A program made the position numbers and the translations under genes. A stretch of 64,000 nt of DNA from Pseudomonadota bacterium (lineage in GTDB: Bacteria; Pseudomonadota; Alphaproteobacteria; UBA828), in NCBI GenBank assembly GCA_027624955.1, contig JAQBTG010000005.1, positions 1-64,000 on the forward strand, written 5' to 3'. The notes beneath the pieces were generated by a model. The model saw only the letters and a program-made list of their open reading frames with translations, ran no database searches and had not been told where the DNA came from. Of the stretch, positions 1-64,000 are shown in pieces. Within the stretch, counting starts at the first letter, position 1, and each line of letters begins with the position of its first letter.

Positions 1-62
1 CGTGCGTGGCGGCTTGAAAAACAGCTGGCACGGTTCCTTGCGTGTCCTGCCTGTTAACGTGA

Positions 63-266
63 CAATGCCGCGGGGAGACATCACTCCTACCGCTGGCGGC
101 AGGAGAGGCGCTCGATTCCGCTCTGGAAAATGTCGTGTCGCCGGATTTCGATCCTATGGGCGTCGTGCGCCTCATTAAACGCCAGGCCGAGGCGGAGCGT
201 CTGTTTCGTCTGACGGTGGCGCCTGGCGGCACCGAGCAAGCTCTCGATCTCCTGCTCAACCTGTGA
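63..266 (+). pseudogene. possible 3' end of a broken or incompletely captured coding sequence
   Basis: One frame stays open from 63 to a TGA at 264-266 and reads like a real Leu/Ala/Glu-rich protein C-terminus (for example SALENVVSPDFDP and LFRLTVAPGGTEQALD). The same frame has stops at 15-17 and 60-62. The first 57 bases look more coding in a different frame (reading WRLEKQLARFL), so either a frameshift or poor sequence at the window edge is possible. No family was recognised. It converges on the cytochrome c gene, ending 12 bases before that gene's stop. Confidence 0.3.
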
Positions 267-278
267 AGCGGTGGTCTT

Positions 279-809
279 CTACTCGCTCAAGCTTTGCAGA
301 TACAGCATCACGTTGGCGCGGTCGCCGTCTTTCTTGACGCCGGCGAACGACATTTTGGTTCCCGGCACGGTCCCCTTCGGGTTGGCGAGGAATTCGTTCA
401 GCGCCGCGATGCTCCAACTGCCGCCATGCGACGCCATGGCGTCGGAATAATTAAAGCCCTCGACCACCGCCACACCGCGCCCAACGATATTCCACAGATT
501 GGGGCCAACCTTGTTCTTGCCGCCCTGATCAACGGTGTGACAGGCGCTGCATTTCTTGAATGTTTTTTGCCCCTTGGCCATGTCTGCGACAGCCAGCAAT
601 TGGTCGATCGAAACCGACGCCACAATTTCCTCTGCAGCGTGTGTCCCTGCCACGCCATCCGCTTCTTCAGCGAGGGGCAGGGCGTGCGCGGCGCTGCCAT
701 GGGCGCCGTCGACATGATAAATATTGGCGGGAATGATCCATGAAATCATTGCGACCAGTCCCGCGAAAAGGATGGCTCCGGCGATCTTATTCAGTTCGAA
801 TGGCGACAT
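279..809 (-). CDS. membrane-anchored class I cytochrome c
   Basis: This 176-residue protein is an electron carrier of the mitochondrial/c2-like cytochrome c family, held to the periplasmic face of the inner membrane. Residues 9-30 form one hydrophobic anchor. The haem-binding motif CSACH is at residues 87-91, followed by a [11 protein letters not shown] block typical of cytochrome c2/c552 proteins. Met163 in GTKMSF is the likely sixth haem ligand. An Ala/Glu-rich linker (about 32-75) separates anchor and haem domain. It is transcribed divergently from kdsB across about 100 bases, an arrangement common in alphaproteobacteria. The exact redox partner cannot be read from the sequence. Confidence 0.93.
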
Positions 810-909
810 GGGATGAACAAAGCCTCGGTGATTTTCCTAGTGGAGAATTTAACGACTTCCCCATCGCCTGTCCAACTCCTATAAGGCGGCATCAAAGGAG
901 CCAAGTGGC

Positions 910-1716
910 ATGGAAACGTCCTTGATTGCGGATGAAGGGGGGAGGCGCGGTCGCCCCGCCAATCCGATCGTCCTGATTCCGGCGCGCCTGCAATCCGTGC
1001 GCCTGCCAAATAAGCCGCTCGCTGATATCGCGGGTGTGCCGATGATCATCCACGTGATGCGGCGCGCCCAGGAGGCGAATTTGGGGCGTGTGGTGGTCGC
1101 CTGCGCCGAACGCGAAATTGCCGATGCGGTGATGGCGGCTGGCGGCGAGGCGGTGTTGACGCGTGCCGATCACGCTTCTGGTTCCGACCGTATATTCGAG
1201 GCGTTGACGCATCTGGACGGTGATCGGAAGCATGACGCGGTAATCAATCTGCAGGGCGATCTGCCAACGCTGGCGCCGGATTTGCTGCGTGCCGCCCTCG
1301 ATTTGTTGGCTGATGCGGCGGTCGATATCGGCACCCTTGCGGCCGAGATTAACGACCCCGCTGAACGCGACGACCCGAACGTGGTTAAAGCTGTCATCTC
1401 TACAAGTAAGGCGCCAGACGGCGTGGCGGCCGGCAGCGGCCGTGCGCTTTATTTTACGCGCTCTCGCGCGCCCTCGGGAGATGGCGTTTTGTGGCACCAT
1501 ATAGGGCTCTACGCATTCCGCCGTGCCGCGCTTGAACAATTCATCGCTTTGCCGCCGAGCCCGCTGGAGCAGCGTGAGCGTCTTGAGCAGTTGCGCGCCT
1601 TAGAAGCAGGCATGCGCATCGATGTGGCCTTCGTTGACACCGTTCCGCTCGGTGTCGATACTCCGCGCGACTTGGCGCGGGCGCGTGAATTGCTTGGCGC
1701 GCGCGCCGGTAGTTGA
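910..1716 (+). CDS. kdsB: 3-deoxy-manno-octulosonate cytidylyltransferase (CMP-KDO synthetase)
   Basis: KdsB activates KDO with CTP to give CMP-KDO for lipid A-core assembly in the cytoplasm. The 268-residue protein has the nucleotide-binding N-terminus [15 protein letters not shown] (about 23-37), then blocks matching the family ([19 protein letters not shown]) and the late [10 protein letters not shown] segment. The ATG at 910 is preceded by AAGGAG at a good distance. An extension of about 18 residues lies before the conserved core. It is followed after 23 bases by pheA, so the two are probably co-transcribed. Confidence 0.95.
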
Positions 1717-1739
1717 GCGCAGGCGGATAGAACCGGCAG

Positions 1740-2615
1740 ATGAGTGACAATCAATCCAAGGCGGCGCAAACGATCGCCTTTCAGGGCGCGCCGGGCGCGT
1801 ATTCGGACATGGCCTGTCGCGCGGTGTTCCCCGAAATGCACACCTTGCCGTGCAACACTTTCACGGATGCCTTTGCCGCCGTGGCTGACGGCCACGCGCG
1901 CCTCGCCATGATTCCGATTGAAAATTCTGTTGCTGGCCGGGTGGCCGATATTCATCAATTGCTGCCCGAATCTAGACTCCACATTGTGGCCGAACATTAT
2001 CAGCCCGTGCAGCACAATTTACTTGCCTGCAAGGGCGCAACGGCCGCGGGGTTAAAGATCGTGCGCTCGCATGTTCATGCGCTCTCGCAATGCCGCAACG
2101 TGATCCGGCGCCTCGGGTTGAACGCGGTTGTCCAGGCCGATACGGCGGGCGCCGCGGCGGAAATCGCTAGGCTCAAAGACCCCGCCATCGCAGCCATCGC
2201 CTCTGGCTTGGCGGCAGAGATTTATGGTCTGGAGGTAATCGAGGCCGGGGTCGAGGATGAAGCGCACAACACCACGCGCTTTGTGGTCCTCGCCGGTGCA
2301 GCGATCGATCCCGATCCGGCAGATGGCCCGGTGGTGACTTCTTTCGTCTTCCATGTTCGCAACGTGCCCGCCGCGCTGTACAAGGCACTTGGCGGATTCG
2401 CCACCAACGGGGTCAACATGACCAAATTGGAGAGCTACATGGTCGGCGGGACGTTTACCGCTACCCAATTTTTTGCCGAGGTCGAGGCCCATCCTTCCGA
2501 GCCGCGGCTGCAGCTGGCGCTGGAGGAGCTCTCCTTCTTCACCAGCGAGATTAAGATTATGGGGGTCTATCTGGCGCACCCTTTCCGTGTCGAGTCGGCG
2601 GCACGCACCGCCTGA
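1740..2615 (+). CDS. pheA: prephenate dehydratase
   Basis: This monofunctional prephenate dehydratase converts prephenate to phenylpyruvate in phenylalanine synthesis. The catalytic PDT domain covers about residues 11-185 and contains the signature TTRF at 178-181. An ACT regulatory domain (about 199-280) carries ESYM at 231-234, in the position of the family's ESRP phenylalanine-binding motif, so feedback inhibition by phenylalanine is expected. There is no chorismate mutase domain. It follows kdsB on the same strand and converges with nudC. Confidence 0.95.
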   Translation: MSDNQSKAAQTIAFQGAPGAYSDMACRAVFPEMHTLPCNTFTDAFAAVADGHARLAMIPIENSVAGRVADIHQLLPESRLHIVAEHYQPVQHNLLACKGATAAGLKIVRSHVHALSQCRNVIRRLGLNAVVQADTAGAAAEIARLKDPAIAAIASGLAAEIYGLEVIEAGVEDEAHNTTRFVVLAGAAIDPDPADGPVVTSFVFHVRNVPAALYKALGGFATNGVNMTKLESYMVGGTFTATQFFAEVEAHPSEPRLQLALEELSFFTSEIKIMGVYLAHPFRVESAARTA

Positions 2616-2631
2616 TCAACACCGATAACGT

Positions 2632-3576
2632 TCAAATCGGGAACCGGCCCTCGATCCAATCGCCGATCAAGCGGCGTGCGATGGAATATTTGCCGGGCAT
2701 GCGGAATTCGTCCGAATCCACGACGTTCCGCAACCAGTCGCGCCCATACCAATGGGCGTATTCCAACTCTTTGCCGTCGACAATGATTTCACGGCTTGCG
2801 GCTTTGGCCATGAAGCCCACCATGATCGATGCGGGAAAAGGCCAAGGTTGTGACGAATGGTAGCGCACGTCGGCAACATGGACGCCGGATTCTTCGAATA
2901 TTTCGCGCGCTACGGTTTCTTCCAGACTTTCGCCGGGCTCGAGGAATCCGGCCAGGGTCGAATGCATCCCGGTGGGCCAGTGAGATTGACGGCATAGCAG
3001 GCAGTCATCGCCATCATGCACCAGCACGATCACCGCAGAATCGGTGCGCGGAAAATGCGATGCCCCGCAGGCCAGATTGGTGCAGACGCGTTCATGTCCG
3101 GCTCGCCGCGCCTCGCTTTTATGTCCACAAGCGGCGCAAAACCCGTTTTTCTGGTGCCAATACATCAGTCCGCGCGCATAAGCCAAAATTGCCGCCTCGT
3201 GCGCCGGCACCAATTGCACCGAATCGCGCAAATCCATGAGGACGCCGCCGGAGTAGCGCGCGATTAGTCTTTCCTCCGGCAAATGAGAAAGATCGACGGC
3301 GAAATGAGCGATCCCGTCTTCTTCTGGGGCGACGCCGAGGAAAGCTAGCGATGCGTTGGCGTCGAGTAATCCATCGAGCGCCTCGCGGTTGTTCAGCGCG
3401 GCGCGTGGCTCCGCGCCCTCAAATACAATGGTTTTTTGGTTCCACACCGCGATGAAGCGGCTCACCGGATCGTTCAGCTGGGCCTCTATCCAGCCGACAT
3501 CAGTTCTCAGGTGATCCGCCCGGTCGAGCGGCACCCCTGAGAATACATTGCCCGGCAAGATCGATAGCTTTTGCAT
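2632..3576 (-). CDS. nudC: NADH pyrophosphatase / NAD-capped RNA decapping Nudix hydrolase
   Basis: NudC hydrolyses NAD(H) to NMN(H) and AMP, and in characterised homologues removes NAD caps from RNA. The 314-residue protein has a variable N-terminal domain, a zinc ribbon with Cys147, Cys150, Cys165 and Cys170, a Nudix box at about 210-232 (GFLEPGESLEETVAREIFEE), and SQPWPFPAS at 242-250, which distinguishes NudC from other Nudix proteins. It is convergent with pheA. Its start lies about 90 bases from the SRP RNA, to which it is divergent. Confidence 0.94.
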   Translation of the reverse strand: MQKLSILPGNVFSGVPLDRADHLRTDVGWIEAQLNDPVSRFIAVWNQKTIVFEGAEPRAALNNREALDGLLDANASLAFLGVAPEEDGIAHFAVDLSHLPEERLIARYSGGVLMDLRDSVQLVPAHEAAILAYARGLMYWHQKNGFCAACGHKSEARRAGHERVCTNLACGASHFPRTDSAVIVLVHDGDDCLLCRQSHWPTGMHSTLAGFLEPGESLEETVAREIFEESGVHVADVRYHSSQPWPFPASIMVGFMAKAASREIIVDGKELEYAHWYGRDWLRNVVDSDEFRMPGKYSIARRLIGDWIEGRFPI

Positions 3577-3628
3577 GCCGCCAACCTCGCATGACTGTCC
3601 GTACGGGTCAAAGAGCTCGGTTAAGAGC

Positions 3629-3659
3629 TTGCGTCGGGGGCGGGCAATGCTGGTATAGT
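3629..3659 (+). promoter_or_regulatory. probable sigma-70-type promoter of the SRP RNA
   Basis: A TTGCGT element at 3629-3634 and TATAGT at 3654-3659 are separated by 19 bases. The -10 lies about 7 bases before the first paired base of the SRP RNA at 3667, which fits a start there. The spacer is longer than ideal, so the -10 is better supported than the -35. Confidence 0.45.
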
Positions 3660-3666
3660 ATCGCCA

Positions 3667-3763
3667 GGGAGACCGGCGGCGGACGGCCGCCTCGCTAACT
3701 CGGTCAGGTCCGGAAGGAAGCAGCCGTAACGAGTGCTGGACGGGTTGCCTGTCCGGCCTCCCG
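3667..3763 (+). ncRNA. ffs: signal recognition particle RNA (small bacterial 4.5S type)
   Basis: The apical loop signature GTCAGGTCCGGAAGGAAGCA, the conserved Ffh-binding region, lies at about 3703-3722. The ends pair: 3667-3676 (GGGAGACCGG) with 3753-3762 (CCGGCCTCCC), one A/C mismatch apart. The length of about 97 bases fits the small SRP RNA. It sits just upstream of dnaX, a recurrent alphaproteobacterial location. The RNA forms the SRP with Ffh for co-translational membrane targeting. Its exact 3' end is not certain, and no clear T-rich terminator follows. Confidence 0.93.
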
Positions 3764-3830
3764 CCTTTACCGCGTGATCGGTGCCTTTCAGCCGATTCGC
3801 ACCTGACCTAACAACAACCGTGGATTCCGG

Positions 3831-5648
3831 ATGGGCGACGGCGGCCCTTACCGCGTTCTGGCCCGTAAGTACCGGCCAACCAATTTTTCCGACCTAATTG
3901 GGCAGGACGCATTGGTGCGCACGGTGACCAACGCGATTCGCACCGGCCGGCTAGCGCATGCCTTTCTTCTCACGGGTGTGCGCGGCGTCGGTAAGACGTC
4001 GACTGCACGGATACTCGCCCGTGCTCTCAATTGTACCGGCGCGGGCGGCGAAGGTCCCACGGCTGAACCATGCGGCGTTTGCGAGCATTGCCAAGCTATC
4101 GCCGAAGACCGCCATGTCGATGTGATGGAAATGGATGCGGCTTCGCGCACCGGTGTCGACGATATCCGCGAGCTGATCGATGGCGTGCGCTACCGTCCGA
4201 CCAGCGCTCGCTACAAGGTCTACATCGTCGACGAAGTGCATATGCTCTCCAAGCAGGCGTTCAACGCCTTATTGAAGACGCTCGAGGAGCCGCCGCCACA
4301 CGCCAAATTTATTTTTGCCACCACCGAAGTGCGCCGCCTGCCGGTTACCGTCCTGTCGCGCTGCCAGCGTTTCGATTTAAGGCGCGTCGATGCCACCACT
4401 CTGGCAGCTCATTTTCAGGCCGTCGCCGAGAAGGAAAATGCTGAGATCTCTGAGGGCGCGATCCGCCTGATCGCGCGCGCCGCCGACGGTTCCGTCCGCG
4501 ATGGTCTTTCGCTGCTTGATCAGGCAATTGCCCATGGTGGCGGTGCGGTCAGCGAAGCCGAGGTGCGCGATATGCTCGGCCTTGCCGACCGTGAGCGGGT
4601 GTTCGAGCTTTTCGCCGCGGTGATGAAGGGCGAAACCGCTAGCGCCCTCGATCTTCTGGGTGAGCAATACCGCGCCGGCGCGGACCCCATTGCCGTTTTG
4701 GAAGACATGCTGGAACTGACCCACTGGCTAACTCGGGTGAAATTGGTGCCGGCAATCGCCAACGACCCGAGCATACCCGAAATCGAACGGCGCCAGGGGC
4801 AGGAGATGACCGCCCAGCTGGCCATGCCCGAACTGACCCGCGCCTGGCAGATGCTGCTGAAGGGCCTGTCCGAGGCGCGCAGTGCGCCGCAAAGCTTGAT
4901 GGCGGTTGAAATGGCGTTGGTGCGTCTCGCGTATGCCGCCGATCTGCCGAGCCCGGCGGACGCCTTGCGGGCGCTTGACGGCGCATCGCCCACGGCCGCA
5001 CCTGTGAAGGCCGCCGCGCAGCCGCCATCAGCGCCGCCATCAGCGCCGCCATCAGTGTCGCCATCAGCGCCGCCATCAGCGCTGGCACCAGACTTGGTGT
5101 CTGAGGCAACGCCGCCCGTCCTGTCGCGTGGCGCACCCGAATCTACCGCCGAATCGGGTGGCGGTCAGACGGCTCTAGCTGAGGAACGGGCGCCGGAGCA
5201 GGCTGAGCCCGCCGAGCAACAACCGGTCGTCCGGGCTGGCGAAACCATCGCCGGCGAGGCACCTGGCGGCGGAGTCACATGTTTCCAGGATGTTGTCGCC
5301 CTTGCCGGGCAGCACCGTGAAATGGATTTGCGTCATTGGCTGGTTTCCGACGTTCATCTGGTGCGATTTTTGCCGGGCCGTATCGAATTGCGCCAAAACG
5401 AGGTGGTTCTCAAGCCATTGGCCGGCGAACTCGGCGAAAAATTACAGGTTTGGACCGGCCGGCGCTGGATGGTGGTGTTGTCTGAAGAACCCGGTGAGCC
5501 GACACTGGAGGAACAGGCGGAAGCAAGAGTTGCGGCTAAATTGCGGGCAGCTGAGGACGATCCACTAGTCCGTCAGGTATTGAAAATATTTCCGGACGCG
5601 CAAATCGCCGGCTTGCGCGAGAGCGACGAATCGGACGATAACGAGTGA
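3831..5648 (+). CDS. dnaX: DNA polymerase III subunit gamma/tau (clamp loader)
   Basis: This 605-residue AAA+ ATPase loads the sliding clamp and, as tau, couples polymerase and helicase. Walker A is at about 49-57 (GVRGVGKTS), zinc ligands are Cys68, Cys81, Cys84 and Cys87, Walker B is DEVH at 134-137, and the SRC motif is at 176-178. After domain III comes a Pro/Ala/Ser-rich linker (about 395-470) containing five PPSA-like repeats, then a C-terminal domain (about 480-600) of the alphaproteobacterial type. I see no obvious slippery heptamer for making a short gamma form. ybaB follows 22 bases later. Confidence 0.96.
   Translation: MGDGGPYRVLARKYRPTNFSDLIGQDALVRTVTNAIRTGRLAHAFLLTGVRGVGKTSTARILARALNCTGAGGEGPTAEPCGVCEHCQAIAEDRHVDVMEMDAASRTGVDDIRELIDGVRYRPTSARYKVYIVDEVHMLSKQAFNALLKTLEEPPPHAKFIFATTEVRRLPVTVLSRCQRFDLRRVDATTLAAHFQAVAEKENAEISEGAIRLIARAADGSVRDGLSLLDQAIAHGGGAVSEAEVRDMLGLADRERVFELFAAVMKGETASALDLLGEQYRAGADPIAVLEDMLELTHWLTRVKLVPAIANDPSIPEIERRQGQEMTAQLAMPELTRAWQMLLKGLSEARSAPQSLMAVEMALVRLAYAADLPSPADALRALDGASPTAAPVKAAAQPPSAPPSAPPSVSPSAPPSALAPDLVSEATPPVLSRGAPESTAESGGGQTALAEERAPEQAEPAEQQPVVRAGETIAGEAPGGGVTCFQDVVALAGQHREMDLRHWLVSDVHLVRFLPGRIELRQNEVVLKPLAGELGEKLQVWTGRRWMVVLSEEPGEPTLEEQAEARVAAKLRAAEDDPLVRQVLKIFPDAQIAGLRESDESDDNE
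5022..5081 (+). repeat. five tandem 12-base repeats inside dnaX
   Basis: Five consecutive copies of CCGCCATCAGCG, two of them with one substitution, encode the Pro-Ser-Ala linker of DnaX. The unit is a multiple of three, so copy-number change would preserve the reading frame and only alter linker length. Confidence 0.85.
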
Positions 5649-5670
5649 CCTCAGAACGGAGAGAAAGCAT

Positions 5671-5994
5671 ATGAAGAATCTGGGCCAAATGATGAAACAG
5701 GCGCAGCAAATGCAAGCCAAAATGGCGGAAATGCAGGAAGGTCTGGATGCGTTGGAAGTCAGCGGTGCCGCCGGCGGCGGATTGGTCAGCGTTACTCTCA
5801 ACGGTAAGGGCGACATGCGCGCCATCAAAATTGACCCCTCACTTGCGATTGCCGACGAAGTAGAAGTGCTGGAGGACTTGGTGACAGCGGCGTTCAACGA
5901 CGCAAAAGCCAAGGTCGAGGCTCACATGCAAGAAGAGATGGCAAAAGTGACCGGCGGGCTGAACTTGCCGCCGGGCATGAATTTACCCTTTTAG
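5671..5994 (+). CDS. YbaB/EbfC family nucleoid-associated protein
   Basis: This 107-residue DNA-binding protein has the family layout. An N-terminal helix is rich in Met, Gln and Lys (LGQMMKQAQQMQAKMAEMQ). A beta region follows with SGAAGGGLVSVTLNGKG. An acidic helix comes next, and the C-terminus is Gly/Pro/Met-rich and ends LPPGMNLPF. Homologues form dimers that bind DNA and help organise the nucleoid. It lies between dnaX and recR, as in many bacteria. A GGAGAG Shine-Dalgarno-like sequence precedes the ATG. Confidence 0.94.
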   Translation: MKNLGQMMKQAQQMQAKMAEMQEGLDALEVSGAAGGGLVSVTLNGKGDMRAIKIDPSLAIADEVEVLEDLVTAAFNDAKAKVEAHMQEEMAKVTGGLNLPPGMNLPF

Positions 5995-6021
5995 ACGCTG
6001 CCATAAAGCCGGATTCAGGCC

Positions 6022-6621
6022 ATGGCAGGCGACGATATCGAACGGCTTATTAATTATCTGAGCAAGCTGCCCGGCCTCGGGCCGCGCTCGGCGCGCCGTG
6101 CCGCGCTCTACCTTTTGAAGCGCCGCGAGGCCTTGTTGGTGCCTCTTTTGATGGCGCTTAAAAGTGCCGCGGAATCCATTAAGCCGTGCATGATGTGCGG
6201 CAATCTCGACAGCCAAGACCCTTGCGCCATCTGTGCCAACCCTGAACGCGATGGCAGCATCATTTGCGTGGTGGAGGAAGTCGCTGATCTTTGGGCGCTG
6301 GAGCGCACGCTGAGCTACAAGGGGCGGTACCATATTCTCGGCGGGCTACTTTCGGCATTGGACGGCGTTGGCCCGGAGGATTTAAACATCGCCGCCCTTC
6401 TCGCCCGTGCAGACCCGCCCGAAGTGACGGAAATCATTCTGGCCATGAGTGCCACCGTCGATGGGCAAACCACAGCGCACTATGTGACCGATCGATTGCG
6501 CGGCCTGGGTGTCCGCATTACCCGCCTTGCGCACGGTGTTCCGGTGGGAGGCGAACTTGACTATCTCGACGACGGCACGCTGAGCGCGGCCCTCAAGGCG
6601 CGTCGTCCGCTTGATAGCTAA
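6022..6621 (+). CDS. recR: recombination mediator protein RecR
   Basis: RecR acts with RecO and RecF to load RecA at gaps during recombinational repair. The 199-residue protein has an N-terminal helix-hairpin-helix (about 7-28, [12 protein letters not shown]), a four-Cys zinc finger (Cys56, Cys59, Cys68, Cys71), a Toprim domain from about 79 (ICVVEE onward), and the C-terminal [21 protein letters not shown] motif, here with [20 protein letters not shown]. It ends the dnaX-ybaB-recR operon, 27 bases after ybaB. Confidence 0.96.
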
Positions 6622-6624
6622 ATA

Positions 6625-7737
6625 TTAATCCTTGCCGGCTGATTGAAGCGGCGCGGCGATGGGACTTTCGCTGCCTTCGCTTTCCACGGCGTCTTCGAGC
6701 TGCACCGATTCGATGCGCTCGGCGCGTTTGCCCACTTTGTCGGTGGAAATGCGAATCTGCCGCATATCGTCACCTGCCTGATCGAAATGGCGCTGCAATT
6801 TTCCGACTCGGTCATCGAGGCGGACGACATCGCCTAACAGTGCCTGGACTTCCTTCTGAATAAGCCCCGCCTGCTCCTTCATGCGTACATCCTTGAGGAT
6901 CGCCCGTACGGTATTGAGCGTCGCCCATAATGTCGTGGGAGAGACGATGAACACCCGTGCCCGATAGCTCGCATCGATAACGGCCGGGAAATTGCCATGA
7001 AGTTCGGCATAGACCGCCTCGGAGGGCAGGAACATCAGCGCCGCATCCGCGGTTTCGCCGGGCACAATATAGCGCTCAGAAATATCCTTGATGTGGCCTT
7101 GCATGGCGTCACGGAAGGCGCGCTCGGCGGTTTTCCTGGCAACGTCGTCCGTCGCTGCTTGCAGCGCGTGATAGCTTTCCAAGGGAAATTTAGCGTCAAT
7201 TGCGATAGCGCCCGGCGGATTGGGCAATTCTAGGAGACAATCCGCCCGTTTTCCGTTTCCGAGCTGAGCCTGAAAACGGTAAGCGGAGGGTGGCAGCACC
7301 TGACGCACCAAATCGTTCAGTTGAATTTCGCCAAAAGCGCCGCGCGCCTGCTTGTTGGAAAGAATATTCTGCAGATTGACGACCTGGCCGGAAAGGTCAG
7401 CAATGTTGGCTTGCGCCCTGTCGATCACGGCCAGGCGGACTTCTACTTTGCCTATGCTCTCCAAGGTCTTATTGGTCGTCGTCTGCAATCCTTCCGCGAG
7501 GGTTTTGTTGAGCGACGCCTCACGCTCATATATGCGTTCGGCGAGGGCGCGCTGTTCCGCCTTCAGGCGCTCCTCCATGTCGCGTTGGCCGGCCGCGAAG
7601 TTCTCTGTCAGGCGGGTTAATTCGCCGCGTAGAGCCTCCGTCTCTCCAGCCCGGCCGCGCAACCGCAGGATCGAAAACGTCGCGAATGCCGCGATCAGGG
7701 CGACCGCAATCAACAGGGCAAGAATAACGATATCCAT
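6625..7737 (-). CDS. rmuC: DNA recombination protein RmuC
   Basis: RmuC proteins limit recombination at inverted repeats and carry a nuclease-like core. The 370-residue protein has an N-terminal membrane segment (about 1-22), a coiled-coil region (about 30-130), then the conserved core with RGAFGEIQLNDLVRQVLPP, AIDAKFPLESYHAL and FIVSPTTLWATLNTV. I chose the ATG at 7737; a GTG three codons upstream (7746) is an alternative. It converges with recR, leaving only 3 bases between the stops. Confidence 0.9.
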   Translation of the reverse strand: MDIVILALLIAVALIAAFATFSILRLRGRAGETEALRGELTRLTENFAAGQRDMEERLKAEQRALAERIYEREASLNKTLAEGLQTTTNKTLESIGKVEVRLAVIDRAQANIADLSGQVVNLQNILSNKQARGAFGEIQLNDLVRQVLPPSAYRFQAQLGNGKRADCLLELPNPPGAIAIDAKFPLESYHALQAATDDVARKTAERAFRDAMQGHIKDISERYIVPGETADAALMFLPSEAVYAELHGNFPAVIDASYRARVFIVSPTTLWATLNTVRAILKDVRMKEQAGLIQKEVQALLGDVVRLDDRVGKLQRHFDQAGDDMRQIRISTDKVGKRAERIESVQLEDAVESEGSESPIAAPLQSAGKD

Positions 7738-7848
7738 GTGCGTCACTATGAGCCCGCCATCCGCCGCCTGTCAAAGCGGCATGGCCCCGCTTGACGATAG
7801 CCGTAACGAGTAATACCTAAACCGTGAATTTCTCTGGATGATCTGCTC

Positions 7849-8370
7849 ATGGCCGTACGCCCGATCCTAGTTGCGCCCGACAAACGATTGAAACTCCGCT
7901 CCAATCCGGTGGAAAAGGTGGACGCGGAAATTTGCGCTCTGTTGGACGACATGTTGGAGACCATGTATCACGGCGACGGCCTCGGCCTTGCGGCAATTCA
8001 GGTCGGCGTTCCCAAGCGCGTGATTGTGGTCGATGTGCACGCGCCCGACGATCCGCCGGCACCGCTCAAGCTGATCAATCCTGAGATTCTGTGGTTCTCG
8101 CCCGAGCGTATCGTCTATGAAGAGGGCTGCCTCTCGTTTCCAGAATATTTCGCCGACGTCCAGCGCGCCGACGCGGTACGCGTGCGCTATCTCGACGAGA
8201 ACGGCGACACACAAGAGATTGAGGCGGCGGAAACGCTTGCGGTTTGCTTGCAGCATGAAGTGGATCACCTCGACGGAAAATTGTTCGTCGACCATTTATC
8301 GCTGGTAAAGCGGGGGATCATCCTGCGTAAAATGGCCAAGGCAGCGCGCGCCCAAGGCAAGGACGCGTGA
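7849..8370 (+). CDS. def: peptide deformylase
   Basis: Def removes the N-formyl group from new proteins. The 173-residue metalloenzyme has all three motifs: GLAAIQVG (46-53), EGCLS (92-96, with the metal Cys) and HEVDH (136-140, two metal His and the catalytic Glu). It begins a def-fmt-truA operon; fmt starts 14 bases after the stop. This pairing matches formylation and deformylation of initiator Met. Confidence 0.96.
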   Translation: MAVRPILVAPDKRLKLRSNPVEKVDAEICALLDDMLETMYHGDGLGLAAIQVGVPKRVIVVDVHAPDDPPAPLKLINPEILWFSPERIVYEEGCLSFPEYFADVQRADAVRVRYLDENGDTQEIEAAETLAVCLQHEVDHLDGKLFVDHLSLVKRGIILRKMAKAARAQGKDA

Positions 8371-8384
8371 GGTAGACTCGGCGC

Positions 8385-9335
8385 ATGGCTGCCAACACCC
8401 TTATCTTCATGGGCACGCCGGATTATGCGGTGCCATCGCTTGACGCCTTATTGGCGGCGGGTTTCCCCGTTGCCGCGGTTTACTGCCAGCCGCCGCGCCC
8501 GGCCGGTCGCGGCAAGCAGCCTCGGCCTACGGCGGTTCAGCGTCGCGCCGAAGCGGCAGGGCTGGATCTGCACATGCCGGTGAGTTTGAAAGAAGAGGCC
8601 GAGCAGCGCGTGTTCACGGCTATTGGGGCGGAACTCTGCGTGGTTGTGGCCTATGGCCTGATCCTGCCGCCGGCATTGCTGAGCGCACCGCGCCTGGGGT
8701 GCATCAATGCCCATGCATCCCTGCTGCCGCGCTGGCGCGGCGCAGCGCCAATTCAGCGCGCCATCATGGCCGGTGACAACGAGACCGGCGTGAGCATCAT
8801 GCAAATGGACGAAGGGCTGGATACCGGCCCGGTATTGCGCCAGGCCAAATTGGCGATCGATGCGGATTGCGACGCGGGTCAATTGCATGATCGGCTCGCT
8901 GCACTGTCGGCCGATCTGATCACCGAGGTTGCGGGCGAACTGTGCCGGGGCAAGGCGCCGATGCCTTTGCAACAGGCCGACGGCGCCAGCTATGCCGCCA
9001 AAATTGACAAGGCAGAGGCGCGGCTCGATTGGACACGTCCGGCGCCCGAATTGGCGAATCTGGTACGCGCCTTGTCGCCAGTTCCGGGCGCCTGGTTTCT
9101 GCACGGAACCGCGCGCATCAAGCTGCTTGCCGCTCAGGCGCTGACGCCCGAAATCGTTGAGGCGCCCGGCACCGTGCTTGATGACGACGGCCTCTTTGTC
9201 GCTTGCGGTGCCGGCACGGCGCTCCGCCTCCTGCGTCTGCAACGCGCTGGCAAGAGCGATCTCGCGGCAGCTGAATTCCTGCGTGGCCACGCGATCCCTG
9301 CGGGAGAGACATTGCCGTGCCTCGCTACAAGCTGA
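8385..9335 (+). CDS. fmt: methionyl-tRNA formyltransferase
   Basis: Fmt formylates initiator Met-tRNA with 10-formyltetrahydrofolate. The 316-residue protein has the catalytic residues Asn108, His110 and Asp146, the SLLPRWRGAAPIQ signature (112-124), and a C-terminal OB-like tRNA-binding domain (from about 205). It overlaps truA by 19 bases, which suggests translational coupling. Confidence 0.96.
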   Translation: MAANTLIFMGTPDYAVPSLDALLAAGFPVAAVYCQPPRPAGRGKQPRPTAVQRRAEAAGLDLHMPVSLKEEAEQRVFTAIGAELCVVVAYGLILPPALLSAPRLGCINAHASLLPRWRGAAPIQRAIMAGDNETGVSIMQMDEGLDTGPVLRQAKLAIDADCDAGQLHDRLAALSADLITEVAGELCRGKAPMPLQQADGASYAAKIDKAEARLDWTRPAPELANLVRALSPVPGAWFLHGTARIKLLAAQALTPEIVEAPGTVLDDDGLFVACGAGTALRLLRLQRAGKSDLAAAEFLRGHAIPAGETLPCLATS

Positions 9336-10054
9336 CGATCGAATATGACGGCTCGGAATTCGTCGGTTGGCAATGGCAGACCAACGGCCATTCCGTACAG
9401 CAGGCGTTGGAAGATGCGGTCGCGGCGTTTGGCGGCGAAACCGTCCGCGTGCATGGCGCCGGACGGACGGATGCGGGTGTACATGCGGTGGCGCAAGTTT
9501 GTCATCTTGATCTCGTTAGCGTGCCCGCGCCCGGCACCTTGCGCGATGGGCTGAACGCCCATTTGCGGCCGCATCGGGTTTCCGTTTTAGCTGCTCAAAC
9601 TGTCGCTGAGGATTTCGATGCCCGGCGGTCGGCCAAGGCGCGCATCTATCGCTACCAAATCGTCAACCGCCGGTCGCCGCTGGCGCTTGACGTCAAACGC
9701 GCATGGCAAATTTCGCGCGAGCTCGACTCCGACGCCATGGCGCGCGCCGCGGCACGCCTTCTGGGGCATCACGATTTTTCGTCGTTTCGCGCCAGCGCCT
9801 GTCAGGCGCTTTCGCCGGTCAAGACATTGGATGCGCTTGAGGTCACACGCCAGGGCGATGACATATGCCTCACCGCGCGTTCGCAATCTTTCCTGCACCA
9901 TCAAATGCGCGCCATGGTAGGCAGTCTGGTATGGGTCGGCGAGGGGCGCTGGCCAGAAGCGCATATCGATGACGTCTTGGCGGCACGCGACCGCCGCAGC
10001 GCCGGCCCCAATGCGCCGCCCTGGGGTCTCTATCTACAGGCAGTTCTCTATTAG
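9317..10054 (+). CDS. truA: tRNA pseudouridine(38-40) synthase
   Basis: TruA makes pseudouridine at positions 38-40 of the tRNA anticodon arm. The 245-residue protein starts with GTG at 9317, inside the end of fmt. Catalytic Asp52 lies in GAGRTDAGVHA. Other TruA blocks are present, including LLGHHDFSSFRASAC and FLHHQMRAMVGSLVWVG. It is the last gene of the def-fmt-truA operon and converges with the SRPBCC gene. Confidence 0.96.
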   Translation: MPRYKLTIEYDGSEFVGWQWQTNGHSVQQALEDAVAAFGGETVRVHGAGRTDAGVHAVAQVCHLDLVSVPAPGTLRDGLNAHLRPHRVSVLAAQTVAEDFDARRSAKARIYRYQIVNRRSPLALDVKRAWQISRELDSDAMARAAARLLGHHDFSSFRASACQALSPVKTLDALEVTRQGDDICLTARSQSFLHHQMRAMVGSLVWVGEGRWPEAHIDDVLAARDRRSAGPNAPPWGLYLQAVLY

Positions 10055-10072
10055 AGAGCCGCGCGAGAAGAG

Positions 10073-10648
10073 TTACTTTTTCTTGGCGCGCGCCTTTGCC
10101 TTGGATTTGGCCGCTGGTTTGGCCGCCGATTTGGCGGCGGGTTTGGCCTTGGTTTTTGCCTTGGCTTTTGCCGGGGCCTTTTTCTTTGCCGCCGCTTTCT
10201 TTTCTGGTTTTGTCAGGCCGAGCCGTTTTTTCACGCCGCCGATGGCGAGGTCGTAGATGCCCAGCGCGAAGTCGCGGCAACCGTCTGCCGTCTGGCCTTT
10301 TTTCGGTTCGAAGCGGCTTGACCATTCGATGGTGGAACTACGCGCTGTAGACGCTTTTACCTTGATGATCGCGGTATAATTGATAAACGGAACGATGTTG
10401 TTGGGCTTGTCGATGATGGTGTAAATTTGTGTGAGGGTTTGGCTGTCATATTTGATCAGCCTCTCTGTAATAATTCCCTTTGCGCCCTTTACTTTGAGCT
10501 TGCGAATGGTGCCAGTTTTGTCCATCTCGCAACTTGTGATCGCCCCTTGCGCGATCGCCTTAATATTTGCGAAGCTACCGATATGTTCCCAAACTTGGTC
10601 GGCGGGGGCGCCAACCTTGACGGAAACCGCAGCGCGTGAGTTAGCCAT
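10073..10648 (-). CDS. SRPBCC-fold protein with a histone-H1-like Lys/Ala/Pro tail
   Basis: The first 140 or so of 191 residues fit a polyketide cyclase/START-like (SRPBCC) domain: it opens with AAVSVKVGAPADQVWEHIGS, continues through ITSCEMDKTGTIRKLKVKG and ends near DFALGIYDLAIGGVKK. Residues from about 147 to the end are almost only Lys, Ala and Pro (AAAKKKAPAKAKAKTKAKPA is typical), as in bacterial H1-like proteins. The ATG at 10648 has GGGGAG about 8 bases upstream; an upstream extension of the frame is not protein-like. A tail of this kind usually binds nucleic acid, but the role of the combination is unknown. Confidence 0.8.
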   Translation of the reverse strand: MANSRAAVSVKVGAPADQVWEHIGSFANIKAIAQGAITSCEMDKTGTIRKLKVKGAKGIITERLIKYDSQTLTQIYTIIDKPNNIVPFINYTAIIKVKASTARSSTIEWSSRFEPKKGQTADGCRDFALGIYDLAIGGVKKRLGLTKPEKKAAAKKKAPAKAKAKTKAKPAAKSAAKPAAKSKAKARAKKK

Positions 10649-10786
10649 GAAACCATCTCCCCGTTGTTTATGTGTCTTTGTTTTCGCGCCGCCATGGTGC
10701 CGGATGCCGCGCGTCAATTCAAAAGGATAATTGCAAAGAGTTAATTCACTGTTTTCCTTCCGGCAGGATTGTCTTATTCTAAGATC

Positions 10787-11728
10787 ATGAAATTTGTGAC
10801 AATAAAAATTTTTGCTGTTTCGATGCTCTGTGTATTCCTCGTTGCGGGCGGCAGTGCCCGGGCGGAGGAGCGCTATTCGGAATGGGGTGGCGGCGATGAA
10901 AAATATGACGCGCTGGTCGATCGCCTGCATGAACTGATCGACGCGGCAGAAAAGTCGCGCGCGGCGGATCCCATCTTGCTGCGCGATTTACGCAATGCCA
11001 TTGCCGAGCACACAGCGGCTGCGCCGAAGGCCGAACCGGCGCCGACATTGCCATCGCAAAAGCTCGTGCACGATGATTTTGGCGACGGCAATTTCACCCG
11101 CAATCCGGCCTGGACAGTGGTTGAGGGGCGCTTCACCGTCGATTCGGGACTGGGTCTGAGAAGCGTCGTTGCCAAAGTGGCTCCGGCGGCACAGCAAACC
11201 ACGCAGCAGTCACGCACGGAACTTGTCACCGATGTTTTAGGCTCATTGTTAGGCAGCAAGAAAAAAAAGGCGGCGGAGCCGGCGCCTAGCCAGCCGGTCC
11301 AGCCCGAGCGCGCTGAAATATTCCTTCAAACGCCGATCTCGAACGCCTTCCAGGTGGTTCTCGAAATTGTCTCGCGTGAAAAGCACGGTCGGTTCTCAAT
11401 GGACCTGTTCCAGGGGCGCTCGCGTAGCGCCGGTTACCGCCTAGCTTATGTGCCCGGCGGGCAGCCGTCTTTGGAATTGCAGCGTTTCGGCTCTAGTGGC
11501 TTACGTTCCATTGGCGCCTATAATCAGGCACTCAATTTGGAAGATAACTTCCGCCACCGCGTTGAGTTTAGCCGAGATTCAGATGGCGTCATGAAAATCT
11601 CGGTTGATGGTGGGGTGCTGTTCAGCGTCACCGACGTCAGCTTCCGTGACCCGTTCGCCGGCTTGACGATCGCCAATGAAGGTGGCGATTATTCGCTACG
11701 CGAGATAATTGTCCTCGGTAATCGTTAG
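10787..11728 (+). CDS. exported LamG/concanavalin-like protein of unknown function
   Basis: The protein (313 residues from the ATG at 10787; an in-frame TTG lies 18 bases upstream) begins with a Sec signal peptide ending near GGSARAEE. A helical stretch (about 25-75) is followed by a beta-rich region starting DDFGDGNFTRNPAWTVVEGRF, which resembles the laminin-G/DUF1080-like jelly-roll fold. The ending GLTIANEGGDYSLREIIVLG supports that fold. A lysine run, encoded by eight consecutive A bases at 11261-11268, sits in a low-complexity insert. I assign no enzyme function. Confidence 0.65.
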   Translation: MKFVTIKIFAVSMLCVFLVAGGSARAEERYSEWGGGDEKYDALVDRLHELIDAAEKSRAADPILLRDLRNAIAEHTAAAPKAEPAPTLPSQKLVHDDFGDGNFTRNPAWTVVEGRFTVDSGLGLRSVVAKVAPAAQQTTQQSRTELVTDVLGSLLGSKKKKAAEPAPSQPVQPERAEIFLQTPISNAFQVVLEIVSREKHGRFSMDLFQGRSRSAGYRLAYVPGGQPSLELQRFGSSGLRSIGAYNQALNLEDNFRHRVEFSRDSDGVMKISVDGGVLFSVTDVSFRDPFAGLTIANEGGDYSLREIIVLGNR

Positions 11729-11756
11729 ATCGTTTTCAAACTCTCTGCCGGAATAT

Positions 11757-12698
11757 TCAAGCCATCCGATTTTCAAGCACTCCGCATTCTCGGATGACGG
11801 CGGCGGCAGATTGCTCGCCATGCGGCGCCATAAGATGTGCGCCGGAGACTCCTTCCATGCCGACAAGCTCCTGAATTAGCTCGACGCAAATTTTGCGGCC
11901 TTCCGCCTTGGAGTCTTTCGCCTGCTCTAATCGTGTCACGATGGGCTCCGGGATATGCACGCCGAACAGGTTTTTATTCATCCACCGTGCCGAGCGCGCG
12001 GAGGCGATGGGGCCGATGCCGATGATGAAATAGGTGCGCTCGAGAATGCCTAAATCGCCCAAGCGCAACATGTAATCGCGCAAGATTTCCATATCGAAGC
12101 AATATTGTGTTTGAAAAAAATCAGCGCCGGCATTGATTTTTGCCAGGAGGCCGCCGGGGGAAAAATCGGCATCAAGTTTGCGCGGCGCGTCGGCGGCGCC
12201 GATTAGAAGACGGGGCGGGGTCTCGATCGCCCGCCCGCCGGGAAAAATGGCCCGGGTGCGCATATCGTTGACGATTTCCATAAATTGAGCGGAATTCAGG
12301 TCGAATACGGCTTTGGCTTCTGGCTGATCGCCAGCTTCGGGAGAATCACCGGTCAAGCAGAGAATATTCGGGATTCCGAGCGCTCCCGCACCGAGGATAT
12401 CGGCTTCCAACGCCAGGCGGTTGCGGTCACGCATGGTGAATTGCAGCACTGGTTCGATGCCGGCACGCGCCATGATCGCCGCCGAAGCCAGCGGCGAGAG
12501 GTGGGTCTGCGCGCCCGGGCCGTCCAGCACATTGACCGCATCCGCCAGTCCTTTCAGGCATCCGGTGCGGGCCAACACAGCCTCGGGGTCAGCGGAATCG
12601 GGCGGCGCCGTTTCGGCGGTCAGGGCGAACTGCCCGGCTTTGAGAATAGTTTCCAGGTTGCCACCACTTAACGGTGCCGCCGCTTTATGGTCTTTCAT
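11757..12698 (-). CDS. methylenetetrahydrofolate reductase (MetF) family protein
   Basis: The family reduces 5,10-methylene-THF to 5-methyl-THF, or catalyses related one-carbon redox, using FAD in a TIM barrel. The 313-residue sequence shows the MetF-type blocks TAETAPPDSAD, VLQFTMRDRNRLALEADILG, NILCLTGDSP and ADFFQTQYCFDME. The ATG at 12698 has an AAGGGGA Shine-Dalgarno 6-7 bases upstream. It stands alone on this strand, and metY lies 7 kb away. Whether it serves methionine synthesis or C1 catabolism is not decided by the sequence. Confidence 0.85.
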   Translation of the reverse strand: MKDHKAAAPLSGGNLETILKAGQFALTAETAPPDSADPEAVLARTGCLKGLADAVNVLDGPGAQTHLSPLASAAIMARAGIEPVLQFTMRDRNRLALEADILGAGALGIPNILCLTGDSPEAGDQPEAKAVFDLNSAQFMEIVNDMRTRAIFPGGRAIETPPRLLIGAADAPRKLDADFSPGGLLAKINAGADFFQTQYCFDMEILRDYMLRLGDLGILERTYFIIGIGPIASARSARWMNKNLFGVHIPEPIVTRLEQAKDSKAEGRKICVELIQELVGMEGVSGAHLMAPHGEQSAAAVIRECGVLENRMA

Positions 12699-13043
12699 GC
12701 TTTCCCCTTGTCCAGCCCCGACTGCCACGGCGTCCGGAGATTCATTGCCGCGAAATATAACCGAAGCCGGGAAGGAAACAAGAATGGCCAAAAAATTGCC
12801 GGCCAAGGCGGGGAAATCGCCTTTTCGTTTTTTTGACAGCCGGGAAAAATAGCTGATAAAAACGCTGAGAAGGGGCGGATATTTCGAGGAAACAAAATAA
12901 AATCTGCGCGTTCACGACGGCCTCTGGTTCGCCAATAAATGTTTTTCGGTGGCGCGCGGCAGGAGTTGGGACTTAAAGACCTGTGCAACATTGGATCGAG
13001 TGCCCAAGTGATGGAAGTGCGCCGTCCGCCGATCAAAACGCCA
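12699..13043. other. 345-base gap with no supported gene
   Basis: This lies between two minus-strand genes. It must hold the leader of the MetF-like gene, whose Shine-Dalgarno is at about 12703-12710. I found no open frame with protein-like content, no tRNA and no convincing riboswitch. The middle part (about 12820-12900) is AT-richer than its surroundings. Confidence 0.5.
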
Positions 13044-13451
13044 TCAATGCACGGTGCCGCCGTCAGGGCGCATGGAGCTTGCCACGGCAATTTGCGGGCC
13101 GGGGCCAGCATGATGATGGACCAGATGCCAGGCGTTATTTTCAAGCACAAAAAAATTAGAGGCCAGCAGATGGCCCTGCGGCAAATATTCATGGCACATC
13201 ACCAAAGCGCTTTGATGATGCAGAATGGCACTCGCATCCCCGCAGCTTATTTCGGGCGCGCCGGGGTCCGAGAGGATCGCGGCCCAACTCTCAATGACGG
13301 GTGCGCGCCCCACGAGCGGCGCCCAACCCGGATGGATGCAGCATATGGTCGCCTCATGCGCCCAAATCTGTTCCATGGCCGCGAGGTCGCGTGTGGCGAA
13401 GGCGGTGTAAAAGGCCTGGTTGGCCTGCAAAACAGCCTGTTCATCGCGCAT
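13044..13451 (-). CDS. SnoaL-like / NTF2-fold protein (DUF4440 type)
   Basis: This 135-residue cytoplasmic protein has the NTF2-fold signature opening QAVLQANQAFYTAFATRDLA, followed by MEQIWAHEATICCIHPGW and a late WHLVHHHAGP. In the family this fold serves as a small-molecule isomerase or a binding domain; no substrate can be inferred. The start at 13451 has GGAGA upstream. It is divergent from the MMPL transporter, with only 31 bases between the starts, so the two promoters must overlap. Confidence 0.8.
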   Translation of the reverse strand: MRDEQAVLQANQAFYTAFATRDLAAMEQIWAHEATICCIHPGWAPLVGRAPVIESWAAILSDPGAPEISCGDASAILHHQSALVMCHEYLPQGHLLASNFFVLENNAWHLVHHHAGPGPQIAVASSMRPDGGTVH

Positions 13452-13482
13452 CACATTTCTTCTCCGTTGCTGGGCCAGACAT

Positions 13483-15786
13483 ATGACGTTTTTTGAGCTT
13501 ACACCACGCGCGCGGCTCTGGCTTCTGCTCGTCTGCCTGGCCGCGATTCTAGCCAGCGCAGCCGGGGCGCCCTCACTCTCCTTCACCAATGACAGCCGTG
13601 TGTTTTTCAGCCACGACAATCCCGAACGCGCTGCTCTAGAGCGCCTGGAACAAAGCTTTGATGTGGCGCAAACAGCTCTGCTGGCAATTGCGCCGAAGGG
13701 CGGCATTACAGCAGGCAGCGAGAATGCGGCGCTGAGCAGGCCGGCGCTGGAGGCGCTCGCGGATGCGGTTCGGCTGGCCCGCGGGCTGCCCGATATCGCC
13801 GCCATCGACAGTCCGTTGTCGACGGCCCTACCGCGTTGGACGGCAGGTCGGCTGGAGGTATCGCCGCTGCTCGGCAGTGATGGAGCGTTGGATGATACGG
13901 CGGCGCGGCGCATTCGCGACGAGCCCCTGTTCCGCGATTGGCTGGTCTCGCGAGATGGTAACGTCACCGCTCTCAGCCTGAATTTGGCGTTGCCGCCGGG
14001 TGACAGCACGGCAGTGGACCGCAGTGTCGCCGGCATCAGGGCTCTCATCCGCCGCCTTGAAGCCGCGCACCCGGCGTTCGCATTCTATCTGACCGGTCCG
14101 GTCGTGGGCGGCGCCACATTCGGCGAGGCGACCAGGGGCGACCTTAAAACCATCATGCCTGGAATGGCGGCATTGGTGTTGCTACTGCTTGTTTTGATGC
14201 TGCGCTCCTGGGGCGGTGTCATCGGCACACTCGCGGTAATCGTTGCCGCCACGTTGACGGCCATGGGAATCGCGGGCTGGGCGGGGTTTGTCCTCAACCC
14301 TGGCTCTGCCGCTGCACCGTCGATCATCCTCACACTTGCTATCGCCGATAGCATCCATCTGATATCTGGCGTTCGCCACGCAATGGCGCGCGGGCTGGAG
14401 AAACCGGCGGCCATCGCCGAGAGTCTGCGTCTCAATCTCTGGCCGATATTTCTGACCAGTGCGACGACAGCGGCGGGTTTCCTCACGATGAACGCCAGTG
14501 TGTCGCCGCCATTCCGCGATCTCGGAAATGTCACCGCGATCGGCGTTGCCGCCGCCTTCATTTATTCAGTAACCCTGTTGCCGGCGCTGCTCTCTTTGCT
14601 GCCGCTCGGCCGTAAGGGGCACACCGGAATCGAACAAAAGATCATGGCCACCATCGGCGCGGCCATCGTGCGCCACCGTTGGCCGCTGTTCGCTACGATT
14701 ACGTTGGTGGCGCTCGGCCTTGGAGCCGGTATATCGCAAATCAATCTGGATGATCGTTTCGGCGAATATCTCGACAGCCGGTACGAGTTTCGCCGCGATA
14801 CGGATTTTGTTGAGCGCCATTTAACCGGCATCGATTTGATTGAACATGCGCTGCCTGCGGGCGGGCCGGGGCGTGTGATTGACGGCGATTATCTCGCTGT
14901 TGTGGACGGGCTTGGCCAGTGGTACCGCGCGCAGCCGGGCGTGGTTTATGTTGCCAGTCTGGCTGAGATGGCCAAACGCCTTAATCAGGCGATCCACGCC
15001 GATGACGTGGCGTTTTTCCGTCTGCCGGAGACCGGCGCCGGCGCCCTGCTCACGCAATATGCGGTTGTCGCGCCTGATGGTGGCGCCAAGGTGCTTGTGG
15101 ATGGCGCTTTCGAGATCTCGCGATTGAGCGTGATCGTGCGCGGCATGTCGTCCCGCCAGATTCGCGATCTAGGCGCCGGGGCAGACGCGTGGCTGGCCCG
15201 CAACGCACCGCAAATAGCGGCACCCGCCACCGGTCTCTCGATGATGTACGCGCATGTTTCGGCGCGCAATATCGAAGGCATGTTGATCAGCACCGGTGCC
15301 GCACTGCTGCTTATTTCGGCGCTTCTCGTCTTCGCTCTCAGAAGTCCGCTGCTCGGCGTGCTCAGCCTGCTGCCTAATTTGGCCCCGGCGGTGATTGCGC
15401 TCGGGCTGTGGGGCTGGCTGGTGGGCGAGCTAGGTCTCGCCGGATCGGTGGTTACCGCGATGACGCTCGGCATCGTCGTTGATAATTCGATTCATTTTCT
15501 CAACAAATTCCTGCGCGGCCGGCGGGAAATGGGGCTGCCGGCGCCGGACGCCGTGCGCCATGCCTTTGAAAGCGTCGGCGGCGCCCTCACCATCACCGCA
15601 ATCACTCTTGCGGCGGGCTTTGCCATGCTGAGCTTTTCCGGATTCAAGGTGAATGCCAGTCTGGGCGCGCTGACTGCGATCACGCTTGTTGTTGCCCTGA
15701 TCGCCGATTTTCTTTTTCTGCCGCCATTGCTAATCGCTTTGGCTAAACGGCAAGACCGCCGGGCGCAGCAAAAACCATCAGGCTGA
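13483..15786 (+). CDS. RND superfamily (MMPL-type) transporter
   Basis: The 767-residue protein repeats one layout twice: a membrane segment, a periplasmic domain, then five membrane segments (about 210-390 and 600-760). The paired motifs IADSIHLISGVRHA and GIVVDNSIHFLNKF, each with an acidic residue in a membrane helix, are the proton-relay-like sites of RND/MMPL exporters. No adaptor or outer-membrane channel gene is nearby, which fits MMPL-type lipid or hydrophobic-compound exporters better than tripartite drug pumps. The start at 13483 fits a TM1 near residues 12-30. Confidence 0.87.
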   Translation: MTFFELTPRARLWLLLVCLAAILASAAGAPSLSFTNDSRVFFSHDNPERAALERLEQSFDVAQTALLAIAPKGGITAGSENAALSRPALEALADAVRLARGLPDIAAIDSPLSTALPRWTAGRLEVSPLLGSDGALDDTAARRIRDEPLFRDWLVSRDGNVTALSLNLALPPGDSTAVDRSVAGIRALIRRLEAAHPAFAFYLTGPVVGGATFGEATRGDLKTIMPGMAALVLLLLVLMLRSWGGVIGTLAVIVAATLTAMGIAGWAGFVLNPGSAAAPSIILTLAIADSIHLISGVRHAMARGLEKPAAIAESLRLNLWPIFLTSATTAAGFLTMNASVSPPFRDLGNVTAIGVAAAFIYSVTLLPALLSLLPLGRKGHTGIEQKIMATIGAAIVRHRWPLFATITLVALGLGAGISQINLDDRFGEYLDSRYEFRRDTDFVERHLTGIDLIEHALPAGGPGRVIDGDYLAVVDGLGQWYRAQPGVVYVASLAEMAKRLNQAIHADDVAFFRLPETGAGALLTQYAVVAPDGGAKVLVDGAFEISRLSVIVRGMSSRQIRDLGAGADAWLARNAPQIAAPATGLSMMYAHVSARNIEGMLISTGAALLLISALLVFALRSPLLGVLSLLPNLAPAVIALGLWGWLVGELGLAGSVVTAMTLGIVVDNSIHFLNKFLRGRREMGLPAPDAVRHAFESVGGALTITAITLAAGFAMLSFSGFKVNASLGALTAITLVVALIADFLFLPPLLIALAKRQDRRAQQKPSG

Positions 15787-15834
15787 TGCCGTTTGTCTTG
15801 AGCTGATCGGCCGATTGGCGTAAAGCGGACCGCT

Positions 15835-17058
15835 ATGAATGATATTCTCAAAGGACTTCGAATTGTCGAGGGCTCGGCCTTTGTTGCCGCGCCCTTGGGT
15901 GGCATGACCTTGGCGCAAATGGGCGCCGACGTGATCCGCTTCGATTTGATCGGCGGTGGCCTCGATTACAAACGCTGGCCTGTAACCGCCGATGATACCA
16001 GCATCTACTGGGCGACCATGAACAAGGGCAAGCGCTCGCTGGCAATCAACTTGCGTGACCCGGAAGGCCAGGAAATCATTGCCGCGCTGATCACCGCGCC
16101 GGGGCCCGAAGCCGGTATCTTCCTGACCAATCTACAGGTCCAGCCTTGGCTTGATTACGACGCCCTGAAGGCGCGCCGCGACGATGTCATCATGCTCAAG
16201 ATCATCGGCAATCCCGATGCCAGTGTGGCCGTGGACTACACCATCAACGCCCGCACGGGCTGGCCCTTTGTTACCGGGCCGGAAGACCATGTGGGGCCGA
16301 TCAACAACGTGCTGCCGGGCTGGGATTTGACCTGCGGGCTGACCGCCGCCATCGGCCTGCTGGCGGCCGAGCGCCACCGCGCGCGGACCGGCGAGGGGCA
16401 GTTGGTAAAACTGAGCTTGGCCGATGTCGCCTACCACATCACCGGATCGCTCGGCTATATCGGCGACGTCCAAATCAACGGCCGCACGCGCCCGCGCATC
16501 GGCAACGATATGTACGGCACTTTTGGGCGCGACTTCACCACCAGCGACGGGCGCCAAATCATGCTCGTCATCGTTACCCGCCGTCACATCAGGGCGCTGG
16601 GTGACGTCACGGGCCTGGGCCAGCGTTTCAAGGAATTAGAGGTGGCGCGCGGCGTCGATCTCGAACTTGAAGCCGACCGCTGGAAGGTGCGCGCCGAGTT
16701 GAACGAAATGGTAGCCGCTTGGTTCGCCGGACAAACCATGGCCGCGGCCAGCGCGGCGCTGACTGCGGCAGGTATCCTGTGGGGGCCGTTTCGAACCTAT
16801 GAACAGATGCTCGCCGAAGATCCCTTCGTGTCGACCGGCAATCCGATGTTTCAAGATATCGACCAGCCCGGCATCGGGCGTCTCCTGACTCCAGGCTCGC
16901 CCCTCGATTTCACCACCCATCCGCGCAGCGACGTGGCGCGCGGACCGCTGCTTGGCGAACATAGCGACGAAATTCTGTCCACAATTCTCGGCATGGGCGA
17001 CGGCGAAATCGGCCGCCTGCACGATGCCGGAATCATCGCCGGCCCCGAAGTAGCCTGA
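15835..17058 (+). CDS. mct: 2-methylfumaryl-CoA isomerase (mesaconyl-CoA C1-C4 CoA transferase) homologue
   Basis: This is a 407-residue family III (CaiB/BaiF) CoA transferase. Its opening, GLRIVEGSAFVAAPLGGMTL followed by GADVIRF, GGGLDYKRWPV and NKGKRSLAINLR, is that of Mct from the 3-hydroxypropionate bicycle as I remember it. QPGIGRLLTPGSPLDFT and LGEHSDEIL near the end also match. In Chloroflexus, Mct moves CoA within mesaconyl-CoA. None of the partner genes (mcl, mch, meh) is in the window. The family is broad, so a related CoA transfer remains possible. It converges with the DUF1330 gene. Confidence 0.8.
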   Translation: MNDILKGLRIVEGSAFVAAPLGGMTLAQMGADVIRFDLIGGGLDYKRWPVTADDTSIYWATMNKGKRSLAINLRDPEGQEIIAALITAPGPEAGIFLTNLQVQPWLDYDALKARRDDVIMLKIIGNPDASVAVDYTINARTGWPFVTGPEDHVGPINNVLPGWDLTCGLTAAIGLLAAERHRARTGEGQLVKLSLADVAYHITGSLGYIGDVQINGRTRPRIGNDMYGTFGRDFTTSDGRQIMLVIVTRRHIRALGDVTGLGQRFKELEVARGVDLELEADRWKVRAELNEMVAAWFAGQTMAAASAALTAAGILWGPFRTYEQMLAEDPFVSTGNPMFQDIDQPGIGRLLTPGSPLDFTTHPRSDVARGPLLGEHSDEILSTILGMGDGEIGRLHDAGIIAGPEVA

Positions 17059-17065
17059 ACGCGCC

Positions 17066-17353
17066 TTACAAGCCTTCGACGAGGATGAAGTTATCGTCCG
17101 TGTTGGCTGTGCGGATCGGCAGAATTTCCTGATAGGCGGGCGAGTTGTACCAGGCCTTGGCTGCATCCATGCTGGGAAACGCGACGACGACAATGCGGTT
17201 TGGATTCCAATCGCCCTCCATAACTTCGATGTTGGTGCCGGCAATAATCGGCTTGCCGCCATGCGGCTGCAAGGTGGCGCCGACCTTGTCGATATATTCC
17301 TGCATGCCTGCGAGATTTTTGATGTGTGAATCGACGATCACATAGGCTGACAT
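17066..17353 (-). CDS. DUF1330 family protein (second of a tandem pair)
   Basis: This 95-residue dimeric alpha/beta-barrel-like protein has the DUF1330 pattern: AYVIVD at the start, EVMEGDWNPNRIVVVAFPSM, AKAWYNSPAYQEI and a FILVEGL end. AAAGGAG lies at a good distance before the ATG at 17353. It has the same length as the upstream copy and similar motifs, indicating an old tandem duplication. Family members have no firmly established activity. It closes the dimethylformamidase-like operon. Confidence 0.88.
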   Translation of the reverse strand: MSAYVIVDSHIKNLAGMQEYIDKVGATLQPHGGKPIIAGTNIEVMEGDWNPNRIVVVAFPSMDAAKAWYNSPAYQEILPIRTANTDDNFILVEGL

Positions 17354-17408
17354 GGCGCTTTCTCCTTTAATTTTTAGATGTGGTTGAAGCGCCACGGTCT
17401 CGGCGTTT

Positions 17409-17696
17409 CTACAACCCTTCGACGAAAATTACGCTGCCGGTCGCGGCGCGTTGGCGGATCGCCCGTGCTTCGGTGTATTCCGGCGAATTATACCAGCGCT
17501 TTAACGCTGCCATATCGTCGAACTCGAGCATCACGAGGCGCCCCGGCTGCCAATCGCCCTCTACCACTTCATGTGCGCCGCCGCGAATCACGAAGCGCCC
17601 GCCATATTTTGCGATGGTGCCGGGCGTGACCGCCGTGTAGCTCGAATAAAGTTCGGCGTCGGTAAGCGTGATATCGGCGATCAAATAGGCAGGCAT
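17409..17696 (-). CDS. DUF1330 family protein (first of a tandem pair)
   Basis: This 95-residue protein is built like its neighbour, with AYLIADITLTD, EVVEGDWQPGRLVMLEFDDM, WYNSPEYTEARAIR and a final VIFVEGL. Its start is 14 bases after the stop of the dimethylformamidase-like gene, so the two are very probably co-transcribed. The two DUF1330 copies differ at many positions, so they may have different partners or ligands. Confidence 0.88.
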   Translation of the reverse strand: MPAYLIADITLTDAELYSSYTAVTPGTIAKYGGRFVIRGGAHEVVEGDWQPGRLVMLEFDDMAALKRWYNSPEYTEARAIRQRAATGSVIFVEGL

Positions 17697-17710
17697 TGCA
17701 TGCTTTTCCT

Positions 17711-19966
17711 TTAGAACGGTTTCGGATCTGCGAAACGCTTGAGCACGTTGGTGGTCAGTTTGGCGACGTTGTTCTTATAGTCGTTCCACGGCAGGCTGGC
17801 GCCATAGGCGATGGAGCCGGTGGAAAATACAGCACCGCCGTTGGGCGTTTCGAAAAACACCATATCGGCACGTACCAGCGGATGGTCGTTGCCCGTCATG
17901 CCGGGATGGTTGATCAAGATTTCCTCGTTGACCACCATGTAGAGGTCCGTGTGCTTCTCAGAGGTGGCAACGACGAGCGCGTGTGGTGGCGTGCCGAGGG
18001 CGGGGTCGGCGCGGTCCAATTCGTTGCCTGCCGCGCCGCCACCATGATAGCCGAAATCGCCGATCAATTCGTCTTTGCCGATGCCTTTGAACATGAATGC
18101 CACGCGCGGATCGAAGCTGTCCGGGTTGCGCCGATAATAAGAGGATATATCGAAGCCTTCGGCGCTAAAGCCAACGCCGGTCAGGCGTTGCGGCTCGGTT
18201 TCGCCCTGATGGCGCCAGAGGCCGCCATGTTCACCGGTAAAGCTGTGATAATATTCACCGGTTTCGGCGCCCCATGCTTTGATCGCCGCTTCGCAGCGGC
18301 GAACCTCGATCACGCCCGGCACTTCGCCATGTAGCGCCACGCGCCAGTAAAAACCGTTGCCCCCCATATACATCAGCCGCCCGCCCTTCTGCGTGAAGTC
18401 GAACACCGAATCACGCATCTGCTTGGAGTAATATTCGGGATGGCCGCCGGTGAGAATCACATTATAGGGTTCGATCGCGTCGATACCCTCATAATGGATA
18501 TCTTCGTCCGTCACCACGTCATAGTCGAAACCAAAGCGCTCCATCCAATCGATGAAATAGAGGTCAAGATTGAATTCGCGCAAATTGGTATCCGTCTTGC
18601 CGAAGCAGGACCATTGCGTCTGATATTTCGGCCGCATGTTCAGAATGGGCCTGAGACGTGAGGAATAACACACGCCCGAGCCGTCAGAATGGGTGTCGTA
18701 GAGCGAGGCGCCATACTCCCGATGCTCATTGAGAAACAGATGTGTGTCGTTCATGACCGAGACCTGTCCGGTCAACATTTCGGCGATCGGGCCGTTGAAG
18801 GCCATGTGCTCGTTGGCGTAGGCCATATAGTGAATAGTCGGCAGGATGAACGCGATCTTCGCTTCGCCGCCACGCTCAGGCCTGACGGCAAAGGGAATAT
18901 ATTCTTCCGCATCGGCGGCCCGGAGGCGCGCGGCGTAGATGCCGCTTTTCAGGCCTTTGGGCACAGTGAATTCGAAATCCACGTCCCAGCAGGCGTCGTA
19001 CAGATCGTCATCGTGAAAATGCATTGCGCCATATTCGCTTTCCTCGTGGCGCCAGCACAGCTCCGCGCCCGTCCAATTGGCGCCTGTCATCCCGCGCGCC
19101 GGCAAATTGACAATCTCACCATGCATTTGGCGGCTGCTGACATCGCTGATTTTGATCGAAGGGATGTCGCGTGAAAAATCCCAAGCGGCAAGCACAGAGG
19201 GCGCCAAGGAGAGCGGCACGTTATTGCCTCTTAGGGCCTCGATTTCGGTCCGCTTCAGCACTCGGCCGGTCAGCTTCGGCCCGTCGATCTTGCCGTTGTA
19301 GAAGTTGCCACAAAATGTGCGGCCGCCCGTACTGCGTTCGAACAGGGCAGCCATAGTCAGGGGCGCGCGGTTGCCCGCCATCTTGCTGAGTTTCACTTTC
19401 TTGCGCGCTGTGCCGCCATGGGTCACACCGACATAGTCGCGTAGTGGCTCTTGATAGAGGTGCACCTCTTTCTTCTCAGCGTCCCAACTCGCCGCCACCA
19501 GATACCAATGGCGCGCCAGCATCGGCTTTCCGAGCGAAACGGTTTCTGATCGTCCCTTGCCGTTGCCTAGCGTCAGGCCGAGAGAACCATCCTCAGCAAT
19601 CACCAGGGCAAAACCGCTCTTGCCGCGCGGGTTCCATTTACCGAGAATGCCCTGCATTCCTTTGTCCGGCGTGGTCGGCCAGATCATTGCTTGGACAGTA
19701 AAGCTCGCCAGATTTTCGAGCGTCGGATTGTTTTCGACAACGGCGTAAGAGCCCATATGAATGCTTTGTGGGCGTCCTTTGTAACGCTTGTTCGCCGGCG
19801 TTTTGATCAGCTTTTCTTTGAAATCTGGCCCGTCCGGCGAGCTGTCGCCGCAGATCAATTTGACGATATCGGCGCGGTAATCGCCAAGTTCGCAATTGAC
19901 CATGAATTTGATTGTCTCGCCGGGACGCGCGCTGACGCGATCCGAATAGCCGGTGATCTTGAGCAT
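17711..19966 (-). CDS. N,N-dimethylformamidase large-subunit-like protein
   Basis: The 751-residue protein has an N-terminal beta domain (about 1-90), a LamG-like domain (about 90-250), and a large C-terminal domain (about 285-750) of the DMFase type. That domain has PTIHYMAYAN, SLYDTHSDGSGVCYSS and GGHPEYYS. Tyr and Glu residues in these blocks plausibly match the Tyr/Tyr/Glu iron site known for DMFase; this is inference. Characterised DMFase hydrolyses dimethylformamide and needs a small subunit, which I do not see nearby. The substrate is therefore open. ATG at 19966 follows GGGAGA. Confidence 0.8.
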   Translation of the reverse strand: MLKITGYSDRVSARPGETIKFMVNCELGDYRADIVKLICGDSSPDGPDFKEKLIKTPANKRYKGRPQSIHMGSYAVVENNPTLENLASFTVQAMIWPTTPDKGMQGILGKWNPRGKSGFALVIAEDGSLGLTLGNGKGRSETVSLGKPMLARHWYLVAASWDAEKKEVHLYQEPLRDYVGVTHGGTARKKVKLSKMAGNRAPLTMAALFERSTGGRTFCGNFYNGKIDGPKLTGRVLKRTEIEALRGNNVPLSLAPSVLAAWDFSRDIPSIKISDVSSRQMHGEIVNLPARGMTGANWTGAELCWRHEESEYGAMHFHDDDLYDACWDVDFEFTVPKGLKSGIYAARLRAADAEEYIPFAVRPERGGEAKIAFILPTIHYMAYANEHMAFNGPIAEMLTGQVSVMNDTHLFLNEHREYGASLYDTHSDGSGVCYSSRLRPILNMRPKYQTQWSCFGKTDTNLREFNLDLYFIDWMERFGFDYDVVTDEDIHYEGIDAIEPYNVILTGGHPEYYSKQMRDSVFDFTQKGGRLMYMGGNGFYWRVALHGEVPGVIEVRRCEAAIKAWGAETGEYYHSFTGEHGGLWRHQGETEPQRLTGVGFSAEGFDISSYYRRNPDSFDPRVAFMFKGIGKDELIGDFGYHGGGAAGNELDRADPALGTPPHALVVATSEKHTDLYMVVNEEILINHPGMTGNDHPLVRADMVFFETPNGGAVFSTGSIAYGASLPWNDYKNNVAKLTTNVLKRFADPKPF

Positions 19967-20127
19967 CGACACGTCTCCCAAATTTTTAAACCTTTGGCGG
20001 TGATCTTACGCCTTGCTGGCGCGGCCCCAAACAGTTTTCCGCAATTGCCGCAACTTGCCTGGACAAACCGCCGCGCCCGCTTAGGATACCGCCGGAAACC
20101 AGCATACGCCGCAAGGGGCTTCCCGCC

Positions 20128-21426
20128 ATGGCAGCAGATCCGAAATACCTTAGGCCCGATACGCTCAGCCTGCATGCCGGGCAACGGCCCGATCCAGTGA
20201 CCGGCGCGCGCGCCGTACCGATATATCAAACCACCTCATTTGTCTTTGAAGACACCGAGCACGCGGCGTCGCTGTTTAACCTGGAACGTGCTGGGCATAT
20301 CTATTCGCGTATCTCCAACCCCACGGTGGCGGTCTTGGAGGAGCGCATCTCGGCGCTTGAAGGCGGTGTCGGCGGGGTATGCACGGCGAGCGGTCAGGCT
20401 GCGCTGCATTTGGCGGTAGCGACGTTGATGGGCGCCGGCTCGCACATCGTTTCCTCGGCCTCGATCTATGGCGGTAGCCACAATCTCTTTGCCCATACAC
20501 TGCCGCGCTTTGGCATTGAGACCAGCTTCGTCGATGCGCGCGACCCAAACGCTTTTGCTGCCGCCATCCGGCCGAATACGCGGCTGCTGTTCGGTGAGAC
20601 ATTGGGCAATCCAGGTCTCGAAGTGATGGATATGCCGCGCATCGCTGAGATCGCCCATCAGAACGGCCTGCCGCTGATGATCGATAATACTTTCGCGACA
20701 CCTTATCTGTTTCGACCCTTCGAGCATGGCGCTGACATCATCATGCATTCTGCGACCAAATTTCTCGGCGGACATGGCGTCGCCATCGGTGGCGTGATCG
20801 TCGATAGCGGTACCTTCGATTGGGAGGCGTCAGGAAAATTTCCCACCCTCACCGAGCCTTATGAGGGCTATCACGGTCTCGATTTCGCCGAAGAGTTTGG
20901 CCCCGGCGCATTTATTATGCGGGCCCGCGCAGAGGGCTTGCGGGATTTTGGCGCCTGCATGAGCCCGGGTAACGCTTTTTACATTCTGCAAGGCGTGGAA
21001 ACACTTCCGATGCGCGTGAAACGACATGTCGAGAACGCCCGGCTGATCGTCGCCTTCCTCCAGGGTCACGAAGCTGTAAACTGGGTCAGCTATCCCGAAT
21101 TGTCTTCCCATCCCGATCACGATTTGGCGGCGCTGCTGTTACCGAATGGCTGCGGATCGATTTTTACATTCGGCATCAAGGGCGGGCGCGAAGCCGGTCG
21201 GAAATTTATCGATGCCGTCGAATTATTTTCCCATCTCGCCAATGTCGGCGACGCAAAGAGCCTGGTGATTCACCCGGCCAGCACCACCCACCAACAGATG
21301 GACGCCCAGGCGCTCGAGCAAGCCGGCGTCGGCGAGGACATGGTGCGACTCTCGATCGGCCTCGAGGATCCGGAAGATTTGACCGATGATCTCGTGCGCG
21401 CTCTCAAAGCGTCACAGAGGGCCTAA
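20128..21426 (+). CDS. metY: O-acetylhomoserine sulfhydrylase (PLP-dependent, MetY type)
   Basis: This 432-residue Cys/Met-metabolism PLP enzyme makes homocysteine from O-acetylhomoserine and sulfide. The PLP lysine is Lys211 in [11 protein letters not shown]. Other family blocks are [31 protein letters not shown] and [18 protein letters not shown]. The length and the long insert before the C-terminal [10 protein letters not shown] block are those of MetY rather than MetB/MetC. Its ATG lies about 160 bases from the divergent DMFase-like gene. An alpha/beta hydrolase follows 3 bases after the stop. Confidence 0.92.
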
Positions 21427-21429
21427 AGG

Positions 21430-22230
21430 ATGGAACTCCAAGTCGATGGTGTGAACGTATTTTGTGCGACCGGCGGCAAGGATTTCGATCCGGCATTGCC
21501 GACCACGCTATTCATTCACGGCGCGTCATTTGATCGCACCGTGTGGAAATTGCAGGCGCGATATTTTGCCTGGCATGGCAGCAATGTTCTCGCCGCCGAT
21601 CTCCCCGGACATGGCCGCTCAGCTGGAACGCCACTCAAATCCATTGAGGCGATGGCCGATTGGGTGACCCGGGTGCTGGATGCTGTGGGCGTCGCACGAG
21701 CGGCGCTGGTCGGCCACAGCATGGGCGGGCAGGTGGCGCTCGATTGTGCAGGTCGACACGGCACGCGCGTGCGGGCGCTGGCGATCTTGGGCGGCGCACT
21801 CGCCATTCCGGTTAATTCAGCGCTCCTTGACCCGGCGGCGGCGGACGATCATTTGGCCTTTGATTTGCTGAACGTGTGGGGCTATGGCCGGCGCGCCCAA
21901 CTAGGTGTGCACCGCATGCCGGGTCTATGGATGATGCGCGGCGGATTGCGCATTATGGAGCGTGCCGCCAAAGGTGTGTTGCATGCTGATCTCGCCGCGA
22001 CCAATGCCTATGACGGCAGCGCCGCCGCCGCAGCGGTTGCCTGCCCCACGCTGGTGGTGATCGGCGAGAAAGATTTGATGACACCGGCCAAGGCGGGCCG
22101 GGCCATGGCAGCGGTGATTCCAGATGCATCGCATATCGTGTTTCCCGGTCTCGGCCATATCATGTTGGAAGAAGACCCGGATGCCACGCTCGACGCGCTG
22201 CGTGATTTTCTCATCCCACTGCAAACGTGA
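21430..22230 (+). CDS. alpha/beta hydrolase
   Basis: The 266-residue protein has the alpha/beta hydrolase signature: LFIHGASFDRTVW (oxyanion region), LPGHGRSAG, nucleophile Ser97 in VGHSMGGQ, and a late GLGHIMLEEDP with the likely catalytic His. It is coupled to metY (3 bases apart) and to the next gene (one-base overlap), so it may act near homoserine ester or sulfur metabolism. Its substrate cannot be read from sequence. Confidence 0.9.
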   Translation: MELQVDGVNVFCATGGKDFDPALPTTLFIHGASFDRTVWKLQARYFAWHGSNVLAADLPGHGRSAGTPLKSIEAMADWVTRVLDAVGVARAALVGHSMGGQVALDCAGRHGTRVRALAILGGALAIPVNSALLDPAAADDHLAFDLLNVWGYGRRAQLGVHRMPGLWMMRGGLRIMERAAKGVLHADLAATNAYDGSAAAAAVACPTLVVIGEKDLMTPAKAGRAMAAVIPDASHIVFPGLGHIMLEEDPDATLDALRDFLIPLQT

Positions 22231-22781
22231 TGGGCCAGGGTGTGAAATTCTTAGCCGCTGTTCTAATTTTCTTGCTTGCGGCCTTGCCTGTCATGGCGGA
22301 CAGCTTGGATGAAATGAATCAGGGCTCGCTCGCTCTGCGCAATGGGGATTTCACCGCTGCGGTTGTGCATTTGAGCACGGCGATCAATTCTAATGAATTG
22401 CTGCCAGAGACCAACGCCGCCATGCGTATCAGCCGCGCGCAGGCGCTCTATCATCTGGAGCAGTACCAGCCTGCCGCCGATGATTTGACCACCGCGATCG
22501 ACAGCGGTGCGATCAACGACACCTTGGTCGGCATCGCGCTTGCCACACGCGCCAGCGCCTTCCGAAAATTGGAGAACTGGGCGCGCGCGCTCGCAGATTT
22601 TGATGCCGCGATTGAACTCGGCACCGTAAACCAAAAAATGTTCTTCCACCGTGGCCTGACGCTGGAGGCGAGTGGCCAGCTTGCCCGCGCCCTTGAAGAT
22701 TTTCACCGCGCCCATGACATGGCGCCGGACAACGAAGCGATCCGCAAGAAATTGCTAGAGCTCGGCGAGACGGTCGACTAG
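22230..22781 (+). CDS. exported TPR-repeat protein
   Basis: This 183-residue protein has a signal peptide (about 1-22, ending PVMADS) and then four tetratricopeptide-type repeats. It is expected in the periplasm as a protein-binding scaffold. The ATG overlaps the stop of the alpha/beta hydrolase (TGATG); a GTG one codon earlier is an alternative. It converges with the Sel1-repeat gene. Confidence 0.83.
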   Translation: MGQGVKFLAAVLIFLLAALPVMADSLDEMNQGSLALRNGDFTAAVVHLSTAINSNELLPETNAAMRISRAQALYHLEQYQPAADDLTTAIDSGAINDTLVGIALATRASAFRKLENWARALADFDAAIELGTVNQKMFFHRGLTLEASGQLARALEDFHRAHDMAPDNEAIRKKLLELGETVD

Positions 22782-22810
22782 GGCGGTCTCCTGCGTGGCC
22801 GCAAGGAGTG

Positions 22811-23746
22811 TCAGCTTTTCGGCACCCAAAGCCGAGCCCTGAGACGCGCTGCGTCCTTTTGCGTTGTCTTGAGCGCACCGCCAAACTTGCTGAAATAATA
22901 GGCGGCCAAGCTTGGCTTCTGCGCTTCGGCCAGGGTAAACCAAAACCACGCTTCAGCCACATCGCGTTCCACGCTCACGCCTTCGGCTAACATGCGGCCG
23001 AGAAAGATCTGACCGTCGGCATGGCCCTTCGCGGCGGCGCGGCGGAACAATCTGTAGGCCAGGGCCAAGTCCTTTTCGACTGTATCGCCGTGATAATGCA
23101 GGAAGCCGAGCGCAAATTCGGACTTGGCTTCATCGTCTTCGGCGCCGAGACGGAATAATTCAGCGGCGTGCTGCACATTCTTCACAACGCCGGTGCCGAA
23201 ATAATACATGTAGCCCAGATTCTTGTACGCTTTGGAGTTGCCCCAGTCCGCGGCGCTGCGAAACAGCTCCGCCGCGCGCGCGAAGTCGCGCGGCACACCA
23301 TTGCCTTCGAGATACAGATTGCCAAGATTGCGCGCCGCTTTGGCATTTCCTTGCGCTGCCGAACGGCCGTACCAGTGGGCGGCTTGCGCCAAATCCTGAG
23401 GCCCCCCCTTGCCCTCCTCGAAAAAGGTGGCAATGCGATGCTGTGCGTCCATATGGCCCTGCTCGGCTGCGGCGCGGAACCATTTGGCGGCCGCGGTGGC
23501 GTCGATTTCAGTTCCCAGCCCGGTATCTAGCATTGTCCCGGTTTCAAATTGCGCCGTCGCGTTTCCCGCCTGTGCTTCCGGTAGAAGATGGGCATAGGCT
23601 TCGCTGAAATCGCCCGCTTCAAGCGCCGCCATGCCGGTATTCATGTCCGCCCGTGCCGGGCCTGATGCGAATAACAGAAGGACAAGAAAGATGGCGGCGG
23701 AAACGGTGGCGGCGACGGGGAGTCGGTGTGCGGATTGTTCAATCAT
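22811..23746 (-). CDS. exported Sel1-repeat protein
   Basis: The 311-residue protein has a signal peptide (about 10-34, with a run LFASGPARAD at the end) followed by a series of Sel1-like repeats of about 36 residues, recognisable by the A..WF/Y..AA..G...A pattern (AAKWFRAAAEQGHMDAQHRI, then AAHWYGRSAAQGNAKAARNL). Such proteins act as periplasmic adaptors. I chose the ATG at 23746 because it gives a normal signal peptide. No strong Shine-Dalgarno is present. A small membrane protein gene lies just upstream on the same strand. Confidence 0.88.
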   Translation of the reverse strand: MIEQSAHRLPVAATVSAAIFLVLLLFASGPARADMNTGMAALEAGDFSEAYAHLLPEAQAGNATAQFETGTMLDTGLGTEIDATAAAKWFRAAAEQGHMDAQHRIATFFEEGKGGPQDLAQAAHWYGRSAAQGNAKAARNLGNLYLEGNGVPRDFARAAELFRSAADWGNSKAYKNLGYMYYFGTGVVKNVQHAAELFRLGAEDDEAKSEFALGFLHYHGDTVEKDLALAYRLFRRAAAKGHADGQIFLGRMLAEGVSVERDVAEAWFWFTLAEAQKPSLAAYYFSKFGGALKTTQKDAARLRARLWVPKS

Positions 23747-23788
23747 GATATTGCAATCTAGTATTGGGCGAGCGCGGTTCAAGCGGCC

Positions 23789-23953
23789 CTAGTCTAGGAA
23801 GCTGCGCACGGCGATGGCGATAAAGATCGCGGCAACACCGCCCGCCAAAGGCCAGAGGATCCTACGCGTTGTCCGTTTGCCGGTGAAGCGGTCATAGACC
23901 ATGGAACTAATGATCGCCATGCCGCCGAGGATGATAACTATCCTAAGGAGCAT
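23789..23953 (-). CDS. small two-helix membrane protein (54 residues)
   Basis: A short open frame from ATG at 23953 encodes two hydrophobic helices, residues 2-18 (LLRIVIILGGMAIISSM) and about 33-50 (LWPLAGGVAAIFIAIAV), joined by a basic loop DRFTGKRTTRR. The codon use and clean positive-inside layout argue for a real gene. It lies 42 bases upstream of the Sel1 gene and 35 bases after the oxidoreductase stop, in the same direction. No family was recognised. Confidence 0.6.
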   Translation of the reverse strand: MLLRIVIILGGMAIISSMVYDRFTGKRTTRRILWPLAGGVAAIFIAIAVRSFLD

Positions 23954-23988
23954 TCATTTGTCGCCGCTGAGGCGCCTTGGCAGTGTCG

Positions 23989-24975
23989 TCATGATGTGCC
24001 GTTGAGGGTCACCGCCTCGCCACGTTCGGCAGAGGCGACCATTGCCTGCATAACGGCCACCGTATGGATTGCCTCCTCTGGACGCACGCGGAACGCTGCG
24101 TGGCCGGCGCAGGCATCGGCGAATTCTTCGAGCTCAGCCAACAGGGTATCGACCGGCGTCAGGGTCACGTCAGCCGGCTGTTCATTTGCTCGGTGGAGCG
24201 TTAAGCGGTTGGCGTCCGGCGCGGCGAAGGCATTGGCCCCGGTGCCGTAGATATTGAAAAATACAGTTTGCGGGCAGGCGTTGAGGGTGCCGAGATAGCC
24301 GGTGGCGCCAGATTCGAATTCGAACAGAGCTGATGTGGTGTCGTCGATATCGACCGTGACAGCCAGACGTTTGGCCTGAGCCTGCACGCGCGTGATGCGG
24401 CCGAGAAAATGCGTCATGGCATCGATCATGTGCACCCCCATTCCGGCGATGCCGCCGCCCGGGCTTTCGGTTCGGCTGGCGCGCCAGCCATCCGGGCTGT
24501 ATCCGAGCGGCCTGGAACTGGAGAAATTAGCTTCGCAATGAAGCGGCGTGCCGAATTCGCCGGCCTCGAGCATGCGTTTCACCTCCTGGGTGGCGGCGGC
24601 GAAGCGGCGATTTTGGCCGACCGCGAGTACCCGGCCAGCATCGCTGCAAACTTTCGCGGCGGCACGCCCGCTTTCTTCGGTGAGGGTAAACGGCTTTTCC
24701 ACAAACACATGCTTGCCCGCCCGCGCCGCTTGTTCGACCTGCTCAGCGTGGAGGGAATGTGGTGTGCACAACAGAACGGCATCGATCTCGCTATCGCCGA
24801 GGACGGCGGCATAGGAATCATAGGCCGCCGCGCCGTAGCGCCGGCAAAAATCCGCGCGAGTTTCCGCCGCGCGCGAATAACATGCGGTGACGCGGATTTT
24901 ACCTGACATGTCCTGGATGGCCTTTGTCAGTTCGTCGGCCCACCAGCCGAGGCCGATAGCGGCTGCACGCAACAT
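23989..24975 (-). CDS. Gfo/Idh/MocA family NAD(P)-dependent oxidoreductase
   Basis: This 328-residue protein has an N-terminal Rossmann fold (RAAAIGLGWWADEL) and the family's EKPFTL motif (the Lys acts in catalysis), then the C-terminal alpha/beta domain with GGGIAGMGVHMIDAMTHFLG. Members oxidise sugars, inositols or related polyols. AAGGGA precedes the ATG at 24975. It is divergent from the alcohol dehydrogenase across about 150 bases. The substrate is unknown. Confidence 0.9.
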   Translation of the reverse strand: MLRAAAIGLGWWADELTKAIQDMSGKIRVTACYSRAAETRADFCRRYGAAAYDSYAAVLGDSEIDAVLLCTPHSLHAEQVEQAARAGKHVFVEKPFTLTEESGRAAAKVCSDAGRVLAVGQNRRFAAATQEVKRMLEAGEFGTPLHCEANFSSSRPLGYSPDGWRASRTESPGGGIAGMGVHMIDAMTHFLGRITRVQAQAKRLAVTVDIDDTTSALFEFESGATGYLGTLNACPQTVFFNIYGTGANAFAAPDANRLTLHRANEQPADVTLTPVDTLLAELEEFADACAGHAAFRVRPEEAIHTVAVMQAMVASAERGEAVTLNGTS

Positions 24976-25123
24976 AAATTTTGGCTCCCTTTGCGAATTC
25001 GCGCCGGACCATAGCAAAAAATCCAGCGCCGCCAAATGATGTGCACAACGCCGTGACTGGCGGCACACGACGGAATGGCTATGATGGCATCGCTTTAAAA
25101 AAAAGATGTTTGGGGAGAACGAA

Positions 25124-26155
25124 GTGAAGGCAGTCATCATTCGCGAAACCGGCGGCCCCGACAAGCTGCTCTATGAAGAAGTCGATACGCCGTCCCCTGG
25201 AGCGGGCGAAGTGTTGGTGCGGATCCGCGCCGCCGGAGTCAATCATCTGGATCACGACATTCGCGAGGGAATTGCCGGCTTTCCCACACCGGTGCCGCAT
25301 GTCCCGGGCATCGAAGGCGCCGGCGAAGTGGCCGAAATCGGCCCCGGCGTCACCAGCGTGAAGGTCGGCGACCGGGTCAGTATTTCTATTATCGCTTCTT
25401 GCGGCACTTGTCGTCTTTGCCGCACTGGCATGGAGAATCTCTGCGAAAAGCCCAACGGCGCACTCGGCCTCTTCATGTGGGGCACCTACGCTGAATATAC
25501 CTGCGCCAAAGAGAATCAGCTTGTCGCTATGCCGGATGCGCTTGATTTTGTAACCGCAGCTGCTGGCCATCTTTGCTTTGCAACCGCCTGGCATATGGCG
25601 GTAACTCTCGGCAATATCCATGCGGGACAAGATGTATTGATCAATGCTGCCGGTAGCGGTGTCGGCAGCTCTGCCATCCAGATCGCCAAGCTGCATGGTG
25701 CCAACATCATCGCCTCCGCGGGCTCAGACGAAAAATTGGCGCGTGCCAAGGAAATGGGTGCGACTGGCCTGATTAATTATACTACTCAGGATTTGGCCGA
25801 AGAGGCGATCCGTCTGACCGGTGGCAAGGGACCGGATTTGGTGATCGAATCGGTCGGCGGCGACGTCTTGCAAAAGAGTTTGGCGGCAGTGGCCAAGGCA
25901 GGCTCTGTCATCACCTGCGGTTGCCATGCGGGAGAAACCGTGGAAGTGGATGTGATCAGCCTGTTCCGCAAGCATGTCCGCTTTCAGGGGAGTGCGCTTG
26001 CCAGCCTGTTTGAAACCGCAGAGGTGCTGAGCCTGCTCGCGGAAGGTAAGCTCACGCCGGCGATCCACGCCACCATGCCGTTAGAGAAAGCCAGCGAAGC
26101 AGCGGAATTGACGGCCAATCGAAATTTCTTTGGCAAGATGGTCTTAACGCCGTAA
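25124..26155 (+). CDS. zinc-type alcohol dehydrogenase / quinone reductase family protein
   Basis: The 343-residue MDR-family protein has a structural zinc site (Cys93, Cys96, Cys99, Cys107) and a Rossmann motif in VLINAAGSGVGSSAIQIAKL. The GTG at 25124 is the preferred start because GGGGAG lies at the ideal distance and the family opens KAVIIRETGGPD. An ATG 18 bases upstream is less likely. It precedes an amidase by 23 bases, suggesting a shared catabolic pathway for an amide or alcohol. The catalytic metal ligands are not obvious, so it may be zinc-independent at the active site. Confidence 0.87.
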   Translation: MKAVIIRETGGPDKLLYEEVDTPSPGAGEVLVRIRAAGVNHLDHDIREGIAGFPTPVPHVPGIEGAGEVAEIGPGVTSVKVGDRVSISIIASCGTCRLCRTGMENLCEKPNGALGLFMWGTYAEYTCAKENQLVAMPDALDFVTAAAGHLCFATAWHMAVTLGNIHAGQDVLINAAGSGVGSSAIQIAKLHGANIIASAGSDEKLARAKEMGATGLINYTTQDLAEEAIRLTGGKGPDLVIESVGGDVLQKSLAAVAKAGSVITCGCHAGETVEVDVISLFRKHVRFQGSALASLFETAEVLSLLAEGKLTPAIHATMPLEKASEAAELTANRNFFGKMVLTP

Positions 26156-26178
26156 TCGCTCAAAAGGAGACGAAAAAG

Positions 26179-27699
26179 ATGACATTAAGGCGCCCGTCAA
26201 AGGAAAACCTGAAGGACATCAGCGAACGCCACCATTTGCAGCTGACCGAAGCCGAACTTGAAAGCTATTACGATGTGGTGTGCGGCGTGATGGAATCCTA
26301 TGACGTGCTGGATCAAATTCCCGATCCGGTGCGCCCGCTTACCGAGGCGATCCGCCAAGTCGGCGCCCGGCCTGAGCCTGAAGACGATCCCTTGAACGGC
26401 GTCGTCCGTCTGTGCAGTGTGAAGGCCATTAACTCTGGCGGCGGTGCACTTTCAGGCAAAACTATTGGCCTCAAGGACACCATCAGCGTTGCTGGCATCC
26501 CCATGACCTGCGCCTCACGTCTGCTCTATGATTATACGCCTGACGGCGATGCCACCGTGGTGAAGCGTCTTCTCGAAGCCGGCGGCCACATCACTCATAT
26601 TCTCAACACCGACGATTTCGGCTTTGCCGGGACCGGCCATACCAGTGCTTATGGCCCGACCCACAACCCGGTCAATCCCAATCATCATCCGGGCGGCTCT
26701 TCGTGCGGCTCGGCGATCGCCATCGCAGAAAACCGGGTTGATCTCACGCTCGGCGGCGATCAGGGCGGCTCGATCCGCATTCCCGCCGCCTGGTCCGGCA
26801 TTGTTGGGCTCAAGCCAAGTCATGGTCTTATTCCCTATACCGGCATCGTCGGCTTCGATCTTTCCATTGATCATATCGGTCCGATGACCAAGGACGTTGC
26901 CGATACGGCGCTGATGCTGTCCGTGTTGGCCGGTGCCGATGACACCTGCATCGATCCGCGCCAGCCGACTACGGTCGAGACACAGGATTACATGGCCGCC
27001 CTTGGCGGCGGCGCCAAGGGCCTCAAAGTGGCCGTCGTCGAGGAAGGCTTCGGCCATGAGGGTGTGTCAACGCGCGAGGTCGACATCGCCGTGCGTGAAG
27101 CGGCGAAGCGGCTGGCCGCGCTCGGCGCTGAGGTGGAAAGCGTTTCGATCCCCTATCACCGCCGCGGCCTGCCGATTTGGAACGCCGTCGCCATCGAAGG
27201 CGCGACCGATAATCTCTATCGAGGCGGCGTGGTTTATCAGACCAAAGGTCTCTACAACCCGCGCTTCATAACCCACCTGTCGCGCGCCATTCAAACCAAT
27301 GGCGGCGATTTTTCGCCCACCGCCAAGATGGGCATTCTCGTCGGTCACTATATGCGCGAGCAATATCAAGGCGCCTTTTATGCGCGGGCGCAGAACATGG
27401 CGCGGGTGCTGTCGAGCGAATATGACAAGGTGTTGGCGACGCATGACATCCTCTTAATGCCGACCACGCCGCAGCAAGCGCATCACACGCTGCCCTCGGT
27501 GGAGGAGGATCGCATGTCCTATGTCAGCAATGCGCTCAACATGGTGCAGAACACGGCGCCGATTAACCTGACCGGGCACCCTTCTATCAGCGTGCCGTGC
27601 CAGGGCGTGTCGGGCCTCCCGGTTGGCCTGATGCTGACTGGCCGTTGGATGGACGACGCCACGGTGCTGCGCGCCGCCAACGCCTATATGACTGAGTGA
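26179..27699 (+). CDS. amidase-signature family hydrolase
   Basis: This 506-residue enzyme has the Ser-cisSer-Lys triad of the amidase signature family: Lys99 in GLKDTISVAG, the cis-Ser at about 174 in GGSSCGSA, and nucleophile Ser198 in DQGGSIRIPA. The N-terminal 70-residue helical extension and the blocks SYDVLDQI and TGRWMDDATVLR resemble Rhodococcus-type amidases acting on aliphatic or aromatic amides. The cis-Ser loop has Cys where Gly is usual. AAAGGAG precedes the ATG. It is likely co-transcribed with the upstream dehydrogenase. Confidence 0.92.
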   Translation: MTLRRPSKENLKDISERHHLQLTEAELESYYDVVCGVMESYDVLDQIPDPVRPLTEAIRQVGARPEPEDDPLNGVVRLCSVKAINSGGGALSGKTIGLKDTISVAGIPMTCASRLLYDYTPDGDATVVKRLLEAGGHITHILNTDDFGFAGTGHTSAYGPTHNPVNPNHHPGGSSCGSAIAIAENRVDLTLGGDQGGSIRIPAAWSGIVGLKPSHGLIPYTGIVGFDLSIDHIGPMTKDVADTALMLSVLAGADDTCIDPRQPTTVETQDYMAALGGGAKGLKVAVVEEGFGHEGVSTREVDIAVREAAKRLAALGAEVESVSIPYHRRGLPIWNAVAIEGATDNLYRGGVVYQTKGLYNPRFITHLSRAIQTNGGDFSPTAKMGILVGHYMREQYQGAFYARAQNMARVLSSEYDKVLATHDILLMPTTPQQAHHTLPSVEEDRMSYVSNALNMVQNTAPINLTGHPSISVPCQGVSGLPVGLMLTGRWMDDATVLRAANAYMTE

Positions 27700-27736
27700 G
27701 GCGCGTCATAATTCTGGCCGTGAGGCGGGTGGGCGG

Positions 27737-28612
27737 TTGATTTCCCGCCCCGTCATCGGCGTGTTGTTTGCGGTCTGCGCCGGATTATGTTTCTCCAGCG
27801 GCGGTTTTTTCGTGCGCTCGGTTTCCATCGACCGTTGGGAAATCATCGCCCTGCGCTGTTTTTTTGCCGCCATCGCGGTCGCTCTCATCTTTGTCGCCCG
27901 CGAGCGCGGCCGCACGCTGGCCTCCCTGCGCGCATCGGCACTGCCGAGCCTGATCATCGGGTTGATTACCGGCTGGGCGATCATCGCCTTTGTGATGGCC
28001 ATGCAGATGACTCTGGTGGCCAACGTCACGGCGATCATGACCACGTCGACCCTTATCGTGGCGTTGCTCGCCCGCCCGTTCCTTGGCGAACGGGTCGCCG
28101 CACATACTTGGCTCGCCATGATCGGAGGATTGTGCGGCATCGGTGTCATGTTCTCCGGCGCGGCGGGGTTGGGTGGCCTGTACGGAAATCTGCTGGCTTT
28201 TTCCGTTGCCGCCTCGATCGCCCTGCAAACACTGGTGGCGCGCAAATTCCGCGATGTGCAGATGGAGCCGGCCGTTTTTGTGGCGGCGTTGGTGGCCGGA
28301 TTTGCCGCGCTGCCTCTGGCGCTTCCGCTGCAGGCCGGCGGTCATGATATCGCCATGATGGCCGCCTTTGGTGTGCTGCAACTCGCGCTGCCGCTCACAC
28401 TATATTTTTACGCCGCGCGCTTTCTCCCAGCGCCAACGCTGATTTTTGTGGTGCTGATCGATGCCGTGTTCGCGCCGATTTGGGTGTGGCTCGGTTTTGA
28501 CGAGGTGCCGACCCGGCTCGTCCTTATCGGCGCCGGTCTCATTTTGGCCTCGGTCGCCTTCAATGCCGGGCTGAGCTTGCGCAATTTTCGGCGCGCGACC
28601 GGCGCTTTTTAA
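27737..28612 (+). CDS. EamA/DMT-family transporter
   Basis: The 291-residue membrane protein has about ten hydrophobic segments arranged as two EamA repeats (about 5-140 and 150-285), typical of drug/metabolite transporters that export amino acids or other metabolites. No ATG is available near the start; TTG at 27737, preceded by a G-rich stretch, gives the complete first helix (PVIGVLFAVCAGLCFSSGG). It follows the amidase by 37 bases and could export or import a pathway compound; that is inference. Confidence 0.87.
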   Translation: MISRPVIGVLFAVCAGLCFSSGGFFVRSVSIDRWEIIALRCFFAAIAVALIFVARERGRTLASLRASALPSLIIGLITGWAIIAFVMAMQMTLVANVTAIMTTSTLIVALLARPFLGERVAAHTWLAMIGGLCGIGVMFSGAAGLGGLYGNLLAFSVAASIALQTLVARKFRDVQMEPAVFVAALVAGFAALPLALPLQAGGHDIAMMAAFGVLQLALPLTLYFYAARFLPAPTLIFVVLIDAVFAPIWVWLGFDEVPTRLVLIGAGLILASVAFNAGLSLRNFRRATGAF

Positions 28613-28670
28613 CGCCGGGCCATTCGGTCAGTGGTCCGGTGCCAAAGCCTACTGGGCTAGGGAGGATAAA

Positions 28671-28988
28671 ATGATCGTCGTAATTTTTGAAGTCCAGCCG
28701 ACTAAAGCTGGAGCTCCGCGCTATTTCGATCTAGCCGCCGAACTCCGGCCGGAACTTGAGAAACAGGACGGATTCATATCCATCGAACGTTTCGAGAGCC
28801 TGGCCACGCCCGGTAAGTTCGTCTCGATATCCTACTGGCGCGATGAGGCTGCCGTCGTGGCGTGGCGCGGCCATGATGGCCATGCCGCGGCACAGGCCCT
28901 GGGGAAAAGCGAACTCTTCGCCGACTACCGCATCATGGTGGCGCAATCGTTGCGCGTTTACGGCCCCGAGGGCGCCGCGCGGGAATAG
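28671..28988 (+). CDS. antibiotic biosynthesis monooxygenase (ABM) fold protein
   Basis: This 105-residue ferredoxin-like-fold protein shows IVVIFEVQPTKAG, GFISIERFESLATPGKFVSI, SYWRDEAAVVAWR and a C-terminal LRVYGP, the usual order of the ABM family. Members range from haem-degrading to quinol monooxygenases, and many have no known role. AGGGAGG lies 7 bases before the ATG. It is convergent with infA. Confidence 0.9.
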   Translation: MIVVIFEVQPTKAGAPRYFDLAAELRPELEKQDGFISIERFESLATPGKFVSISYWRDEAAVVAWRGHDGHAAAQALGKSELFADYRIMVAQSLRVYGPEGAARE

Positions 28989-29008
28989 TGGGCGTTTCGA
29001 GATCGGCG

Positions 29009-29227
29009 CTATTTGTGGCGGAAAGTGATCCGGCCCTTGGTCAAATCATAGGGCGTCATTTCGACATCGACCTTATCGCCGACCAGAACGCGGATGCGGA
29101 ATTTGCGCATCTTGCCGGCGGGGCGTGCGATGATTTCGTGATCGTTCTCGAGTTTCACCCGGAACATCGTGTCAGGCAGCTTCTCCGTGACCGTGCCCGA
29201 AAATTCTAGCAGTTCTTCTTTGGCCAT
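29009..29227 (-). CDS. infA: translation initiation factor IF-1
   Basis: This 72-residue S1/OB-fold protein is essential for initiation; it binds the ribosomal A site of the 30S subunit. The sequence is nearly the family consensus: [40 protein letters not shown] and [12 protein letters not shown] at the end. A GAAGG Shine-Dalgarno precedes the ATG. It is a lone gene with its own promoter (29283-29312). Confidence 0.98.
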
Positions 29228-29282
29228 TTTGCCTTCTATCAGTTTATCGCGATTGCGCCCTCTCAGAGCGCGTTACGGGCGC

Positions 29283-29312
29283 ACTATAGGGTGGTGAAAT
29301 CATTCCTGTCCA
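29283..29312 (-). promoter_or_regulatory. probable infA promoter
   Basis: Read on the minus strand, TGGACA (29307-29312) and TATAGT (29283-29288) are separated by 18 bases, close to the sigma-70 consensus. A start around 29276 would give a leader of about 50 bases before the infA ATG. Confidence 0.55.
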
Positions 29313-29361
29313 GCCAAAGGCGCGTTTGGTCGGTGTGACGGTGCTGGCAAAGGATCGGGTT

Positions 29362-29640
29362 TCAACCGATCGTAAGCGGCGTTTCTTCGCGCTCGCCGAT
29401 CAGAATCACAACCGATATCCGGCGCACAGCCGCCTACTCACGACGACGCAGTCAGGTGCAAAACACCATACCAACCATCTTGTCCAAGTGCAGATCGCAG
29501 ATGATCACATCCGGATTCGGCCGTCTGTGGTCAGGGAAGTGACGCGACGCCCCTGGATCGACGCCGAACAGCGCACGGATTGCTTGGGGACGGCGAATAT
29601 ACCCAAAAAATTCGTGTAATTGGTCAACGCACGCCGAACA
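29362..29640 (-). pseudogene. decayed response-regulator receiver domain
   Basis: One minus-strand frame reads PDVIICDLHLDKMVGMVF, the phospho-Asp strand of a receiver domain. After two in-frame stops (near 29452 and 29434) it continues VRRISVVILIGERE, the next conserved strand of the same fold at about the right distance (32 residues from Asp to the Thr/Ser position, here Ile). The rest is unrecognisable. The stops and the missing start and end indicate a relic, not a working gene. The 5' limit is approximate. Confidence 0.5.
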
Positions 29641-29760
29641 TCGAATGTTTAATATTATTCGTCTTCGCAGGCCGAATGCGTGATCATCATTTCGGGCGCT
29701 TTGGTTAGAATAAGAAACAGACGTCCGTTCATTGCTGCGAAACCCTGGAGAATAATCCAC

Positions 29761-31479
29761 ATGTCAGAAAATGCTTTCGAGGCTGCCGGCATCCGCGCCG
29801 AGATGAACGTCGCTATTACCATGCGCGACGGCGTGACCCTTCGGGCAAATATTTTTCGCCCGGCGGAAGGTGGGCCTGTGCCGACGCTGGTGTTGCGCAT
29901 TCCCTATAACAAGGATGCCGCACAAACATACGTCTATGCTCATCCTGCCTGGTATGCGCGCCACGGCTACGCCGTTCTGGTGCAGGATTCGCGCGGGCGC
30001 TACGCTTCGGAGGGCGAATTTTATCCCCTCCGCCTTGATGGCGAAGACGGCTTTGACACCATCGAATGGTGCGCCGCGCAACCGTGGTGCGACGGCAAGG
30101 TGGGGAGCTACGGCTTCTCAATTCCCGGCATCAACCAATTGCTTGCCGCCCATCTGCGGCCGCCGGCGTTGACAACGGCAATTCCGGCGTTTTATCCGTC
30201 CGGCCTGCATGATGGATTTGTTTATCGTGGCGGCGCCTTAGCGCTAGCGACGTTGGCGCAGTGGGCTGTGGTGATTGCCGCAGACGCAGCGATCCGCAAA
30301 GGCGATTCCGAAGCACTGGCTCAAGTCGTGCCGGCGGACCAACTATCAGGCAAGTGGCATCCGGGAACGCCCCTGAAGGACACCCCGTTCTTTACGACGC
30401 CCGATTCGCTGCCATTTATTGCCGATTATTTGGCTCACCCTGCGCAGGATGAGTATTGGCAGGAATGGCATTTGCCGTCGCGCCTGGACAGCATCGATAT
30501 CCCCTGCCTCCATATCAGCGGCTGGTATGACACTTTCATCGCCAAGACGATGGAGAGCTACGAGACTCTTTCGACAGCAGCGCGGGCGGAGCATCGCTTG
30601 CTGGTTGGGCCGTGGTACCACATTCCTTGGACACAGCAAGTGGGTGCTATCGATTATGGATGGGAGGCACGCAATTTCGTCGACGACTATCAAATCGCCT
30701 GGTTCGACGCCCAGCTCAAAGGAGATCGCAGCAAACTCGACGCTCTTCCCATGGTGCGCATTTTTGTGACTGGCGCCAATGAATGGCGAGATTATGATGC
30801 GTGGCCATTGGCCGGGACCTCGGCAGAGCCTTGGTATCTGCATAGCGGCGGGCGAGCCAACTCATTGTCGGGTGACGGGTCGTTGTCGCGACAGGCACCC
30901 GGCGAAGAAGGCGCCGATTTCTTTATCTACGGCCCAGAGGGGCCGGTCGAGAGCCTGGGCGGCCATTCCTGTTGCCTGCCCGACCGCGCGCCGATGGGCC
31001 CAGAAGATCAGCGCCAGGTCGAGTACCGCAACGACGTTCTGGTCTACAGTTCGGCGCCGCTTGAGGCGCCGCTCTTCATTGCCGGTAAAGTGAACGCGGT
31101 GTTGCACGCCGCCAGCTCGGCAGTGGACACCGACTTTACTGTCAAACTTTGCGATGTGGCGCCCGATGGCACGGCCATCAACATCACCGAAGGCATCATC
31201 CGCGCCCGTTACCGTGAATCGCTTGAGCGTGAAGTGATGCTGGTACCCAACGCAATATACGAATTCACCATTGCCGCCGGGGTTGCGTGCCACCGTTTTG
31301 CTGCCGGGCACCGCGTCCGAATGGAAGTGTCGAGCAGCAACTTCCCACATTTCGACCGCAATCCAAACAACGGCAAGCCGTTCGGTGAGGATGACGTGAT
31401 GGTGACAGCGAGCCAAACTGTGTTCCACGATTCAGTCCGGCCGTCTCACATCGAATTGCCAGTGGTCGCGGGGGGATAG
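29761..31479 (+). CDS. CocE/NonD family hydrolase (X-Pro dipeptidyl-peptidase type)
   Basis: The 572-residue serine hydrolase has an alpha/beta core with nucleophile Ser120 in GSYGFSIPG, the HGYAVLVQDSRGRYASEGEF block, WYDTFIAKTMESY and a C-terminal jelly-roll domain (about 330-570) as in cocaine esterase. Family members cleave esters or acyl-amide bonds. There is no signal peptide, so it is cytoplasmic. GGAGA precedes the ATG at 29761. It appears monocistronic. Confidence 0.92.
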   Translation: MSENAFEAAGIRAEMNVAITMRDGVTLRANIFRPAEGGPVPTLVLRIPYNKDAAQTYVYAHPAWYARHGYAVLVQDSRGRYASEGEFYPLRLDGEDGFDTIEWCAAQPWCDGKVGSYGFSIPGINQLLAAHLRPPALTTAIPAFYPSGLHDGFVYRGGALALATLAQWAVVIAADAAIRKGDSEALAQVVPADQLSGKWHPGTPLKDTPFFTTPDSLPFIADYLAHPAQDEYWQEWHLPSRLDSIDIPCLHISGWYDTFIAKTMESYETLSTAARAEHRLLVGPWYHIPWTQQVGAIDYGWEARNFVDDYQIAWFDAQLKGDRSKLDALPMVRIFVTGANEWRDYDAWPLAGTSAEPWYLHSGGRANSLSGDGSLSRQAPGEEGADFFIYGPEGPVESLGGHSCCLPDRAPMGPEDQRQVEYRNDVLVYSSAPLEAPLFIAGKVNAVLHAASSAVDTDFTVKLCDVAPDGTAINITEGIIRARYRESLEREVMLVPNAIYEFTIAAGVACHRFAAGHRVRMEVSSSNFPHFDRNPNNGKPFGEDDVMVTASQTVFHDSVRPSHIELPVVAGG

Positions 31480-31483
31480 TAAA

Positions 31484-31508
31484 ACCGGCCTGAATTGAAA
31501 TGGCCGGT
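31484..31508 (+). terminator. perfect 7-bp inverted repeat after the CocE gene
   Basis: ACCGGCC at 31484-31490 and GGCCGGT at 31502-31508 can form a GC-rich hairpin with an 11-base loop, right after the hydrolase stop. No T-run follows, so it is at best a weak or Rho-assisted terminator. Confidence 0.35.
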
Positions 31509-31541
31509 AGTGCACACAGTTATTAAAAAAGGAATCTAGCC

Positions 31542-32102
31542 ATGATCGCTTTGAAAGGCATTGCGGGCATCTTCGTAGGCATCGCCATGGCGCTGGTCGC
31601 AGGAAGCAGCTTCGCGGCGGATGCACCGATGCGCGGCGAAGGCATGCAGGCGGGCCTGTCGATCGAATATTTCTACAACGATTTCCGCCATATTGACGAC
31701 GTCATCGAATTTGCCAGATTTAACGAATCGGCGTCAGGCGAACCCCTGCCCAACGTCGATTTTCGCGGTGGTTCGGGCAAACCGGTGCTCAACCAGAAAC
31801 ACAAAAACCTCGTCGCGGCGATGATCACTGGCTATATCAATTTTCCCAGCCCTGGCACGTATCGGTTCAAAATTCGCTCAAACGACGGTGTGCAGCTCAC
31901 CATTGGCGGTATCACGTTGCATGAGGACCCGGAGCCCCATCCAGACCGGACCTCAGATGCCGTGTCGTTTACGGCGCGTGAAGCTGGCTGGGTGCCGATC
32001 GCCATCGTCTATTATGAGCGCAAAGGAAGCTGGGCCATCGAGCTGAGTTGGCAACAGGACGGTGAATTTATCGCCGTACCGGCTTCTCATTTTGCGAATT
32101 GA
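31542..32102 (+). CDS. exported PA14-domain protein
   Basis: This 186-residue protein has a Sec signal peptide (about 1-25, cut near SSFAAD) followed by a single PA14 domain: LSIEYFYNDFRHIDDV, INFPSPGTYRFKIRSNDGVQ, LTIGG and GSWAIELSWQ. PA14 is a beta-barrel that commonly binds carbohydrates and normally accompanies a catalytic domain; here it stands alone, so a binding or adhesion role is likely. It ends 145 bases before the Rieske operon. Confidence 0.85.
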   Translation: MIALKGIAGIFVGIAMALVAGSSFAADAPMRGEGMQAGLSIEYFYNDFRHIDDVIEFARFNESASGEPLPNVDFRGGSGKPVLNQKHKNLVAAMITGYINFPSPGTYRFKIRSNDGVQLTIGGITLHEDPEPHPDRTSDAVSFTAREAGWVPIAIVYYERKGSWAIELSWQQDGEFIAVPASHFAN

Positions 32103-32152
32103 GAAGCTCGATAATTGTGTATTGAAAGCCCAAAGCCGAACTGGATTTTGAA

Positions 32153-32180
32153 ACAATCATCAGTCTATGATTGTCTGATG
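32153..32180 (+). promoter_or_regulatory. two overlapping palindromes before the Rieske operon
   Basis: ACAATCAT at 32153-32160 pairs with ATGATTGT at 32167-32174 (6-base loop). CATCAG at 32158-32163 pairs with CTGATG at 32175-32180. The two hairpins exclude each other. This could be a dimeric operator, a terminator of the PA14 gene, or an attenuator-like switch. No T-run follows. Confidence 0.4.
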
Positions 32181-32247
32181 ACTTGAATGCGTTAAGTTTG
32201 TTGCCGAGCAGCAGGGCAAGACGTGAATCGCGGGTTTTGGGGGATCA

Positions 32248-32490
32248 ATGGAAACCGCACGTACGCTAATCGATATCGTCGTGATCTGGGGTTGGATCGG
32301 CCTTGGCGTCGCAACCGCGTTTCTCCTGTTCGGCATTGAGCGAATCGACCCGTCGGCAGAGCGGTCATACGCTTTTCGCCCCCTGCTCATTCCCGGGCTT
32401 ATCGTGCTGTGGCCATTGGTTTTGCTGCGCTGGTATTCCCTTGAACGCAGCAAATCCGGAAAGCATAAAGATGCAACGCCGACACCGTAA
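32248..32490 (+). CDS. small membrane protein, first gene of the Rieske operon
   Basis: This 80-residue protein has two hydrophobic segments (about 8-28 and 46-62) separated by GIERIDPSAERSYAFRPLL, and a basic, hydrophilic tail. No family is certain. The next gene starts 20 bases before its stop, so translation is likely coupled. GGGGGATCA precedes the ATG. Confidence 0.72.
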   Translation: METARTLIDIVVIWGWIGLGVATAFLLFGIERIDPSAERSYAFRPLLIPGLIVLWPLVLLRWYSLERSKSGKHKDATPTP

Positions 32491-32629
32491 TGCGCACGCC
32501 CGCATGTGGGTGATTCTTGCCCTGGCGTTGCCGGCTATCCTGATCGCGGCGTTTGCGATCCGCCAGGTCGGACCCACTGAACAAGCGGCGGTGAAGATCG
32601 AACCGATGGCCGAGGCGAGTGAAAAATGA
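32471..32629 (+). CDS. single-helix small membrane protein (52 residues)
   Basis: An ATG at 32471 opens a frame with a basic start (MQRRHRNAHAR), one membrane helix (about 12-31, MWVILALALPAILIAAFAI) and a short acidic tail. Its stop overlaps the start of the Rieske fusion gene (ATGA), and it overlaps the preceding gene by 20 bases. This tight packing is the main support. Function is unknown. Confidence 0.6.
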   Translation: MQRRHRNAHARMWVILALALPAILIAAFAIRQVGPTEQAAVKIEPMAEASEK

Positions 32630-33681
32630 GCGTGCGCTATCACCCTGTCGGCTGGAACCGAAACAAGATAATTTACGATCTTGTTCTGCTCTGCGCCGTT
32701 GCCGGATACATCCTGCTTTTTCTGAAAATCGCGCCGTCTTTTCAGGATGTGACCCGGCCGTTTAGCGGCGCCATCCTTCGCGGCCAAGCGTTCGGCACCT
32801 GCACCTTCCTCTTGTTGACGATCATTCTATGCATCGGCCCGCTGGCGCGGCTCGATCCGCGCTTTTTGCCGCTGCTGTATAATCGCCGCCATTTCGGCGT
32901 CTTGACCTGCGCTTTGGCGTTTACCCATGCCAGCCACATGGTGAGCATTTATTTTTCGTTCAGCCCGCTCAACAAATATGCCGCGGTGCTGGCGAGTAAT
33001 ACGAGCTACGGCCAGATCCTCGGTTTCCCGTTCGAAAGTTTTGGCATTTTCGCATTGTTTGTCCTGCTCGTCATGGCAGTGACGAGCCACGATTTTTGGC
33101 TCAGTTTTCTCACGCCGCCGATGTGGAAGGCGATCCACATGTCGGTCTATCTCGCCTATGTGGCAGTGGTTCTGCATGTTGCGCTCGGCTACCTCCAATC
33201 TGCGCAAAATCCGCTCTTCGCGGTCATCGTCGCAATTGGCGCGGTCAGCGTCGCCGCACTTCACTTTGTCGCAGGCCGTATCGAGAGATCAAAAGATCAA
33301 GATTATCCCGAGCCTGCCGAGGAGGCGCCTTGGATCGTGGTCGGCCGGGCGGAAAGCATTCCCGAAGACCGGGCAATCATTGTTGCCGTCGAAGGTGGCG
33401 AGCGGGTTGCCATATTTCGTTATGACGGCAAGCTTTCGGCGGTGGCGAATGTTTGCGCCCACCAGAACGGGCCGCTTGGTGAAGGGCGCATTCTCTTTGG
33501 CTGCATTACCTGCCCCTGGCACGGGTTTCAGTACCGCCCCGAAGACGGTTGTGCGCCGCCGCCCTTCACCGAAAAAATTGCCACCTACCAGCTAAAACTC
33601 GTAGGCGATCAAATCCTGCTCGACCCGAGGCCCAATGCGCCGGGCACGCCCGTCGAGCCGCTGCAATACGCGAAGGCTTAA
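32626..33681 (+). CDS. ferric-reductase-like membrane domain fused to a Rieske [2Fe-2S] domain
   Basis: The 351-residue protein has about six membrane helices (20-215) with paired histidines His101/His104 and His171/His184, placed to bind haem as in ferric-reductase-like (FRD) domains. Residues about 235-335 form a Rieske domain with Cys277-Ala-His279 and Cys296-Pro-Trp-His299 as cluster ligands. It therefore looks like a membrane electron-transfer protein linking haem b and a 2Fe-2S cluster. No flavin/NAD domain is present, so the electron donor is unknown. Confidence 0.85.
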   Translation: MSVRYHPVGWNRNKIIYDLVLLCAVAGYILLFLKIAPSFQDVTRPFSGAILRGQAFGTCTFLLLTIILCIGPLARLDPRFLPLLYNRRHFGVLTCALAFTHASHMVSIYFSFSPLNKYAAVLASNTSYGQILGFPFESFGIFALFVLLVMAVTSHDFWLSFLTPPMWKAIHMSVYLAYVAVVLHVALGYLQSAQNPLFAVIVAIGAVSVAALHFVAGRIERSKDQDYPEPAEEAPWIVVGRAESIPEDRAIIVAVEGGERVAIFRYDGKLSAVANVCAHQNGPLGEGRILFGCITCPWHGFQYRPEDGCAPPPFTEKIATYQLKLVGDQILLDPRPNAPGTPVEPLQYAKA

Positions 33682-33683
33682 AC

Positions 33684-34460
33684 ATGGCGAAACGCGAATC
33701 CGTATTTTTTGTCGGCTGGCTCAATTCGATCCCGCGGCCGCTCGCGCTATTTCTTCTGTGCATCGCATTTCTTGCCATCGGCGGTTTGAGCGGTATAGGT
33801 TTTAGCTTAGGCAGCAGCGTCAACGATCCTGGTGATGGAAACTTCGCCTGGAAAGACGGATACCAAAAGGCGAGCGGTATTTTGGTCGCCAAGCCCTACC
33901 CGATTCTTCGCCTTCGGCCTGACGATATGAACCCGAAGGCGCGCACCGTCATGCTGACCGTACCCGGCAAGCGCGGCATCGAGGGCAAATATGCCAAACT
34001 CTTGGGCAAGCCTGTCGATGCCGGCGGGTTCTGGTTCAAACGTGGATCGATCGACATGCTCCAGATACAGGGCAAGATAGCCCTCAAAGCGCCTGTGCAG
34101 GAGGAAGGCAAAGAGATTATCGCATTTGTGCCGGCGCCGCCGGTGTCGCTTGGCCGCTGGCGGCTGGTCGGAGAAATTTGCGACGGCAAGTGCTATACGG
34201 GCGCCATGTCGCCCGGCGATGGGCTGGCCCACAAAGCATGCGCCAATCTTTGCATTACGTCCGGTGCGCCGCCGGTATTCGTGAGCACCGGTTCGGTCGA
34301 GGGGACAGAATTTTTTCTCATGGCCGATCCGGACGGCGGACCGCTGCCCGATCGTTTTCGTGATCTGACCGCCGTGCTGGTGGAACTCGAAGGCGAGGTG
34401 GAACGCTTGGACGATCTCCTTATTTTCAAAGTCGACCTAGCGCAAGCGAAGGTGTTTTGA
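33684..34460 (+). CDS. membrane-anchored protein with a conserved-looking Cys/His motif
   Basis: The 258-residue protein has one N-terminal membrane anchor (about 18-42) and a large soluble domain predicted outside. A striking segment carries Cys166, Cys170, His183, Cys186 and Cys190 (GEICDGKCYTGAM, then HKACANLCI), which looks like a metal or cofactor site or disulfides. Its gene starts 2 bases after the Rieske fusion. I recall similar motifs beside Rieske genes elsewhere but cannot name a family. A partner role in the same redox complex is inference. Confidence 0.75.
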   Translation: MAKRESVFFVGWLNSIPRPLALFLLCIAFLAIGGLSGIGFSLGSSVNDPGDGNFAWKDGYQKASGILVAKPYPILRLRPDDMNPKARTVMLTVPGKRGIEGKYAKLLGKPVDAGGFWFKRGSIDMLQIQGKIALKAPVQEEGKEIIAFVPAPPVSLGRWRLVGEICDGKCYTGAMSPGDGLAHKACANLCITSGAPPVFVSTGSVEGTEFFLMADPDGGPLPDRFRDLTAVLVELEGEVERLDDLLIFKVDLAQAKVF

Positions 34461-34462
34461 CG

Positions 34463-34705
34463 ATGCCGCGCATCGCCTGGATGGCGCTTGGCATCGTCGC
34501 GACAGCAGCGTTTGGCTATGCTTCCTATTGGGTGTGGTTGGAGGTGCAAGTACAGATTCGCGGCACGTTCATCTCCAGCTTCGGAATTTTTGCCGCCGTC
34601 ATCGCGGCATTTATATTCCTGAGTCTCATTCAGTTTGCCATCGATTTTGCCGGTCGTATCGCCACCCGGCTGGGCAAATCGCCGCCAGAAAATTCGCCGA
34701 ACTGA
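34463..34705 (+). CDS. small two-helix membrane protein, last gene of the Rieske operon
   Basis: This 80-residue protein has two membrane segments (about 5-25 and 40-62) and a basic tail. The ATG at 34463 lies 2 bases after the previous stop; a TTG at 34457 overlapping that stop is an alternative. Only one base separates its stop from the convergent SDR gene. Confidence 0.72.
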   Translation: MPRIAWMALGIVATAAFGYASYWVWLEVQVQIRGTFISSFGIFAAVIAAFIFLSLIQFAIDFAGRIATRLGKSPPENSPN

Positions 34706-35410
34706 TTATCCGCCGTTGCCATAGACGGTGAGAAGAGCGCCACGCGTTACGTTGTTTTCAGGTGATGCCAGAAACGCAATGGCGTTGGCGATATCCGCGA
34801 CCTTCGGCCAACTCGCATGATCGGCATCTGGCATCGCTTCACGGTTGACCCGGGTGTCCATGATCGATGGCACCACGCCATTGACCCAAATATTCTCAGC
34901 CGCCAGTTCTTCGGCTAAGCTTTCAGTCAGCACCGCAACTGCGGCCTTGCTCGCAGCGTACGCAATCATGCCGGCGCCGGATCGTGGCTCCAAGGCCGGG
35001 CGGGCAAGCACGTTGACGATGCGTCCGCCCACCGGGCCGTCCGGGGCAACGCTTCTGGCGCGTATCTTTGCCGCCGCTTCCCGGCAACATAGAAAGCAGG
35101 TCACGGCATTCATGTTGATCTGTTCCAGGAAGTCGCTCTTGGAGGTCTCGCTGAACGGCGCCATGGCAAATCCGCCGGCGGTATGGATGGAAGCGAAAAT
35201 ATCGGGCAGGCTGGCGTAGAACGCTTGCACACTATCTTCGTCGGTCAGATCTATGCCGCCATGAAATTCCACGCGGGGGTTGTCGCTTTCTCGATCACTT
35301 CGGCTCGGTATATGGCAGACCGCCCCGGCCTCCGTTAATTGTCCAACTACCGCGGAGCCAAGCGCGCCGGCACCTCCCGTGACGACGACGTGCAACCCAT
35401 CAAAATTCAT
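34706..35410 (-). CDS. short-chain dehydrogenase/reductase (SDR)
   Basis: The 234-residue Rossmann protein has the cofactor motif TGGAGALGS (11-19) and the active-site Tyr151/Lys155 in YAASK. The usual catalytic Ser about 13 residues before the Tyr is not apparent (the strand reads IVNVLARPALEPRSG), so activity may be altered. It sits upstream of the fused-permease ABC genes but reads toward the Rieske operon. Substrate unknown. Confidence 0.9.
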   Translation of the reverse strand: MNFDGLHVVVTGGAGALGSAVVGQLTEAGAVCHIPSRSDRESDNPRVEFHGGIDLTDEDSVQAFYASLPDIFASIHTAGGFAMAPFSETSKSDFLEQINMNAVTCFLCCREAAAKIRARSVAPDGPVGGRIVNVLARPALEPRSGAGMIAYAASKAAVAVLTESLAEELAAENIWVNGVVPSIMDTRVNREAMPDADHASWPKVADIANAIAFLASPENNVTRGALLTVYGNGG

Positions 35411-35443
35411 TCACCCATGCTCCCCCGTTTGGCGGTTCGCTAC

Positions 35444-37522
35444 TTAGTGTGCGCGCTCGCGGAGCGTCAACACCGCGCCCAGCACCACGATACCGAACAC
35501 GATATCGCGCCACGCAATCGGTATATTAGTGCCGGTGACCAGCGTGGCCACTGCCGTCAGCAGCAAGGCGCCGCCCAGAATACCGACATAGTGCCCGCGG
35601 CCGCCGGTTGCCAAGGTGCCGCCGACAAGAACGACGGCGATCGAAGGAAGCAGGAACGGCAGGCCCATATTGAGAAACGAGACGGTGCTGAACCCGGTCA
35701 TCATCACGCCGGCCAGAGCTGAGCAAAAGCCGCTCAGGGCGTAGACGCCGATGGTCGTGCGGTCGACGCGCACGCCCGAAAGCAGGGAGACGCGCGAGGA
35801 ATTGCCAAGGGCGAAGATACGCCGCCCGAAGGTGGTTCGGTGTATGACGATAATGGAAATCGCGACAAACACAATCAGCAGCCAAACCGACGGCGCGAAC
35901 CCGAGAAACCGACCGGTGAACAGCCAGACCAGAACTGGTGGCGAGCGACCGGTGGGAATGCCCCCGGTGTAGAGCAGCCCAAGGCCCTGCATGACGCCGT
36001 TGGTTGCCAGGGTGACGACGATCGCCGGCATACCGAAAAGCACGATGCCGAGCCCGTTCACGATGCCTATTCCGATGCCGACGGCGAGCACAACCGGGAT
36101 GGCCCAATAGGCCGGCCCGTCCATGCCGTTTGACAATGCCGCCAGCATGACTCCAGTAAAAGCCATGGTGTGCGGTACTGAAAGATCGAGCCCGCCCGTC
36201 ATCACCACCGCACCCTGTCCCAGCCCAAGCACGGCGAAGAATAAAGCTAGCGTAAACAGTGAATTGAAATAATGCGTGCTCCAGGCCGAGCCGCCGATCA
36301 AAACGAGCACCAGCACGTAAGCGACCAAAAGAAGCACCCAGGCCGGGATAATCAGACGCAAGGTCTCCCAGTTTTTTACGCGCCATTGACGGAGCGTCGA
36401 ACCGGTCAGCTCGTCGCTCACGCGCGGTTTCCAGGTCGTTCGCAATTTGCCTCGCTGGGCTTCGGGGCGATCGAGAAATTGCGGCAATGTGCGATTACTG
36501 AGACCGGTGATGTTGAGCTTGAGAATTTGCCAATGCCCGGAGAGCGGTGAATCCTTGCCCAGGGTCGCCCCGGCCACTGCCAGTAGCAAAATAATACCCT
36601 CTACGATTGGCGTGAAATGCGAAGAAATGTTCAGCACCAACATCACGTTGGAGATCAGCATCAGGGTCAGCGCAGCGAACACCGTGCCGACACAGCCGCC
36701 TTGCCCGCCGCCGATGCGGGTGCCGCCGAGGATGGTCGCGGAGAAGATCAGCAACAACAGGCCGCTGCCGACCAGCGGGTCGCCGGACAAGGTTTGTGCA
36801 CTCAGGAACACGCCGCCGGCGCCATAAAACCCACCGGCCAAAACATAGCCGAAAAATTTTGTCCGGGTGACGGAGATGCCGTTTGAGAATGCGGCATCCT
36901 CGTTGCTGCCGACAGCGTAGAGCGCAGTGCCGAATCGCGATCGCTTGATCAGCGCCCAGACGAGCAGCGCAATAAGGAGGACCACGAGTGACGCCGGAAT
37001 GACTTCGTAAATTAGGTCTCCCGTCAGCATCTGAGTGATGCCGTAGGGGACCATGCCGCCGGGATCAGGCATGATCAGCAGGTTAAGGCCGAGGATGATG
37101 AACATCGTGGCCAGGGTCACCACCACCGGCTGGAGACGCATGAAAGCGATGAAGAAGCCATTGAAGGCGCCGACCGCAGCGCCCATGCCGAGGCCCGCCA
37201 CGCACATCAGGATTTGGCTGTGCGCCGTATCGCGGGTGTAGAGCGCGATCATGACATTCACCAGTGCCATGGTCGCACCGCATGACAAATCAAAGCCGCG
37301 AATGAGGAAGACAATGGTCTGTCCCATGGCCGCGAGCGCGAGCGGCCCTGCATTGGCAAACAGGAAGCTGATTTCGAAATAGCTGACCGGGCCCGGCGAG
37401 ATGAAGTCGAGATAAACAAAAATAGCGATAAAGGCGCCGACGGCGACGAACAAGCGCTGCTGGCGCGCCAGGCCGCGGCGCCAAGTTAGCGGCACGGAGG
37501 AGAGGATAGAGGTGCTGCTCAC
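35444..37522 (-). CDS. fused double ABC-importer permease (RbsC-like, two domains in one chain)
   Basis: The 692-residue protein holds two complete RbsC/XylH-type permease domains, about 20-330 and 390-690, joined by a linker of about 60 mostly hydrophilic residues. Each half has the family's GG(F/L)DLS motif (RGFDLSCGATMALVN; TGGLDLSVPHTMAF) and a late NGxxVxxT-like segment. Normally two separate subunits dimerise. The start is GTG at 37522, overlapping the ATPase stop. The likely cargo is a sugar or related polyol. Confidence 0.9.
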   Translation of the reverse strand: MSSTSILSSVPLTWRRGLARQQRLFVAVGAFIAIFVYLDFISPGPVSYFEISFLFANAGPLALAAMGQTIVFLIRGFDLSCGATMALVNVMIALYTRDTAHSQILMCVAGLGMGAAVGAFNGFFIAFMRLQPVVVTLATMFIILGLNLLIMPDPGGMVPYGITQMLTGDLIYEVIPASLVVLLIALLVWALIKRSRFGTALYAVGSNEDAAFSNGISVTRTKFFGYVLAGGFYGAGGVFLSAQTLSGDPLVGSGLLLLIFSATILGGTRIGGGQGGCVGTVFAALTLMLISNVMLVLNISSHFTPIVEGIILLLAVAGATLGKDSPLSGHWQILKLNITGLSNRTLPQFLDRPEAQRGKLRTTWKPRVSDELTGSTLRQWRVKNWETLRLIIPAWVLLLVAYVLVLVLIGGSAWSTHYFNSLFTLALFFAVLGLGQGAVVMTGGLDLSVPHTMAFTGVMLAALSNGMDGPAYWAIPVVLAVGIGIGIVNGLGIVLFGMPAIVVTLATNGVMQGLGLLYTGGIPTGRSPPVLVWLFTGRFLGFAPSVWLLIVFVAISIIVIHRTTFGRRIFALGNSSRVSLLSGVRVDRTTIGVYALSGFCSALAGVMMTGFSTVSFLNMGLPFLLPSIAVVLVGGTLATGGRGHYVGILGGALLLTAVATLVTGTNIPIAWRDIVFGIVVLGAVLTLRERAH

Positions 37523-39090
37523 TGGCTTGTCGCTCCTGGGGTGGCTCTGTGTTCCGCCGCGCTCGGTTCCGCCTCTTGGCTACCCAGTGCGTAGGTCATG
37601 ATGTTCTCCTCGGAAAGTTCATCGCCAAGGAGTTCTTTGACCACGCGGCCGCGATACATCACCAAAATCCGGTCGCACACATTCACCAGCTCGGGAATTT
37701 CCGTCGAGTAAAACAAGATCGCGTTGCCCTCTTTCGCCAATTCGCGGATGAGAACATATATTTCGTGCTTGGTTCCGATATCGACGCCGCGCGTGGGATC
37801 GAACATCAGCAGCACCTTGCTGCGCGCCAGCAACCATTTGGCGATGGCGATTTTCTGCTGATTGCCGCCGCTAAACGATGAAACGCTTTTGTAAAGCGCG
37901 CGCGGATGAACGTTTAGGCGCGCAAGCACCTCGTCCACTGCCGCCGCTTCCGCTTCTTTGACGATCCAGCCGAACTGGGCGAGCCTCTCGATGACCGGAA
38001 TGGAAACATTGGCAGCACCCGAAAGGGTAAGAAAGAGGCCCTCTGTTTTGCGGTCCTCTGGCACCATGCTGATGCCGATGCCGGCGCGCACGGCGTCGGC
38101 TGGTGTGGCCAGGGTGACGGCCTTGCCATCCAGCTCCACGCTGCCTTCGCGAAGGCCCCTAACGCCGAACAGAGCTTCGAATAATTCGAGCTGCCCCATG
38201 CCTTGGAGGGCGGCGATACCGAGAACTTCTCCCGGCCATAATTGCAGGGAGGCGTCAACCAAATGCCTGCCGGTGGAAAGAGAATTTCCGGCGAGCGCAG
38301 GCGCCTGCGCATCGCTCAGCCGGTAATCCTCTTTGACGGGATATATCGCGCCGAGCGAGCGGCCGATCACCAGGCGTACCACCTCAGCGTCGGAAATCTC
38401 GTTCACCTCGAACGATCCGGCATGCTGGCCGTTGCGCAAGACCGTAAGGCCGCTGCAAAAGCGCCGCACCTCGGCCATGCGGTGGGTAATAAAGACCAAA
38501 GTGACGCCGTCGCCGCTCAATTTTTCAATCAATCCGCCGAGCCAATCGACGTCGGAAACCGAGAGCGTCGACGTCGGCTCATCGAGGAGGAGGACGCGTG
38601 GCTTTCTCGATACCGCCTTGGCAATTTCTATTTTTTGCCGCGTCGAGAGGTCGAGCTCGCTCACCAAGGCGCCGGGATCGATGTTCTCTAGATTCAAATC
38701 GGCAAAATGTTGAGCCACTAATTGCCGGCTCTTGCGGCGGTCGATCTGGCCCAATATCGGCGCCGGTTCGTAGGGCAGCAGCATATTTTGCGTGACCGTC
38801 AAATCGTCGACCAGGGTCATTTCCTGGAACGCAGTGTGAATGCCGAAGCGGTGCGCCCGGGCCGGGCGGCCGAGGGCAGCGGTTTTGCCGAACACGCTCA
38901 CGCTGCCGGAATCCTGGCGGATCAAGCCGCTTAAGATTTTAACGAGTGTCGATTTTCCCGCGCCGTTTTCACCGATTAAGGCGCGAACTTCGCCCTGGGG
39001 AACGGAAAATGAGACATCGTCCAGCGCCACCGTCGCATCGAAGCGCTTGGAGAGGCCCTCGACTTCAATTGCGGGCAAAGATTCATTCAT
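37519..39090 (-). CDS. sugar-type ABC importer ATPase with two ATP-binding domains
   Basis: This RbsA/MglA-like protein (523 residues from ATG 39090; another ATG at 39150 is possible) has two ATPase halves. The first shows Walker A GENGAGKSTLVK, a signature region LSTRQKIEIAKA and Walker B LLLDEPT. The second shows the degenerate Walker A common in this family, SSFSGGNQQKIAIAKWL as signature and LLMFDPTRG. It powers import with the fused permease; the genes overlap by 4 bases. Confidence 0.94.
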   Translation of the reverse strand: MNESLPAIEVEGLSKRFDATVALDDVSFSVPQGEVRALIGENGAGKSTLVKILSGLIRQDSGSVSVFGKTAALGRPARAHRFGIHTAFQEMTLVDDLTVTQNMLLPYEPAPILGQIDRRKSRQLVAQHFADLNLENIDPGALVSELDLSTRQKIEIAKAVSRKPRVLLLDEPTSTLSVSDVDWLGGLIEKLSGDGVTLVFITHRMAEVRRFCSGLTVLRNGQHAGSFEVNEISDAEVVRLVIGRSLGAIYPVKEDYRLSDAQAPALAGNSLSTGRHLVDASLQLWPGEVLGIAALQGMGQLELFEALFGVRGLREGSVELDGKAVTLATPADAVRAGIGISMVPEDRKTEGLFLTLSGAANVSIPVIERLAQFGWIVKEAEAAAVDEVLARLNVHPRALYKSVSSFSGGNQQKIAIAKWLLARSKVLLMFDPTRGVDIGTKHEIYVLIRELAKEGNAILFYSTEIPELVNVCDRILVMYRGRVVKELLGDELSEENIMTYALGSQEAEPSAAEHRATPGATSQ

Positions 39091-39166
39091 GTTTTGAGGC
39101 GCACGAAGAGACTGGCAGACGGCCGAACCTTGGCCGCCCGCCAGTGTCATCTAACGTGAGGTGAGC

Positions 39167-40303
39167 CTATTCGTACGCGTCGGGCACACCGTGCATCGCC
39201 GCTTTGAAGCCCATTTCCGGCACCTGCGGTGACCAGAAATCAATCGCGTAATCAGGCGGTACCGTGCCTGGGGGAATGGTGTTGCAGCCGGCCGCGAATT
39301 CTGCCGCCGAGCCGGTTTCGCACAGAGCCACATTGGCCTCAGTCACTTCGACGCCGGTATAATAGATCAAATGATCCACCTTCTCGCCGTCGAGCACCTG
39401 CATGGCCACGCGGAACGTATATCCCACGGCCCACAGCCCCGAGCCGATGGACTGGCCCTTTTTGCCGAGCGCGCCTTCGATGCCGGATGAGACAGGCAAC
39501 ATTTGCAGGCGGTTGCCGTTGGCCGATTCGCCGGCGCACGGAATGATCGGGTGCTCGGGCCACCAGCCATCTTCGACCTGCATCTGCGAAACCGTATAGC
39601 AGCCGGTTTGCACGACGATGCCGTCGATCTCGTCCCAACCATGGGTGGCCAGCAATTCACGCATTTTGAGGCGCGCCGCCGAGTGGCTCCAAAAACCGAC
39701 CAATTCAGCCAACATGTTGACGCCCGGATTGCGAGCAATCTCTTCCTTGACGCCCTGATGATGCTCTTCGCTGTAGGAAACGCCGGGGACGCCGGTAATG
39801 GCGACGATGTTGCCCTTGCCGCCCATTGCGTCGACGACGAATTTGGTGCGCTGAGCGCCAAGCTTCACGCCATCAACCTTTACCACATAGGCGCAAGGCT
39901 CAGTGACGCCGTTGATCACGACGATGGTCACACCCTTCTTGCAGGCATTCTTAATGACGCCGTTAAGTGCGGTCGGCGAAATCGGGAAAGCGAGGATCGC
40001 GTCCGCGCCGGCTTGAATCATGGCGTTCATCTGTTGAATTTGGCGCGCTGCATTGGCGCCGGCGGCTTGTACACGAAGCTCGACCCGGTCAGCGTATTCC
40101 GGCAAAAGAGCCATCGCGGTGATCAGATTTTTTGCCTCCGTCTGCCAGGCGTTGCCGACATAACTCATGCTGTAATAGACCAAGAACTTGCCGTCAGCGG
40201 TTTTAGCCGATGCCGATTTAGGCGTCACGCCCCACGCGATCGCTACACCGAGAACAGTGAGCAAAGCGTATCGCGCGAATAATCTAGCCGAAAATTTTCT
40301 CAT
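39167..40303 (-). CDS. periplasmic substrate-binding protein of the sugar ABC importer
   Basis: The 378-residue protein has a signal peptide (about 1-32, ending KSASAK) and a type I periplasmic-binding fold (peripla_BP_4): YVGNAWQTEAKNL, QQMNAMIQAGADAILAFPIS, IVVINGV and VAITGVPGVSYSEEHHQG. GAGGGAG lies before the ATG at 40303. It leads the operon binding protein-ATPase-fused permease. The ligand is not readable from sequence. Confidence 0.92.
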   Translation of the reverse strand: MRKFSARLFARYALLTVLGVAIAWGVTPKSASAKTADGKFLVYYSMSYVGNAWQTEAKNLITAMALLPEYADRVELRVQAAGANAARQIQQMNAMIQAGADAILAFPISPTALNGVIKNACKKGVTIVVINGVTEPCAYVVKVDGVKLGAQRTKFVVDAMGGKGNIVAITGVPGVSYSEEHHQGVKEEIARNPGVNMLAELVGFWSHSAARLKMRELLATHGWDEIDGIVVQTGCYTVSQMQVEDGWWPEHPIIPCAGESANGNRLQMLPVSSGIEGALGKKGQSIGSGLWAVGYTFRVAMQVLDGEKVDHLIYYTGVEVTEANVALCETGSAAEFAAGCNTIPPGTVPPDYAIDFWSPQVPEMGFKAAMHGVPDAYE

Positions 40304-40736
40304 GGCGTTGATCTCCCTCGTTGCGATGTGTCCCCGGCTGATTTGATATGGCCGGAGCTCGTTGATCTTGAGAATGAGTTTGGCGCGTGTCGTCAATACA
40401 AGTCAATCGATCGCTAACAAGAAAAACGAGGTATTCCGCGACATTCCAGCAATCTTAATATGGTTGTTGCCGCCTCGCCCCAGCGACCACCGGTCGCCAT
40501 GGTAGAAAAACGCGACGAATATTTGCTTCAAAGCAGAGCTCAGGAAAGAAAGCCATAAAACGCCCGGCGATTTATCTGACCCCATATGGCGGCGTTTAAG
40601 CGCCGGCCTTCGTCGACATGCGGTAGGGCCAGGACATCGCGTCGTAGGTTCGCTTCGTCACTCTTGTGCGCAAGGCGCTCTCTTCATCGGATAAAACCGG
40701 CGGCCTCTCTCCTTCCAAATCGCGCGTAGGCGCCGG
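40304..40736. other. 433-base gap: ABC promoter region and a possible short coding remnant
   Basis: The left part must contain the promoter of the ABC importer (minus strand); TTGACT and TTGACG hexamers occur close together at about 40390-40415, without a clear -10. On the same strand an open frame of about 44 codons ends with TAA at 40596-40598 and reads like protein (RDLEGERPPVLSDEESALRT, then YDAMSWPYRMSTKAGA), but it has no ATG at its head. It could be a C-terminal relic or a TTG-started small protein. Confidence 0.35.
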
Positions 40737-41126
40737 CTATGCCTCTTGCGCGGCGATAGTTTCCATCTCGATTAGCCAATCAGGATGAGCGAGGCCGGCA
40801 ACGATGAACAACGTCGAAGCAGCAGGGTGATTGCCGAGGTAGGAATCGCGAATGTCCCGCATCGCGGTGAGATGGCCGCGATCCGTCAGCAGCGTGTTCA
40901 CTTTGACGATGTCTTTGACCCCCATGCCGGCTGCTTCCAGCACAGCCAGGGTGTTTTGCCAGACGCGGTGAAGTTGCGCTTCGAGACCTTCAGCGATTGT
41001 GCCATCCGCATTGGTCCCGACCTGGCCTGAAATATGCAGCCAGCGCGCATTGGGGCCGGCCTCGGCGCCGTGACTGTAACGCGAAGCGGGAGCAGCGATA
41101 GAAGTTGGCGTGTGTAGTTTGATCAT
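40737..41126 (-). CDS. RidA (YjgF/YER057c/UK114) family protein
   Basis: RidA proteins hydrolyse reactive enamines/imines made by PLP enzymes. This 129-residue protein has the family pattern, with HISGQVGTNADGTIAEGLEA, VLEAAGMGVKDIVKVNTLL and PAASTLFIVAGLAHPDWLIE. The Arg usual in canonical RidA (the substrate carboxylate ligand) is not obvious in the last strand, so it may belong to a subgroup with another activity. It is 29 bases downstream of the LLM oxidoreductase and probably in its operon. Confidence 0.92.
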   Translation of the reverse strand: MIKLHTPTSIAAPASRYSHGAEAGPNARWLHISGQVGTNADGTIAEGLEAQLHRVWQNTLAVLEAAGMGVKDIVKVNTLLTDRGHLTAMRDIRDSYLGNHPAASTLFIVAGLAHPDWLIEMETIAAQEA

Positions 41127-41155
41127 GTTGCTCTCTTTTCTTCCAGTTGAGTTTT

Positions 41156-42241
41156 CTATGCGCCGAGGCGGGAAATACTCGGGATAATCTCCTGCGCCAG
41201 CCGCCTTTTGGATTCGCGCCAGCCCACCATATCGTCGAGATGGTCATAGGAGATGACGAGTAATTGTCCGAAACCGCCAGAAGATTCGACGATGTCGGCG
41301 ATCTTGCGCTCGACCGTCGCCGGACTGCCGATACACATATTATGCTCCATCATATATTCGAGCGTGACGTCCGAATCCGCCACGTCCGGGTGATGTTTGC
41401 AAGTATCGAGCATGCCAATGCGCTTCAGGACCGGTAGCCAAAAATTACGGTATTGGTCACCGATCTGTCCGTTCAGCACCTTGTCGCGCGCTTCGGCATC
41501 GCTGTCGGCGACGTAGACATCGCGGCCGATGCGCCAAATATCGCGCCCTGCCTCGCGCTCCGCCTCGGCCGCGCCTTTCTCGACCGACTGCCAATGACCG
41601 CTCAGATAATTGTTGCCGAAACTGAGGCTGAGCGGGATGTAGCCGTTGCGCCCGGCGAGCTCCAATGTCGGTGAACCGGCGCTGAAACCGGCGATGGCCA
41701 GTTGCGGATAGGGCTTGGTAAACGGCTTGATGTGGAATTTGTAGAGGTCACCGGGATCGTCCGCCGGGCGTTTGCCGCGCCAATATTTACCTTCATATTC
41801 GAATGCGCTGTCGCTCTGCCAAAGGCGGATCATGATATCCAGCGATTCTTCCGTCATCTCGCGGTTCTCGCCGCTGAAACCATCGATATTGAAGAGCCCC
41901 CAATCGGTCGGAATGGAGCCCGAGCCAATGCCGATGTAACAGCGCCCTTGCGAGATATGATCGAGCCAGGCGATGCGGTGGGCAAGCTCTGCCGGATGAT
42001 GGTAAGGCAGCATATAGCCGCCCGGCGAGACGCGGATATTCTTGGTTCTGATCAGCGCCTGAGCGACCAGCAGGTCGGGCGCCGGATTGGGCTCGCGCGG
42101 TACGGTGTAGTGGCAGCCAATCCAGGCTTCCTCGAAACCAATTTGATCGTAAAACTCGATGGTGTCGAGATTGTGGTAATGCCCCTCCGCGAAATCCCGT
42201 TCCGGCGGGTGATTGGGCATTAGAAATGCGCCGACTTTCAT
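41156..42241 (-). CDS. LLM class flavin-dependent oxidoreductase (luciferase-like)
   Basis: The 361-residue TIM-barrel protein has the luciferase-like monooxygenase order: EFYDQIGFEEAWIGCHYTV, VSPGGYMLPYHHPAELAHRI, RCYIGIGSGSIPTDWGLF and the C-terminal CIGSPATVERKIADI. Such enzymes use reduced FMN to oxidise small organics. It pairs with a RidA protein, as in some pyrimidine or amine degradation clusters (Rut-like), but the other members of such a pathway are absent. GGGAGATC precedes the ATG. Confidence 0.93.
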   Translation of the reverse strand: MKVGAFLMPNHPPERDFAEGHYHNLDTIEFYDQIGFEEAWIGCHYTVPREPNPAPDLLVAQALIRTKNIRVSPGGYMLPYHHPAELAHRIAWLDHISQGRCYIGIGSGSIPTDWGLFNIDGFSGENREMTEESLDIMIRLWQSDSAFEYEGKYWRGKRPADDPGDLYKFHIKPFTKPYPQLAIAGFSAGSPTLELAGRNGYIPLSLSFGNNYLSGHWQSVEKGAAEAEREAGRDIWRIGRDVYVADSDAEARDKVLNGQIGDQYRNFWLPVLKRIGMLDTCKHHPDVADSDVTLEYMMEHNMCIGSPATVERKIADIVESSGGFGQLLVISYDHLDDMVGWRESKRRLAQEIIPSISRLGA

Positions 42242-42309
42242 AGGATTGATCTCCCGGGATTGGTGATTTTATTTGTCCTTGCCGGGGCGAAACGGGCATC
42301 GCGCGAATG

Positions 42310-42385
42310 TGGTGCCGCCTAGGTGACTCGAACACCTGACCCCCGCATTACGAATGCGATGCTCTACCAACTGAGCTAAGGCGGC
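42310..42385 (-). tRNA. tRNA-Thr (anticodon CGT)
   Basis: The minus strand folds into a full cloverleaf. The acceptor GCCGCCT pairs with AGGCGGC, the D arm is GCTC...GAGC, the anticodon stem is TCGCA/TGCGG with loop TTCGTAA, and the T arm is AGGTG TTCGAGT CACCT. Position 34-36 CGT reads ACG (Thr). Discriminator A and an encoded CCA are present, giving 76 bases. Confidence 0.97.
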
Positions 42386-42397
42386 GCCACGACGGGC

Positions 42398-42426
42398 ACG
42401 CTACCCCCGCCGCGAGATGGCGTCAA
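42398..42426 (-). promoter_or_regulatory. probable tRNA-Thr promoter
   Basis: On the minus strand TTGACG (42421-42426) and TAGCGT (42398-42403) are separated by exactly 17 bases, and the -10 ends 12 bases before the tRNA. It lies in the space after the hemY stop. Confidence 0.55.
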
Positions 42427-42446
42427 TTGTGTGCTCGGGTGTGCGC

Positions 42447-43862
42447 TCAGGCGGGTTCGGCGGCCTGTCCGTTCTTTGCTGCTGCAGGAGCGTTTCCGGT
42501 GTTGTCGGTCGCGGTGGCTGCACCCGTTGCCTCTGCAGATGCCCGTGCGGCGCCGGCTTCTAGCGCGGCCGGCCGGGCCGCAGGCTGGCGCCACGCCATG
42601 CGGTCGAGGGCGCCGCACGATCCGCAAGCGAGCGACCAATCGCTGCCCGGCACGCCGCAGTCGGTGCACACCCAGAGTGGGTCGGGGCGCGCATCGCTCG
42701 CCGCCAACAACCAGCGCCGGGCGGCCTCCTTGTCGTCATGCTCGGCTTCCTCCAAATGTGCCAAGCGGCGGTACACGCCGGCGCTCGGGCGTTCATCAAG
42801 CACCGCCTGCAGATGGCTTCGCGCCGAGCCCCAAAGTTTCGCTTCGAGCGCGCCCGAGGCGAGCAAAAGATGGCTCTCGGGATGTCCGGGATTGCGTGTG
42901 GCCAGTTTTTCGAAATGTTTGGCCCGCGTCAGCGCATCGGCGGCGCTGTGAATCTCGTTAAAATATTGCGCCAGCGCCGGATGCGGCGTGTTCGACCAGG
43001 CTTGAGTGATCATGCGCTCCGCTTGCGGGCGCCGGCCGAGCGCCAGATATTGGCCGGTAGCGAAAATGATCGCCGGAATAAATTGTGGCGCCGCGGCAGA
43101 GGCCCGTTCCGCCAGTTTGGCCGCCTCGCGCCCGTCGCCCGCATCGCGCGCCGCACGCGCTTGTTCGAGCAGCAGGCCCGCTTCGCGGTGCTGCCCGGCC
43201 TCGGCTTCTATTGCTTTTTGGCGGAGCGCCACGCGCAACGTGCCGAGCGCGTCCGACCAGCGCCCGGCATGGCTTTGCAATTCCAACAGCGTCGTCAGAA
43301 CCCAGGGCGTATGCGGGCGCAGCGCGAACGCCCGTTCGGCAAGAGACAGTGCCGCCTGATTGTCGCCCGCTTTGCTGGCTTGCACCAACAGTCCACGTAG
43401 GCCGAGAAACTCGGTTTCGGGCTGTTCCAGCATGGCTTCAAAATAGGCTTTGGCGAGATCATCCTCGCCCTCTAATTGTGCCGCCTGGGCTGATAGCAGC
43501 AGGGTGAGCGGCGGCTCGCCGAGTAAGAGATTGGCGCGCCGTGCGAGCCGTCGCGCGCCGCGTGGATCGCCGGCGGCGGCCGACACAAGTCCTTGTGTCA
43601 GGGCGAGATAGCCGCGCCGCTGACGCCGCAAGTGGCGCGCCCGCGCAATGGTGCGCGGCCCCACCCAGAGCCAGCGGGCGAGCTGGAACAGAAGCGCGCC
43701 GGACGCTGTGAATATAGCTGCGGCTGCCGCTAGCGCCGCCGGTGATGTTTCGAGCAGCCAATCACCCCACGAGATGGCGACCCGTCCCGGTTCATCGGCG
43801 ATCCACACGGCAATCACCGCGAGGGCGGCGACAATCAGGAAAAAGATGACCACACGGGTCAT
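42447..43862 (-). CDS. hemY: HemY-type tetrapyrrole-biosynthesis membrane protein with TPRs
   Basis: The 471-residue protein has two N-terminal membrane helices (about 2-20 and 38-60), the HemY_N region with WGDWLLETSPAA, and TPR-type helices (about 90-380). Its role in haem synthesis is inferred in the literature from gene linkage. A C-terminal four-Cys ribbon (CTDCGVPGSDWSLACGSC) is a common feature of alphaproteobacterial forms as I recall. It overlaps the Mic60 gene by 4 bases (ATGA). It ends with an Ala-rich tail. Confidence 0.9.
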   Translation of the reverse strand: MTRVVIFFLIVAALAVIAVWIADEPGRVAISWGDWLLETSPAALAAAAAIFTASGALLFQLARWLWVGPRTIARARHLRRQRRGYLALTQGLVSAAAGDPRGARRLARRANLLLGEPPLTLLLSAQAAQLEGEDDLAKAYFEAMLEQPETEFLGLRGLLVQASKAGDNQAALSLAERAFALRPHTPWVLTTLLELQSHAGRWSDALGTLRVALRQKAIEAEAGQHREAGLLLEQARAARDAGDGREAAKLAERASAAAPQFIPAIIFATGQYLALGRRPQAERMITQAWSNTPHPALAQYFNEIHSAADALTRAKHFEKLATRNPGHPESHLLLASGALEAKLWGSARSHLQAVLDERPSAGVYRRLAHLEEAEHDDKEAARRWLLAASDARPDPLWVCTDCGVPGSDWSLACGSCGALDRMAWRQPAARPAALEAGAARASAEATGAATATDNTGNAPAAAKNGQAAEPA

Positions 43863-45154
43863 TCGCGTTCACGCGCCTCCGCCGTCCAGCGTGCGGCCAT
43901 GCGGGCCGAGAGTTCCGCGTCGAGCACGCCGAGCGCGCGGTCCACCGCAAGCCGGGCGTGGGCGCCGCGCAACCAATCCTCGGCGCCGCTGCGCGCCTTT
44001 ATCGGCATCGCCTCGGCAAGGCCAATGGCGTCGGCGAGGTCGCCGCTGGCGAGGGCATGATGGAGCGCGCTCAAGCGGCCTTCCAGGCTGTCCGCGGCGA
44101 TATCGCCGCCCACCCGGCGCACCGTCACAATGCGGCGTAGACGGCCGATGGTGGCGTCCACCCAGCCTTGGTCCTCGGCCTCGGCGTCGGCATGAATCAC
44201 GGCGAGTGCGACATCGTCGAAAGCGGCGGCGAGCTGAGAAAATGTCGGTGTGCCGTTCAGCGCATGCGCCGATAATTCCCGGATGGCTGCTTCGACGGCA
44301 AGACCGCCAGCCTCTTCCGCTTTGGCGGCGGCGCGAAAGGCCTCCACCTCACGCGCGAACGGCGCGGCCAGGGCGGCGGCGCGCGATAGTCTGGAAAGCG
44401 ACAAGACCAGCATCATTGCGCGTCCGCTCTCGACTCCGCGCTCGCCGATCGCCCCGTAAAGTCGGCGTAGCGTGGCAATCTGTGCCGCCAATTCCGCCTG
44501 CCCGGAGCGCAATGAGTCGAGGTCAGCGCCGGCGCCGTCCGCGTCGAGGGCGCTAAGCGATTTTTCGACTGCGTCGAGACGCGCAAGCGTGCGGACATCC
44601 ATCGCCGCGCTCGCCGGGTCCGAAGCGGAGTTTGCGACCGTGGAATTATCCACTGCAGCGGCAGTCGGAGCTTCGCGTAGGCGCCGTTCCATCTCTTCCA
44701 GGCGCGCCATGGCCTCTTGGATCGGCGCGAGATCGGGCGGTGGCGGCGCGGGGGCGGCGTCGCGCTCGGCGAGTGCGCGCTGCAGCGCCGCTACTTGTGC
44801 AGATAGTTCCATGAGTGCGGGAGATGGCTCGGGTGGTGCGGCAGGGGTATCCGGCAGCGCTGGCGGCGGCTCGATTTTCGCCGTCGGGGCCGGCACGGGC
44901 TCGGGCATCGGCGGGGGATTGGTGCTCTCCTCGGACGCCGTCGCCATTTTTTCCGGGGCGGAGGTCTGCAAACCGTCCCGGATGCTGGGCCAGGCGGCGT
45001 AAATGCCGATAGCTATCAGGGCAAGTAAAACCACAAGCGCGGCGAGTGGCAGACGGCGGCGGGATTCGCCGAACCGCCGGGTCTCTCCGCGCGCGTCGTC
45101 TTCCTCAGCCTCTTCGAAGTCATCTTCGGCTGGCGGCTCTTTTTTATAGGTCAT
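43859..45154 (-). CDS. alphaproteobacterial mitofilin (Mic60) homologue
   Basis: This 431-residue inner-membrane protein has an acidic N-terminus, one membrane helix (about 36-54), a Pro/Ala/Glu-rich linker (about 70-115), a coiled coil (about 115-235) and the C-terminal mitofilin signature region (about 340-420; EGRLSALHHALASGDLADAI, AEDWLRGAHARLAVD). Mitochondrial Mic60 shapes cristae junctions, and alphaproteobacterial homologues are found between hemD and hemY, exactly as here. Confidence 0.88.
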   Translation of the reverse strand: MTYKKEPPAEDDFEEAEEDDARGETRRFGESRRRLPLAALVVLLALIAIGIYAAWPSIRDGLQTSAPEKMATASEESTNPPPMPEPVPAPTAKIEPPPALPDTPAAPPEPSPALMELSAQVAALQRALAERDAAPAPPPPDLAPIQEAMARLEEMERRLREAPTAAAVDNSTVANSASDPASAAMDVRTLARLDAVEKSLSALDADGAGADLDSLRSGQAELAAQIATLRRLYGAIGERGVESGRAMMLVLSLSRLSRAAALAAPFAREVEAFRAAAKAEEAGGLAVEAAIRELSAHALNGTPTFSQLAAAFDDVALAVIHADAEAEDQGWVDATIGRLRRIVTVRRVGGDIAADSLEGRLSALHHALASGDLADAIGLAEAMPIKARSGAEDWLRGAHARLAVDRALGVLDAELSARMAARWTAEARERE

Positions 45155-45156
45155 AT

Positions 45157-45909
45157 TTATCGGCCATGTTCGGCCACGTTGATTTCTCGCACTACTTCAT
45201 TGAGCAGTGCCGCTTGCTCAGGCTCGGGCGCGGTACGCACGCGGCGCCACGTCACCCCGGACAGCGCTTCTGCCACCGCGGCGCTCAGGCAGATCGCGGT
45301 CACCTGCGCGAGCGCCGAATCCACGGCCGCCGCGCACGATAGCTTAGCAAAGGCGCGGGCACTGCGGGGAGAGAAAAACAAAACCATGTCGATTTTGTCG
45401 TTTGCGAGTGCCTGCTGCGCTTCGGGCGAGAGCCGAACGCGCGTACGCGCCTCATAAATGCGCTCGCGACGGACCTCAAAGCCGTGGTTTTCAAGCATGG
45501 CCGCGAGATCGCCGGCCACCTTGGTCCCCGCCACATGCAGCAGCGGTCCGCCCGCCGGGTTGAGCCGCGCCATGGCCAGCGCTGCGAGAGCGTCGACATC
45601 GCCGCCAGCCGAATGCACATTTTGGAAGCCCGCCAGGCGCGCCGCCTCGGCGCTCGCGGCGCCGACTGTAAGCAGCGCGATATGCCGAGCCTCCGGCGGT
45701 GGCCCCAACAGCCGGGTCAACGCCCGCACCCCATTGGCGCTGGTCAACAACAGCGCCTGCATCTTATCCAGATTCGGCAGGGCGGCGTTCTCGAGCGGAA
45801 GTATGTCGATTACCGGCTCGATCAGACTCGCCACGCCTCGATCCCGCAGCAGCGCTGCCAGTGTTTCCGAATCTGGGCGAGGACGGGTGAGTAAAGCCAG
45901 GGGCAGCAT
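45157..45909 (-). CDS. hemD: uroporphyrinogen-III synthase
   Basis: HemD closes hydroxymethylbilane into uroporphyrinogen III. The 250-residue protein has the two-domain HemD shape with LLLTSANGVRALTRLL near the N-terminus and DMVLFFSPRSARAFAKL and ICLSAAVAEALSG in the C-terminal half. Sequence conservation in this family is always low. I chose ATG at 45909; a TTG at 45921 overlapping the hemC stop is an alternative. It lies between hemC and Mic60, 2 bases from the latter. Confidence 0.9.
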   Translation of the reverse strand: MLPLALLTRPRPDSETLAALLRDRGVASLIEPVIDILPLENAALPNLDKMQALLLTSANGVRALTRLLGPPPEARHIALLTVGAASAEAARLAGFQNVHSAGGDVDALAALAMARLNPAGGPLLHVAGTKVAGDLAAMLENHGFEVRRERIYEARTRVRLSPEAQQALANDKIDMVLFFSPRSARAFAKLSCAAAVDSALAQVTAICLSAAVAEALSGVTWRRVRTAPEPEQAALLNEVVREINVAEHGR

Positions 45910-45917
45910 CAAATGCG

Positions 45918-46853
45918 TCAATCGGTGAAAAAGTCTGCGCCACCGGCAGCGCGCAATTCCGCGCCGGCATCAATTCCCATGGCGATGCCATCCGCCGCCA
46001 GGCCTTCGCGCTCGGCACGATGAATTGTTTTGCCGTCGGGCCGTGCGATCAGTGCGCGGAGATAGAGGCGCTCGCCCGCAGTGATTTCTGCCAGCGCCGC
46101 GATGGGGGTGCGGCAGGAGCCATCGAGCGCCGCGAGCAGGGCGCGCTCAGCGGCAACGCGTTGGGCGCTTTCGCTGTCATTGAGCGCCGCGAGAAAGGTC
46201 AGGACGCGGCTATCATCGGTGCGGCATTCGACGCCGATGGCGCCTTGCGCGACGGCGGGCAACATCTCCTCGGGTGACAAAACGGCGGCGATATGCTCGG
46301 CGCAATCGAGCCGCTTTAAGCCGGCCACCGCCAATAGCGTCGCATCAATATCACCCTCCGCCACTTTGCGTACCCGGGTCGCCACATTGCCGCGCAGCAA
46401 AGTAATCTCGAGATCGGGCCGAAGACTCAAGAGCTGCGCGCGCCGGCGTAGCGACGCCGTGCCGACGCGCCCGCCTTTGGGTAGGTCCGCGAGACCGGAT
46501 AGACCGTCACCGATGAGGGCATCCCACGGGTCCTCGCGCAGCAAAATACAAGAAATTTCCAAGCCATTCGGCAACCAGGTCGGCACATCCTTCATCGAGT
46601 GCACCGCAACATCGATGGCGCCGGCGCTGAGCGCCTCCTCAATCTCCTTGGTGAAGAGCCCTTTACCGCCGATATCGGCGAGTGGTCGGTCGATAAATTT
46701 GTCGCCGCTGGTTTTGATGATATGCGTCTCGATGGCGCCCGTTTCCGCCAGTTCGCCATGGGCGGCGGCCAGGCGGGCGCGCACATCGTTCGCCTGAGCG
46801 AGGGCGAGCGGGCTTCCTCTAGTACCAATTTTGAGCGGCAAGCCGATTGTCAC
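45918..46853 (-). CDS. hemC: hydroxymethylbilane synthase (porphobilinogen deaminase)
   Basis: HemC joins four porphobilinogen units. The 311-residue protein has the motifs KIGTRGSPLALAQA, VHSMKDVP with catalytic Asp89, GTASLRRRAQLL, LRGNVATR, and the dipyrromethane cofactor Cys247 in GSCRTPIAA. The start is GTG at 46853, with AAGGGAG upstream; a longer upstream frame is not protein-like. It opens the hemC-hemD-Mic60-hemY operon. Confidence 0.95.
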   Translation of the reverse strand: MTIGLPLKIGTRGSPLALAQANDVRARLAAAHGELAETGAIETHIIKTSGDKFIDRPLADIGGKGLFTKEIEEALSAGAIDVAVHSMKDVPTWLPNGLEISCILLREDPWDALIGDGLSGLADLPKGGRVGTASLRRRAQLLSLRPDLEITLLRGNVATRVRKVAEGDIDATLLAVAGLKRLDCAEHIAAVLSPEEMLPAVAQGAIGVECRTDDSRVLTFLAALNDSESAQRVAAERALLAALDGSCRTPIAALAEITAGERLYLRALIARPDGKTIHRAEREGLAADGIAMGIDAGAELRAAGGADFFTD

Positions 46854-46993
46854 GCCGAATGGCTCCCTTCCATGTCTTTCGTCTTCATACACGGGAGGCG
46901 GGGAGAAAGGCAATTTGGCGCTGGACCACAGGGCCATACGGGAAGCACTATGGGCGCCGCTGGTGCAGAACATTAAAATATGAGGAACAGCCC

Positions 46994-47368
46994 ATGGATA
47001 AAAATTACAACGATATTTCTAGCGCCCTTTGGACATATTTAGACGGCCTGTACGAGGGCGATACGGAAAAGCTTGGCAGCGTTTTTCACCCCGTAAGCCA
47101 TCTGTTTTCCAATTCAGGCGGAGAGTTTCTCGATTGGTCGCGTGAAAAATGGTTTGAAGTCGTGAAGGGGCGCCCGTCGCCGAAGAGTCAGGGATTGTCG
47201 CGCCACGATCGCATTATCTCGATCGACATGTCCGACGAGACGACGGCAATTGCCAAGCTCAACTGCGCCGTCCCACCACGTTATTTTACCGACTATTTGA
47301 CCCTTCTGAAGCTCGACGGCCGGTGGCAGATCGTCTCCAAATCGTTCCGTAGCGAGACTCACGAATAG
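46994..47368 (+). CDS. NTF2-like / lumazine-binding-type small protein
   Basis: This 124-residue protein fits the putative lumazine-binding/NTF2-like family: SSALWTYLDGLYEGDTEKL, SVFHPVSHLF, and KLDGRWQIVSKSFRSE at the end. GAGG lies before the ATG at 46994. It is inserted between hemC and tsaD, which are often direct divergent neighbours in related bacteria. The function is unknown; a binding or enzyme role cannot be separated. Confidence 0.83.
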   Translation: MDKNYNDISSALWTYLDGLYEGDTEKLGSVFHPVSHLFSNSGGEFLDWSREKWFEVVKGRPSPKSQGLSRHDRIISIDMSDETTAIAKLNCAVPPRYFTDYLTLLKLDGRWQIVSKSFRSETHE

Positions 47369-47396
47369 GGCCAGAGTCCGGCTCCCGGCCTAATCC

Positions 47397-48473
47397 ATGC
47401 TGATCCTCGGTATTGAGACAAGTTGTGACGAGACGGCAGCGGCGCTGGTTACCGATAAGCGTGAGATTTGCGCCAATGTGGTGCTATCGCAGCTCGACGA
47501 GCACGCGCCCTATGGCGGCATCGTGCCCGAGATCGCGGCGCGCAGCCATATCGAGCATCTCGATGGCGTGATCGCTCGCGCTATGAAGGATGCCGGCGTG
47601 AATTTCGCCGATCTTGATGGCGTTGCGGCGACTGCCGGCCCTGGCTTGATCGGCGCGGTCATGGTTGGCTTGATGACCGGCAAGGCCGTGGCCGCCGTGC
47701 ATAATGTGCCGCTGGCTGCCGTCAATCATCTCGAAGGACACGCATTGAGCGCCCGACTGAGCGATGCGGAATTGCAATTTCCCTATCTTCTATTGTTGGT
47801 CTCCGGCGGGCACTGCCAATTTTTGATCGTCGAGGGTGTCGGGCGATACCAGCGCCTTGGCACCACAATTGACGATGCCGCCGGCGAAGCCTTCGATAAG
47901 GCGGCCAAGCTCCTTGGCCTTGGCTATCCCGGCGGGCCGGCGATCGAACGTGCTGCCCGGGATGGCGATGGCACGCGCTATGACCTCCCGCGCCCGTTAA
48001 AGGGCCGCAAGGGTTGTGATTTCTCTTTCTCAGGACTGAAGACCGCGTTGTTGCACAAAGTGCGAGCCCTGGAGGGCCGTCTCGATGACGCCATCCGCGC
48101 TGATCTTGCGGCTTCCTTTCAACAGGCGGTAGCCGATGTGGTGATCGACCGCGGACGGAACGCCATCCGCCAATTCCAGGCGGCGCACCCCGGCGGCCGT
48201 TCCCTCGTCGCGGCCGGCGGCGTGGCGGCGAACAGCCTGTTGCGCACCCGTCTCAAAACTTTGGCGACGGAAAATGGCCTCACCCTCGCGGTGCCGCCGA
48301 TCGCCCTGTGCACTGACAATGCGGCGATGATTGCCTGGGCGGGTATCGAGCGTCTCGGCTGCGGGCTCCAGGACGGTCTTGATGCCGTGCCTCGGGCTCG
48401 TTGGCCGCTCGATGGCGATGCCGCTCCGGCGCCCGGTGCCGGCAAATCGGGAAAACTCGGACCGAAGGCCTAA
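47397..48473 (+). CDS. tsaD: tRNA N6-threonylcarbamoyladenosine transferase
   Basis: TsaD transfers threonylcarbamoyl to A37 of tRNAs reading ANN codons. The 358-residue ASKHA-fold protein has [15 protein letters not shown], metal ligands His111 and His115 in [20 protein letters not shown], and the C-terminal [13 protein letters not shown]. It lies 28 bases after the NTF2-like gene. The last 20 residues are Ala/Gly/Lys-rich and probably disordered. Confidence 0.97.
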
Positions 48474-48673
48474 CGGCGGCCAAATTACTTGAAAATCAGA
48501 CAACAATGTTGACTTGGGCCCAGGTTATCTTCGGCGCTCTTCCCAGGATTCGGCGCATTCAAATGTTGCCTGGGTGCGGACGAATTGGCGGGTAGGGTTG
48601 CGGAACGTTTTCCCTGGAGTAATTTGAAAACGACCCGTTGCAGCGGCTGCGGATGATGCCGCGGTTCCTGCAC

Positions 48674-48706
48674 CGTCACGCCCACGTCACGCCCACGTCA
48701 CGCCCA
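48674..48706. repeat. three perfect 11-base tandem repeats
   Basis: CGTCACGCCCA occurs three times without interruption in the gap after tsaD. It is too few and too short for a CRISPR array. It may be a slippage product or a small protein-binding cluster. Confidence 0.8.
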
Positions 48707-48755
48707 GGGCTGTGAAAATAACCCCATGCCATGAAGCCGCGCGCGACGGGTGGGG

Positions 48756-49418
48756 TTAGGCGCGTACGGCCGAATATACGATCACGCAGACGAAGCGGAT
48801 CGGCGTTTCAATCAGATTCTCCGGCCCATGCGCCGCTTCGGCATCGAAGAACAGCGAATCGCCCGGGCCCATGGCGTAGGTCGCGCCGCTATGGTGATAG
48901 TCCATGCGGCCTTCCAGCATGTAGAGAAACTCGGTGCCCGGATGTTCGAAGTCGGGAAACACTTCCGATTTGTCGGTCAGCGTGATGACGAAAGGCTCCA
49001 TGGTGATTTCTTCGCCGAGCGAATGGCCAAGCACACGATATTCATGCCCGGCGCGCGTGCCGCGGCGCTGGATTTTGAGGCCGCCGCCGGCTGGCACGAA
49101 GGTCGCATCGCTGCGTTCCTCGAAGCGGCGCATCAGCGCAGTGACCGATACGTTGAGTGCCGAAGCGAGAGATTGCAGCGTCGCGAGGGAAGGCGATGTC
49201 AGGCCGTTTTCGATCTTTGACAGCATGCCAGAAGAAAGGCTCGCCAATTCTGCAAGCTCTGTCACGGTCATATTGTGCTTTTGGCGCAGTTGCCGAACTT
49301 CGCGCCCAATACACATCTCTAGCCGGTTAACGCGTTTGACGCGTTCCACCGGCGATTCGAACCCGGCGACTTTGTCGCCTTGTTCCTTAAACATCCCGGT
49401 ATTCCCATTCTCAGCCAT
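48756..49418 (-). CDS. XRE-family regulator with C-terminal cupin domain
   Basis: The 220-residue protein has an N-terminal HTH_3 domain (about 35-92, LRQKHNMTVTELAELASLSS, then MLSKIENGLTSPSLATL) and a cupin domain (about 140-215, GTEFLYMLEGRMDYHHSGAT, MGPGDSLFFDA). This architecture (PuuR/SutR-like) commonly senses a small amine, amino acid or metal-bound ligand. It is divergent from the glutamine synthetase gene, so that gene is its most likely target; this is inference. Confidence 0.93.
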   Translation of the reverse strand: MAENGNTGMFKEQGDKVAGFESPVERVKRVNRLEMCIGREVRQLRQKHNMTVTELAELASLSSGMLSKIENGLTSPSLATLQSLASALNVSVTALMRRFEERSDATFVPAGGGLKIQRRGTRAGHEYRVLGHSLGEEITMEPFVITLTDKSEVFPDFEHPGTEFLYMLEGRMDYHHSGATYAMGPGDSLFFDAEAAHGPENLIETPIRFVCVIVYSAVRA

Positions 49419-49545
49419 AAGAGTCGTGGTGGCTGATCCACATTAATCTATACCGCCTATGCGCGCAGCCGTGAAAATATTTTACACAAATTAACGCGGT
49501 TTTCTTTCCTGTAGAGAGCCTTATTTTGCCAATATTTGAGAAACC

Positions 49546-49761
49546 ATGCAAAGGAACACGCATCCATATCTCGAGCGTGGCGGGCGCCCGGCGCGCAATT
49601 ATCTGAGTGCAATGGTGCTTGAGTTAGAAAGCAGCAAGGGCGCCAACAGCGAATCGCACATCCGTAATCTCGAAGCCGGGGTTCTGGCGACGCTCACCAT
49701 AGAATCGGCGACTATGGCCAGAGAGTCGCTCGCCGGAACCGACTGGATTCCCAGAAAATAA
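49546..49761 (+). CDS. possible small protein between the regulator and GlnT
   Basis: A 71-residue frame opens with ATG at 49546 in the divergent gap and contains no membrane segment or known motif (it includes LSAMVLELESS and NLEAGVLATLTIES). A weak TTGAGAA lies upstream. It could be real and co-transcribed with GlnT, 91 bases downstream, or be a chance frame. Confidence 0.3.
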   Translation: MQRNTHPYLERGGRPARNYLSAMVLELESSKGANSESHIRNLEAGVLATLTIESATMARESLAGTDWIPRK

Positions 49762-49852
49762 CGGCTATTGTGGGTACAGGGACGCGAGTAGGACTCGCAT
49801 TCGTCCGGCGAAAAATCAATTTGTCCACAAGCTAGAAAAACAGGGTGACGAC

Positions 49853-51160
49853 ATGGCGGCAGACCTGGCGAAGATCGCCAAGGAGCGGAAGCTCGAATAT
49901 TTCCTGATCAGTTTTGTTGATTATTTTGGCGTCCTGCGCGCCAAGCTGGTGCCGGCGTCGGCGATCGGCGGCATGCAGAAGAATGGCGCAGGTTTCGCCG
50001 CGTTCGCGGCTTGGCTCGACAGCACGCCCGCCGATCCAGACATGCTGGTGATTCCCGATGCCGACAGCCTGGTGATTCTGCCGTGGAAGCCGGAAGTCGG
50101 CTGGCTCGCCGGAGATTGCTGGATGAACGGCGCCGAGATGGCAGATACGCCGCGCGTCATGCTCAAGAACCAGCTCGCCAAAGCGGCCAAACTCGGTTGC
50201 CGCATGAAAACCGGGGTCGAAGCGGAATTTTTCCTCCTCACGCCCGATGGTGGCGATTTGTCGGATCCGTTCGATACCCAGGGCAAGCCATGTTACGACC
50301 AGTCCGCGCTGATGCGGCGCTATGACGTCATCACCGAAATCTGCGACAGCATGACGGCGCTCGGCTGGGGGCCCTACCAGAACGATCATGAAGACGCCAA
50401 CGGCCAGTTCGAGATGAACTGGGACTATGATGATGCCCTCAAGACCGCCGACCGCCACGTCTTTTTCAAATTCATGACCCGTACCATTGCCGAAAACCAC
50501 GGCATGCGCGCGACGTTCATGCCCAAGCCCTTCGCCAATCTAACCGGCAATGGCTGCCACGCGCATGTCTCGCTGTGGGACAACACCGGGCGCAAGAATC
50601 TGTTTCACGACGCCAAGGGCGAACTTGGTCTGTCCAGCCTGGCCTATAATTTTCTTGCGGGAATTCTGCAGAACGCTGCGGCCATGTGTTCGATTTGGAA
50701 TCCGACCGTCAACAGCTACAAGCGCATCAACGCGCCGGTTACTTCCTCTGGCGCCACCTGGTCGCCCAACTCCATCGCTTACGGCGGCAACAATCGCTCG
50801 ACCATGGTGCGCATTCCCGATGCCGGGCGCATTGAGTTGCGCCTGATGGACGGCGCCGCCAATCCCTATTTGTTGCAGGCCGGTATCCTCGTGGCCGGCC
50901 TCGACGGCATCAACAACAAGCGCGATCCCGGCAAGCGCATCGACATCAATCTCTATACCGACGGCCACAAGGTTCGCGGTTTGCGTAAACTGCCGCTCAA
51001 CCTGCTCGACGCCATCCGCCTGACCGACAAGGACAAGAACCTACGTGACGGCTTCGGCGAATCTTTTATCGACAGCTATGTGAAGCTGAAAAACAGACAG
51101 TGGAACGATTATGCCGGCTCGCTTTCGCAATGGGAGCGCGATAACACGCTCGATTGCTAA
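49853..51160 (+). CDS. glnT: type III glutamine synthetase family ligase (GlnT/GmaS-like)
   Basis: This 435-residue ATP-dependent ligase joins ammonia or an amine to glutamate. Family blocks are YFLISFVDYFGVLRAKLVP, KTGVEAEFFL, NDHEDANGQFEMNW, TGNGCHAHVSLWD, VNSYKRINAP and RIELRLMDGAANPYL. The length and sequence resemble rhizobial GlnT and the gamma-glutamylmethylamide synthetase GmaS of methylamine users as I remember them. The other methylamine genes (mgs, mgd) are not nearby. Substrate choice is therefore open. An XRE-cupin regulator lies upstream. Confidence 0.9.
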   Translation: MAADLAKIAKERKLEYFLISFVDYFGVLRAKLVPASAIGGMQKNGAGFAAFAAWLDSTPADPDMLVIPDADSLVILPWKPEVGWLAGDCWMNGAEMADTPRVMLKNQLAKAAKLGCRMKTGVEAEFFLLTPDGGDLSDPFDTQGKPCYDQSALMRRYDVITEICDSMTALGWGPYQNDHEDANGQFEMNWDYDDALKTADRHVFFKFMTRTIAENHGMRATFMPKPFANLTGNGCHAHVSLWDNTGRKNLFHDAKGELGLSSLAYNFLAGILQNAAAMCSIWNPTVNSYKRINAPVTSSGATWSPNSIAYGGNNRSTMVRIPDAGRIELRLMDGAANPYLLQAGILVAGLDGINNKRDPGKRIDINLYTDGHKVRGLRKLPLNLLDAIRLTDKDKNLRDGFGESFIDSYVKLKNRQWNDYAGSLSQWERDNTLDC

Positions 51161-51318
51161 TTTTCTTTGTGAGGCCCCTCAAGCGCCGGGCGGCCGCCTC
51201 CGCGGCCTTGGCTCACCTCGCATAAGCTCGGGCGCGCGGGGGCGCTGGCCGAAATGTGACAGGCACCCCGGTTGGTCGTTCCATTTGGGCTGTGGGAAAC
51301 CGCCTGGCGAGTTAGGAT

Positions 51319-52518
51319 CTATATTGGCGCATTGATTTCGGTGAGAAAAGATTGGCCGTGGGCAAGCGGCGTCAGGCCGAGATGGCCGGCCACGGTCTGG
51401 CCGATGTCAGCGAAACTCTCGCGCAATCCCAGCGCCGCCGGATGCACGCCCGGTCCAAATGCAAGCACGGGCACATTCTCACGTGTGTGATCACTGCCGC
51501 GCCAGCTCGGATCGCAGCCATGGTCTGCGGTGATGATCGCCAAATCGCCCGGGCGCAGTAGCGCTTCGAAATCGGGCAGCGCCCGGTCGAAGGCTTCGAG
51601 CGCCGCGGCGTAGCCTTCGATGTCGCGGCGGTGGCCGAAGAGCGTGTCGAAATCGACGAAATTGGTCAGCGACAGGAGCGCATTTTCACTGCCGCCAGCG
51701 ATCTCTAGTGTTTTCTGCCAAAGCTCGGCATTGCCGTTTGCCTTGATGATCCGGCCGGTGCCGTGATGGGCGAAAATATCACCGATCTTGCCGATCGAAA
51801 CCACCGCGCCGCCAGCCCCGGTGAAGCGGTCGAGGAGGGTAGGTGCTGGCGGCGGCAGCGAATAATCGCGCCGGTTGCCGGTACGCGTGAAGCTTCCCGA
51901 CGATCCGACGAACGGCCGGGCGATGACGCGCCCAACATTATATTCATCCACCAATTCCCGGGCGATGATGCAAATTTCAAGAAGGCGCTTGAGGCCGAAG
52001 CTCTCCTCATGCGCGGCGATCTGAAATACTGAATCGGCGGAGGTATAGACGATGGGCTTGCCGCTCGCCATATGCGCGTCGCCCAATTCAGCAATAATTT
52101 CCGTGCCCGAGGCATGGCAATTTCCGATCACACCGGGGAGGCCGGCACGGGTGATCAAGGCCTCGGTCAGGTCGGCGGGGAAGCAAGGTATCTCACGCGG
52201 GAAATAGCCCCAGTCGGTCCACACCGGCACGCCCGCCATTTCCCAATGGCCGCTCGGTGTGTCCTTGCCGGCGCTCTTCTCTTGCGCCGCGCCATGAGCG
52301 CCCGAGATCGGACCGTCTGCCGGCACGTTCGGCAACGATTCGCCGCTGCTTTTCTGCGCCGCCGCGCCGAGGCCAAGGCGCATCAGATTGGGTATTTCAA
52401 GCGCCCGTTTCTCAGCAATATGGCGCAACGTATCGGCGCCGCTATCGCCGAATGCTTCGGCGTCCGCTGCCCCGCCCAGACCCAACGAATCCATGACCAG
52501 AACGAAGGCGCGGCTCAT
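51319..52518 (-). CDS. deoB: phosphopentomutase
   Basis: DeoB interconverts (deoxy)ribose-1-phosphate and -5-phosphate. The 399-residue alkaline-phosphatase-fold enzyme has VMDSLGLGGAADAEAFGDSG with the nucleophile region ADT, GHWEMAGVP, and the metal site TADHGCDPSWRGSDHTRENV. It is the last gene of the nucleoside operon, 39 bases after deoA. It provides the 5-phosphate substrate for DeoC. Confidence 0.96.
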   Translation of the reverse strand: MSRAFVLVMDSLGLGGAADAEAFGDSGADTLRHIAEKRALEIPNLMRLGLGAAAQKSSGESLPNVPADGPISGAHGAAQEKSAGKDTPSGHWEMAGVPVWTDWGYFPREIPCFPADLTEALITRAGLPGVIGNCHASGTEIIAELGDAHMASGKPIVYTSADSVFQIAAHEESFGLKRLLEICIIARELVDEYNVGRVIARPFVGSSGSFTRTGNRRDYSLPPPAPTLLDRFTGAGGAVVSIGKIGDIFAHHGTGRIIKANGNAELWQKTLEIAGGSENALLSLTNFVDFDTLFGHRRDIEGYAAALEAFDRALPDFEALLRPGDLAIITADHGCDPSWRGSDHTRENVPVLAFGPGVHPAALGLRESFADIGQTVAGHLGLTPLAHGQSFLTEINAPI

Positions 52519-52525
52519 GGCTTGC

Positions 52526-52572
52526 GGGTTCTACCCACCGGACGGCGCTGGTGGGTTTTACGCACCTGACGG
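52526..52572. repeat. short direct duplication at the deoA/deoB junction
   Basis: A 20-base segment (starting GGGTTCTACCC at 52526-52545) is repeated with three differences 27 bases on at 52553-52572. The second copy covers the last codons of deoA, so the first looks like a duplicated gene end placed in the intergenic space. Confidence 0.6.
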
Positions 52573-53907
52573 TCCGATGCGCTGGCGCACTGTTGGTGCC
52601 GGCAGTGGCGCTTTGTCGCCGATGGTGACGGCGGCGCGAACGGTCGCACCGGCGCGCTCTGCGTCGGCAACGCTCGCGGCATGAATGACACAAAGCGGGC
52701 GGTCCGGCCCGACTGCTTCACCGATAGCGGCGACTTCTGATAGGCCCACCGCATAGTCGATACTGTCTTCGACGCGCCGCCGTCCGCCGCCGAGATCGAT
52801 GATCGCGAGGCCGAGCGCGCGCGCATCCACCGCCGTGACGATGCCAGCCCGGGCCGGTGCAAGACACTCTGCGACGGGCGCGGTGGGAAGATATTTGACT
52901 GCCTGTTCCATGATGTCAGCGGGGCCGCCCAATGCAGCCACCATGCGGGCAAAATGTTCCGCCGCCTGGCCTGAACTTAAGACCCGGTCGGCCTGTGCGC
53001 GGCCGTCCTCGGCGCTTTTGCTTAAGCCGCCGATCGCGAGTATTTCTCCCGCAAGGGACAGGGTGACATCGAGCAGGCGTTCGTCGTGCGCTGCGCCGCT
53101 TAGATGATCGATGGCTTCCTGAACTTCCAAGGCGTTGCCGGCGCTGCGCCCAAGGCATTGGTTCATGTCTGTGAGCAATGCCGCGCAAGAAAGGCCAGCG
53201 CCGTTGGCGACGGAAACGATGCTCTCGGCCAATTCCAGCGCATCTTCAAAGCGGGCGGCGAAGGCGCCGGTGCCGTATTTTACATCCATAACCAGGCCGT
53301 CTAGGCCAGCCGCGAGTTTCTTGGAAAGAATCGAGGCGGTAATCAGGGAGAGCGATTCGACCGTGGCCGTTACATCGCGGATGGCATAAAGGCGACCGTC
53401 CGCCGGGGCGAGCTCCGCAGTCTGGCCGATGATCGCGCAGCCTGCCCGTTTGACTGTTTGTCGCAATGTATCGAGATCGGGCGTGGTGGCGTAACCGGGA
53501 ATCGAATCCAGCTTGTCGAGTGTGCCGCCGGAATGGCCCAGTCCACGGCCCGAAATCATCGGCACGGCGGCGCCGCAGGCGGCCATGATCGGCGCTAGAA
53601 TCAGGCTTACTTTGTCGCCGATGCCGCCGGACGAATGTTTGTCCAGAACCGGGCCGTCGAAGCCGGCATCGGACCAGTCAAGCACCGTCCCGGAATGGGT
53701 CATGGCCCGGGTCAGCGCCACCCGCTCGGTCATGTTCATGCCGTTGAAGAATACCGCCATGGCGAAGGCGGCGATTTGGCCTTCCGAAATCGCGCCTGAC
53801 GTCAGCCCGGCGACCATGAATTCGATTTCACCATCGCTCAGCTCCGCGCCGTCGCGCTTGTTGCGGATGATTTCCTGAGGCAAATACCCAGCTTGTTTCA
53901 TTTTCAT
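52558..53907 (-). CDS. deoA: thymidine phosphorylase
   Basis: DeoA phosphorolyses thymidine and deoxyuridine to base and deoxyribose-1-phosphate. The 449-residue protein has the class signature [38 protein letters not shown], and DVKYGTGAF near the dimer site. ATG at 53907 overlaps the upstream stop (ATGA), which fixes the start. Confidence 0.95.
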
Positions 53908-56291
53908 TCGCCGTAGGGCGCCCAAACATTTTTGACGTTAACTGCGTGGCGCAGTACTTCCCGGCCCTCGCACTGGCGGTCAGATAACCAATCACGCCGC
54001 CGCCCATGATCGCTCCAGACGCGTTTCAAATTACCTGCCGAGGCGCGTTCCACCGCAGCACTGCCCGCCGCCGAACCAAAATACCAGATCGCGTCCACGT
54101 CATCATGTTCGGCCAGCACAAGTGCCAGCTCGTCGCGTGCGCCGGTGACGATATTGAGCGCGCCGCCCGGCAGGTCGGAGGTATCGAGCACTTGATAGAG
54201 ATCGGTGGCCGAGAGCGGATAGCGTTCTGACGGAACGGCGACCACTCGGTTGCCCATCGCCAGCGCCGGCGCAGCCAGGGACAGGAATGCCAGGAGCGGT
54301 TGCTCGTCCGGGCAGGCGATGCCAATCACGCCGAGCGGTTCGTGCAGCGCCAGCGCGATGCCGCGCATGGGTGGCTGGTGCACCGTGCCCTCATATTTAT
54401 CGGCCCATGCTGCAGCGGCGAAAAGCCGTGACACCGATGTGCGCACCTCACGCGCTGCCTGGCTGCGTGACGCGCCGGTCATGGTGATCAGGCGGGCGCG
54501 GAATTCGCTCGCCCGGGCTTCCAAGTTCTCGGCGATGTAATAGAGCACCTGGGCGCGGTTGTGGGCGTTCGCTTTGCTCCAGCCAGCGGCCTTCTGTGCC
54601 GCTTCGACTGCGTCGCGGATATCCTTGCGGTTGCCTGCCGCGACCTCTCCCAAGAGCGCGCCTTCGGCTGCGCAAACCGGCGCGCTATAACCTGAATCCG
54701 GGCGCTTCTGATTGCCGCCGATATAGAGCTTGGCGGTGCGATCGAGTGGCAATTCCGCGCTTGGCTGTGGCGCGCGCGGCTGCGGTTGCGCACTCGGCGT
54801 TTCATAGATAGGCAATTTTGCTTGCCAGGACGGCCGGAGATATTCCTGCAACCCTTCACCTCCGCCCTCGCGCCCGAAGCCCGATTCGCGGACGCCGCCA
54901 AATCCGCAAGACGCGTCAAACAGGTTGGTCGCGTTGATCCATACGGTGCCGGAGGCGAGCTTCGGCGCAATATCAAGGGCGAGGTTGATGTTTTCACTCC
55001 ACACGCTGGCGGCCAAGCCATAGCGCGTGTTGTTGGCGAGCGCCACAGCCTCGTCCGGCGTGCGGAACGTCATAGCGGTCAGCACGGGGCCGAATATTTC
55101 CTCCTGGGCGACGGTCGCCGCCGGCGCCACATCGGTGATCAGCGTCGGCGGATAGAACCAGCCCTCAGCCGGGCAGGGGTTTGCGGGCTGCCAAATTTTG
55201 CCGCCCTCGCGTTCGCCTGTCGCCACCAGGTCACGGATGCGCGTCAATTGCTGCGCCGAGACGATGGCGCCGATATCGATGCCTTTTTCCAACGGGTCGC
55301 CGACCACCAGCTTCTCCATGCGGGCGCGCGTTTTAGCGAGCAAGGTCTCGGCGATGTTCTCTTGCACCAGCAGGCGTGAGCCGGCGCAGCACACCTGTCC
55401 CTGATTGAACCAGATGGCATCGACCAGACCTTCGACGGCGCTGTCGAGATCGGCATCGTCAAAGACGATAAATGGCGATTTGCCACCCAGCTCAAGTGAG
55501 AGCTTCTTACCTGTGCCTGCGGTAATGTCGCGGATTCTTCGCCCGACTTCGGTGGATCCGGTAAACGCAATCTTGTCGATGTCCGGGTGCGCGACGATCA
55601 ATTCGCCCACCGCACCGTCGCCGCTGACGATGTTCACCACGCCCGGCGGAAGGCCGGCCTGTTGGCACATCTCAGCGAAGAGGAGGGCCGTGAGGCTGGT
55701 ATATTCCGCCGGTTTCAGCACCACCGTGTTGCCGGTCGCCAGCGCCGGCGCGATCTTCCAGGCGAGCATCAGCAGCGGAAAGTTCCACGGGATGATCTGT
55801 CCAGCGACGCCGAGCGCGGTGTGATTGGGATATTCCTGCGCGGCAATCTGCGCCCAGCCGGCGTGATAATAAAAATGGCGAGCGACGAGGGGGATATCAA
55901 TATCGCGGGTTTCGCGGATGGGCTTGCCATTGTCGAGCGTTTCCAGCACCGCGAGAAGGCGGGCATGGCGCTGCACCAAGCGCGCCAAGGCATAGAGATA
56001 ACGTGCCCGGGCGTGGCCGGTGAGTTTGGCCCAGGCTGGTTGCGCCGCGCGCGCGGCGGCGACGGCCGCGTCGATATCCGCCGCACCCGCCTGAGCGATT
56101 TCGGCGAGCGGCCGCGTGGTGGCGGGATTGAAGCTGGTAAAGCTTTGGCCGGAGTCGGGCGTGCGCCATTCGCCGCCGATAAAGAGGCCGAAGCGCCGGT
56201 CATGGCCGTCCAGCCATTTGTCGGCTTCGGCAGAGCTCTCGGGTGCCGGGCCGTAGTCCATGCTGGCGAAAATATCGGCGGTGTTGGTCAC
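53904..56291 (-). CDS. ALDH16-type two-domain aldehyde dehydrogenase
   Basis: The protein (about 795 residues) has a full aldehyde dehydrogenase domain (about 30-490) with [28 protein letters not shown] and the catalytic Cys in [13 protein letters not shown] second, degenerate ALDH-like domain (about 515-795) lacks that Cys motif, ending [19 protein letters not shown]. This is the layout of bacterial ALDH16. The deo setting suggests oxidation of the acetaldehyde made by DeoC; this is inference. The GTG at 56291, one base after the deoC stop, is preferred; an ATG at 56333 is possible. Confidence 0.88.
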
Positions 56292-56292
56292 G

Positions 56293-57300
56293 TTAGGCCA
56301 TGGGCTGGCGGTGGCGGGCGGCGTAGCGCCCATGTGCGCGGTGCTCGAGCTGGCGCTCGATATCGGTCAACAGGCTCGAGGCGCCGATGCGGAACAGCTC
56401 CGGCTCAAGCCATAGCCGTCCAAGCTCTTCCTTCATCATGAATTGATACCCGAGCACCCCTTTGGCCGTACTGATGCCGCCGGCGGGCTTGAAGCCGACC
56501 TGTTGGCCGGTGCGTTCTTGATAGGCGCGGATCATGCGCAGCATCACCAGGCTTACCGCCGGTGTGGCGTTGGTTGCCTCCTTGCCGGTCGAGGTCTTGA
56601 TGAAGTCGGCGCCCGCCATCATGCAAACCAGGCTCGCCTTGGCGGTATTCCGCAAAGTCGCGAGATCACCGGTGGCGATGATGGTTTTCAAATGCGCCGG
56701 CCCGCAGGCCTGGCGATAGGCACGCACTTCATCGTAAATGGCGCGCCAATCGCCCCTGAGTGCATGACTGCGGTCGATCACGATATCGATCTCATCGGCC
56801 CCGGCGGCGACCGATTCTTCAACTTCCAACAGGCGTGCCTTGGGGGCACTAAGGCCGGCGGGAAAGCCGGCGGATACGGCGGCGATGGCAATGCCGCTGC
56901 CGGCCAGGGCGTCGCGCGCCGGCGCGATCATCGCGTGATAGACGCAGACTGCCCCAACCTGAAGGCCGAGGCCATCAGCGCCGAGCGCTTCGAGAATTTC
57001 GCGGCGCACTGGCTGGCGCGCCTTGGCGCACAGACGGGCGACCCGCCCCGGTGTGTCGTCGCCGGAGAGGGTAGTGAGGTCGATGCAGGATATTGCCTTC
57101 AGCAGCCATGCCGCTTGCCACTCCTTTTTGACCGTGCGCCGTGCCGGTATGTTCGCGGCCCGCCGCTCCACCGCGCTGGTATTGATGCGCAGTTCTTCAA
57201 GCCATTCGAGTTCGAATTCCATGCCTGGATTGCGCCGGTGCTCACCGGATGCATGCAATATGCTGACATTGTCGCTCATAATCAGCTCAGTCTGACTCAT
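56293..57300 (-). CDS. deoC: deoxyribose-phosphate aldolase
   Basis: DeoC splits 2-deoxyribose-5-phosphate into acetaldehyde and glyceraldehyde-3-phosphate. The 335-residue TIM-barrel enzyme has the Schiff-base Lys in GADFIKTSTGKEA, the second active-site block VGFKPAGGIST, and EIDIVIDRSHAL. It is longer than E. coli DeoC because of an N-terminal extension of about 80 residues, common in class II forms. ATG at 57300 overlaps the punA stop (ATGA). An in-frame ATG also lies at 57279. Confidence 0.95.
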   Translation of the reverse strand: MSQTELIMSDNVSILHASGEHRRNPGMEFELEWLEELRINTSAVERRAANIPARRTVKKEWQAAWLLKAISCIDLTTLSGDDTPGRVARLCAKARQPVRREILEALGADGLGLQVGAVCVYHAMIAPARDALAGSGIAIAAVSAGFPAGLSAPKARLLEVEESVAAGADEIDIVIDRSHALRGDWRAIYDEVRAYRQACGPAHLKTIIATGDLATLRNTAKASLVCMMAGADFIKTSTGKEATNATPAVSLVMLRMIRAYQERTGQQVGFKPAGGISTAKGVLGYQFMMKEELGRLWLEPELFRIGASSLLTDIERQLEHRAHGRYAARHRQPMA

Positions 57301-58130
57301 CCGCTGTTGTCGGGCGAGAGGCTTGCAAGAAAGGCCGGCAACAGGCGGCCTAAATCCTTGGCTGCCTCGGCGCTGACAGCGAGGGATTGCTCGTGGCTGA
57401 GCACTTCGTCGGTCATGCCGGCGGCGAGGTTGGTCAGCGTCGAGATCGCGGCGACGCGCATGCCGCAATGCCTCGCCACCAGGCATTCCGGTACCGTCGA
57501 CATGCCGACCGCGTCTGCGCCCAGCGTGCGGAAGGCACGTATTTCCGCTGGGGTTTCAAAATTGGGCCCTAGCAAGGCGAGATAAACGCCTTCATGCAAG
57601 GTGATGCCAAGCGCTTCGGCGGCGGCGGCAAGGCGGTGTCGGAGTATCCGGTCATAGGCGATAGTCATATCCGGAAACCGCGGCCCGAAACGCTCATCGT
57701 TGGCGCCGATGAGTGGGTTCGCACCGGTCAAGTTTATATGATCCGAGAGCATCATCAGGTTGCCGGGCAGAAATTCTGCATTAAGGCTGCCGGCGGCGTT
57801 GGTGAGCACAATGGTTTCGCAACCGGCAATGCGGAGCGCGCGGATCGGCAGCGCTAAATCCGCCGCCGGCTGGCCTTCATAGAGATGTACCCGGCCCTGC
57901 ATACAGGCCACCGACACGCCGGATAAGTTGCCCAGCACCAAGCGCCCCGCATGGCCTTCCACGGAAGAGCGGGGGAAGCCCGGCAATTCGCCGTAATCGA
58001 TGATCGTCGCGTCCTCGATGGCTTCCGCGAGAGCGCCAATTCCGGTTCCAAGAACAAGCGCGATTTGAGGGTGGAAGCCGGGCGCCTTAGCGCCGATCAT
58101 TTCCGCTGCCGCATGCGGGTCCTGTGCCAT
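57297..58130 (-). CDS. purine nucleoside phosphorylase (trimeric, PunA/XapA type)
   Basis: This 277-residue enzyme phosphorolyses (deoxy)inosine and guanosine to base and pentose-1-phosphate. Blocks are ALVLGTGIGALAEAIEDA, GFPRSSVEGHAGRLVLG, RVHLYEG, TNAAGSLN, GPNFETPAEIRAFR and VGMSTVPE. Sequence and length are those of the trimeric class, not the hexameric DeoD. GGAGG precedes the ATG. The stop is immediately followed by deoC. Confidence 0.94.
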   Translation of the reverse strand: MAQDPHAAAEMIGAKAPGFHPQIALVLGTGIGALAEAIEDATIIDYGELPGFPRSSVEGHAGRLVLGNLSGVSVACMQGRVHLYEGQPAADLALPIRALRIAGCETIVLTNAAGSLNAEFLPGNLMMLSDHINLTGANPLIGANDERFGPRFPDMTIAYDRILRHRLAAAAEALGITLHEGVYLALLGPNFETPAEIRAFRTLGADAVGMSTVPECLVARHCGMRVAAISTLTNLAAGMTDEVLSHEQSLAVSAEAAKDLGRLLPAFLASLSPDNSG

Positions 58131-58535
58131 TCAATCCTCCAAGTTATCGGCGGCGAATGCGAAGGGCAGCAGGTCGCCGAGCGGGATCGTCTGGCGCAGG
58201 CCTTCTGGGCCGCACACATGCACCGGCGTTTTAGAGCCAGCGAATTCGCTCAGGCGCTGACGGCAACCGCCGCACGGCGTGCACAGGCGTGCGCCGTCGC
58301 CCATCACCAGGATTTCCGCGATCCTGGTATCGCCGGCGCTCACCATCGCGCCGATCGCCGTCGCCTCGGCGCATTGGCCTTGCGGATAGGCGGCGTTTTC
58401 AACATTGCAGCCGGCATAAAGCTGCCCGCTCTCGGCGCGGATGCAGGCGCCGACGTGAAAGCCGGAATACGGCGCATGGGCGTGCACGCGCACCGCCGCC
58501 GCGCGCTCGATCATATCTTTCAAGTCGGCGCTCAT
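58131..58535 (-). CDS. cdd: cytidine deaminase
   Basis: Cdd converts (deoxy)cytidine to (deoxy)uridine. The 134-residue protein has the zinc site: QCAEATAI with Cys55 and the catalytic Glu57, and PCGGCRQ with Cys88 and Cys91. CNVENAAYPQG matches the substrate-binding stretch. Its ATG overlaps the permease stop (58532-58535). It has no spare base between its stop and the punA start. Confidence 0.95.
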   Translation of the reverse strand: MSADLKDMIERAAAVRVHAHAPYSGFHVGACIRAESGQLYAGCNVENAAYPQGQCAEATAIGAMVSAGDTRIAEILVMGDGARLCTPCGGCRQRLSEFAGSKTPVHVCGPEGLRQTIPLGDLLPFAFAADNLED

Positions 58536-59506
58536 TTTTCCTTCACATAGGGGATGCCGCTCGCCCTCGGCGGTACTGCCTTGCCGACGAAACCAGCCAA
58601 CAGCAGGACAGTCAAGACATAGGGCAGCGCCTGGATGGCTTGCACCGGAACGATGCCAATACCGGGAATACTTACGCCCTGCAAGCGCGCCTCCAGCGCC
58701 TGCACGAAGGCAAAGAGAAAACAGGCGAGCAGCGTCGGCAACGGCTTCCATTTGCCGAAGATCAAAGCCGCGAGGGCGAGATAGCCCATGCCGGCAGTCA
58801 TGTCGCGGACAAAAAACGTGTTCATGGCGATGGCGAGATAGGTGCCGGCGATGCCGCACAGAATGCCGCACACAATCATCGCTCGGTAGCGCATGCCGCT
58901 CACCGAGATGCCGGCGGTATCAACCGCTTCCGGATTCTCGCCGACGGCGCGCAGGCGCAGCCCAAATCGGGTGCGATATATAAACCAAGCGGCGAGCGGC
59001 ACCATGCCCATCGCGACATAAACGATGAGATTGTGGCCGCTGATAAGCTCACTATAAATCTCGCCGACGACCGGCACGTCGGAAAGGCGGTCGGCGTAAG
59101 GCAGGTGGATCGGCTTGAAGCGCGCGGCCTCTGAGATCATCGGCGTCTGACTGCCCTGATTGAACCAGCTATAGGCCAGCACCGGGCCGAGGCCGGCCAC
59201 CATGATGTTGAGCGCCATGCCAGAGACCACCTGATTGCCGTTATGGGTAACACAGGCGAAAGCGTGAATCATGGCGAGCCCGACCGAAACCGCGATGCCG
59301 GCGAAGAGGCCGAGCCAGGCCGAATCAGTGACCAGCGCGACCGACGCGGCGGCGAAAGCGGCGCCCAGCATCTTGCCTTCGAGACCGATATCGACGACCC
59401 CCGAACGCTCGGCGAACATGCCGGCGAACGCGACCAGGATGAGCGGCGTCGAAACCCGGAGCATGGCGTCGATCATGAGCACGAAGAAAGTGATGGGGTC
59501 TCCCAT
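58532..59506 (-). CDS. ABC transporter permease, second subunit (nucleoside, NupQ/YufQ-like)
   Basis: The 324-residue inner-membrane protein has about eight to ten helices and the BPD_transp_2 motifs GVVDIGLEGKMLGAAFAA and AGMGYLALAALIFGKWKP. It pairs with the adjacent 373-residue permease to form the channel of a BMP-type nucleoside importer. cdd overlaps its stop by 4 bases, tying transport to salvage. Confidence 0.92.
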   Translation of the reverse strand: MGDPITFFVLMIDAMLRVSTPLILVAFAGMFAERSGVVDIGLEGKMLGAAFAAASVALVTDSAWLGLFAGIAVSVGLAMIHAFACVTHNGNQVVSGMALNIMVAGLGPVLAYSWFNQGSQTPMISEAARFKPIHLPYADRLSDVPVVGEIYSELISGHNLIVYVAMGMVPLAAWFIYRTRFGLRLRAVGENPEAVDTAGISVSGMRYRAMIVCGILCGIAGTYLAIAMNTFFVRDMTAGMGYLALAALIFGKWKPLPTLLACFLFAFVQALEARLQGVSIPGIGIVPVQAIQALPYVLTVLLLAGFVGKAVPPRASGIPYVKEK

Positions 59507-59514
59507 GATCGGTT

Positions 59515-60636
59515 CTACTCCGCTGCCGGCGCAAAGCGGGGGCGGCGCGTGAACAGGGCCTCGATACGCGGGCGGAACATATTTTCCAAGGCGCCGGAGA
59601 AGAGAATGACCAGGCCTTGGATCACCACCACCATTTCGCGTTTGATACTCGGCATGTCGAAGGCGAGATCGTTTCCGCCCTGGTAAAGCGCGCCGAACAA
59701 AAGCGCCGCGAAGAAGATGCCGATGGGATGATTACGGCCCATCAGGGCAACGGCGATTCCGACGAATCCGTAACCGGCGGTAAATTCCAGCAGCAAACGG
59801 TGGTTCGCGCCGAGAATTTCATTGACGCCGACCAGCCCGGCGAGGCCGCCGGAAATGCACATGGCGACGATAATGGCGCGCGACGGCAGAATGCCGCCAT
59901 AGACAGCAGCGGTTTCATTCTGCCCGACGGTGCGGATTTCATAGCCCCAGCGCGTGCGCCAAACAAAAAACCAAAAAGCCACGCAGCATATCAACGCCAG
60001 GATGAAAGAGAGGTTGAGCGGGGACAGGCCAGCGTGGATGCCGACTCGGGCAAGGATGTCGTGAACCCGAGGCATGAAGGCGCCGGACTCGAAATCTCGG
60101 CTTTCGGCGGCTTGCTGGCCGGGCTCGATAAAGATTTCCACCATCAGATATGTCATCAGGATGGCGGCGATAAAGTTGAACATGATCGTCGTTATGACGA
60201 TATGGCTGCCGCGCTTGGCCTGTAGCCAGCCCGGGATAAATCCCCAAATGCCGCCGAACAACGCTGCCGCCAGAATACCGACGATGAGGACGACGGGTGT
60301 GGGCCAATGGCCGATGGCGAGTCCAACCAGCCCGGCGCCGAGGCCGCCGAGATAAGCTTGGCCCTCGCCGCCGATATTGAACAGGTAGCAGTGAAACGCC
60401 ATGGCGACGGCGAGCCCGGTGAAGATGAAATTGGTTGTGTAAAAGAGCGTGTAGCCGATCGCCTCCGGATAGCCGAATGCGCCATGGGCGAGCACTGATA
60501 TGGCCTCGAAAGGGTCTTCGCCGAGTGCGAGGATCAACAGGCCAGACACAAGCAGTGCCAGTGCCAGATTGATCGCCGGCACCAGCACGTGGGTCACCCA
60601 CTTTGGCGCTTCAACGGGGGCGCCAAAGCCTTTCAT
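59515..60636 (-). CDS. ABC transporter permease, first subunit (nucleoside, NupP/YufP-like)
   Basis: This 373-residue permease has about ten hydrophobic helices and the family motif FNIGGEGQAYLGGLGAGLVG together with GFVGIAVALMGRNHPIGI. It is 22 bases downstream of the ATPase and 8 bases upstream of the second permease. Confidence 0.92.
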   Translation of the reverse strand: MKGFGAPVEAPKWVTHVLVPAINLALALLVSGLLILALGEDPFEAISVLAHGAFGYPEAIGYTLFYTTNFIFTGLAVAMAFHCYLFNIGGEGQAYLGGLGAGLVGLAIGHWPTPVVLIVGILAAALFGGIWGFIPGWLQAKRGSHIVITTIMFNFIAAILMTYLMVEIFIEPGQQAAESRDFESGAFMPRVHDILARVGIHAGLSPLNLSFILALICCVAFWFFVWRTRWGYEIRTVGQNETAAVYGGILPSRAIIVAMCISGGLAGLVGVNEILGANHRLLLEFTAGYGFVGIAVALMGRNHPIGIFFAALLFGALYQGGNDLAFDMPSIKREMVVVIQGLVILFSGALENMFRPRIEALFTRRPRFAPAAE

Positions 60637-60658
60637 GAGTCGGCGCTCACCAAGTTTC

Positions 60659-62248
60659 TCACCGACCGGCCGCTTGCGGCGCGGCTTGGCGCTCGCCCGC
60701 CATCATCAGGCCAAGCATCTGTTCGTTGGCGTCACCTACCATCACCTCACCGACGATTTCACCGTTAAACATCACCAAGATGCGGTCGGAAAGGGACATA
60801 ATTTCGTCGAGCTCGACCGAAACCAGAAGCACCGCCTTGCCAGAATCGCGCATAGCGACCAAACGCCGGTGGATAAATTCAATCGCGCCGATATCGACGC
60901 CGCGCGTCGGCTGTCCCACGAGCAGGACATCTGGGTCGCGGTCCATTTCGCGGCCGAGCACAATTTTCTGCTGGTTGCCGCCGGAGAAGGCGCCGGTGCG
61001 CAGTCGTGGCAGCGGCGGGCGCACGTCATACTCCGTCATCTGCCGGCCGACATCGGCAACTACGGCAGCGTAATCCATCAAGATCTTGCCGTTGTACTTC
61101 CCATCCCGATGGTAGCCAAGAATGCCGGATTCGCAGGCTTCGAACGATGTCACCAGGCCCATGCGCTGGCGATCTTCCGGCACGTGTCCGACGCCGGCCG
61201 CGCGCACATTGCGCGCGCCGCGCGCCGTGCTGCCGGAAATCTCTTCGCCCTTGATGCGAATGCGGCCCGATTTTGGCGGCAGAATGCCGGCGAGCGCCTC
61301 GAGCAGTTCTGATTGGCCGTTTCCGGCGACCCCGGCTATGCCGACAATTTCACCTGCCCGCACCGAGAAGCTCACATTCTTGACGCGTGGTAGTCCGTTC
61401 CGGTCATTGACGTTCAACGCCTCGATTTCGAGCAGCGCTTCGCCCGGATGCGCTTCGGCTTTTTCGACCTGCAAGAGGACGGTGCGACCGACCATCATCG
61501 CCGCTAGTTGCTCGCGCGTTGTTTCGGCGGTGTCCACCTGTGCGACCACTTCGCCGCCGCGCATCACGGTCACCTCGTCGGTCAGCGCCATGATCTCGCG
61601 CAGCTTGTGGGTGATCAGGATGATCGTCTTGCCCTGCTCGCGCAGCGCCGCCAGGATGCGGAATAAATGATCGACCTCTTGCGGCGTGAGGACGCCGGTG
61701 GGCTCATCGAGAATGAGAATATCAGCGCCGCGGTAAAGCGCCTTCAGAATTTCCACGCGTTGCTGAACGCCGACTGGAAGTTCGCCGACGATGGCGTCGG
61801 GATCGACTTCAAGATTGTAATCGCGCTCCAGGCGTTCCAATTCTCCGCGTGCCGCTGCCAGGCTAGGCGCCAGCAGGCGCCCAGTTTCCACGCCGAGCAC
61901 GATGTTCTCCAACACGGTAAACGTGTCCACCAGCATAAAATGCTGATGCACCATACCGATGCCGCTGGCGATGGCATGCTCGGGGCCCTTGATATTTGTG
62001 CTTTGACCATTGACTAGAATCTCGCCGCTGTCGGCCCGGTAATAGCCGTAGACGATACTCATCAAGGTCGATTTTCCGGCACCATTTTCGCCTATGATGC
62101 CGTGGATGGTTCCGGGTGCAACACGTACAGAGACATTGGAGTTTGCGTGAACGGTACCGAACCATTTTTCGATGCCGATCAGCTCTAGCGCGGGCGGTGC
62201 GGCGCCGGAAGAAAGCGAGGCTCCTCGCCCATCTTCCGACGCCGTCAT
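60659..62248 (-). CDS. ABC transporter ATPase with two nucleotide-binding domains (NupO/YufO-like)
   Basis: The 529-residue ATPase carries two ABC domains. The first has Walker A GENGAGKSTLMS, signature PVGVQQRVEILKAL and Walker B ILILDEPTGVL. The second has Walker A GVAGNGQSELLE and signature FSGGNQQKIVLGREM with LLVGQPTRGVD. It energises nucleoside import. AAGGAAT lies upstream of the ATG. It is about 70 bases after the binding-protein gene. Confidence 0.94.
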   Translation of the reverse strand: MTASEDGRGASLSSGAAPPALELIGIEKWFGTVHANSNVSVRVAPGTIHGIIGENGAGKSTLMSIVYGYYRADSGEILVNGQSTNIKGPEHAIASGIGMVHQHFMLVDTFTVLENIVLGVETGRLLAPSLAAARGELERLERDYNLEVDPDAIVGELPVGVQQRVEILKALYRGADILILDEPTGVLTPQEVDHLFRILAALREQGKTIILITHKLREIMALTDEVTVMRGGEVVAQVDTAETTREQLAAMMVGRTVLLQVEKAEAHPGEALLEIEALNVNDRNGLPRVKNVSFSVRAGEIVGIAGVAGNGQSELLEALAGILPPKSGRIRIKGEEISGSTARGARNVRAAGVGHVPEDRQRMGLVTSFEACESGILGYHRDGKYNGKILMDYAAVVADVGRQMTEYDVRPPLPRLRTGAFSGGNQQKIVLGREMDRDPDVLLVGQPTRGVDIGAIEFIHRRLVAMRDSGKAVLLVSVELDEIMSLSDRILVMFNGEIVGEVMVGDANEQMLGLMMAGERQAAPQAAGR

Positions 62249-62319
62249 GGCTTATTCCTTATCTCTTTCCGTCCGCCTGGAAGCGCCGCCGTCCGTGTTC
62301 AGGTATGCGGCGCTTCGGC

Positions 62320-63318
62320 CTATTGCGACATATAATCCGTTACCATGATCTTGCCGCCGATGATGTCCTGACGGGCCGCCTCGATTTTCATTTCCATGTC
62401 GGACGAAACCAAACCGCGGTTATGTTCATCGAGCGCAAATCCGACACCATCCTCGGCCAGGCCGAGAACTTTGAATCCACCCTGCCATGTGCCGTTCTTG
62501 GCTGACATGAAAGCGTCATAAACGGCGACATCCACGCGCTTGACCATCGAGGTCAGCATGGTGCCCGGATGAATATAGTTTTGGTTGCTGTCGACACCGA
62601 TGGCGAGTTTGCCGGCATCCTTGGCTGCTTGATAGACACCGACGCCAGTGCCGCCTGCCGCCGCGTAAACCACATCCGCGCCACGATCGAACTGGCTGCG
62701 CGCCAACTCGCCGCCTTTGGTCGGATCATTCCATGCCGACGGCGTCGAGCCGGTCATGTTCTGATAGACCTCGATATCGGCATTCACATATTTCGCGCCT
62801 TCGACGTAGCCCAGCGCGAATTTGCGGATCAACGGGATGTCCATACCGCCGATGAAGCCCACCTTGCCGGTCTTCGAGGCCAGTGCCGCCGCCATGCCAA
62901 CCAGGAACGAGCCCTCATGCTCTTTGAAAATTACGGACTGCACGTTGGGCAAATCCACAACCATGTCGATGAGGGTGAATTTGGTATCGGGAAATTCCTT
63001 CGCCACGATTTCCACTGCTGCCGCCTGGGCAAAACCCATGGCTATGATGACAGTTGCGCCGCGCCGCGCCATGTTGCGCATCGCCTGTTCGCGCTGCGAG
63101 GGATTTGTAACTTCATATTCGCGGTATTCGATGCCGCTTTCGCTTTTGAATTTTTCGGCGCCGTTATAAGCGGCTTCATTAAAGGATTTGTCGAATTTTC
63201 CGCCCATGTCGAAGACGATGGCCGGCGAGAAATCCTCGGCCGTGACGGCGCCCGAGCCAAAGGTGCCGGCAATCGCCAGGGCAAGCGCAGCAAGCGCGCC
63301 AATAAATAATTTTTTCAT
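62320..63318 (-). CDS. BMP-family nucleoside-binding periplasmic protein
   Basis: The 332-residue protein has a signal peptide (about 1-27, ending GAVTAED) and the Bmp/PnrA fold: VFDMGGKFDKSFNEAAYNGA, QAAAVEIVAKEFPDTKFTLID, GKVGFIGGMDIPLIRKFALG and IGVDSNQNYIHPG. It delivers nucleosides to the permeases. No lipobox Cys is present, so it is a soluble periplasmic protein. GGGAGG lies before the ATG. It opens the nucleoside operon. Confidence 0.94.
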   Translation of the reverse strand: MKKLFIGALAALALAIAGTFGSGAVTAEDFSPAIVFDMGGKFDKSFNEAAYNGAEKFKSESGIEYREYEVTNPSQREQAMRNMARRGATVIIAMGFAQAAAVEIVAKEFPDTKFTLIDMVVDLPNVQSVIFKEHEGSFLVGMAAALASKTGKVGFIGGMDIPLIRKFALGYVEGAKYVNADIEVYQNMTGSTPSAWNDPTKGGELARSQFDRGADVVYAAAGGTGVGVYQAAKDAGKLAIGVDSNQNYIHPGTMLTSMVKRVDVAVYDAFMSAKNGTWQGGFKVLGLAEDGVGFALDEHNRGLVSSDMEMKIEAARQDIIGGKIMVTDYMSQ

Positions 63319-63634
63319 ATTTCATACCTCCCAGTGTGATCTAATTTTTTCATCTGTTTAGGCCGACAGGTTAGTGGACACAATGTACTCCCCGCCAGAG
63401 ATAATTTCCTAATTAAAGCCGCGCAGCAGCATGGCGGGGCGGCGTTGCAGCCAGTATTCCGGCATATGACGGCGTGATTCGTCGATCATATGCCCGAATA
63501 GGCCTGGCGCGACGGGCCTGAGCGGTTGGGAGCGCCACCCTGTGGCGCCAGGGCGTCCAGCATTATTTCGCTCTGTGGTTACGGGATGCACCCTCATCGT
63601 TATACAATCCATCGACACGGAAAAGGGAAACGTC
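63319..63634. other. divergent gap of 316 bases with promoter region of the nucleoside operon
   Basis: It separates the binding-protein gene from the LLM gene. The left 100 bases are AT-richer and must hold the operon promoter (TTGTGT and TAAACA 17 bases apart on the minus strand are a weak candidate). The right part has a minus-strand frame (63409-63636) reading [16 protein letters not shown] near its end; I could not assign it. Confidence 0.35.
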
Positions 63635-64000
63635 ATGCGGCTTGGTTTGTTTCAGGGTTATTCAGGGCCCAAATTCTCTGTCGATATCGATGCGGTGCTT
63701 GAGGCCGAAAGGCTTGGCTTCGATTCGGTTTGGACATCGGAGGCCTATGGGTCCGATGCCGTTACGCCGGCGGCGTGGATCCTGGCGCGCACCACGCGCA
63801 TCAATGTCGGCACCGGCATCATCCAGATGCCGGCACGCACCCCGGCCTGTGCGGCGATGACGGCGCTCACCCTGCAGGCACTCTCAGGCGGGCGTTTTAT
63901 TCTCGGCATCGGCCCCTCAGGGCCGCAGGTGATCGAAGGCTGGCACGGCGTCGCCTATGGCCGCCCGCTCACCCGGACGCGGGAATATATATCCATCATC
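63635..64000 (+). CDS. LLM class flavin/F420-type oxidoreductase, cut by the window end
   Basis: From ATG 63635, with AAAGGGAAA upstream, the frame stays open to the last base (122 residues). It has the luciferase-like start [60 protein letters not shown], typical of F420- or FMN-dependent members. Only the N-terminal third is visible, so the cofactor and substrate cannot be assigned. Confidence 0.88.

What the first reader, a model, noticed from the sequence alone, without database searches (positions are those of the whole stretch)
32248..34705. Five-gene membrane redox operon around an FRD-Rieske fusion
Five genes with overlaps or 2-base gaps encode three small membrane proteins, one haem/Rieske membrane protein, and one anchored protein with a Cys-x3-Cys...His-x2-Cys-x3-Cys motif. 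There is no NAD(P)H or flavin domain and no recognised terminal enzyme, so donor and acceptor are unknown. The compact layout suggests one complex, a good candidate for an undescribed electron-transfer system. The ligand residues are seen; the complex is inferred.
Basis: partly seen in the sequence, partly recalled or inferred. Interest (0 to 1): 0.68.

Follow-up and report, generated by a model that had tools for sequence, protein, structure and literature searches.

The report
Rieske-haem transmembrane electron conduit operon
A five-gene bacterial operon, conserved across many Alphaproteobacteria, most likely builds a membrane wire that moves electrons between cytoplasmic enzymes carrying matching iron-sulphur "plugs" and an undescribed metal-binding protein outside the membrane; the parts are real and conserved, but the chemistry it serves is still unknown.

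Summary
The five genes are real, in the stated order, and conserved. The haem/Rieske gene (C) and the Cys/His gene (D) are adjacent on one strand in all 94 loci examined. In an even sample of 289 Alphaproteobacteria, 14 of 15 genomes with C have D and none has D alone. C is a YedZ/STEAP-type haem core with a ferredoxin-type Rieske domain, predicted cytoplasmic. D has one anchor helix and two OB-like barrels; Cys170, His183, Cys186 and Cys190 never vary in 81 homologues, but Cys166 does. No solved structure matches D.

Relatives point to one. About 40% of the (similarity-selected) homologous loci carry a Rieske-tagged FMN/glutamate-synthase-like protein, about a third a Rieske-tagged thiamine-diphosphate enzyme, and one genome a Rieske-FMN-reductase. 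Glutamate-synthase homologues tagged with CDGSH instead of Rieske do not co-occur with C (0/10 versus 15/20). I infer a cytoplasm-to-periplasm conduit fed by Rieske-to-Rieske transfer.

The window's genome lacks the two common partners; only a convergent short-chain dehydrogenase adjoins. Its donor, the direction of flow, D's cofactor and the acceptor remain unproved. Verdict: real, undescribed variant of FRD electron transfer.

The parts
32248..32490 (+). Gene A: 80-aa membrane protein (about two TM segments)
   Evidence: hydropathy; A-position homologues upstream of C in 93 of 94 loci; no Pfam/NCBIfam match
32471..32629 (+). Gene B: 52-aa single-TM protein (start ATG 32471 or 32504)
   Evidence: a small TM ORF at this position in 91 of 94 loci
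32626..33681 (+). Gene C: FRD-Rieske fusion, 351 aa
   Evidence: Pfam PF01794 and PF00355; AF2 mean pLDDT 86; Foldseek to STEAP1/STEAP4 and to dioxygenase Rieske ferredoxins
32659..33300 (+). C residues 12-225: six-helix haem core; R87, H101, H171, H184 in YedZ/STEAP spacing
   Evidence: helices; R87, H101, H171 and H184 identical in 91 of 91 homologues; pattern from PMC3591440
33331..33588 (+). C residues 236-321: Rieske [2Fe-2S] domain, ligands C277, H279, C296, H299
   Evidence: (91 of 91); predicted cytoplasmic by the positive-inside rule
33684..34460 (+). Gene D: anchored double-OB protein, 258 aa
   Evidence: AF2 mean pLDDT 91, pTM 0.84; no PDB match with E <= 0.1; in 14 of 15 C-bearing genomes of a 289-genome sample
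34191..34253 (+). D residues 170-190: invariant Cys3His site (C170, H183, C186, C190) on two short helices of the second OB domain
   Evidence: 81 of 81 homologues; helices 168-171 and 180-192
34457..34705 (+). Gene E: 82-aa membrane protein (TTG start, alternative ATG 34463)
   Evidence: a small TM ORF at this position in 81 of 94 loci
34706..35410 (-). Convergent short-chain dehydrogenase gene; possible but unproved local partner
   Evidence: Pfam adh_short E 2.2e-25; SDRs also next to the operon in about 10 other loci and in Rhizobium plasmids, but orthology is weak

Best explanation
A-E encode one membrane electron-transfer module. C is the conduit: a six-helix b-haem core of the YedZ(MsrQ)/STEAP branch of the ferric-reductase-domain superfamily with a C-terminal ferredoxin-type Rieske [2Fe-2S] domain on the cytoplasmic face. 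D is the outer partner: an N-terminal anchor and two OB-like periplasmic domains, the second holding a Cys3His cofactor or metal site. A, B and E are small structural subunits. Electrons most likely enter from cytoplasmic enzymes that carry their own Rieske domain (FMN/glutamate-synthase-like, TPP/pyruvate-oxidase-like, or FMN-reductase), pass Rieske to Rieske to C, cross by the haem, and reach D and then a periplasmic or quinone acceptor. SHOWN: gene order, conservation, co-occurrence, domain content, invariant ligands. INFERRED: topology, haem and cluster occupancy, C-D contact, direction, acceptor. In the window's own genome neither common Rieske enzyme was found, so its donor is unidentified; the adjacent SDR or a separate ferredoxin are candidates.
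For: C-D adjacent in 94 of 94 loci, mostly with overlapping stop/start codons; C and D co-occur in 14 of 15 vs 0 of 274 genomes, Fisher p 6e-23, and sit in the same 5 plasmids of 72,556. C: Pfam FRD and Rieske, MsrQ-like segment, STEAP fold, R87/H101/H171/H184 invariant. Topology N-in/C-in from charges (loop 2-3 mean 3.5 K+R). D: AF2 pLDDT 91, invariant C170/H183/C186/C190 in 81 of 81. Partners: Rieske-FMN-GltS near 40 of 94 loci, Rieske-TPP near 31 of 94, Rieske-FMN_red beside C in G216. Genome-wide link: Rieske-GltS with C in 6 of 7 genomes (p 4e-8) and, in one family, 10 of 14 (p 3e-9), including unlinked copies. CDGSH-tagged GltS homologues: C in 0 of 10 vs 15 of 20 for Rieske-tagged (p 2e-4).
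Against: Neither Rieske-GltS nor Rieske-TPP was found in the window's genome, 9 of 15 C-bearing genomes in the even sample lack both, and 6 of 12 Rieske-TPP genomes lack C, so these partners are neither necessary nor universal. Four of 14 Rieske-GltS genomes in the family sample lack C. Genomes are related, so the p-values overstate independence. No complex, cofactor or activity was measured; the C-D interface was not modelled.
Confidence: 0.6

Rival explanations
1. Flow is reversed: the haem core takes electrons from the quinol pool and C's cytoplasmic Rieske domain delivers them to Rieske-tagged enzymes for reductive chemistry (for example a ferredoxin-GltS-like amination), with D as a regulatory or assembly subunit.
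For: Ferredoxin-dependent glutamate synthases use reduced Fe-S donors (general knowledge); the same co-occurrence data fit either direction.
Against: The TPP partner resembles pyruvate oxidases/dehydrogenases, which usually release electrons; D, with an invariant Cys3His site, is nearly obligate (14 of 15).
Confidence: 0.2
2. A plain transmembrane ferric or cupric reductase (STEAP/FRE-like): D binds and presents metal at the periplasmic face and the Rieske domain accepts electrons from any cytoplasmic ferredoxin reductase.
For: STEAP fold match; known STEAP metalloreductase activity (PMC3591440); Cys/His-rich D; no dedicated enzyme found in this window's genome.
Against: No iron or copper uptake genes recur around 94 loci (a CopD-family gene lies beside one Rhizobium copy); does not explain the Rieske-versus-CDGSH tag correlation.
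Confidence: 0.12
3. An MsrPQ-like repair system in which C feeds an unidentified periplasmic enzyme through D.
For: MsrQ-like spacing of R87/H101/H171/H184 and a weak MsrQ model hit.
Against: No molybdoenzyme or other periplasmic reductase recurs in the neighbourhoods.
Confidence: 0.05
4. In this window the operon is a relic that has lost its partner enzyme and has no present function.
For: Its nearest relatives (75% and 73% identity) carry Rieske-GltS downstream of E, the window's genome does not.
Against: All five frames are intact with every ligand residue retained; other partner-free genomes keep intact copies too.
Confidence: 0.05

Closest known systems
MsrQ (YedZ) of the MsrPQ methionine-sulphoxide reductase system
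   Same: Six-helix FRD haem core, first canonical His replaced by Arg, three conserved His with the same spacing
   Different: C has a Rieske domain, an obligate D partner and A/B/E subunits; no molybdoenzyme MsrP
STEAP1-4 metalloreductases
   Same: Foldseek match of the TM core (E about 3e-4); Arg/His pattern; transmembrane electron transfer
   Different: Rieske domain instead of the NADPH/FAD module of STEAP2-4; bacterial multi-gene operon
NOX/FRE enzymes
   Same: FRD superfamily transmembrane electron transfer from cytoplasm outward
   Different: No FAD/NADPH dehydrogenase domain; only three of four canonical His positions kept
FRD-Rieske domain architecture listed by Zhang et al. 2013 (PMC3591440)
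   Same: Bacterial FRD proteins with a Rieske domain were catalogued as an architecture (model M4)
   Different: In the passages read, no operon, partner protein D or Rieske-tagged enzymes are described; that model also lists an FMN domain
Type 5 CDGSH proteins (CDGSH-glutamate-synthase FMN fusions, PMC3174974)
   Same: About 65% identical GltS-FMN part with an N-terminal [2Fe-2S] module (compared with the Rieske-GltS partner, not with the window's operon)
   Different: Two CDGSH motifs instead of a Rieske domain; not co-occurring with C (0 of 10)
DUF5818 (PF19135)
   Same: Weak match of 4 of 81 D homologues (best E 0.0034)
   Different: Below acceptance; function unknown; D has an anchor and an additional OB-like domain

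Membership tests
FRD superfamily, YedZ/STEAP branch | PF01794 six-helix core | tested here: met
   Pfam E 3.5e-11; six helices; STEAP match
FRD superfamily, YedZ/STEAP branch | First canonical His replaced by Arg; His equivalent to NOX2 115, 209, 222 kept | tested here: met
   R87-14-H101 and H171-13-H184 spacing, 91 of 91 (pattern); residue equivalence is by spacing, not structural superposition
MsrPQ system | Adjacent periplasmic molybdoenzyme MsrP | tested here: not met
   No such gene in the window operon nor recurrent near 94 loci
NOX/FRE | FAD- and NADPH-binding dehydrogenase domain on the FRD protein | tested here: not met
   none on C or any operon protein
NOX/FRE | Four haem-binding His | tested here: not met
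   R87 at the first position by spacing; H89 is an extra invariant His at a different spacing
Cytochrome bc1/b6f | Cytochrome b subunit plus p-side anchored Rieske protein | tested here: not met
   No cytochrome b Pfam match; Rieske domain is C-terminal and predicted n-side
Rieske [2Fe-2S] ferredoxins (dioxygenase type) | CxH...CxxH ligands and fold | tested here: met
   C277, H279, C296, H299 in 91 of 91; Foldseek E down to 5.5e-7
3Cys:1His [2Fe-2S] (mitoNEET-like) or other metal site in D | Bound cluster or metal | not testable with these tools
   Only the invariant C170/H183/C186/C190 residues are shown; no CDGSH match
DUF5818 | Pfam gathering score | tested here: not met
   4 of 81 members weak, best E 0.0034; window D none
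OB-fold proteins | OB-type beta barrels in D | tested here: inconclusive
   Strand order and top Foldseek hits (SSB, RPA, YgiW) suggest OB, but E > 0.1

The most novel reading that the evidence does not exclude
A modular 'Rieske bus': one membrane conduit (ABCDE) serves different cytoplasmic oxidoreductases, each recruited by acquiring a Rieske domain as an interchangeable electron-transfer plug, and exports their electrons through a new OB-fold Cys3His protein.
Probability: 0.35. Interest if true: 0.82.

Novelty: new variant of a known kind. Interest (0 to 1): 0.7.

Why it matters
It would be a transmembrane electron route with its own coupling rule: enzymes join by carrying a Rieske domain. 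It links three Rieske-fused protein types (FMN/glutamate-synthase-like, TPP, membrane haem) in one cluster, gives a testable role to a conserved protein with no Pfam match (D) and to the Rieske-GltS and Rieske-TPP families, and is widespread in marine roseobacters and rhizobia. I found no paper describing it in the open-access library searched.

Tried and rejected
Pfam/NCBIfam for A, B, D, E: nothing accepted. PDB sequence search with the D profile: only chance hits. Folding a natural C-D single ORF (L095) to see an interface: abandoned because the mixed alignment misplaced D rows onto C, coordinates are not returned, and the fusion may be a frameshift in a low-coverage MAG. PA14 protein 31542-32102 as a sixth gene: rejected, only weak fragment hits in one of 13 homologous loci, far from the operon. 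GltS-like genes on C31 and C36 of the own genome as the missing partner: rejected, no Rieske domain and a gene context resembling N-methylglutamate synthase. SDR as orthologous partner: left open, only the fourth-best match in its genome among 48 SDR hits. Malic enzyme, antiporter, ABC transporters as core parts: not universal. No Rfam RNA and no convincing promoter near the operon. Literature searches for Rieske with GltS, TPP or this FRD system found nothing relevant.

Full report
WHAT IS THERE. C has accepted Pfam matches to Ferric_reduct and Rieske; A, B, D and E have none. Upstream lie a PA14-domain gene (31542-32102) and an X-Pro peptidase-like gene; downstream an SDR gene converges on E with no spacer.

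CONSERVATION. Thirteen diverse alphaproteobacterial genomes with D all have A-C-D in order. A profile search with C found more than 590 candidate stretches, of which the best 80 were kept. In all 94 loci examined, D follows C on the same strand; in most the reading frames overlap by 1-4 nt. A was recovered upstream in 93; small TM ORFs at the B and E positions were found in 91 and 81. At least two contigs (L024/L060, L028/L089) were reached twice, so distinct loci are about 92. In an even sample of 289 Alphaproteobacteria C occurs in 15 genomes and D in 14 of the same 15; two further weak D hits (E 9e-6 and 6e-4) were not counted. In 72,556 plasmids C and D occur in the same five Rhizobium records and nowhere else. 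In a 249-genome sample of the phylum all six hits were in the same class.

PROTEIN C. AlphaFold gives six helices and a beta domain (mean pLDDT 86). The TM part matches STEAP1/STEAP4, the beta domain matches dioxygenase Rieske ferredoxins. R87, H101, H171, H184 and all four Rieske ligands are identical in 91 of 91 homologues. The spacing R-14-H and H-13-H is that of YedZ/STEAP, where the first canonical His is Arg (PMC3591440). Charges put the N-terminus and the Rieske domain inside: mean K+R is 3.5 in loop 2-3 and 2.9 after TM6, and 1.0 or less in the other loops. This is inference.

PROTEIN D. AlphaFold is confident (mean pLDDT 91, pTM 0.84): one helix 18-44, then two beta barrels of OB-like order (61-128, 154-250). 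No solved structure matches significantly; the top hits are OB folds. C170 lies on a short helix and H183, C186, C190 on helix 180-192; all four are invariant in 81 homologues, while C166 is not. A Cys3His metal or [2Fe-2S] site is likely, but the cofactor is not shown. A few members weakly resemble DUF5818.

PARTNERS SEEN IN RELATIVES. Forty of 94 loci carry a ~537-aa protein with an N-terminal Rieske domain and a glutamate-synthase FMN domain, with conserved Rieske ligands and the C-x5-C-x4-C pattern expected for a [3Fe-4S] cluster. Thirty-one carry a ~660-aa Rieske plus TPP enzyme closest to pyruvate oxidases. Seventeen carry a Na+(K+)/H+ antiporter. G216 has A and C followed by a Rieske-FMN_red fusion and no D. 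These locus counts come from the loci most similar to C, so they are biased; the even samples are the fair test. There, Rieske-GltS occurs in 7 of 289 genomes, 6 of them with C (p 4e-8); Rieske-TPP in 12, 6 with C (p 5e-6). In a 130-genome family sample Rieske-GltS and C each occur in 14 genomes, 10 shared (p 3e-9). Copies far from C or on other contigs contribute, and 9 of 38 genomes without an adjacent copy have one elsewhere, so the link is not only physical. Genomes are related, so p-values are indicative only.

A NATURAL CONTROL. GltS homologues about 65% identical but lacking the Rieske domain carry two CDGSH motifs instead, the known type 5 CDGSH architecture (PMC3174974). C is present in 0 of 10 genomes with only this form and in 15 of 20 with the Rieske form (p 2e-4). 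The Rieske tag, not the enzyme, tracks the membrane module. This is the main support for Rieske-to-Rieske transfer.

THE WINDOW'S OWN COPY. Its closest relatives, L035 and L036 (75% and 73% identity in C), have Rieske-GltS downstream of E. The window's genome has neither Rieske-GltS nor Rieske-TPP; its two other GltS-like genes sit in clusters resembling N-methylglutamate synthase. An SDR lies next to the operon in about ten other loci and in Rhizobium plasmids, never together with Rieske-GltS at the same locus (chance of no overlap about 0.001, ignoring kinship), but SDRs are numerous and orthology is weak. The partner labels changed several times on the tree of C, which fits a reusable module.

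MECHANISM. Best reading: cytoplasmic Rieske enzymes hand electrons to C's Rieske domain, they cross by the haem, reach D, and leave to a periplasmic or quinone acceptor. Reverse flow and a plain metalloreductase are the main rivals. Direction, acceptor, stoichiometry and cofactor of D are unknown.

NOVELTY. The FRD-Rieske architecture was listed in 2013. I found no description of D, of the operon, or of the Rieske-tagged enzyme set in the open-access library searched; subscription papers were not searchable.

Noticed in passing
L095:4834-6669: C and D form one 612-aa reading frame joined in the predicted cytoplasm; natural fusion or frameshift in a low-coverage MAG.
   Followed up: partly
L132:4205-6385 (G216): A and C followed by a Rieske plus FMN-reductase fusion in place of D, the only D-less C genome in the 289-genome sample.
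   Followed up: partly
L133-L142 versus L143-L149: Homologous GltS-FMN proteins carry either two CDGSH motifs or one Rieske domain at the N-terminus: an apparent swap of [2Fe-2S] modules.
   Followed up: yes
L145:2718-3560 and L148:5047-5895: A DUF5996-like gene of about 280 aa recurs next to Rieske-GltS.
   Followed up: no
L121, L122, L123 (Rhizobium plasmids): SDR-A-B-C-D-E with a divergent TPR / membrane protein / TPP enzyme / OpgC / CoA-transferase block, unlike the roseobacter layout.
   Followed up: partly
window 35444-37522 (-): Two BPD_transp_2 permease domains fused in one 692-aa ABC transporter permease.
   Followed up: partly
G000 contigs C31 and C36 (L129, L130): Two clusters with a stand-alone GltS-FMN gene and amidotransferase-like neighbours, resembling N-methylglutamate synthase, suggesting methylamine metabolism.
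   Followed up: partly
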